40,150 nucleotides of DNA from contig JADWMG010000002.1 in the NCBI GenBank assembly GCA_015767405.1, positions 1 through 40,150 on the forward strand, in the 5' to 3' direction. Below the pieces are notes generated by a model that worked only from the letters and a program-made list of their open reading frames with translations, searched no databases and had not been told where the DNA came from. Positions 1 through 40,150 of this stretch are shown one piece after another. Source of the DNA: Actinomycetota bacterium. GTDB lineage: Bacteria; Actinomycetota; Acidimicrobiia; Acidimicrobiales; Ilumatobacteraceae. The stretch's first letter is position 1. Each line of letters begins with the position of its first letter. Made by a program: the position numbers and the translations under genes.

Positions 1-2
1 CC

Positions 3-575
3 GCAACTGGAGCCACGTTCGTGCATCCATTCGAGGATCGAGATGTGATGATCGGGCAAGGAACTGCTGCACTCGAACTCCACCGGCAGATTGCCGCTCA
101 ACATCAACCGGAACTGGACGTCTTGGTCGTGCCGATGTCCGGAGGTGGCCTGATGGCAGGCTGCGGCTCGGCGATGAGTGCTCTGGTTCCCGATTGTGAG
201 CTGATCGGTGTCGAACCGGCAAACGCCGACGACACGGCTCGCTCGTTCGCCGCCGGCCACCCGGTTCCCATAGAGCAACCATCGACAATCGCAGATGGTT
301 TGGCTATCACTTGCCCGGGCACCAACACGTTTGCCCTCAACCAACAATTGGTCGACGAGGTGCTCACCGTGACCGAAGAGTCGATAGTCGGTGCCATGCG
401 AGTCATCCAAGACACCCTCGGCCTGCAAGTTGAACCAAGCGGTGCAACCGCCCTTGCTGCAGTTCTCGACCGGCGCGGTCCGCGAGCCCGATGGGCTGGG
501 CTCACCGTTGGAGTGATCATCTCCGGCGGCAACGTCGACTCGGATCGCTACGACAAACTGCTCGCCAAGCGTTGA
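3..575 (+). CDS. PLP-dependent threonine/serine dehydratase-like protein (3' part; 5' end outside window)
   Basis: Frame stays open to the window start (..ATFVHPFEDRDVMIGQGTAALEL); fold-type II PLP motifs such as VVPMSGGGLMAG and ISGGNVD near the C-terminus. Confidence 0.85.
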   Translation, partial: ATGATFVHPFEDRDVMIGQGTAALELHRQIAAQHQPELDVLVVPMSGGGLMAGCGSAMSALVPDCELIGVEPANADDTARSFAAGHPVPIEQPSTIADGLAITCPGTNTFALNQQLVDEVLTVTEESIVGAMRVIQDTLGLQVEPSGATALAAVLDRRGPRARWAGLTVGVIISGGNVDSDRYDKLLAKR

Positions 576-582
576 ATCACCC

Positions 583-633
583 CGAACGCGTGTAGATCTT
601 GCGCACATAGTGCGCAACTTGTTCACGCGTTCG
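583..633. repeat. Nested double palindrome (51 nt) between convergent genes
   Basis: CGAACGCGTG-TAGATC-TTGCGCAC-ATA-GTGCGCAA-CTTGTT-CACGCGTTCG: outer 10-bp arms and inner 8-bp arms are both perfect inverted repeats. Confidence 0.85.
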
Positions 634-653
634 TTGTTTAGGGGGTTGAACCA

Positions 654-2393
654 CTAGACCCGGGGCGGGTCGACTTCGACCCGAACCCGCGAACCTGGCG
701 GGCGTTCGGCTGCATTCAGCGCGACCCCAAGGGTCGTCCAGTCGGCCGCACGAATCAAGAAGCGGCCTGTTCCGTCTCCGCCTACGTCGACTTCGACATC
801 GGGTTTGGATAGTTCTGCGGCGACCTCAGCCGAGCCGGTTCCCGAGACCAAGGCCAGCGCTCCATACGGCGGAAGTGAGAGCGGACGGCGGCGTTCTCGC
901 TCCCCCGGCAAGATCGCTGCCGGATCTCCAGCCACGGCCGCGCGCAAAACTTCGTGGTCGGGCGAAAACGTCTGAACAAGAACTTCCGGTGCGATCCTCC
1001 CCGCTCTTATCAGCAACGCGAGAGCTTGCTCAGCTGCTCTGAACCTGGGTGCCAGCATCTCCGAGTCGAACTCCAGAAACGCCACGACGTCGGCGCGGTG
1101 CACTCGGTGAAGTACCGCTTCGGTCCCCACATAAACACCTGCTCGCGTGGGCGGTTGATCGTCTGCACCGGTGACCGAGACAACAGGGCGCGCCGCTGCT
1201 GCCTCGAGTTCTTCGCGTAATCGAGTCACTCCCGGGCGAAGGTTCGCAAACCTCGACGCCCCACATTCCTGACAGACCGGAGGACGCACAGCACCACAGC
1301 GACGGCACGAAAGCATTCCATCATCCGCAAGGCCAACCGCAGCATCACACTGCTCACATCGGATCAACGCTCGACATGCCCGACACGCGAGCACCCGCGC
1401 TCGGCCCGTGATGTTGCTAACGCAGACCACCGTCAAGTCGGGGTTTCGAATCCGCTCGATCAGTGGCGACGTGACAAGTGACTTCTTCCACGGATCTTCA
1501 TCTCTGCGGTCGACAAGCACCACACCCGGCCACCCTGCCCGCTCGCGGGCGGCCGGGGGATGCACCACACCAGAGCTGCCTGCGTACTCCTCCACGGCGA
1601 CCAGCGTTGGTGCTGGTGACACCAGCACGTAGGGCACTCCAGCTCTCCGACATCGCTCGACGATCACATCACGCGCGTGCCACGTTGGGGCTCGCTCTTC
1701 CTGAAGCGCCTCATCCTGTTCGTCGATCACCACGGCAACGCTGAGACCCCGGCACGGTGCCCACGCAGCGGATCGGCTGCCGATGACAACATCAACGCCA
1801 GCCGCGGCAGCCGCCCATCCATCAGGCATCAGAGCAGTCGATATCCCAGCACGTCTCAGACGCGCATCGAGCAGCTTCGCCTCATCGTGCTGAGGCACAA
1901 CAACAAGGCATGGCCCAAGCCTGACGGCGGCCAGAATCGCCGGCATCACGTCGACCCGCGGAGGCAGCCTGAGTGCACCCCCACCGGCAGCGAGCAACTC
2001 GACGGTTGCAGGAGAGGTTGGTTCCGCTGACGGTGACGTACGGCGCTCCGCCGGCAAGGCCCTGACCGCGCGCAGGGGTGTTGCAGTTACCAACATGGGG
2101 CGTAGCCGGCGAGCTGCCCATCGGACGAGCGCCCATTCCGCCAGCTCGATCAGTTCCCTGTCAGGTCCGAAACCGGTGACTTTGGCGATCGGCTTCAGCG
2201 AGTCAAACGCCAGGCCGGGCGCAGCAGAAGCCAGGATCTCGGTTACCCATCCGCCAACGCGACGACCATGCAGCTCGACTCTGACCACAGTGCCGACGCG
2301 AACGGAGGCCGCCAGTTCGTCAGGGATCAGGTAGTCGAAACTCTTGTCGAGCCCGGTGATATTGGGTAGGACCCGTGCAATCTGCGACGTCAC
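654..2393 (-). CDS. priA: PriA-like primosomal protein N' with degenerate helicase motifs
   Basis: N-terminal ARVLPNITGLDKSFDYLIPDEL and C-terminal zinc-binding cysteine cluster CRACRALIRCEQCDAAV..CRRCG..CQECG; Walker A not recognisable, DEQD in place of DExH. Position downstream of metK fits actinobacterial priA. Confidence 0.88.
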   Translation of the reverse strand: MTSQIARVLPNITGLDKSFDYLIPDELAASVRVGTVVRVELHGRRVGGWVTEILASAAPGLAFDSLKPIAKVTGFGPDRELIELAEWALVRWAARRLRPMLVTATPLRAVRALPAERRTSPSAEPTSPATVELLAAGGGALRLPPRVDVMPAILAAVRLGPCLVVVPQHDEAKLLDARLRRAGISTALMPDGWAAAAAGVDVVIGSRSAAWAPCRGLSVAVVIDEQDEALQEERAPTWHARDVIVERCRRAGVPYVLVSPAPTLVAVEEYAGSSGVVHPPAARERAGWPGVVLVDRRDEDPWKKSLVTSPLIERIRNPDLTVVCVSNITGRARVLACRACRALIRCEQCDAAVGLADDGMLSCRRCGAVRPPVCQECGASRFANLRPGVTRLREELEAAAARPVVSVTGADDQPPTRAGVYVGTEAVLHRVHRADVVAFLEFDSEMLAPRFRAAEQALALLIRAGRIAPEVLVQTFSPDHEVLRAAVAGDPAAILPGERERRRPLSLPPYGALALVSGTGSAEVAAELSKPDVEVDVGGDGTGRFLIRAADWTTLGVALNAAERPPGSRVRVEVDPPRV

Positions 2394-2406
2394 GAGTCAG
2401 CCGACG

Positions 2407-3594
2407 TCAGACCCCGACGGCCACCTTGAACTCGGCCAAACGATCGACTTCCTCCCACGGGAAACCGGCGCGGCCAAAGTGGCCGTAGGCGGCAGTCTTG
2501 CGATAGATCGGGCGCTTCAGATCGAGGTCCCGAACGATCGCTCCGGGCCGAAGATCGAACGTCGAGCGCACTGCGGCTTCGATGGCCATCGGGTCGACGT
2601 GCGCCGTACCGAAGGTGTCGACCAAGATGCTCATTGGCTGGGCCATCCCGATTGCGTACGAAAGTTGAACTTCGCAACGATCGGCAGCACCACTCGCTAC
2701 GACGTGCTTGGCAACCCAGCGGCCGGCATAGGCCGCCGAGCGATCGACTTTGCTCGGGTCTTTGCCGGAGAACGCACCGCCACCGTGGCGGCCCATTCCG
2801 CCATAGGTGTCGACAATGATCTTTCGCCCGGTCAGGCCGGCATCGGCAAAAGGGCCGCCGCGCACAAAGTGGCCGGTCGGGTTGATGTAGATCTCGTAGT
2901 CGTCATCGGCGAACCGCTCGGGAACGACCTTCCGAATTACCTGATCGATCAGATCGGGCCGGATCACCGTGTCACGGTCGACACCATCTTGGTGCTGTGT
3001 GCTTAGCAGGACCGCCTTGAGTGCTACTGGCCAACCATCGTGGTATTCGTAGGTCACCTGGGTCTTGCCGTCGGGGCGAAGATACGGAACCTGGCCTGAC
3101 TTGCGGACATCGGCCAGACGCTCGGCCAGCCGGTGTGCGGTCCAGATCGGCAGCGGGAGAAGGTCTTCAGTTTCGTTACATGCGTACCCGAACATCATCC
3201 CCTGGTCGCCTGCGCCCTGCAGGTTCAGGAGATCCTCGTCGGAGTGACCGCTGCGAACTTCTTCGCTGGCGTCGACGCCTTGGGCGATGTCAGGGCTTTG
3301 CTCGTCGATCGAAACGATCACCCCACACGTGTTTCCGTCGAATCCGTACAGCGCGTTGTCGTAGCCGATGGCGTTGATCGTTTCGCGGGCGATCCTCGGA
3401 ATGTCGACATACGCCGAAGTCGTGATCTCTCCGGCAACGACACATAGGCCGGTTGTCAGAAGAGTTTCACACGCGACGCGACCATCCGGATCTTCCGTGA
3501 GAATGGCGTCGAGTACGGCGTCTGAAACCTGATCAGCCATCTTGTCGGGATGGCCTTCGGTAACGCTTTCAGAGGTGAAGAGGTACGAGCTCAT
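2407..3594 (-). CDS. metK: S-adenosylmethionine synthetase
   Basis: [60 protein letters not shown] signatures. Confidence 0.98.
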
Positions 3595-3615
3595 GAGGTG
3601 GGGTCCGATGTCCTG

Positions 3616-4809
3616 TCAGTGTCGGTTGCGAATAGTAACGATTACGTCAATTACCGCCCGGGCGACATCTCGCTTGCTCGCGAGGTCGATCTCGACAGGC
3701 TCCGCGTCGGGCCGCACCAGCGTAACGGCATTCGTGTCGTGACCGAACCCAACTCGTGAAGCGCTCACGTCATTGGCAATGATCAGATCGAGTTTCTTGG
3801 CCGACAACTTCTTCGATGCATTGGACAGAAGGTCGTCGGTCTCGGCGGCAAATCCGACAATGATCTGCCCTTCACGCTTCGCCGAGCCGAGCTCAGCAAG
3901 AATGTCAGGAGTCGGTTCGAGGGTGATCTCGGGCGGGCCGGCGTGTTTCTTCAATTTGCCCCCTGCAGGCTTGACCGGCCTGAAATCGGCGACCGCGGCC
4001 GCCATCACAATGATGTCGTGATCGGCCGCAGTGCGCTCCATCTGGACCTTCATCTCGGCCGCAGTCTCCACTTGGAGAACCTTGACGCCATACGGAGCTG
4101 GGAGTGACGCCGTGGAGACAAGCGTCACTGAGGCACCCCTCGACGCGGCCTCCGCCGCGATCGCATAGCCCTGCTTGCCGGAACTTCGATTGGCAATGAC
4201 GCGCACGGCATCGATCGGCTCGCGGGTACCGCCGGCTGACACGACGATGGATGTGCCTTCCATGTCGTTGGGGCCTAGAACTCTCGCCGCAGCTTCAACA
4301 ATTGATGCCGGGTCTGCCAGCCGCCCCTTTCCGATGTCGCCTCCGGCCAGGCGACCCTCAGTCGGCTCGACGATGTGCACACCACGCTCACGAAGAACGG
4401 CGATGTTCTCGACAACACTCGGGTGCTCCCACATCTCGGCATGCATCGCTGGGCACACGACGACAGGGGCACGTGTGGCAAGAAGCGTGTTGGTGAGAAG
4501 ATCGGTGGACAGACCCATGCGGTAGGCGGCGATCAGCCGCGCTGTTGCGGGAGCAACGACGATCAAGTCAGCGTTCTGGCCGATCTTGGTGTGGGGAATG
4601 GGCGTCGTGGCGTTGTTCCACAACTCCGTCTGAACAGGCTCGGACGCCAGCGCGCTCAAAGTAGCCGTGCCTAGAAACTTCTGCGCCCCGGCCGTCATGA
4701 TCGGGACCACATGGGCGCCAGCGTCGATCAGTCGACGACTGACTTCCACCGCCTTGTAAGCGGCGATGCCGCCCGTCACTCCTAGAACGATGCGTTTCCC
4801 CTCGAGCAT
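3616..4809 (-). CDS. coaBC: Bifunctional phosphopantothenoylcysteine decarboxylase/phosphopantothenate-cysteine ligase
   Basis: MLEGKRIVLGVTGGIAAYKAVEVSRRL, CPAMHAEMWEHP, SAGGTREPIDAVRVIANRSSGKQGYAIA. Confidence 0.97.
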   Translation of the reverse strand: MLEGKRIVLGVTGGIAAYKAVEVSRRLIDAGAHVVPIMTAGAQKFLGTATLSALASEPVQTELWNNATTPIPHTKIGQNADLIVVAPATARLIAAYRMGLSTDLLTNTLLATRAPVVVCPAMHAEMWEHPSVVENIAVLRERGVHIVEPTEGRLAGGDIGKGRLADPASIVEAAARVLGPNDMEGTSIVVSAGGTREPIDAVRVIANRSSGKQGYAIAAEAASRGASVTLVSTASLPAPYGVKVLQVETAAEMKVQMERTAADHDIIVMAAAVADFRPVKPAGGKLKKHAGPPEITLEPTPDILAELGSAKREGQIIVGFAAETDDLLSNASKKLSAKKLDLIIANDVSASRVGFGHDTNAVTLVRPDAEPVEIDLASKRDVARAVIDVIVTIRNRH

Positions 4810-4821
4810 CGTCGGCTGGAG

Positions 4822-5166
4822 TCAGGTATCGAGGCTCACGCCTGCGGCGTCGGCTTCTGCCTGGGCCTCGGCTTTAGCATCAACTTCGAGTTCGAGTTCA
4901 ATCTCGGCCTCGACCTCTTCGGGAGCTTCGGTCCAGATGATCTTGCCTTCGGAGATTTCTTCGAACCCGATCGAAAGAGGCTTGCGCGCAACCGACGAAA
5001 CTTGCGGCGGGATCATGTGGCCGAGGCCATCACCCAACTGGTTGAAGTAGGAGTTGATATTTCGGGCGCGTCGCGCAGCCAGGGTGCACAGAGAAAACTT
5101 GGAATCGACGGTATCGAGGAGCCCCTCGATAGGTGGATTGATCATCGTGTCGTGGTCTAGCGCCAT
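4822..5166 (-). CDS. rpoZ: DNA-directed RNA polymerase omega subunit with acidic C-terminal tail
   Basis: MINPPIEGLLDTVDSKFSLCTLAARRARNINSYFNQL; located between gmk and coaBC as in other actinobacteria. Confidence 0.95.
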   Translation of the reverse strand: MALDHDTMINPPIEGLLDTVDSKFSLCTLAARRARNINSYFNQLGDGLGHMIPPQVSSVARKPLSIGFEEISEGKIIWTEAPEEVEAEIELELEVDAKAEAQAEADAAGVSLDT

Positions 5167-5178
5167 AGTCAGACCAGT

Positions 5179-5724
5179 CTACCGTACGAAGCGCTCACGA
5201 GCGCCGACGATGATCGCCAACATCTCTTCGAGGGTCTGTTCAAGTTCGTCGTTGACGACAATGTGGTCGGCCAACTCGCGGCCTACCGGCTCCTCGACCT
5301 CGGCCTTCTTCAGCCGGGCTAGCACCTTGTCGCTAGGGTCGCCGCGACCTCGAAGCCGACGTTCTTGCTCCTCCCGCGAAGGCGGCAGCACGAAGAGCAG
5401 TAGAGCATCAGGATGGACCTTTTTCACCTGCTGAGCGCCATCGACTTCGATTTCCAGGACGATGTCTCGCTCGCCGTCCGGCTCGGGGCCGGGGCTGCCG
5501 TAGTAGTTGCCGAGGAACTCGGTCCACTCGAGGAATCCGCCAGACGAAATGCGGTCCTCGAAGGTTTTGGTATCGGTGAAGAAGTAGTGGTCGTCGGATT
5601 CGGACGGTCGCCGCTCACGGGTAGTCCAGGATCGGCTCAACCAGAGTAGAGGGTCACGTTTGACGAGCGCGTCGACAATTGTGCCCTTGCCGACACCACC
5701 CGGGCCCGAAACAACGATGATCAA
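5179..5724 (-). CDS. gmk: Guanylate kinase
   Basis: MIIVVSGPGGVGKGTIVDAL P-loop, SRSWTTRERRPSESDDHYFF, GNYYGSP. Confidence 0.97.
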   Translation of the reverse strand: MIIVVSGPGGVGKGTIVDALVKRDPLLWLSRSWTTRERRPSESDDHYFFTDTKTFEDRISSGGFLEWTEFLGNYYGSPGPEPDGERDIVLEIEVDGAQQVKKVHPDALLLFVLPPSREEQERRLRGRGDPSDKVLARLKKAEVEEPVGRELADHIVVNDELEQTLEEMLAIIVGARERFVR

Positions 5725-5740
5725 AACAGTGCAAGCTCAG

Positions 5741-6052
5741 TCAGGAGCTGAGAATCTCGAGGAGCTTCTGTTTCTGCTGCCGTCCGAGGCCTTGCACACG
5801 CCGATTGTCAGCAATTCCGACGTCTTCCATGACGCGCCGAGCCTTGACTTTGCCGACGCCGGGTAGCGACTCGAGCATCGACACCACCTTCAGTTTGCCG
5901 ACGTTCACGTCATCGGATTCGAGCGCTTCGGCAAGCGTCATCGAACCCATCTTCAGCCGGGCCTTGATTTCAGCACGGGCGGCGCGAGCCTCACCCGCCT
6001 TCACCAAGGCAGCAGACCGCTGCTCGGGGGTCAACTGAGGAGGTGTTGCCAT
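5741..6052 (-). CDS. mihF: Actinobacterial integration host factor (MihF-like)
   Basis: 103 aa; PPQLTPEQRSAALVKAGEARAARAEIKARLKMG..SLPGVGKVKARRVMEDVGIADNRRVQGLG; adjacent to gmk. Confidence 0.95.
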   Translation of the reverse strand: MATPPQLTPEQRSAALVKAGEARAARAEIKARLKMGSMTLAEALESDDVNVGKLKVVSMLESLPGVGKVKARRVMEDVGIADNRRVQGLGRQQKQKLLEILSS

Positions 6053-6056
6053 GAGA

Positions 6057-6977
6057 TCACGCTAGCGCGGTGACATCGGCCAGGCGGTGAATACCACGAG
6101 CGCCCGCCCATTGACAGAGCTCATCCTGCACCTTGATCGGTGCGGCCGGGTCGGCGAATGTCGCGGTCCCGACCTGTACTGCACTGGCCCCGGCGAGGAG
6201 CATCTCCGCAGCATCCCAGCCCGACGCGATACCACCGACGCCAACGATCGGGAGCGCCGGCAATGCCTCGTGCACATCGTGCACGGCACGAACCGCCACC
6301 GGATGGATCGCGCGGCCTGAGAGCCCTCCCCCGCCGGCACCGAGAGCCGGCTCCAAGGTGACCTCGTCGTAGGCCATGCCCAGAAGCGTGTTGATACACG
6401 TCACGGCCTCCGCCCCCGCTCCCGCAACTGCTTCGGCGACGTCGATGATGCGATCTGTATTTGCGCTCAACTTGGCCCACCGTGGTCGGCCACATCCCTC
6501 CGTGGCAGCCATCACCTCCGCCGACAGTGCCACATCGTGGGCAAAGATAGAACCACGCCCTTCGAGGTTGGGGCATGAAAGGTTGACCTCGACGGCAACA
6601 ACCGCATCAGGGGCCTGGGCAAGGAGATCAGCAGCACGCCGGTAGTCGTCAACAGAACGGCCCCAGATGCTCGCGACAATCGTGGCGCCGGTCGCAATGA
6701 AGTCGGGCAGCACGTTCTCGAGCCAGTATTCGACACCCGGCCCCTGCAGCCCGATCGCGTTGATCATGCCTTGCGGCGTCTGATGAACTCGAGGCGCTGG
6801 ATTTCCCGCCCATTCATATGCCGCCAACGACTTGGTCACCACCGCGCCCAGACCTGCCAGGTCAAGATAGGCCCCGAGTTCAGTGCCATAACCGGCGGTG
6901 CCCGACGCGGTCATGATTGGCGCGGCGAACTCGATTGATCCGACTTTTACTCGTGTATCAATCGCCGAGTCGGTCAC
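6057..6977 (-). CDS. pyrD: Dihydroorotate dehydrogenase, class 1 type
   Basis: VEVNLSCPN active-site motif (Cys, class 1), [30 protein letters not shown]; overlaps carB by 4 nt. Confidence 0.95.
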
Positions 6978-9900
6978 TTGGCAGCATTCTCCAGCTGTTC
7001 CGGTGTTCCGTGGTATTCCTGCAGTGTCTTCACCGCAAGTCGTTCTCGATCGTGCTCCGCCAGCCCCTGCACTGCTGCGAGTGCGGCGTCGATAGTCGTG
7101 ACACAGCTGACATGGTGCAAGCTTGCCGCTTTTCGAATCTGTTCGCCGTCACTACGACCAATCCGGCCTCGCGGTGTGTTTACGACGAAGGTGATCTTGT
7201 CTGCGGCAATGAGATCGACCGCAGTTACCCGCTGATCGTCTGGCGAGCCTGACTCCTGCACCTTCGCCACGACTTGATCAACGGGGGAATCGAATCGGGC
7301 AAGATAGGCCGCTGTCCCTTCGGTGGCCGCTATTCCGAGTCCGAGGGCCCTCAGCCGCTGTGCCACGACGAGCCCAGCAGGTTTGTCCGGATCCGCGAGG
7401 CTCAGGAACACCGTGCCTTGGGTCGGCAGTATTGTCCCGGCGGCCACCTCCGCCTTGTAGAACGCCTTGCCGAACGTGTCGGCGATCCCCATCACCTCTC
7501 CTGTCGAACGCATCTCCGGGCCGAGCGCTGGATCCACCTCGGGAAATCTGTTGAACGGCAACACTGCTTCCTTGACGGAGACGTGGCCACCGACCGGGTC
7601 GACGAGCAACCCTTCCTTTCGGAGATCGGCGAGTGTTGCGCCGAGCATCACCCGTGTGGCCACCTTCGCCAGGGGAACGCCGGTTGCCTTGGCTACGAAG
7701 GGCACTGTTCGACTCGCACGGGGGTTTGCTTCGATGACGTACACCGTCGTGCCGGCGACCGCATACTGGACGTTGATCAACCCTCGAACGTCAAGCCTCT
7801 TGGCGATGGCCACGGTGTACGACTCGATTACCTCGATCACCCATGACGGCAGCGTCGGGGGCGGAAGAACACAAGCCGAGTCACCCGAGTGCACCCCGGC
7901 TTCCTCGACGTGCTCCATGACGCCGCCGATCAGAACTTCACCCGTATGGTCTCGAATTGCATCGACGTCAACTTCTGTTGCATCAGCGAGGAATTGATCG
8001 ATCAAGACAGGCCGTTCTGCCGAGAGCCCGCCCTCTCGGCCGAGACTGCCGAAACCGGCCAGTTCGGCCATCGCCCGCGCCAGATGATTGCGGTCATGGA
8101 CGATCTGCATGGCGCGACCACCGAGCACATAACTGGGGCGGACGAGAACCGGGAATCCGATCTGATCCGTGATCGCCAGCGCCTGCTCGAGATCGATCGC
8201 CGTCCCTCCTGGAGGCTGTGGGATGTGGAGCTCATCACAGATGACATTCCACCGTTCGCGGTCTTCCGCTGCGTCGATCGAGTCCGGCGAGGTACCAGCC
8301 ACCAGCTCAACAGGGATCTCACCTGAGAGCTTGAGTGGCGTCTGCCCACCGAGCGACACAATCACCTTCTCGGGCTGCTCCGCGGCGAGCACGTTGAGAA
8401 CGTCTTCCTTCGTCAATGGCTCGAAGTACAGCCGATCTGAAGTGTCGTAGTCGGTCGACACAGTCTCAGGGTTGCAGTTGATCATGATCGTCTCGTAGCC
8501 GGCCTCGCGAAGCGAGAACGAAGCATGCACGCAGCAGTAGTCGAACTCGATTCCCTGGCCGATCCGGTTGGGCCCCGATCCGAGAATCACTACCTTCGGG
8601 CGGTCGGAAGCGCGTACCTCACTCTCATCTTCGTAGGTGGAGTAGTGGTATGGCGTTTGCGCCGCAAACTCTGCCGCACACGTATCGACGGTCTTGTACG
8701 TCGGGAGGACTCCTGCAAGCTCGCGCTCCTGACGAACCTCGCTCTCTGAAAGCCCCCACAAGTAGGCAAGCTGCGCGTCGGCGAATCCGAGCTGTTTTGC
8801 TCGCTTCCATGAACGTTTCGTCATCGCCTCGCTGCCGCCCTCTGCCAAAGCGGACCGTTCTTCGACGACCAACAGCATCTGGTCGAGGAACCACGGATCG
8901 ATACGCGTCACGTCGTGGACGAGATCAGGAGAGATTCCTCTGTGGAGCAGTTCGGCGGTCTGCAAGATCCGGTCAGGGGTTGCGACCGCAGCCATCGCCA
9001 GCAACTCGTCGTCGGGAATCTCAGCGAGTTGCATCTCTGCCGGGTCGCAGCCCAGCCCGAGACGACCTTGCTCGAGTGACCTGAGAGCCTTCTGGAGACT
9101 CTCGGGGAATGTGCGGCCAATCGCCATCACTTCGCCCACCGACTGCATCTGTGTACCGAGGACACCCGTAGTTCCAGGCAACTTCTCGAATGCCCAGCGT
9201 GGAATCTTGGTCACCACATAGTCGATGACCGGCTCGAAACAAGCCGGCGTCGCGACCGTGATGTCGTTTTGGATCTCGTCCAAGGTGTAGCCCACGGCGA
9301 GGCGGGCGGCGATCTTTGCGATTGGAAATCCGGTCGCCTTGGACGCAAGAGCCGAGGATCGCGAGACACGTGGGTTCATCTCGATGACGACCTGCCGGCC
9401 GTCTGCTGGGTCCACGGCGAATTGCACGTTCGAGCCGCCTGTTTCGACCCCGACACGACGGATACATGCGAGCGCCGCATCGCGCATCTCTTGGTACTCG
9501 ACATCGGTGAGCGTCTGAATCGGCGCAACCGTGATCGAGTCTCCCGTGTGGACCCCCATCGGATCCACATTCTCGATACCGCAGATGATCACGCAGTTGT
9601 CAGCATGATCACGCATGACTTCGAGTTCGTACTCTTTCCAGCCCGCAATGGATTCCTCAACCAGGATCTCACTGATGGGGCTCGCGGCAATCCCGTTCAC
9701 GACAATCCGTTCGAACTCCTCCAAGGTCGATGCGATTCCGGTACCTCGGCCGCCCAAGATGTATGCGGGTCGAATAATCACGGGCAGATCGATCTTCTCG
9801 AGAACCGCAAGTGCTTCGTCATAGTTGTGGGCAGTACCTGAGAGCGGCACATCGAGCCCGATCTCGATCATCGCCTGTTTGAAGATCTCTCGATCTTCTG

Positions 9901-10279
9901 CGGTCGCTATTGCCTCAGCATTGGCCCCAATCATCTCGGGCGTGCCCGCGACGCCAACCAGACCTCGCTCGAAGAGTTCCATTGCCAGGTTCAACCCGGT
10001 CTGGCCACCAAGTGTCGGAAGCACGGCATCGGGTTGTTCACGTTCGATAATTGCTGCCAGAACCTCCCAGGTCAGCGGCTCGATGTACGTGGCGTCGGCA
10101 AAATCCGGATCGGTCATGATCGTTGCCGGGTTCGAGTTGGCAAGGATTATTCGATATCCCTCCTCACGCAGTACACGGCACGCCTGCGTACCCGAATAGT
10201 CGAATTCACACGCCTGCCCGATCACAATCGGGCCCGACCCGATGATCAGAATCGATTCGATGTCAGTGCGCTTCGGCAT
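6974..10279 (-). CDS. carB: Carbamoyl-phosphate synthase large subunit
   Basis: 1101 aa; [42 protein letters not shown], duplicated ATP-grasp halves. Confidence 0.99.
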
Positions 10280-11397
10280 CAGCGACCTCCAGTTCCGGCA
10301 AGCATCTCGGCAAACTGATCGAACAGGTAGTTCGAATCGTGTGGACCGGGGTTGGCCTCCGGGTGGTGCTGCACGCTGAAAGCCTGCTCACCGGTCACTT
10401 GAAAGCCCTCGCAAACACCATCGTTCAGGTTTACGTGTGTCATCGTGGCCTTACCACGGAGCGAGTCGGGGTCGACCGCGAAGTTGTGGTTCTGACTCGT
10501 GATCTCGACGCGATCGGTCAGAAGATTCTTGACTGGATGATTTCCGCCGTGGTGGCCGAATGGCAGCTTCACCGTTCCGGCACCAATCGCTTGACCGAGT
10601 AGCTGATGGCCGAGGCATATCCCGAATATCGGAACGTTGCCGAGCAACGCGCTGATCGTCTCCACGCCGTATGGCGCCATCTCCGGATCGCCTGGACCAT
10701 TGCTAAGAAAGACACCTGCGGGGTCACGGGCGAGGATGTCACTCGCTGTGGTCGTGGCGGGTACGACCTCGACCGCCCCAAACCGGGCAAGATTGTGCGC
10801 AATGTTGCGCTTCATGCCGAAATCGATAGCCACGATTCGGATCTTGTTATCGGGGTCGAGACAGTCCACCGTGTAACTCTGCGGCACCGTCACCTCTCTG
10901 ACCAGGTCAATACCGTCGGTTCCCGGCTCAGCGATTGCCGCCGTGAGCAGCTCTTGTTCGCCAATTGAGCCGAAAGCCCCCGGCATCGCGCCGGTTTCAC
11001 GTAACAGCCGCGTGAGACGCCGAGTGTCGATTCCGCTGATCCCAGGCACGCCGTTCTGTTCGAGCATCGAACCGAGGTCGCTGTCGGCTCGGAAATTGGA
11101 GTGGCGGCGAGCAAGTTCGCGTACGACCACTCCGCGGCAGAATGTTCCGCGCGATTCCATGTCGGTTTCATTGACTCCGTAGTTGCCGATGTGCGGCGAT
11201 GTGAACGTGATGATCTGCCCGGCATAGCTCGGGTCGGTGATCACTTCCTGATAGCCGGACATCACGGTGTTGAACACGACCTCGCCAGTGGCCACCTGAC
11301 GCTCCGCGCCGATCAGCTCGCCCTCGAAAACGCTGCCATCTGCGAGAACCAGCGCTCCCTCGCTCACCGCTGCTCTTGATCCGCCTCGTCCGCTCAT
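10279..11397 (-). CDS. carA: Carbamoyl-phosphate synthase small subunit (start revised from ORF-track 11760)
   Basis: Homologous region starts [30 protein letters not shown]; glutaminase motif [15 protein letters not shown]. The upstream 121 codons of the listed ORF overlap pyrC and a hairpin repeat. Confidence 0.95.
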
Positions 11398-11434
11398 CGC
11401 CCGACACCCCCCAGCAAACTCAGGCCATCTCGAG

Positions 11435-11481
11435 TTTGTGTCAGCAGATACCTGTGACGCAGCGGTTTGTGCTGACACAAA
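11435..11481 (-). repeat. 47-nt hairpin element, copy 1 (inverse orientation to copies 2 and 3)
   Basis: Plus strand TTTGTGTCAGCAGATACCTGTGACGCAGCGGTTTGTGCTGACACAAA; reverse complement matches copy 3 at 42/47 positions by manual alignment. Confidence 0.93.
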
Positions 11482-11548
11482 CCGAGATAGGTGGCCGGAC
11501 TGGGCCGTTTCGGGTGATGCATAGTCATCCAGGATAGTGGATGTTGAT

Positions 11549-12835
11549 TCATTTATCTTGGAGCTTTCCGTCGATGACGACCGCGTCGCCATTGAAAATG
11601 GTGTGTCTGACCCGTCCTCGCAGCGGGATACCAACGTATGGCGTGTTGTGACTCTTGCTCGCCAGCTGGGCCGGAACGACTTCCCACTCGGTCGACGGAT
11701 CGAAGACAGTGAGGTTGGCCGGTTCACCAGGTTCGACCGGGCGGCCGTGGCGATCGGCAATTCCCGCGATCGCGGCAGGCTTCCAGGACATGGCCGCGAT
11801 TACGTCGACAAGTGGCATCTCGAGATGCGCAAGCGCAACACCGAGTGCCGTTTCGAGACCGATCATTCCGGGGGGCGCTTGATCGAGTGGCCGCTCCTTG
11901 GACTCCGGCACGTGAGGGGCATGGTCGGTGGCGATTGCATCAATCGTCCCGTCGGCGAGCCCGTCGCGAACCGCGGCCAGATCTTGGGGTGTACGCAACG
12001 GAGGGTTGACCTTGTAGAGCGCGTTGTACGAGGCCAGTAGCGAGTCGGTGAGGCTGATGTGGTGCGGCGTCGCCTCAGCGGTGACTGGCAACCCGGCGCC
12101 CTTGGCCGCGCGCACCAGGTCGACGCTGCCCGCTGTCGACAAATGAAGAAAGTGAGCACGAGCGCCGGTCAACCTGACCAGTTCGATATCACGGTGGACC
12201 ATCAACTCTTCCGCCAGCGACGGCCACCCCGGCAAACCCAATTTGCTGCAGCACTCCCCCTCGTGCATTACCGCTCCGGCCGTCAGCGATTCGACCTCAC
12301 AATGCTGGGCAAGGGTCACGTCGAGATCACTCGCGTATTCGTAGGCACGACGCATCAGAAGCGGGTCCTGGACGCCGTTGCCGTCATCGGTGAACAATCT
12401 GACCCCCGCATCGGCCAACTCTGCGAACGGCGTGAGTTGTTCCCCCGCACGTGAGACCGTGATCGAACCGGATGGCGAGACCTCACACCAACCAGCACGC
12501 TCGCCCTGACGGCGGACGAAGTCGACCACCTCGACGGAATCTTGTGTGGGGTCGGTATTGGGCATCGCAACAACCGCCGTGAACCCGCCAAGGGCGGCGG
12601 CTCTGCTTCCCGTTTCAATCGTTTCGGCATCCTCACGTCCCGGTTCGCGTAGATGCACGTGAAGGTCAACGAAGCCCGGGCTGAGAACACAGCCTGAGGC
12701 ATCTAGCACGCGATCTTGATCATTTCTGGAGAGATCGGGCCCAACCTCGACAATGAACCCATCGTTCACACGCACGTCGCCCCGCCGCTCGCCATTCTGA
12801 TCGATGACTCTGGCCCCAGTGACGAGATAACTCAT
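11549..12835 (-). CDS. pyrC: Dihydroorotase
   Basis: GFVDLHVHLREPGREDAETIETGSRAAALGGFTAVVAMPNT; IATDHAPH. Confidence 0.98.
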   Translation of the reverse strand: MSYLVTGARVIDQNGERRGDVRVNDGFIVEVGPDLSRNDQDRVLDASGCVLSPGFVDLHVHLREPGREDAETIETGSRAAALGGFTAVVAMPNTDPTQDSVEVVDFVRRQGERAGWCEVSPSGSITVSRAGEQLTPFAELADAGVRLFTDDGNGVQDPLLMRRAYEYASDLDVTLAQHCEVESLTAGAVMHEGECCSKLGLPGWPSLAEELMVHRDIELVRLTGARAHFLHLSTAGSVDLVRAAKGAGLPVTAEATPHHISLTDSLLASYNALYKVNPPLRTPQDLAAVRDGLADGTIDAIATDHAPHVPESKERPLDQAPPGMIGLETALGVALAHLEMPLVDVIAAMSWKPAAIAGIADRHGRPVEPGEPANLTVFDPSTEWEVVPAQLASKSHNTPYVGIPLRGRVRHTIFNGDAVVIDGKLQDK

Positions 12836-13818
12836 TCGCTACTTCCTTCCAATGTGTCTGCGGACCCGTGCCCGGAACCTAGGAGTTCGAATAGCACTGC
12901 CATCCGAACCGCGATCCCGTTGGAAACCTGCTGTGTGATCACGGCACCCGGAAGTTCGGCTGGATCAACTGCGATCTCGACTCCACGATTCATCGGCCCC
13001 GGGTGCATCACCAGCGCGTTCTGTTTGAGTCGTCCAGCGCGCTGCGGTGTGAGCCCGAACCGAGTTGTGTACTCGCGCAGACTCGGTACCAGTGCCTCGT
13101 TCATCCGCTCGCTTTGCATCCGAAGGAGATACAACACGTCCACATCGTCAATCAGTGCATCCAGGTTCTCCGATGTCGGCTCATCGACGACCGGCGGCAA
13201 CAACGTTCGTGGAGCAACAAGTGTTACATCCGCGCCCAGTAGCCGGAAGACAGCCGATGTACTGCGCGCGACGCGACTGTGCTTCACATCGCCGACGATG
13301 GCGATACGGAGCCCTTCCAGACCTCCCGTTCGATTCAGCGTGGTGCGCACGGTATAGGCGTCGAGCAAAGCCTGGGTCGGATGAGCGTGCCAGCCATCGC
13401 CGGCGTTGATGACGCTGGCCTGCGTCCACTTGTCGACCATCCACGGTGCCCCACTCGAACCGTGCCTGATGACGAAAGCGTCGACACCCATCGCGGCAAT
13501 TGTTTCGATGGTGTCACGCAGGCTCTCGCCCTTGTTGAGGCTCGACTGGGCAACTGAGAAAGTCATCGTGTCGGCCGACAACCGCTTTGCGGCAGTCTCG
13601 AAGCTGAGTCGTGTTCGGGTCGAGTCTTCGAAGAACACGTTGCACACTGTCTTGCCGCGAAGAGCCGGAACTTTCGGATTTGGACGCCGGTTGACTTCGA
13701 CCATGTGGTCAGCCAGGTCGAGGATACGAAACACCCCGTCGGTGCCGAGTTCGTCGATTGACAGCAGCGACCGCGACCCACGTGGACCCGCACTCTGTCG
13801 CTGTTCGACCGAAGTCAC
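12832..13818 (-). CDS. pyrB: Aspartate carbamoyltransferase catalytic subunit
   Basis: [49 protein letters not shown]. Confidence 0.98.
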
Positions 13819-14366
13819 GAAATCACGACGCCGTCGGAAGTTACTGACACACTTTCATCACCGCTGGTCGGCAAGTTCTTACCGACGTAGTCGGGCCGGA
13901 TCGGAAGCTCTCGATGCCCTCGATCGATGAGTACGGCTAGTTGCACGGCTCTGGGCCGACCATAGTCAGCAATCGCATCCAGCGCTGCTCGAACCGTTCT
14001 TCCGGTGAAGAGCACATCGTCGACCAGCACGACTGTTACGCCATCGATGTCGAACTCGAGTTCGCTCACCGATCCCGGTGCTACGGGCCGGAGTCCGATG
14101 TCGTCGCGGTACAGGCTGGCATCAACCGAGCCGACTGGGACAGATGCGTGGCCAGACTCTCGGTCTTCGATGCGAACGATCTCCGCCCCTAGCGCTTTGG
14201 CCAGCCAGACACCGCCGCGCTGAATTCCAACCAAGACAACGCCGTCAAGGCCCCGATTGCGCTCGATGATCTCGTGAGCCATCCGTGTGGTCGCTCGACG
14301 GACATCTCCAGGTTCAAGTACTCGCTTGGATGCGGGGGCAGCACCGGCCCGTTGTTCGTCAGGCAT
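13815..14366 (-). CDS. pyrR: PyrR bifunctional regulator/uracil phosphoribosyltransferase (start revised from 14480)
   Basis: [51 protein letters not shown] motif [20 protein letters not shown]. Confidence 0.94.
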
Positions 14367-14368
14367 TC

Positions 14369-14398
14369 TGTCCTTTCCGTATGGGCCTCTCCGGACCC
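14369..14398 (-). promoter_or_regulatory. Putative PyrR-binding-loop hairpin overlapping the pyrR Shine-Dalgarno region
   Basis: Minus strand GGGTCCGGAGAGGCCCATACGGAAAGGACA directly before ATG at 14366; resembles the known PyrR loop core (UCC-AGAGAGG-C..AGGA). GUCC/GGAC can pair, occluding the AAAGGA ribosome-binding site. Confidence 0.7.
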
Positions 14399-14476
14399 GC
14401 TTCACGGTCGTTCCGCAACGTAGCAGCAACTCTCCACGCGCGAGACATGGCTGAACGCTTCGTTGGAAACTTTTTG

Positions 14477-16096
14477 TCAATCCATGGACAACGGCTCGAT
14501 GTCGGTGCCGCCGGCGGGCAGCTCGACCGACCTGTCACGCACGTACAGCACCCACCGCTCGTTCCGGCCGACCTCGTCAAACGCGTCGGCGATCGCGTTC
14601 CAGTCGGCAACCAGCTGATCATCACGGCTGGTTGGCAGCATCACGTATTCGACGCCATCAGCTCGCGCTCCGAGACGCGACCCTTCGAGCGACGCGTCGG
14701 GCCCGTACAACACCAGTCGGAACGGAGTCGGAAACTGATAGATCTCACGTCGGTGTGCCAGGTGTGGGGTCAGACGGTAGTGAGCAGCCACGCTCGCGTT
14801 GGCTGGAATCTCATCGATCAGCTCGCGCGCTGTTACGGAGTATTCGTTGTTCGGATCGCCGTAGTACAGAGCGTTCCGCCCCCATGGGACAGGTGACCAC
14901 ATGAACGCTGTGACCATCGTTGTTGCCGCGAGAACAATTACGGCGATCAGCCGCACGGGAACTGCGATTGTCAGGCCTTCTTGCACTGAGACGCGTCGGT
15001 CACGCATCGCCCCGATCGCGTACACGGTACCGATGGCAAGGGCGGGCACGGCCACCAAGCTGTAGTGATAAGCAACCTGATATTGGTACCAGAACGTGCT
15101 CAGAACATTGGTGAAAAGTACGAGCGCGCTGATCATGGCTACATCGGGCAGCCTCGCGAAGAGCCAAGCAAAAGGTGCCGTCATCTGCCAGAGGTACCAC
15201 GGACGATCATCGCTGCGTAGATGGTCGACCAGATCGGTGGGGTTCGTGATTGCGGTGTCGATCACTCCCCTGGGTCCGCCGAACGGGATCCGCCACCCGT
15301 TCCGGGTCGGCACCCCTATGAGGCTGCGCATCACCAACAGCATCGCCACAGCCATGAAGGCAAGCGAACCGAAGATTGTCAGCAGGCCAATCCGGCGATC
15401 TCTTCTCAGTGCCACCCAGATGCCGAGCGGAACGATCACGAGAGAGACGTCTTCTTTGACGAGCAGAGAAAGAACAACGAACGTGGCGTACAGACGCCAC
15501 CTGGACTCGAGCGCGAAATAGATCGCGAACCCCACGAACACACCTAGAAAGGAATCAGGGTGGAAATTCTCCAGATTCGCCCAACCAACCGCTGGATGCA
15601 GGAGGTACACCCCTGCCCCTACGAGCGCCAACCATTCCGATTCGAGCCGACGACGACCGTACAGAAAGACAGGAATCGCTCCAGCCGCGATCGCTGCCGC
15701 CTGCGCAAAAAACATTGTCCCGGCTGCCGGAAACAACCAATACAGGGGCACCAGGAATAGAAGGACGAGGGAGGTGTGGTCGCCAAGGAGATTCCGCCCC
15801 ATCAGGGTGACGAACGGCGCATCGAAGCGAGAGAGCAGCCATATGCCCTGGTCGTACAGACCGGAGTCATATGAAGAGGTTCCGAGTGAGTGGTGGATGT
15901 CGAGGGACCGCTTCGTGAAGTACCACGTCCACGTACTCAAGGCGATAGCCATGAGGATCTGCGGAACCGTGGGCCATCGGAGATTGAACGGCCTCACCGG
16001 ATTCGGGTTGTTCTCCCCGCTCTGTTCTACCTCAGGGTCGCCTCCCGCGATGAGACCGGCCTCAGCGGTCTCGTCGATGGTGGTCGACTCGGACAT
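14477..16096 (-). CDS. DUF2079-like multi-pass membrane protein
   Basis: Many hydrophobic segments; [58 protein letters not shown] is typical of DUF2079. Likely start MSESTTIDE at 16096. Confidence 0.8.
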
Positions 16097-16100
16097 TCCC

Positions 16101-16508
16101 CTACTTTCGCAGGTCGTCGACCAGCGCCGACAGCACACCGTTCACGAATCGCCCGCTGTCATCGGTGGAGAACCGCTTCACAAGCCCTACCGCTTCGTCC
16201 AAGACCACAGCCACAGGGACGTCCGGCCGCTCCATAAGCTCGAATGCACCAAGCCGGAGCACGTTCAGATCGAGCACCGGCATCCGCTCGAGCGTCCACC
16301 CCTTCGCACGATGTGCAATTGCAACGTCGAGGCGGTCCTGATGTTCCTCAACTCCCTTGACCAACAGGGTCGTCAGCTCATCCGGTTCAAGTACCTGTAT
16401 TGAGAGCGCGTCAGAGGGGGCGATCGCCTTGGAATGAGCTTCGTAGAGCAGATAGAGGGCGCGCTCGCGCGCGTCTGATCGTTCATCTGGGCGCGGCATC
16501 GTTGGCAT
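16101..16508 (-). CDS. nusB: Transcription antitermination factor NusB
   Basis: RERALYLLYEAHSK.., DLNVLRLGAFELMERPDVPVAVVLDEAVGLVKRFSTDDSGRFVNGVLSAL. Confidence 0.95.
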   Translation of the reverse strand: MPTMPRPDERSDARERALYLLYEAHSKAIAPSDALSIQVLEPDELTTLLVKGVEEHQDRLDVAIAHRAKGWTLERMPVLDLNVLRLGAFELMERPDVPVAVVLDEAVGLVKRFSTDDSGRFVNGVLSALVDDLRK

Positions 16509-16535
16509 TGTGTCGTACTCGTTCCGGGAACTTGT

Positions 16536-17099
16536 TCAGACCCGGGTGATGTAGTCGCCGGATCGGGTATCGACCTTGATCTTGTCGCCGATCTCGACGA
16601 ACAGCGGGACCTGCAACACCTTGCCCGTTTCGAGTGTCGCTGGCTTACGGGCACCGGAAACTCGGTCACCTTGCACTCCGGGTTCTGTCTCGCTGATCGT
16701 GAGTTCTACCGAGGCGGCAATATCGACACCGATGATTTCACTCTGGTACATGGCGATTTGGGCAATCATCTGTTCGGTCAAGAAGTTGGCGGCATCGCCT
16801 AGAGCGACGGGCGGGACGTTCATCTGGTCGTAGGTTGTCGTGTTCATGAACACGTAGTCGTCGCCGTCCTTGTAGAGAAACTGCATGTCTTGACGATCAA
16901 TGATTGCCTGCTCGACCTTGATCCCTGCATTGAATGTTTTGTCGATGACCGCTCCGGTGCGAACGTTGCGAATCTTGGTGCGAACGAATGCGCCACCTTT
17001 TCCGGGCTTGACGTGCTGGAACTCGACGACCTGGAACAGGCCGTTGTCGAGTTCGAGCGTGATTCCGTTCTTCAACTCATTGACGGAGATCTGCGGCAT
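16536..17099 (-). CDS. efp: Elongation factor P
   Basis: [46 protein letters not shown]-terminal [12 protein letters not shown]. Confidence 0.98.
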
Positions 17100-17114
17100 G
17101 TTCGGTCCTTACGG

Positions 17115-18281
17115 TCAGTTGGGGTGGTCACTTGGGGCTGTTGTCTGGCTGTGCCCCGGAAATGGTCGCTGGGGCGTGTGCGTCAGCACACGCGACCCTT
17201 GCTCGGTGACGACGAGGAGGTCCTCGATCCGGAATCCACCGAAGTTGCCACGATAGAGGCCAGGTTCGATGGTCACCACGTTCCCCACCTCGATGAGATC
17301 GTCGGAAGCCTGGGAATGGAACGGGGGTTCGTGGATGTCAAGGCCGACGCCGTGACCGGTTCCGTGAAGGAACCAGTCGCCATAGCCTGCGTCGTCAAAG
17401 ACTTCGCGGCAGGCTGAGTCGATCTCTTTCGCCGTACTTCCGGCACGCAACGCATCGATTCCGGCTCGATGGGAGACCTCCACAAGTGCGTAGATCTCTC
17501 GTTGCTGCTCTGTCGGCTCGCCGATCACGTACGACCGAGTCATGTCGGAGTGATACCCGTCAACCAGTGCTCCTACGTCGACGATGACCGTGTCACCGTC
17601 GACGATCGTGCGCCGGCTCACTTCATGATGGGGGCGCGCAGCGTGCTCAGGGCCGGTGGCGACGATCGTTTCATAGCTTCTGTCGTCGGCCCCGTGCATT
17701 CGCATGCGGTATTCGAGCTCGTTGCGGACGTCGGCCTCTGTTATCGGCGCATCGCCCGCTCCGAGCAACATCGGCTCGACCTCTAGTAGAGCTGCATCTG
17801 CGGCACCCGCGGCGGCCTCGATTCGAGAAAGCTCAGCTGCATCCTTTATTCGCCGCGCTTTCTTCACGGGCGATGCCAAGGGAAGGAGATCAAGCTCTTT
17901 GGCGAGAGCAGACCACTCGGAGTGCGAGGTCATCGCTGGGTCGAGGGCGACCGAAGACGCACCTCGGAGAGCCTCCAAGAGCCGTTCGTGAAGTCGAGAT
18001 CTCAACTGCTCGGCGAAGACCGTCGCACCGCTGCCCACCGATTCGGTGCGGGCCCGCTCGCCGTATCGACCATCTGTGCCGATGACCAGCTCATCGCCGC
18101 GCAGCACCACCCATCCATTGGATCCGCCGAAGCCGGTCAGCCATCGGATGTCGACCAGATCGGTGAACAGCCATGCCCCATCCTCCGATTCCTGGAGCTG
18201 AGAACGGAGTAGGTCGACTCGGCGCGCCCTGTCGATCGTCGGGCATGAGACAGCGGGGTCAGACCCTCGCGTCTCATTCAT
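17115..18281 (-). CDS. M24-family Xaa-Pro aminopeptidase/dipeptidase
   Basis: VIVDVGALVDGYHSDMTRSYVIG, HGTGHGVGLDIHEPPF, NVVTIEPGLY; located between aroB and efp. Confidence 0.93.
   Translation of the reverse strand: MNETRGSDPAVSCPTIDRARRVDLLRSQLQESEDGAWLFTDLVDIRWLTGFGGSNGWVVLRGDELVIGTDGRYGERARTESVGSGATVFAEQLRSRLHERLLEALRGASSVALDPAMTSHSEWSALAKELDLLPLASPVKKARRIKDAAELSRIEAAAGAADAALLEVEPMLLGAGDAPITEADVRNELEYRMRMHGADDRSYETIVATGPEHAARPHHEVSRRTIVDGDTVIVDVGALVDGYHSDMTRSYVIGEPTEQQREIYALVEVSHRAGIDALRAGSTAKEIDSACREVFDDAGYGDWFLHGTGHGVGLDIHEPPFHSQASDDLIEVGNVVTIEPGLYRGNFGGFRIEDLLVVTEQGSRVLTHTPQRPFPGHSQTTAPSDHPN
18255..18266 (-). repeat. GGGTCTGACCCC palindrome inside the M24-peptidase 5' end
   Basis: Plus strand GGGGTCAGACCC; same 12-mer as the intergenic palindrome at 27017-27028. 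Confidence 0.6.
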
Positions 18282-19300
18282 TGCACGAAACGGGCGAGAG
18301 CAGTACGCACGGCAACTTCATCCACATCGTTCACGACCTCGACCCCGTCTGGGCCATCGAGCGCGAAGGTGAGACCGTTGAGAGCCTTCTTGTCGCGACG
18401 CATGAGTCGCACGAGTTCATCGATGTCGACACCGGCAGGCGGAGTAGCCATAAGGCCATACTCCTCGCCGACAACGCGGCGATGTTCGTCGACGCGGGCC
18501 TGCTCGACACGTCCCAGCTCGAACGCCAATTCGGCCGCATAGATCAGTCCGATCGCCACTGCTTCACCGTGCGCCAACTGATAGCCGGAAGCTATCTCGA
18601 GAGCATGAGCAAGGGTGTGGCCATAGTTGAGGAGGGCTCGGCGACCCCCCTCGCGTTCATCCGCTGCCACAATCTCCACCTTGATCTCGATGCATCTGGC
18701 AATGCGCTGCTCGAGATCCATCGACAACAGATCGTCACCCGTGAGAAAGTTGTACTTCGCCATTTCACCGAGACCACAGCGAGTCTCACGCGGAGGAAGA
18801 GTGCTCAGCGCGCTCAGATCACACACGACTCCGCTCGGCTGCCAGTACGCGCCTACGAGGTTCTTGCCCTCGGGCAGGTTGACACCGGTTTTGCCGCCGA
18901 TTGCAGCATCAACCATCCCGAGCATCGTGGTGGCAACGTGGACCACGGGCGTTCCTCGGTGCCATGATGCAGCCGCAAAGCCGGCAACATCAGTGACCAT
19001 CCCGCCCCCGACTCCGACGATCAGGTCATGGCGGGTGATCCCCTGTTCGGCAAAGCCCCTCGTGAGCGTCTCGATCGTTGCGAGCGATTTGGATGATTCG
19101 CCTCGGCCGATGAAATAGGTCTCGACATCGAACGTCGGAAGCGCCCATCCTGACGGGATCCCCTCTTGGGTCACGACTGCAATTCTCTTTGTTCCATCGG
19201 GAACCAGCGACTCGAGTTGGTTGATCGCGCCGTACCCGACGACGACGTCATACGATCGGTCGACCGATCCCCCGGTCAGAGGAACCCTCACCCGCAGCAT
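18278..19300 (-). CDS. aroB: 3-dehydroquinate synthase
   Basis: VGVGGGMVTDVAGFAAASWHRGTPVVHVATTMLGMVDAAIGGKTGVNLPEGKNLVGAYWQP. Confidence 0.98.
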   Translation of the reverse strand: MLRVRVPLTGGSVDRSYDVVVGYGAINQLESLVPDGTKRIAVVTQEGIPSGWALPTFDVETYFIGRGESSKSLATIETLTRGFAEQGITRHDLIVGVGGGMVTDVAGFAAASWHRGTPVVHVATTMLGMVDAAIGGKTGVNLPEGKNLVGAYWQPSGVVCDLSALSTLPPRETRCGLGEMAKYNFLTGDDLLSMDLEQRIARCIEIKVEIVAADEREGGRRALLNYGHTLAHALEIASGYQLAHGEAVAIGLIYAAELAFELGRVEQARVDEHRRVVGEEYGLMATPPAGVDIDELVRLMRRDKKALNGLTFALDGPDGVEVVNDVDEVAVRTALARFVQ

Positions 19301-19845
19301 CGCACCACGGCCTTCGCCACGTCGACTACCGAGCGGTTGTCAACAGACACCATGGCATCAGCAACTTCTCGATAGAGAGGTTCGCGATCCTGAGACATTT
19401 GTCGCAGCTTTGTTTCAGGATCATCGTCGAGCAGCGGCCGATGCACTCCGTTGCGGACCCGATCGAGCAGCAACTCGATATCCAGCATCAGCCAGACAAC
19501 ATGGGCGTCGGAGTCGATCAACAGTTGTCGGTTTCTGCCACTGAGTACCACTCCACCTCCTGTCGCTATCACCGACGGTTCATCCCGCTCAAGACTGTCG
19601 AGGAGTGTCTGGGTCTCCAGTTCCCGAAAGGCGGGCTCACCGTCGAACTCCCAGATCTCGCGGATTGTGCGCCCAACTCGTTCCTCGACCATTTCGTCCG
19701 AATCAAACAGCGGACGTTCGAGGCGCGATGCCAGCGTCCGCCCCACCGAAGACTTCCCAGACCCCATCATTCCGACGAGCACGATATGTGAGCGGTCGAG
19801 GGTCTTCCCTTTCCGCTCCACACCAGTCCCGGGCGCCTTCATCAC
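19288..19845 (-). CDS. aroK: Shikimate kinase
   Basis: [63 protein letters not shown]. Confidence 0.97.
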
Positions 19846-21011
19846 GACAAGGATGCGTTGAACGCCTCGGCGTTACGAACAAACTCGTCGACCGAGTCGC
19901 CACCAAACTTCCGTTGCGCCTCCCCGGCCAGGACCAGCGCGACCATTGTCTCAGCCACGACACCCATCGCTGGCACCGCCGTGACATCGGTTCGTTCCTT
20001 GAACGACACCGCCGATTCTTTGGTAGCCGTGTCGACAGTCTCGAGCGTTGGCACGTTGAGCGTCGCCAGCGGCTTCATCGCAGCCCGAACGACAAGGAGT
20101 TCGCCGGTCGAAATGCCGCCCTCGGTGCCCCCTGCGAGGGTGCTGCCACGCCGATACTCGAGAGCATCGGGGTCCCACGAGATGGGATCGTGCGCAGCAC
20201 TTCCGCGCCGAGCTGCGACCTCGAAACCGTCACCGATTTCGACGCCCTTCACGGCCTGGATACTCATCACCGCCTGGGCGAGAAGTGCGTCGAGTTTGCG
20301 GTCCCAATGCACGTGGCTACCGAGGCCAACCGGGACCCCGAATCCGAGCACCTCGACGACACCTCCGAGTGAATCACCGTCTTTGGCAGCAGCCTTGATC
20401 TCGGAAATCATCGCTTCGCTCGCATCGGAATCGAAGCAGCGGACTGGGCTGTCGTCGACACGAGCCAACTGATCAGGGGTAGGGCGATCTGCCGACGAGG
20501 AGACGCGAGCTGTACCCATCTGAATCACATGGGAGATGATCTCGACTCCGAGCGGTTGCAGCAGCGCTTTCGCAACAGCACCAGCGGCGACTCGGGCGGC
20601 CGTTTCACGGGCACTCGCTCGCTCAAGAACATCGCGCGCATCCGTGAACCCGTACTTCTGCATCCCGGCAAGGTCTGCGTGCCCCGGACGGACCTGCGTC
20701 AGCGGTTCTTTTGTCTGGCCAGGGGCTGGGTCCATCTCCTCGTGCCACTTGTCGCTGCGGAACCACTCGGTGTTCTTGATTTCGATCGCTACTGGAGAAC
20801 CCAGCGTGCGGCCATGGCGAACACCGCCGATCAAGGTGAGGTCGTCGACCTCGAATTTCTGACGCGGGCCCCTGCCATATCCAAGTCGACGACGGCTCAT
20901 TTCAGCCTGGATCTGCTCAACCGTGATCTGCAGACCCGCCGGCAGACCTTCCATCACGACAACAAGGCCTTGACCGTGAGATTCACCCGCCGTGAGATAC
21001 CGCAACATCAA
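19842..21011 (-). CDS. aroC: Chorismate synthase
   Basis: [83 protein letters not shown]. Confidence 0.98.
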
Positions 21012-21018
21012 GCCGAGA

Positions 21019-21852
21019 CTACCGTGAGCCGAGTTCGGCTTCGGCAGCGATTCGCATCACTGAGGCATCGGGCCTGACTCCCAGCCAACGCTCCTGCTGC
21101 AGAACTGCCTGTTGAATCAGCATCCCCAATCCATCAATCGTCCGCGCGCCCAGATCCGCTGCCTCGCTCAGCCAGGAAGTCCGCAGCGGGTGGTAAACGA
21201 GATCGACGACAACATGGTTGCCACGCAACAGCGAAGGGTCACACGGAAAATCGTTCCCGGTTGCCGTAGCGGGAGAAACGCCCATACCGATGCTCGTCGC
21301 GTTGACCACGATGTCGGCCTGACCGATATCGCTGGCTATCCCAACCGAGGCGACTCCTGCCAGCGTTGCCGCACTCTCCGCACGGTCCTGGGTGCGATTG
21401 ACAATGCTGATCTCGATTGCCCCCGCCCGCCCGAGAGCGTCGATCACAGAACGCGCAGCACCCCCCGCGCCAATGACGGCGACGCGCGTACCGGCGACAT
21501 CTACACCTTCTTCGTTGAGTGCGGCGACGAAGCCGGCGCCGTCTGTGCTTGACCCGACAAGATCGTCACCCTCCCAACTGACGGTGTTAACCGAGTGCAG
21601 TGCTCTGGCGGCAGGCTCGAGACGGTCGACGGCCGCCGCGACATCGGCCTTGTGCGGCATCGTGACGGACAATCCTGCGATGCCGAGCACGCGCATCGCG
21701 TGGATCGCATCCTCAGCGCGGCCTGGAGCGACCTTGAACGCAACGTACGACCAGTCGACGCCTGCCTCCTCGAACCCGGCACGGTGGATAGCCGGAGAAA
21801 GGCTGTGGTCGACGGGAGATCCGATCAATGCAGCCAAGGACCCCCAAGTCAC
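21019..21852 (-). CDS. aroE: Shikimate dehydrogenase
   Basis: [55 protein letters not shown]. Confidence 0.96.
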
Positions 21853-23087
21853 AGGAGGCCTGCAGCCCGTGCCAGTTCGACGTTAGCGACATGCTGTTCG
21901 GGCGTTGCCGCGAAGACGTGGCTGCCATCTTCGTCAGCAAGGACATAGAACAGGTAGAAGCACTCCGACGGCTTTTCGAGCACCTTGCAAATCGGGTCAC
22001 CCGGGGCCGGATTCGGCGCTGGATTCAGAGCAGCGCGGATCGCCGCCCGCCCAGGGCTGGCGATCGGGGTCGGGGGTAGGCCTGTTCGTAAATAGGTGTT
22101 GTACGGGGTGTCGATCTGACGCAGTTCGGAGAATGGCAATTCCGGATCAATTCCGGCCTGGTCCCGGCCGTAGTACACAGACGCGTCGACCTGCAACGGG
22201 ATCGGGTTCTCTGGGTTGAACGCCGAAAGCAGCAGCCTGTTGTGGATCACTCGTGAGATCTTGTCCCGATCCTCAGGCACCTTCGCCTCGCGCTCGATCA
22301 GCGACGCAATGACCAATGTTTCGTATGGGGTGCGCCCAAGTGCGGCCGACTTGTTGACAATATCTTCCTGGTCGCCAACGCGCTCCATGAGGGCAATCAT
22401 GCGCTCGATGACCTGGCCCTCGCTCTCGGCGTTGGAGACCTGATACGTGTCGGGGAACAACATCCCCTCCAGTGATGAACTCCCAATTGGTTGCCACTGG
22501 GAACGGATCGTGCTGTCGCCAGAAACTGCCATGAAGTCTTCAGCACTCATGCGATCAACTGTCGCATCGAGCCGGAAGGCCATCTTTTCGAACGTGAAGC
22601 CCTCGGGAAATGTCACCTTGGAATAGGTCTGGCTCGGCGGAGTGCGCAAGCGGCCCAACACGTTCCCCATGTGGTCATTCGGGCGGAGTTCGTAGTAACC
22701 GGGCGTAATCTCCAGACCACCTTCTCGCTCTACGTACCAGCGGAAAACACCGGCGTCAGAAACGAGACCTTCATCCACGAGTCGCAACGACAACGATTCG
22801 AGATTGTCGGTCTCGTCGACTGTGAAGCTCTGAACGTCGCCAGGTGCACCCTCCGGGTTGATCTTGCCGACATACCACCATCCGACCGCACCGGCGATCA
22901 AGACGACCGCAATGCCCACGACCATTGACAGGTAAACGATCCATTTGATCGGGCGCGTCTGACGACGCAATCGCTCGACGGAGCCCGTCTGGTCGGTCTC
23001 GTCCCAAGGATCTGCCGGCCAGTCAAGAGCCGGCCGGTCGTCTGGATCGACCTGCGCCTCTGGTAGCAGCGGATCCAGCTGCTTCAC
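21849..23087 (-). CDS. mltG: Endolytic murein transglycosylase MltG (YceG-like)
   Basis: N-terminal TM segment; YELRPNDHMGNVLGRL, LEGMLFPDTYQV, VIASLIEREAKVPEDRDKISRVIHNRL, YNTYLRTGLPPTPIASPGRAAIRAALNP. GTG start at 23087 preferred over 23135. Confidence 0.95.
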   Translation of the reverse strand: MKQLDPLLPEAQVDPDDRPALDWPADPWDETDQTGSVERLRRQTRPIKWIVYLSMVVGIAVVLIAGAVGWWYVGKINPEGAPGDVQSFTVDETDNLESLSLRLVDEGLVSDAGVFRWYVEREGGLEITPGYYELRPNDHMGNVLGRLRTPPSQTYSKVTFPEGFTFEKMAFRLDATVDRMSAEDFMAVSGDSTIRSQWQPIGSSSLEGMLFPDTYQVSNAESEGQVIERMIALMERVGDQEDIVNKSAALGRTPYETLVIASLIEREAKVPEDRDKISRVIHNRLLLSAFNPENPIPLQVDASVYYGRDQAGIDPELPFSELRQIDTPYNTYLRTGLPPTPIASPGRAAIRAALNPAPNPAPGDPICKVLEKPSECFYLFYVLADEDGSHVFAATPEQHVANVELARAAGLL

Positions 23088-23560
23088 GATGGTGCACCGG
23101 CGCCGGGCCAGGTATTTCGGCGGTGCTCGAGCCAAGCCTGCAGCATTACAGCGGCGGCCACTTTGTCGACGACCTTTCGGCGAGCTTGCGCGTTGAGCCC
23201 CGCCTCGATCATCCCGCGCTCGGCGGTGACCGTCGTGAAACGCTCGTCGTACATCTCTACTGGCACTCCCGCGACGTTAGCGAGCTGGCGGGCCTCTGTT
23301 GTGGCAGCCTTGGCCGCTTTTCCGTGGCTGCCATCGAGCGACAATGGAAGGCCAACCACAACCACTTCGGCCTCCTCGACGCGTACCAGTTCGGCGATTG
23401 CAGCATGGTCGTGACGCCGAGACTTCGAACGGTGCACCGTTGTGAGAGCCGAAGCAATTGTCCCAGAGGTGTCGCTCACCGCGATCCCGATTCGTTTTGA
23501 ACCCAGGTCGACCCCTAGCGCACGGACACCTGGCGGTCGACCGTCGCTCAGCGATGTCAC
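23084..23560 (-). CDS. ruvX: Putative Holliday junction resolvase (YqgF/RuvX)
   Basis: RALGVDLGSKRIGIAVSD, VVVGLPLSLDGSHG, YDERFTTVTAERGMIEAGLNAQARRKVVDKVAAAVMLQAWL. Confidence 0.95.
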   Translation of the reverse strand: MTSLSDGRPPGVRALGVDLGSKRIGIAVSDTSGTIASALTTVHRSKSRRHDHAAIAELVRVEEAEVVVVGLPLSLDGSHGKAAKAATTEARQLANVAGVPVEMYDERFTTVTAERGMIEAGLNAQARRKVVDKVAAAVMLQAWLEHRRNTWPGAGAPS

Positions 23561-26175
23561 GTTAGGGCGGCGAGAACCTCTGCCGCGGCGGTGGCTGCAA
23601 GACCAAGTGCATCCGGGATACCAGCGATGTCTTTGCCGCCAGCGGTAGCTATGTCACCCTTGCCGCCCCCACCGCCGCCGACTGCCTTCGCCGCCGACTT
23701 GAGCAGAACGGACGCAGGCTGCGGGCTTCCAGGTGGAACCGCGGCTACCAAGCCGACCCCGCCGGTGTTGGTTTCGCCGATCAGGACCACAATTCGAATC
23801 TCAGGTTGCTGGCGCACAGCGGCTGCCAACTCACGTAGCTCGCCCGGGCTCAGCCCATCGACTTGCGTGATAACGACGCCGTCGTGAGCGATCGCTGCCA
23901 GTTCGCTCGCGCGCCCCATCGCCAGTTGACTGCGAAGGCCCTTGATTTCGTCATTCAGCACCTTCATCTCGTCGAGCTTGCGCTGAACACCAGCCAGCAA
24001 ATCGTCGGATTGTGTCCCGACGAGACGTGCAGCGTCAGTCAGCAGTTGTTCGTCACGCTGGAGCAGCGCGACACTTTCCTCACCGGTTATTGCTTCGATC
24101 CTGCGGAGGTTCGAGCCGATCGACGACTCACTGATCACCTTTATCGTGCCGATGTCACCGGTTGCTCGCACATGCGTACCGCCACACAGTTCGGTCGATG
24201 ACCCGGCCTCGAGGACACGCACGATGTCTCCGTACTTGTCGCCGAAGAACGCGATGGCCCCGAGCGATTCCGCTTCGTCCTTGCTTGTTTCGAAAACGCG
24301 TGTGGGAGTGTTGGCGAGCGTCTCGAGGTTGGCCAGGCGCTCTATCTCCTCGATCTGGTCCTGGCTGACCCCCTCGTAGTGGGAGAAGTCGAACCGCAGC
24401 CGGTCAGGGCCGACCATCGAACCGGCCTGCTTCACGTGCTCGCCCAGAACCTGACGCAAGGCATGATGCAGGAGGTGCGTCGCTGTGTGGTTTCGCCGAA
24501 TCGAGGCACGCCGGGGGATGTCTATCGAAGCGGTGGCCACCTGCCCTGAGGTAATCGTGCCAGAGATGACGCGGCAGCGATGACGGCGCAGGTTTGGAAG
24601 CGCGAACGTCGAGTCGAGCACATCAGCCGTGCCGGTTTCGGTGCCGATTATCCCAGTGTCTCCGACCTGGCCACCGGATTCCGCGTAGAACGGCGTGCGG
24701 TCGAGGAAAATCTCAACCTCACCTTCGGGCCCTTCAGGACCTTCGGTTACTGCCAACACCCGACACTCAGCGGTGTCGACCTCGTAGCCGACGAACTCGG
24801 TGATCCCGAATTGCTCCATGATCTCTCGATACCCATCGAGGCTCGCTGCGTCGACGCCGCCCTTCTGAGCTGCCTTCGCTCGCTCACGCTGGTCGGTCAT
24901 GTTTTCGTCGAACTCGTCGAGGTCCACACCGACATCACGTTCCGCGGCGATCTCCTGTGTCAATTCAAGTGGGAATCCATAGGTGTCATGGAGGAGAAAG
25001 GCAGTTGAACCGGAGAGCTCTTCTGCATCGTCTTCCAACTCGGTTTCGAGGATTGTGAGACCGTTCTTGAGGGTTTGCCGGAACCGCTCTTCTTCCTTGG
25101 TCATCACGCTCACCACGAAGTCACGGTTCTTCACGATGTCGGGATACGCATTACCCATGACATCGATTGCGGTTTCGGTGAGCCGTGGCATTACGAGCTT
25201 GTCGGTGCCGAGCATGTACGCGTAGCGGACCGCGCGGCGGATGATTCGGCGCAGCACATAGCCGCGCGCTTCGTTTGACGGAAAGACGCCGTCGTTGATC
25301 AACATCGCCCCGGAACGGGCATGTTCGGCCAACACTCGCATGGCAAAACTGTCGCGATCTTCGTAGTCGCCAACCCGGTACGACTTGCCGGTGATAGAGC
25401 ACGCCTCTTCGATCAGCGGCAGCATCAGGTCGGTTTCCCAAACCGAATCGACATTCTGAACCAGCGCCAGAATCCGTTCTAGACCGGCCCCGGTATCGAT
25501 CGACGGCTTGGGCAATGGCGTACGCGTGCCGTCGGGTGACTGGTCGAACTGCATGAAGACGAGGTTCCAGAACTCCATGAAACGGTCGCCCGCAGGGTCG
25601 CCCAGTGGGCCTCCCTCGGGACCAAAAGATGGACCGCGATCGATATGTAGTTCGCTGCAGGGCCCGCACGGGCCGGTGTCGCCCATCTGCCAGTAGTTGT
25701 CGGCGTCGCCAAGCCGCTGGATCCGATCCATCGGGACACCGACTATCTCGTGCCAGATCGCCTCAGCTTCATCGTCGGACTCATGAACGGTGACCCACAG
25801 TTGGTCGCCGTCGAAGCCCCACTCTTCGGTGACGAGATCCCAACTCCAAGGGATCGCCTTCTCCTTGAAATAGTCGCCGAAGCTGAAGTTGCCCAACATC
25901 TCGAAGAACACCAAGTGACGCTTGGTCCGTCCGACGTCGTCGAGGTCGTTGTGCTTGCCCCCAGCCCTGGCACATTTCTGCGAGTTGACTGCCCTCTTGA
26001 ACGGCGGTTTCTCGTCACCGACGAAGTACGACTTGAACGGCACCATTCCTGCGACGTTGAACAACACGGTTGGGTCGTGCGGGATCAAACTGGCCGAGGG
26101 CACAATCGTGTGTTCCTTCTCGGCGAAGTACTCGCAGAACGAATCGCGGAGTTGATCGGCGGTCATCGACTTCAT
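23557..26175 (-). CDS. alaS: Alanyl-tRNA synthetase
   Basis: FCEYFAEKEHTIVPSASLIPHDPTVLFNVAGMVPFKSYF; HTATHLLHHALRQVLGEHVKQAGS; ELCGGTHVRATGDIG. Confidence 0.99.
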   Translation of the reverse strand: MKSMTADQLRDSFCEYFAEKEHTIVPSASLIPHDPTVLFNVAGMVPFKSYFVGDEKPPFKRAVNSQKCARAGGKHNDLDDVGRTKRHLVFFEMLGNFSFGDYFKEKAIPWSWDLVTEEWGFDGDQLWVTVHESDDEAEAIWHEIVGVPMDRIQRLGDADNYWQMGDTGPCGPCSELHIDRGPSFGPEGGPLGDPAGDRFMEFWNLVFMQFDQSPDGTRTPLPKPSIDTGAGLERILALVQNVDSVWETDLMLPLIEEACSITGKSYRVGDYEDRDSFAMRVLAEHARSGAMLINDGVFPSNEARGYVLRRIIRRAVRYAYMLGTDKLVMPRLTETAIDVMGNAYPDIVKNRDFVVSVMTKEEERFRQTLKNGLTILETELEDDAEELSGSTAFLLHDTYGFPLELTQEIAAERDVGVDLDEFDENMTDQRERAKAAQKGGVDAASLDGYREIMEQFGITEFVGYEVDTAECRVLAVTEGPEGPEGEVEIFLDRTPFYAESGGQVGDTGIIGTETGTADVLDSTFALPNLRRHRCRVISGTITSGQVATASIDIPRRASIRRNHTATHLLHHALRQVLGEHVKQAGSMVGPDRLRFDFSHYEGVSQDQIEEIERLANLETLANTPTRVFETSKDEAESLGAIAFFGDKYGDIVRVLEAGSSTELCGGTHVRATGDIGTIKVISESSIGSNLRRIEAITGEESVALLQRDEQLLTDAARLVGTQSDDLLAGVQRKLDEMKVLNDEIKGLRSQLAMGRASELAAIAHDGVVITQVDGLSPGELRELAAAVRQQPEIRIVVLIGETNTGGVGLVAAVPPGSPQPASVLLKSAAKAVGGGGGGKGDIATAGGKDIAGIPDALGLAATAAAEVLAALT

Positions 26176-26199
26176 GAGATGTCCGATACACGGGTCAGG

Positions 26200-27015
26200 A
26201 TGATGCTGGTCATATCGATGGCGATCCTATCGACGCCTGTAGCTTCCCTCGGAGTGAGTTCCAGTACACACAGTCCCGACGACATCCACGAGTGGGTCAG
26301 CTTCGAAGATCCGGCTGAGCATCGTACGTGGCTCTTCGACGCCACGTACCTGGCATCGAACTACATGTGCATCTACGGATGTGGTTGCAAGGGCATACTC
26401 GATGAACCGTCGACAGATCTCCAGCAAGGGTGTTGCAGCTATGGCGCACATTTCGCCGACAAGGCTGATGTGAAGAACCTGAAACGGCATGCGGAGCGCG
26501 TCAAGCCTGAACACATGCAGTTCCATGCCAAAGCTCGCAAGAAGGGCTACCTTCGCCCTGGCGACCCTGACGACGACGGCAAACCGACGACAAAGACGCG
26601 GCTCGTGGACGATGCTTGCATCTTCCTGAATCGACCGGGCTTCAAGGGCGGAGTGGGCTGTGCGCTGCACATTGCGGCGCTCGATGCAGACGAACGGCCG
26701 CTCGATTGGAAACCCCAGGTGTGTTGGCAGGTTCCTATCCGCCTCGAGCACTCAACCGATGAATCCGGCCATGTGACATCGCGTCTGCGTGAGTGGAAAC
26801 GCCGCGACTGGGGCAAAGGTGGCAGCGAGTTCGGCTGGTGGTGTACCGAGGAAGCGGAAGCATTCGTCGGCAGCGAGCCGCTCTATCGCTCTGCACGCGA
26901 AGAGATCATCGAGTTGATTGGCGAGGCCAATTATCGCGAGATGGTGGTGCTGCTGGAACGCCCGGACTGGGTTGCGCTCCCGCACCCGGCGGTACGACGC
27001 TCGAACATAACGTGA
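26200..27015 (+). CDS. Uncharacterised cysteine-rich protein, possible metal-binding (start uncertain: ATG 26200 or GTG 26254)
   Basis: Conserved-looking Cys motifs YMCIYGCGCKGIL..QGCCSYGAHF..DDACIF..GGVGCALH..QVCW. The listed ORF from 25750 extends antisense into alaS, so a later start is chosen. Confidence 0.75.
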   Translation: MMLVISMAILSTPVASLGVSSSTHSPDDIHEWVSFEDPAEHRTWLFDATYLASNYMCIYGCGCKGILDEPSTDLQQGCCSYGAHFADKADVKNLKRHAERVKPEHMQFHAKARKKGYLRPGDPDDDGKPTTKTRLVDDACIFLNRPGFKGGVGCALHIAALDADERPLDWKPQVCWQVPIRLEHSTDESGHVTSRLREWKRRDWGKGGSEFGWWCTEEAEAFVGSEPLYRSAREEIIELIGEANYREMVVLLERPDWVALPHPAVRRSNIT

Positions 27016-27028
27016 GGGGTCTGACCCC
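27016..27028. repeat. GGGGTCTGACCCC palindrome immediately after a stop codon
   Basis: 6-bp perfect arms around a central T, followed by ACCGTTACGGT (27030-27040), a second perfect short palindrome; lies between convergent genes. Confidence 0.65.
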
Positions 27029-27039
27029 AACCGTTACGG

Positions 27040-27240
27040 TCAGTCGTCGGCTGGGTCGTCGTCGTCGTCGAAGGTGACGCCGTACTTCTCGGCCAGAGCC
27101 GCGTACTCGTCGTCTTCGCTGGGTTCGCTCTCGCCCTCTGTTGAGGCAGAGCGATCGCCAAAGCCCAAATCAAAGGCTCCTGGGCCGGACTGCTTCAGTT
27201 TTCTCGCCTCTTCGAATCGGCGATGACGACCCTTCTTCAC
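27040..27240 (-). CDS. Small uncharacterised protein (66 aa) with basic N-terminus and acidic C-terminus
   Basis: MKKGRHRRFEEARKLKQSG..DDEYAALAEKYGVTFDDDDDPADD; sits in a coding-length gap and keeps actinobacterial codon character. Confidence 0.65.
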   Translation of the reverse strand: MKKGRHRRFEEARKLKQSGPGAFDLGFGDRSASTEGESEPSEDDEYAALAEKYGVTFDDDDDPADD

Positions 27241-27327
27241 GACAGGGCTCCCACACTAGAAATCTGACAACGGGCAGCAATTGTACCGGCATGGGCAGGC
27301 ATTTCGCGGGCATTCCGCAAGCAACGC

Positions 27328-28503
27328 TCAATCGGACACAGAGATCAAGCGCAACCGGCCCTGACCGTCGAATGTAAGGCCTGCTTCTCCACCAACGAGG
27401 CGACGAATACCGTCGCCCAACAATTCAGATCGCCATCCGGTCGCCAATCGGGCATCTTCGTCTTCACGAAGGAACGCCACGATGTCAGAACGCGTCGCCA
27501 GTAGGGCTGTGTCGAGCTTCTCATCCCGGGCGAGTTGGCCAACCCAAGCCGAGATCAAGGTGATCGCCGGACGCAGATTCCGGTCGAGATCGTCAGCGGA
27601 CGGAGGGCTCGGAGGGGGTTCGGACTCTTTTCCCTGTCGAACCGCTTCGAGAATCTCCTCGGCCATGCCGCCTCGTGAATGGCGCTCATCGATACCGCGG
27701 GCCTGCTTCAACTCCTTCGCGGTGGTCGGCGCCCGCTGCGACACCCCAAGGATCGCTAGGTCGGGCAATACCTGACGCACTGGAATATCGACTCTCATTG
27801 CTCGACGCTCGCGCCATGCTGCGACCGAGCGGGCGACAGCGCGCGCACCGGGCCGTAACGATCGGGCATCTTTGAGACGCAACCACGCGTCGTCCGGTAC
27901 CGAACCACTCACGGGCCGGGTTCGGAGTTGTTCACATGCATCTTCGGCCCAGGTCAGACGCTCGGCATCTGTGAGCTGTTCGATGAGAGAATCATGCAGC
28001 TGTAGGAGATACTCGACGTCGACCGCGGCGTACTGGCGCTGATTGTCAGTGAGCGGCCGACGTAACCAGTCGGTCAAACGATCGCCCTTGGCGGGAGTGA
28101 CCCCGACTTCGCCCTGAAGCAAAGACACGAGGGACGGCGTTCCGTAGCCAACAAAACCTGCCGCAAGTTGAGTGTCGAACATCTGCCGAGGAACCGAGCC
28201 AACAGCGTGCGTCAGAACATCGAGGTCCTGCTGGGCGGCATGGATGACGCAAAGCGAATTCGACGCGAAAAGCGCGTCGAACACCTTGACGTCGACAGCC
28301 AGCGGGTCAATCAGCGCAGTCTCCTGGCCATCGCCGGTCGACCAGGCGACTTGCATCAACGCCAGCCTCGGGTAGTAAGTGCGTTCACGGTGGAACTCGG
28401 TGTCGAGGGCGTACCGAGGCTCGTCGATCAGTGTGTCGATGATCTTGTCGAGATCATCTTGCCGATCGACCCATCGATAGTCGATCGGGCCCGGTCGTTG
28501 CAT
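27328..28503 (-). CDS. rnd: Ribonuclease D (HRDC-containing 3'-5' exonuclease)
   Basis: YALDTEFHRERTYYPRLALMQVAW, LCVIHAAQQDLDVLTHAVG, RPLTDNQRQYAAVDVEYLLQLHD. Confidence 0.95.
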   Translation of the reverse strand: MQRPGPIDYRWVDRQDDLDKIIDTLIDEPRYALDTEFHRERTYYPRLALMQVAWSTGDGQETALIDPLAVDVKVFDALFASNSLCVIHAAQQDLDVLTHAVGSVPRQMFDTQLAAGFVGYGTPSLVSLLQGEVGVTPAKGDRLTDWLRRPLTDNQRQYAAVDVEYLLQLHDSLIEQLTDAERLTWAEDACEQLRTRPVSGSVPDDAWLRLKDARSLRPGARAVARSVAAWRERRAMRVDIPVRQVLPDLAILGVSQRAPTTAKELKQARGIDERHSRGGMAEEILEAVRQGKESEPPPSPPSADDLDRNLRPAITLISAWVGQLARDEKLDTALLATRSDIVAFLREDEDARLATGWRSELLGDGIRRLVGGEAGLTFDGQGRLRLISVSD

Positions 28504-28516
28504 TTCTCCTCGGCGG

Positions 28517-28891
28517 TCACTCACCGTTTGCACCAGGGTCCATGTTGAGACCCGCTTGTTCCCAGGCCATCATCCCGCCGACGACGTTTACGACCGCGCG
28601 GCCCTGAGCCGCTGCAAAGGCACACGCTCGATCGCTGCGCCCCCCGGACCGACAGATCACGTACGTGGGCGATCCATCGAACTCCTCGATTCGATCTGGA
28701 ACAGTGCTGAGTGGGATGTGGACCGCATGGGCAAGGTGCCCGCCAGCCCATTCCGCAGGCTCGCGCACATCGACGAGCACGATCTCGGGCCCGAGTGCCG
28801 CGAGATCGTCGACCGAGATCTTCGAATTTTTCACGGTTTCGAGGCTAGCCCGCCCCATCCCATTGCTGGCTGATACGAGGTGCCCAGCCAC
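28517..28891 (-). CDS. Rhodanese-like domain protein
   Basis: VLVDVREPAEWAGGHLAHAVHIPLSTV..YVICRSGGRSDRACAFAAAQG..VVGGMMAWEQAGL; exact start uncertain. Confidence 0.9.
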   Translation of the reverse strand: MAGHLVSASNGMGRASLETVKNSKISVDDLAALGPEIVLVDVREPAEWAGGHLAHAVHIPLSTVPDRIEEFDGSPTYVICRSGGRSDRACAFAAAQGRAVVNVVGGMMAWEQAGLNMDPGANGE

Positions 28892-28903
28892 GGCCGGGCA
28901 AGA

Positions 28904-28950
28904 TTTGTGTCAGCAGAAACCGGAACGCCAACGGTAAGTGCTGACACAAA
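28904..28950 (+). repeat. 47-nt hairpin element, copy 2
   Basis: TTTGTGTCAGCAGAAACCGGAACGCCAACGGTAAGTGCTGACACAAA; 41/47 identical to copy 3 by manual alignment. Confidence 0.93.
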
Positions 28951-28964
28951 AAAGGAAGTCACGT

Positions 28965-29011
28965 TTTGTGTCAGCGCAAACCGGTGCGCCACAGGTAAGT
29001 GCTGACACAAA
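28965..29011 (+). repeat. 47-nt hairpin element, copy 3 (tandem with copy 2, 14-nt spacer)
   Basis: TTTGTGTCAGCGCAAACCGGTGCGCCACAGGTAAGTGCTGACACAAA. Confidence 0.93.
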
Positions 29012-29036
29012 TCTTTCTGGCGGGGAGCGTCGGCGG

Positions 29037-29594
29037 TTATTGGTGGAGGTCGGAGGGGGTGTTGACGTTGCGCATCGCGCGTTCGTCCACCGCTACTTCG
29101 ACCGACGACAGCTGCGCGATCGCCGGGTGCAGCGCGCGTTCACCGCCAGCGAACATTTCCCGGAGCGCCGGAAGGCACCCCAGATTCCAAACACCACATG
29201 CCGGTTCAAGTCGCGTTGTTCGGGCAACAACGACGTCAGCCGCCGGATTGTCACGCGCCGCCGCGACAAGAGCCAAGAGATCGGAACTACTGATCCATGG
29301 AAGATCACAGGCAACAACTACGACGGCCGTAGCCGCGCCCGAACATGATCCGAGCGCTGAGATGACGCCGCCAAGCGGCCCTTGCCCGGGATACTCATCC
29401 GGCAACACCGCTATGTCGAGTCCCGAGAGCTCGTCCGGCTCGCCGCCAATAGCAACGACGCTCTCGCACCCCGCGCCAACAAGTGCTTCGGCGACGATCG
29501 ACGCCATCGGGACACCCTCGACCTCTATAAGGGCCTTCGTGCGACCCATCCGGCGGCTCGAACCACCGGTGAGTACAGCACCGACAAGCATCAC
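29037..29594 (-). CDS. mobA: Molybdenum cofactor guanylyltransferase / NTP-transferase
   Basis: VGAVLTGGSSRRMGRTKALIEVEGVPM; LPDEYPGQGPLGGVISAL; VVACDLPWIS. Confidence 0.9.
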   Translation of the reverse strand: MMLVGAVLTGGSSRRMGRTKALIEVEGVPMASIVAEALVGAGCESVVAIGGEPDELSGLDIAVLPDEYPGQGPLGGVISALGSCSGAATAVVVVACDLPWISSSDLLALVAAARDNPAADVVVARTTRLEPACGVWNLGCLPALREMFAGGERALHPAIAQLSSVEVAVDERAMRNVNTPSDLHQ

Positions 29595-29600
29595 GCAGGT

Positions 29601-30035
29601 TCAGTTTGCGGGAATTCCGGACGGGTCGAGCTGCAGAAGGAACATCTGACAGCGCTCAGCCTCATCAGATTCGTCGATCTCCGCCGCCATCGCGCCCAGC
29701 CCGCTGAGAGCTCGGAGGAATCCTCGATTTGTAGGCTCAGACCAGCGGACGTAGCCACTCCCCCGCCATCCGCTGGCGCGCAACGCGTCAAGACCACGGT
29801 GATAGCCGACTCGATAAGCGGCATAGCGTTCGATCGTGTCGCGCCCCAGATCGCCGAGTTCGGCCCACGCGTCGAGGAATCGTGGCGATGATGCCACGAC
29901 GTCGGCCACCGCGGCGCGGCGCTCCGCTATCGGGAGCGAAAGCGCTCCCGCCAACCGTTCGGCATCAATACCGCTTGGTGCGGGAAGCACGGTGGTAGGC
30001 AATCCGGACGACATGTTGATCGGCTGTTCGGTCAC
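29601..30035 (-). CDS. DUF3151 family protein
   Basis: FLDAWAELGDLGRDTIERYAAYRVGYHRGLDALRASGWRGSGYVRWSEPTNRGFLRALSGL is characteristic of the DUF3151 family. Confidence 0.85.
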   Translation of the reverse strand: MTEQPINMSSGLPTTVLPAPSGIDAERLAGALSLPIAERRAAVADVVASSPRFLDAWAELGDLGRDTIERYAAYRVGYHRGLDALRASGWRGSGYVRWSEPTNRGFLRALSGLGAMAAEIDESDEAERCQMFLLQLDPSGIPAN

Positions 30036-30103
30036 GGCGCCCGATGGTACCGATCATCGCCTATCACCACTCAAATACCCCGCGGAGCATCTAATCTTCC
30101 GGA

Positions 30104-30433
30104 GTGCTCGCGCTCACTCTCGACGAAGCCAAGAACATCGCCATCATCGCTGCCGCCGTACTGCTACTCGGTGCCGTCTTGTCGTTCTGGGTCATGAAGA
30201 GCATCATCTCCAAGGTCATCGTTGCCGGACTGCTTGGCCTGCTCGCGTTTGCAGTGTGGACGCAACGGACATCACTTCAAGACTGCGCCGACAAGGTTCA
30301 AGGGAACTTCGAACGCGTCGGTACAGAGGTCACTGTTGCCGACACTGATTGCTCGTTCTTCGGAGTCACAGTCACCATTTCTGACCCGCGCGGCGATCCA
30401 GAGCCGAGCGGCGACTCGACCGACGACGGGTGA
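30104..30433 (+). CDS. Small membrane protein with two N-terminal hydrophobic segments (GTG start)
   Basis: IAIIAAAVLLLGAVLSFWVMKSIISKVIVAGLLGLLAFAVW; stop overlaps the GTG start of the next gene. Confidence 0.7.
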   Translation: MLALTLDEAKNIAIIAAAVLLLGAVLSFWVMKSIISKVIVAGLLGLLAFAVWTQRTSLQDCADKVQGNFERVGTEVTVADTDCSFFGVTVTISDPRGDPEPSGDSTDDG

Positions 30434-31599
30434 CAATCAAGGCAGGCACGCTGGCTCGACTCACCGGAGCGAAGGCGGTCGCGAACACAGCGTTGCGTTG
30501 GATCCCACCTTTCCTCCCCACACTGGAGAAGGCATTCGGGGTATCCACAACGCAGCTGACGACCATCATCGGTGCCAGCGAATTTGCGGGTTTGTCAACA
30601 ATCGCTGTAGGCAAACATCTCGACCATGGCCGGGAGCGGCTTGTCATGGTGAGCGCTCTCGGTTTGGTGTCGGCTTCGTCGATCATCGCACTCGGAGGCT
30701 CGATCACAACCTTCGCAATTGCATTCGTCGTACTGATCCTGGGTGTTTCGAATTTCACCGTTGCAGGCCATGCCTGGATCAGCCATCGCGTCGATTACCG
30801 GTGGCGCGCACGGTCGATTGGTCTCTTCGAAACGTCATGGGCCTTTGCGCTGCTCATCGGAGCACCAATCATCGCCCTCCTGATCACCGTTTTCGGTTGG
30901 CGCGGACCGTTTGTAGCGCTTGCAATCGCGTCAGCGGTGTCGGCTGTGGTCGTTGCAACGACGTTGCCGGTTACTCGGCAGACAGCAGCTACCGAATCCG
31001 ACGAGATCGGCGACATCAGCGAACGCGACGTTCGCGTTCCTCGACAACCGCTCACTAAACGAGCCTGGCTGGTCGTATTCGGTTCAGCTCTGATGGCCAC
31101 CGCCGGGCTTTCCGTATTCGTCATCTCAGGAACCTGGCTCCACGATGCGTTCGGAGTCTCGACGGCAGGAATCGGGTTCGCCGCTATGGCGTTCGGCGGC
31201 ATCGAACTCCTGGCCAGTACGAGTACTGCCGCCTTCGCCGATCGCCTCGGCAAGCTCCGCAGCACGATCGCTGGGCTGATGACGCTGGTTGTCGGCCTCG
31301 CAATCATGCTCTCATCCAACGGTCATCTCGCAGTCGGGATGGTCGGACTTCTCATCTTCCTGCTCGGATTCGAGTACGGATTCGTCACGTCTCTGTCGCT
31401 GACAAGTGAAGCCATGCCCGAGGCGCGGGGAACAACACTGGCTCTGAGCAACGCCATAGGGACGGTCGCCCGGGGCGCAGGCGCGATCCTCAGCGGCTGG
31501 CTGTACGGCCTCCACGGCATCGCCGGCACTGCCTCACTGTCGGTATGCGCGGCAGCCGTTTCCCTGACGTGTTTCGTTCTCAGCCGGCGGATTCGATGA
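30430..31599 (+). CDS. MFS transporter
   Basis: Twelve-segment-like hydrophobic profile; IPPFLPTLEKAFGVSTTQLTTIIG; RSIGLFETSWAFALLIGAPIIALL. Confidence 0.88.
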   Translation: MTIKAGTLARLTGAKAVANTALRWIPPFLPTLEKAFGVSTTQLTTIIGASEFAGLSTIAVGKHLDHGRERLVMVSALGLVSASSIIALGGSITTFAIAFVVLILGVSNFTVAGHAWISHRVDYRWRARSIGLFETSWAFALLIGAPIIALLITVFGWRGPFVALAIASAVSAVVVATTLPVTRQTAATESDEIGDISERDVRVPRQPLTKRAWLVVFGSALMATAGLSVFVISGTWLHDAFGVSTAGIGFAAMAFGGIELLASTSTAAFADRLGKLRSTIAGLMTLVVGLAIMLSSNGHLAVGMVGLLIFLLGFEYGFVTSLSLTSEAMPEARGTTLALSNAIGTVARGAGAILSGWLYGLHGIAGTASLSVCAAAVSLTCFVLSRRIR

Positions 31600-32341
31600 A
31601 ATCGACGAGGCGTTCGGCCACGAGAGCCGGATGGCTATACGGCCCGAAATGCCCAGCACCAGGGATGTGTTCCGACCGACAATCAGCCAGAACCTCGGGC
31701 AGGAGATCTGTCGCCCTTTGATGGTGTGGTTTGGAATGCTCGCCGCACATCGCAAGAACTGGCGCATCTATCCGATTCGTCGACCACGGTTCATGCTGAC
31801 GAAGGTCGGCCAACTCACCAACCATGGCAGCACCCTCGGCTCTCCGTGTTTCCCGCTTGGGCACCGACAACCGCTCCCAACTGTCATCCCCCATGAGTCG
31901 ACGCAAGAATGCTTCGGCGGCATCGCCGGGGTCACCAAGAGACAATGCTGTGCCTCCTGGAGAGTTACCCGGCCACCAATCGAGCCATGAGAGGGGGGCT
32001 TCGTACACGGCAACGGCAGTCACTAGTTCTGGGTGCTGGTCGGCAAGTGCCAGAGCGACATTTCCCCCGAAGCTGTGTCCGAACACAAATGTTGCTTGCC
32101 GAGAACGGGAACGTTCTGTCAGCAACTCGGTGAGATCCGCGACTTGATCTGGCATTGCATACGGGCCAGCGATGTCGATCGAGCGGCCGTAGCCCCTTCG
32201 GTCGTAACGGAGAACCTCAAATCTGGAGTCGAGGCGTCGACCCAACTTGAGTAGTCCGGCCGAGCGATCCATCGACCCGTGCACCAACACGATCAACGGG
32301 TCGGATTCTTCTCCCGAGGTTGCATGCCAAATCCGCGTCAT
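31580..32341 (-). CDS. Alpha/beta hydrolase
   Basis: LIVLVHGSMDRSAG, FGHSFGGNVALALA (nucleophile elbow GHSFGG), GAGHFGPYSHP; start MTRIWHATSGEE at 32341 rather than 32551. Confidence 0.92.
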   Translation of the reverse strand: MTRIWHATSGEESDPLIVLVHGSMDRSAGLLKLGRRLDSRFEVLRYDRRGYGRSIDIAGPYAMPDQVADLTELLTERSRSRQATFVFGHSFGGNVALALADQHPELVTAVAVYEAPLSWLDWWPGNSPGGTALSLGDPGDAAEAFLRRLMGDDSWERLSVPKRETRRAEGAAMVGELADLRQHEPWSTNRIDAPVLAMCGEHSKPHHQRATDLLPEVLADCRSEHIPGAGHFGPYSHPALVAERLVDFIESAG

Positions 32342-32354
32342 GGGCAAACAGTCC

Positions 32355-33830
32355 CTAGGCGACGGACACGATGCGCAGCACATCGGTGGCGGCGCCGACG
32401 GCGCCTGCCGCCAACAAGGGTTCTGCCTGTTGGGCACTGCTCGCTGTGCCCGCCAAGATGAGCACGGTGTCACCGTGCGATATCTTCTGCGCCTCGAGCG
32501 CAGTCTCGATCGCGGAGGCGGCCATCTCGTCGGTTGAGTCATATGTGGCAACTTGGAGAGGTTCGACGCCCCAGCTCAGCGCCATCGTCCTAACCATCGC
32601 AAGGTCCGGAGACAGCCCGATCATCCGGGCACCCGGGCGGAACCTGGCCATCGCTCGCGCGGTCCGCCCACTGTGCGTGCAACACAAGATTGCCGCCGCG
32701 TTCGCATCGACGGCCGCAAGGGACGCTGCATGTGTGACCGCCGCGGTGATCGGATCGATCGAACGCGTTGCCCAGTACTCTTGGTCACGCTGGACCCGCC
32801 CAAGCCGCTCTGCCCACCGGCGGTAGCTCGCCTCGGATTCGGCTCGTACGGCAACCTTGGCCATCGTTTCGACCACGCCTACAGGATCGCGGCCGATTGC
32901 TGTCTCGCCGGAGAGCATGACTGCGTCAGTACCGTCGAAAACCGCGTTGGCGATATCACTCACCTCGGCCCGGGTCGGCGTTGGAGCCGTGATCATCGAT
33001 TCGAGCATCTGGGTGGCTGTGATAACGGGGACCCCGACCTCTACGCAATGTCTCACGATCTTCTTCTGGAGATGTGGAACGTCCTCGATCGGGCAATCAA
33101 TCCCAAGATCTCCACGAGCCACCATCACGGCGTCCGAGGCCTCGACGATCTCGTGCAGGTATTCAACAGAGCTTCGCGTTTCGATCTTCGCGACCAATTG
33201 CGCTCGACCAGCAACAACATCTCGTACCCGGTCGAGGTCGGCGCTGCGTCGCACGAACGACACCGCTAGAAACTCGACGCCGGCGTTCGCCATGGTTTCG
33301 GCGAGTTCGAGGTCTTCGTCGGTTGGAGTGGCCAGGCGCAGGGTCTCCGATGAGAGGTGGACCCCGGGCTCGCCACTCGTATGGCCACCGGTTTCGATCT
33401 TTGCTGTTGCCTCTACATCGTCTACCTCGAGAACGCTCATCGAGATCGCCCCATCGCCGAGTTGCACCCTGCTGCCCGGACTCAGATCATTCAGGAGCGT
33501 TGGGTATGGAACGTGCAGGATGTTCGCATCACTGGGTCCGCTTCCAGGACGCACCCGGATTGTCTTTCCGGCGACGAACCGAGCGCCGCCTGCGGGGAAC
33601 TCCCCTGCACGAATCTTCGGGCCGGGCAGGTCAGCCAGGACGGCAACATGGCGGTCGACATCTTCGGCAGCCTGCCGAACACGCTCGAGACGAACCAGGT
33701 GATCGTCGATCGGGCCGTGGCTGAGGTTCAGCCGCACAACCTGCACTCCGGCCACGATCAGATCACGGAGCATCTCCACCGAGTCGCTCGCTGGACCGAT
33801 CGTCGCCACGATCTTCGTTCGTCGATTCAT
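32355..33830 (-). CDS. pyk: Pyruvate kinase
   Basis: MNRRTKIVATIGPASDSVEMLRDLIVAGVQVVRLNLSHG; VMVARGDLGIDCPIEDVPHLQKKIV; VITATQMLESMI. Start at 33830. Confidence 0.97.
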   Translation of the reverse strand: MNRRTKIVATIGPASDSVEMLRDLIVAGVQVVRLNLSHGPIDDHLVRLERVRQAAEDVDRHVAVLADLPGPKIRAGEFPAGGARFVAGKTIRVRPGSGPSDANILHVPYPTLLNDLSPGSRVQLGDGAISMSVLEVDDVEATAKIETGGHTSGEPGVHLSSETLRLATPTDEDLELAETMANAGVEFLAVSFVRRSADLDRVRDVVAGRAQLVAKIETRSSVEYLHEIVEASDAVMVARGDLGIDCPIEDVPHLQKKIVRHCVEVGVPVITATQMLESMITAPTPTRAEVSDIANAVFDGTDAVMLSGETAIGRDPVGVVETMAKVAVRAESEASYRRWAERLGRVQRDQEYWATRSIDPITAAVTHAASLAAVDANAAAILCCTHSGRTARAMARFRPGARMIGLSPDLAMVRTMALSWGVEPLQVATYDSTDEMAASAIETALEAQKISHGDTVLILAGTASSAQQAEPLLAAGAVGAATDVLRIVSVA

Positions 33831-33946
33831 CCCCGTCTGTCTATCGCCCGTCAGAGATGACCGCCGCTCGTTCTCGTGATCGATCAGTGCGCCGTGTACG
33901 CCCACGATCCTCGTTCACCACTCGATTTCTGCTTGGCTGTCGTGCG

Positions 33947-34570
33947 ATGGAACTCTTGCTCATACGACACGCCTTGCCAGTTCGGCGCGAGTTGGTCGAC
34001 GGACCAGCCGACCCGGAACTCTCCGACGATGGCCACGCGCAGGCCGAACGACTGGCGCGCTACCTGGAGTCAGAGCACATCGACGCCGTCTATGCGAGTC
34101 CGCTCAAACGCGCGCAGCAAACTGCAGAGCCATTGGCCGCTCGACGCGGTGTCGACATCTTCACCTCGGCCGGTATCGCCGAATGGGACCAGAACAGTTC
34201 TGAGTACGTCCCCGTCGAAGAACTCAAGGCTGCGGGAGATCCACGCTGGCATGCGTTGCTCGAAGGCACTTGGGTGTCTGACGAATCAGAGGAAGACTTC
34301 AGCGAACGGATCTCGACCACCATCGAGTCCATCGTGGCCGACCACGGCGGGCAACGCGTAGCCGTCGTCTGCCATGGGGGCGTGATCAACGGGTACCTAT
34401 CGGAGGTTCTCGGCCTGACGGAGTTCGCCCGCATGTTCTTCTATCCGAACTACACATCGATCCACCGCGTCGCGGCAGCCTCCACCGGCGAACGATCGAT
34501 CATTACCATCAACGAGACAAGCCATCTCCGCGGCACCGGGCTACCGATGGGTCTGTTTCAGAAAGGATGA
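33947..34570 (+). CDS. Histidine phosphatase family protein (phosphoglycerate mutase-like)
   Basis: MELLLIRHALPVRRE (RHA/RHG motif), YASPLKRAQQTAEPLA, VVCHGGVINGYL. Confidence 0.93.
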   Translation: MELLLIRHALPVRRELVDGPADPELSDDGHAQAERLARYLESEHIDAVYASPLKRAQQTAEPLAARRGVDIFTSAGIAEWDQNSSEYVPVEELKAAGDPRWHALLEGTWVSDESEEDFSERISTTIESIVADHGGQRVAVVCHGGVINGYLSEVLGLTEFARMFFYPNYTSIHRVAAASTGERSIITINETSHLRGTGLPMGLFQKG

Positions 34571-35823
34571 ACTCAATGATCGACGACCTGCTCCAGTTTC
34601 TCGACAATTCACCATCTCCCTGGCACGCTGTCGAATCGACGATCGAGCGCCTCGATGGATTCGAATGCCTCCATGAGGCTGATCCGTGGAACGATCTTCC
34701 GCCCAACGGCTACGTCGTGCGCGACGGCGCGATCATCGCGTGGCGCTCGCCCGGCGGCGACATCGCACCGAGTAGCCCCTTTCGGCTCGCAGGAGCACAC
34801 ACTGACTCCCCTGTCTTGCGTGTCAAGCCGCATCCCGACAGCGACGCTCTCGGCTGGAGGCAGCTCGGCGTCGAGGTATACGGGGGCATTCTCAACAACA
34901 CCTGGCTCGATCGTGACCTGGGAATCGCCGGTCGGGTGATCGGCTCTGACGGAACCTCGACCCTGGTCAACGTGGCCAATCCAATCGCCCGCGTTCCGCA
35001 ATTGGCCGTCCACCTCGACCGCGAGGTCAACAGCAAGGGTCTCACCCTCGACGCTCAGCAGCACCTCAAGCCGATCTGGGGAGTCGGCATTTCCTCGTCT
35101 GGCGAGTTTGCATCCTGGATCGGGTCCCAGGCTGGCTTGAACGGACCCGCGGCATGGTGGGAGCTCTGCCTCTACGACGTTCAACGTGCATCAATCATGG
35201 GCGCGGATCAGTCGCTCATCGCGTCAGGCCGGCTCGACAACCTGCTCTCGTGTTGGGCTGCGACCCGCTCCCTGGTCGAGGCACGACCGCCTGCACACAC
35301 AGCACTGATCGTGTTCAACGATCACGAAGAAGTCGGCTCCTCGAGCACGACCGGTGCCGCCGGGCCGTTCCTCGAACAAGTGCTCTCGCGACTCGTCGCT
35401 GCACGCGGGGGCACTTCGGAAGATTTCCATCGCGCTCTCGCCGCTTCTTCGTGCATATCTGCCGACAACGCCCATGCGGTTCATCCGAACTATCCGGAAC
35501 GCCACGACCCTGACCACCGTCCGATCGTCAACGCCGGACCAGCGCTCAAAGTGAACGCCAACCAGCGTTACGCAACATCAGCTGACACGGCCGCCGAGTT
35601 CCAACGTGCCTGCGAGGCGGCAGGGGTGCCGTGGCAAGTTTTCGTATCACGCAACAACATGCCATGTGGCTCGACCATCGGGCCACTGACAGCGACACGC
35701 CTAGGAATCGCCACGGCCGACGTGGGTGTTCCTCAACTGTCGATGCATTCAGCGCGAGAGTTGTGTGGCGTGGATGATCCGGTTCACCTGTCGAATGCCC
35801 TGACGTCGTTTCTCACAGGCTGA
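34567..35823 (+). CDS. apeB: M18 family aminopeptidase
   Basis: LAGAHTDSPVLRVKP, IVFNDHEEVGSSSTTGAAGPFLEQVL, SADNAHAVHPNY, MPCGSTIGPLTATRLGI; ATGA overlap with the upstream gene. Confidence 0.95.
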   Translation: MNSMIDDLLQFLDNSPSPWHAVESTIERLDGFECLHEADPWNDLPPNGYVVRDGAIIAWRSPGGDIAPSSPFRLAGAHTDSPVLRVKPHPDSDALGWRQLGVEVYGGILNNTWLDRDLGIAGRVIGSDGTSTLVNVANPIARVPQLAVHLDREVNSKGLTLDAQQHLKPIWGVGISSSGEFASWIGSQAGLNGPAAWWELCLYDVQRASIMGADQSLIASGRLDNLLSCWAATRSLVEARPPAHTALIVFNDHEEVGSSSTTGAAGPFLEQVLSRLVAARGGTSEDFHRALAASSCISADNAHAVHPNYPERHDPDHRPIVNAGPALKVNANQRYATSADTAAEFQRACEAAGVPWQVFVSRNNMPCGSTIGPLTATRLGIATADVGVPQLSMHSARELCGVDDPVHLSNALTSFLTG

Positions 35824-35835
35824 CCGCGCCGGAGT

Positions 35836-36506
35836 TCAACCGACGCGAGACTGTGCCAGGTCGAACAGACGCTGCAGCTCGTCCGACAACTCATCGGTCG
35901 TGTCCTTGATGGTCTGACGCGAGGCACGACCGGACCCGTTGACCTCCGGGCGGATGGGCTCGCCAATGACGATATGCACTTTCTGCGGATGAATCATCTT
36001 GGCGTGGCGTGGCATCACCCGTGCCGAGCCGCCGATTCCGACCGGGACGATCGGGACGCCGGCGCGGGCTGCAATGAAAACGGCGCCTGCGAACAGCGGC
36101 TGGATCAGAGGGCCGTCCTTGCGTTCACCTTCGGGGAACAAGACGAGAGGTTCACCGTTGTCCAGAACAGTGACGCACCTCCTGAGCGCTTCACGATCTG
36201 CTGTTCCGCGACTCACGGGAAACGCGCCCATTACCGATACGAACCATCCAATCGGCCCGTACTTCCAGACTTCCTCCTTGCCCATGAACCGGATTCGGCG
36301 CCGAGTGATACAGGCAATGATCGGGCTGTCGACGTAGCTGCGATGGACCGGAGCGATGACGTAGGCGCCACATTTCGGAAGGTTCTCCAGCCCGCTGATC
36401 GTCGGCCTCGTTATCAGTCGGGTCAGCCACACCACGAGACCGCGGAAGATCGTGTATGCCACACGACCTCCCCAGGAGTTATCAGCGAGATCCGTTTTCG
36501 TGTGGG

Positions 36507-36510
<4 letters not shown>
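35836..36510 (-). CDS. 1-acyl-sn-glycerol-3-phosphate acyltransferase (PlsC-like)
   Basis: APVHRSYVDSPII (HxxxxD-type HRSYVD), LFPEGERKDG, VPIVPVGIGG. Confidence 0.93.
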
Positions 36511-38653
<2,143 letters not shown>

Positions 38654-38688
38654 TCAATCGTGTTCTCCAGCATCTCCTGCGTGTCGAT

Positions 38689-39381
38689 GTGACGGCTGTT
38701 GCGCTGATTCACGGTTGGGGTGGATCTTTCTCGGCCACTTGGCAACGGAATGGGTTCACGGCTCTGCTCGAAGATTCGGGCGCATCTGTCATCGGGATCG
38801 ATCTCCTGGGACATGGCGATGCTCCTAAGCCGCATGACCCGGACGCCTATGGAGATCTGACGACCAGAATCGTCGAGGCCCTGCCCGATGAGCCGGTCGA
38901 CGCAGTCGGTTTCTCACTGGGCGCAATGACCTTGCTTCGCGCCGCCATCGACAACCCGACACGATTCAACCGCTTGATTCTCGCAGGGGTCGGGTCCAAC
39001 ATTTTCAAGCGCGACGAAGCCGGAACACGCCAGATCATCGAAGGCCTGGACCTCGTAGCTGGCGGCGGCGACCCCTCGACACTCGACAACACTGTGCGTC
39101 TCTTCGCTCAGTACGCCCAACAGCCCGGAAATGACCTCGGGGCACTGAACGCTGTAATGAAACGACCTCCGGCACCCCTGCTGACTGCTGAGCAGATGGC
39201 CACGGTGACCTGCCCAGTGATGGTCATCATCGGGGACCAAGACTTCACTTATCCGGGCGATGCTCTGGCCGCGGCGTTCCCGAATGGGCAGTGCACAACA
39301 CTCAAGGGTGTCGACCACTTCGCCACCACCGACGACTTCGGTTTCTTTGATGCAGCTCTCGAATTCCTCGACGCTGTCTGA
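38689..39381 (+). CDS. Alpha/beta hydrolase (start uncertain; ORF open to 38635)
   Basis: VALIHGWGGSFSATWQRNGF, GFSLGAMTLLRAA (nucleophile elbow), IIGDQDFTYPGDALAAAF.., GVDHF. Confidence 0.88.
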   Translation: MTAVALIHGWGGSFSATWQRNGFTALLEDSGASVIGIDLLGHGDAPKPHDPDAYGDLTTRIVEALPDEPVDAVGFSLGAMTLLRAAIDNPTRFNRLILAGVGSNIFKRDEAGTRQIIEGLDLVAGGGDPSTLDNTVRLFAQYAQQPGNDLGALNAVMKRPPAPLLTAEQMATVTCPVMVIIGDQDFTYPGDALAAAFPNGQCTTLKGVDHFATTDDFGFFDAALEFLDAV

Positions 39382-40150
39382 TGACAGAACGACCACCGAA
39401 TGCGGCGCTCCTCACAGATGACGTCGCACGCGCAGAGCATGTAATCCGCTCCGGAGGGCTCGTTGCCATACCCACGGAAACCGTTTACGGGCTCGCTGCA
39501 GACGCAACCAACCCGGATGCCGTTCGCCGGCTCTTCGAAGTCAAGGGACGCCCTTCCGATCATCCGCTCATTGTCCACCTTCGATCACCGAACCAACTTG
39601 GCGAATGGACGGAAAAGCTCAACGAGCCAGCTCGCATTCTCATCGAGGCTTCGTGGCCTGGACCGCTCACGATTGTCGTGCCACGAGCTTCGAAGGTGCT
39701 CGACGTAGTTACCGGCGGACGCGCCACCATTGGGCTGCGGGTGCCTGCACACCCAATGACTCTCGACCTACTTGGCCGCCTCGGAGTCGGTCTCGCCGCG
39801 CCGTCGGCAAACCGATTCGGATCGGTGAGTCCAACAACGGCCGAGCACGTGCTGCGTGACCTCGGAGACCGCCTCGACCCCATGCGGGACGCAATTCTGG
39901 ATGGAGGGCCGTGCCCCGTAGGGGTTGAGAGCACGATCGTCGACTGCACCACCGTGCCGCCACAGATTCTTCGCTCCGGTGGCATCGAGACCGAAGATGT
40001 GCACAGATTGCTCAGTGGACTGGTTGCGGAGGCATCTGGCCCTGCTCGGGCGAGCGGAATGCTCGCTTCGCACTACGCACCGAGTTGCACAGTGAAACTC
40101 GTCGACAGCACCGACGACGCGATCGCCCTCCGCGCCGGATCACCGAACAG
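39381..40150 (+). CDS. L-threonylcarbamoyladenylate synthase, Sua5/TsaC type (3' end outside window; not in supplied ORF track)
   Basis: Own translation from ATG 39381: MTERPPNAALLTDDVARAEHVIRSGGLVAIPTETVYGLAADATNPDAVRRLFEVKGRPSDHPLIVHL..WPGPLTIVV..SAGMLASHYAP-like end (ASGMLASHYAPSCTVKLV); no in-frame stop to 40150. Confidence 0.93.
   Translation, partial: MTERPPNAALLTDDVARAEHVIRSGGLVAIPTETVYGLAADATNPDAVRRLFEVKGRPSDHPLIVHLRSPNQLGEWTEKLNEPARILIEASWPGPLTIVVPRASKVLDVVTGGRATIGLRVPAHPMTLDLLGRLGVGLAAPSANRFGSVSPTTAEHVLRDLGDRLDPMRDAILDGGPCPVGVESTIVDCTTVPPQILRSGGIETEDVHRLLSGLVAEASGPARASGMLASHYAPSCTVKLVDSTDDAIALRAGSPN

Follow-up and report, generated by a model that had tools for sequence, protein, structure and literature searches.

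Lineage-restricted 47-bp extragenic palindromes with a kept internal loop in an Ilumatobacteraceae-related actinobacterium, and a family of the same plan in its sister species

A family of short extragenic palindromes is dispersed in the genome of a bacterium related to Ilumatobacteraceae (Acidimicrobiia), and its members are probably lineage-specific, non-autonomous elements of the REP/BIME type that are recognised as folded single strands. The genome, G000, is a MAG of 3.35 Mb (89.5% complete, 3.9% contamination), and the window, that is, the whole stretch of 40,150 nt that was analysed, is its contig C311. Three copies lie in the window where the preliminary description had placed them, each exactly 47 nt long and with the exact arms TTTGTGTCAGC...GCTGACACAAA, for which shuffles expect 0 occurrences. 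As had also been proposed, the copy at 11435 is oriented opposite to the other two, judged from its asymmetric core. The reported identity of 41-42 out of 47 positions holds for two of the three pairs, whereas the copies at 11435 and 28904 agree at 38/47 (81%). The sites are intergenic and frame 1 of some copies is interrupted by stop codons, so a coding explanation was rejected, in agreement with the earlier view that no coding gene accounts for the copies. The tandem pair at 28904-29011 has a rhodanese-domain gene on one side and a mobA-like gene on the other. The features are as follows, with the strand given where a feature has one.

10279-11367, minus strand: carA, neighbour of the element at 11435..11481
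11435..11481, minus strand: 47-bp element, single copy, between the pyrC-like gene and carA; orthologous copy in the same-genus relative G001, none in the sister species G002
11435..11445: near-invariant 11-bp arm, partner 11471-11481
11447..11449: internal loop side, element positions 13-15, other side 11467-11469, from anti-pairing across copies and the predicted fold
11471..11481: near-invariant 11-bp arm, partner 11435-11445
11549-12835, minus strand: pyrC-like (dihydroorotase-like) gene, neighbour of the element at 11435..11481
28840..29033: approximate segment with the tandem pair, found in G000 only in the three-genome alignment
28904..28950, plus strand: 47-bp element, first of the direct tandem pair
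28904..28914: near-invariant 11-bp arm, partner 28940-28950
28916..28918: internal loop, element positions 13-15, other side 28936-28938
28940..28950: near-invariant 11-bp arm, partner 28904-28914
28951..28964: 14-nt spacer of the tandem pair, one of the two preferred lengths (14 or 25)
28965..29011, plus strand: 47-bp element, second of the direct tandem pair
28965..28975: near-invariant 11-bp arm, partner 29001-29011
28977..28979: internal loop, element positions 13-15, other side 28997-28999; position 13 can pair here, 14-15 cannot
29001..29011: near-invariant 11-bp arm, partner 28965-28975

The suggestion that these three copies belong to a larger dispersed family was borne out by a genome-wide search with the same arms, in which the interior was at first allowed to vary from 20 to 30 nt and the reversed pattern served as control. 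In G000, 44 copies have perfect arms, and the interior of each of these measures 25 nt; the number rises to 73 at no more than three arm mismatches, every copy being of 47 bp; the reversed pattern gave 0 matches genome-wide. Among the 40 relatives of G000 covered by the search, only G001 (73% complete) possesses the family, with 10 copies, and one further genome of the family gave a single match with three mismatches, which is chance-like. In public genomes the element was found in MAG DC_out45, which is labelled Ilumatobacteraceae and whose contigs match G001, and as one isolated copy in an Acidimicrobiales MAG. Searches of viral contigs, phages and plasmids gave no matches, and an origin from such sequences was rejected.

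The placement of the elements was compared with that of the genes, which were called with our own codon-usage model. At the 40 sites with two called neighbours in G000 and G001, the flanking genes are convergent in 18 cases, codirectional in 19 and divergent in 3, compared with 23, 71 and 31, respectively, for intergenic gaps longer than 40 nt in the same stretches (element sites included). Element edges lie mostly 17-60 nt from a stop codon, mainly 3' of genes, and these are varied housekeeping genes. Many copies also occur in tandem: neighbours have the same orientation in 29 of 32 cases, and in G000 the gaps between them are 14-15 nt (11 cases), 24-25 nt (17 cases) or of other lengths (four cases). 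The spacer sequence shows no conservation between sites, and the interiors of neighbours are more alike than those of random copies (6.3 vs 10.0 differences). The 47-mers resemble the REP/BIME sequences of E. coli (y, z1, z2), Pseudomonas and Stenotrophomonas, which are likewise short, multi-copy, species-specific imperfect palindromes with an intergenic, 3'-biased location, arranged in tandem clusters with preferred spacers and keeping a mismatch within the stem. The length of 47 nt falls within the 20-50 nt usual for REP palindromes capable of stem-loop formation.

The arm also occurs by itself in short tandem repeats with a period of ~16 bp (TTTGTGTCAGC plus 5 nt); these adjoin elements at L078:2912-2960, L019:2988 and L085:537-565 and are perhaps remnants of slippage or deletion. 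Perfect solo arms were found only there, beside elements, and half-sites resembling uptake signals were therefore rejected. Integron attC sites were rejected as well, since on inspection the arm motif of the 47-mers has the wrong layout for them.

The anatomy of the element was derived from the 70 of 73 copies in G000 whose sequences were examined individually. The 11-bp arm hardly varies among the resulting 140 half-sites, the sole common change being A to G at position 9, and A16 is invariant. The interior is highly variable, with about 10 of its 25 positions different between random copies. The core is asymmetric, which allows each copy to be oriented; once all copies are read in a common direction, C26 and T32 never vary and A27 and G30 hardly do. 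The two halves of a copy mismatch each other at positions 13-15 more often than expected, with 2.01 mismatches versus 1.52 under random pairing of halves (z 5.0 when distinct copies are counted, z 3.8 when each site contributes a single copy). In agreement with this anti-pairing, an independent count in an alignment of 39 copies placed covariation below all 500 shuffles. The excess of mismatches suggests a folded form with a 12-bp stem, an open 3x3 internal loop at positions 13-15, and then the pairs A16-T32 and C17-G31. A mismatch or bulge kept within the stem is also characteristic of group 2 REP sequences, and the predicted DNA folds of the copies have z of about -4 to -6.

Location and strong predicted folding would also suit RNA hairpins in 3'-UTRs that terminate transcription or stabilise mRNA ends, with sites mostly 17-60 nt past stops and often between convergent genes. 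The preliminary description had allowed for a structured RNA, and the sequences speak against it at several points. Compensatory changes do not exceed chance at any pair in the 70 copies read. At codirectional sites, the stem mismatches as read on the mRNA strand are G-U in 12 cases and A-C in 13, so RNA pairing does not appear to be selected. The carA-pyrC site, where this was tested, and the window copies, whose sequences were inspected, have no U tract, and the 47-mer matches no Rfam family. Finally, the arm sequence is constrained far beyond structural need, and we regard a role as RNA hairpins as quite improbable.

The main rival explanation is that the elements act in duplex form: a host protein with sequence-specific DNA binding, such as a nucleoid, partition or gyrase-like factor, would occupy each 47-bp near-palindrome as a dimer or tetramer, and neighbouring sites would cooperate through helical phasing. 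Position-specific conservation in each half, not accompanied by compensation, is consistent with it, and so are the gaps between paired copies, 14 or 25 bp here and 11 or 22-23 bp in the sister species, about one turn apart. These spacers suit a double-stranded DNA complex equally well and count to that extent against recognition of a folded strand. Comparison of orthologous sites bears on the same question. Three sites have an element in both G000 and G001; each has kept its arms intact or almost intact, though the interiors and the surrounding intergenic DNA differ. Such preservation is as expected of host protein sites, and it also counts against our preferred reading in that neutral, passively decaying repeats would not keep their arms in diverged intergenic DNA. 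Other sites differ in the presence of the element. The carA-pyrC copy, present in G000 and G001, is missing in G002. The 28904-29011 pair is missing in both G001 and G002, where the rhodanese-domain gene directly adjoins the mobA-like gene.

G002 belongs to the same genus and has no 47-mers. Screening 207 kb sampled from its genome for hairpin words that recur revealed another family, GATGAGGTT-N21-AACCTCATC, with 93 copies at no more than one mismatch and no copies in the other 24 genomes searched. The arms of these 39-mers are unrelated to those of the 47-mers, yet the blueprint is the same: a fixed length of 39, invariant arms, inner pairs that are conserved (G12-C28 and G13-C27), an asymmetric core, gaps of 11 or 22-23 bp between tandem copies, and a similar location 3' of genes. 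Here too the positions directly inside the arms (10-11) are anti-paired (z 3.4 when each site contributes a single copy). Of the ~93 copies, 58 were examined individually. How the mismatched words are oriented shows no link with the direction of the core in G002, although the numbers are small; the constraint thus seems to act between one half and the other, as it would in a folded strand. A duplex site explains neither the anti-pairing just inside the arms nor its independence of core orientation in G002. Entirely different arms in the sister species, together with the absence of elements at two compared sites, would moreover be unusual for a host factor. Duplex protein sites therefore appear unlikely to us.

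The preliminary description further suggested movement by a REP-associated Y1 transposase encoded elsewhere and recommended a search for an IS200/TnpA_REP-type gene. Such a gene does exist, one each in G000 and G001, next to a sufC-like gene. It has a weak match to the DnaA C-terminal domain, and its best model is the REP-associated tyrosine transposase, below the cut-off; judged by sequence, it fits TnpA-REP subclass 2.1 (TIRYT), which carries a Bac_DnaA_C tail. To either side of the gene lies a different palindrome, of 41 nt, with the G000 consensus CAAATGACACGAAT-GGGGTCWGACCCC-ATTCGTGTCATTTG; the core of this palindrome occurs 48 times in G000, 25 in G001 and 46 in G002. The GGGGTCWGACCCC of these dispersed palindromes resembles the TIRYT repeat consensus, described as GGGG[AT][CG]A[CG] (PMC6006769). 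That survey, from 2018, reported that transposases of this subclass had no REP-like sequences nearby. The 41-nt palindromes are a separate family with an invariant centre; in the 47-mers it is the arms that are invariant, and they do not lie beside the gene.

Mobilisation of the 47-mers by this transposase would agree with the occurrence of the gene in G000 and G001 and with the lack of a full-length counterpart in G002, where 47-mers are missing and only weak partial Y1-like matches were detected. It would also agree with the sharing of TGACAC-RAA (8/9 bases) between the 41-nt repeats of G000 and the 47-mer arm. However, this likeness is absent in G001, where the 41-nt arms differ and the 47-mer arms are unchanged, and we treat it as probably due to chance. 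No 47-mer lies at the Y1 locus within the 6.6 kb read, and the gene has its own palindromes, so by the REPtron criterion the 47-mers are not its repeats; no Y1 gene flanked by a 47-mer was found in G000, which at 89.5% completeness could be missing a second gene. In addition, ~93 equivalent elements are present in G002 without a full-length Y1 match. We consider this gene a highly improbable mover of the 47-mers. What stands of the earlier proposal of a REP/BIME-like mobile family is that the elements are dispersed, intergenic, many-copy and lineage-restricted, with sites occupied in one species and empty in another; movement by this Y1 transposase found no support.

Palindromes of the 41-nt type were also observed away from the gene. 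One with the core GGGGTCTGACCCC is found in the window at 27003-27041 as a member of this second dispersed family, and another lies ~15 nt from a 47-mer pair (L027:2913-3076), so the two families can be neighbours. Long palindromes, each with its own sequence, are seen on both sides of other Y1 loci of the family (L110, L118, L119). In G014, from another genus of the family, perfect hairpins CCGGACGGTTTGTCTCWGAGACAAACCGTCCGG lie on the flanks of a Y1 gene and are present elsewhere in that genome too; the positions noted, flanking and other, are:

L116:987-1019 and 1898-1928
L131:11618
L138:3579 and 14041

Under the preferred reading, in which the 47-mers are recognised as folded single strands, an element exposed on the lagging strand or in a cruciform would fold as a hairpin with a fixed-sequence stem of 11-12 bp, an obligatory 3x3 internal loop, the inner stem A16-T32 and C17-G31, and an asymmetric apical core. 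A sequence-specific protein that processes single-stranded DNA would read the arms and the loop, much as the E. coli transposase TnpA-REP needs the mismatch in the REP stem (PMC8266576). The protein may then insert or duplicate copies in permissive gaps past stop codons, in many cases at a set distance from a copy already present. Single-strand recognition and mobility are what we infer, along with an enzyme that moves the copies, which was looked for and not found.

It is possible, and we propose it tentatively, that the elements belong to an undescribed single-strand DNA system distinct from Y1/RAYT, in which the recognition protein and the arms co-evolve fast, so that sister species acquire unrelated arms, and in which the arms are kept while the 25-base interior diversifies. 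A hint of such a system comes from the end of contig C356 and the start of C415 in G000 (L037:2944-3787 and L039:1-845), where the spacer and immediate flanks are near-identical and the interiors of the two elements differ at ~11 of 50 positions; this is a hint only, as paralogy, gene conversion or strain mixture in the MAG may also account for the difference.

The 47-mers depart from REP/BIME sequences in several respects. The GTAG/GTGG or CGTC tag was not found at the foot of the element in the flank profile, which has only a weak outward C..GG bias, and no cognate RAYT was found. The arms are nearly invariant and the interior highly variable, the tandem pairs are direct with spacers stepped by ~11 bp, and the sister species uses unrelated arms on the same plan. 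Similarly, REPINs, paired REPs that are moved as a unit, share with the 47-mers the doublets with fixed spacer lengths, and two adjacent 47-bp palindromes are predicted to be able to fold into one long hairpin. In contrast to REPINs, the 47-mer pairs are direct by core, their spacer sequence is unconserved, single copies occur, and no RAYT is linked to them. Since form, place and stem mismatch agree with REP sequences and the tag and partner do not, we regard the family as an orphan REP-like variant, not as a member of the REP family.

A tagged palindrome and a partner transposase are commonly regarded as prerequisites of REP-type repeats. In the present case, unrelated repeats built on one blueprint occur in two sister species, with neither tag nor partner transposase. 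The kept internal loop is measurable from sequence alone, and the anti-pairing of halves is a simple statistic that may help to tell folded single-strand DNA sites from RNA structures. If confirmed, these observations would point to a new mover of bacterial repeats, or to REP-like hairpins that are maintained for a host function.
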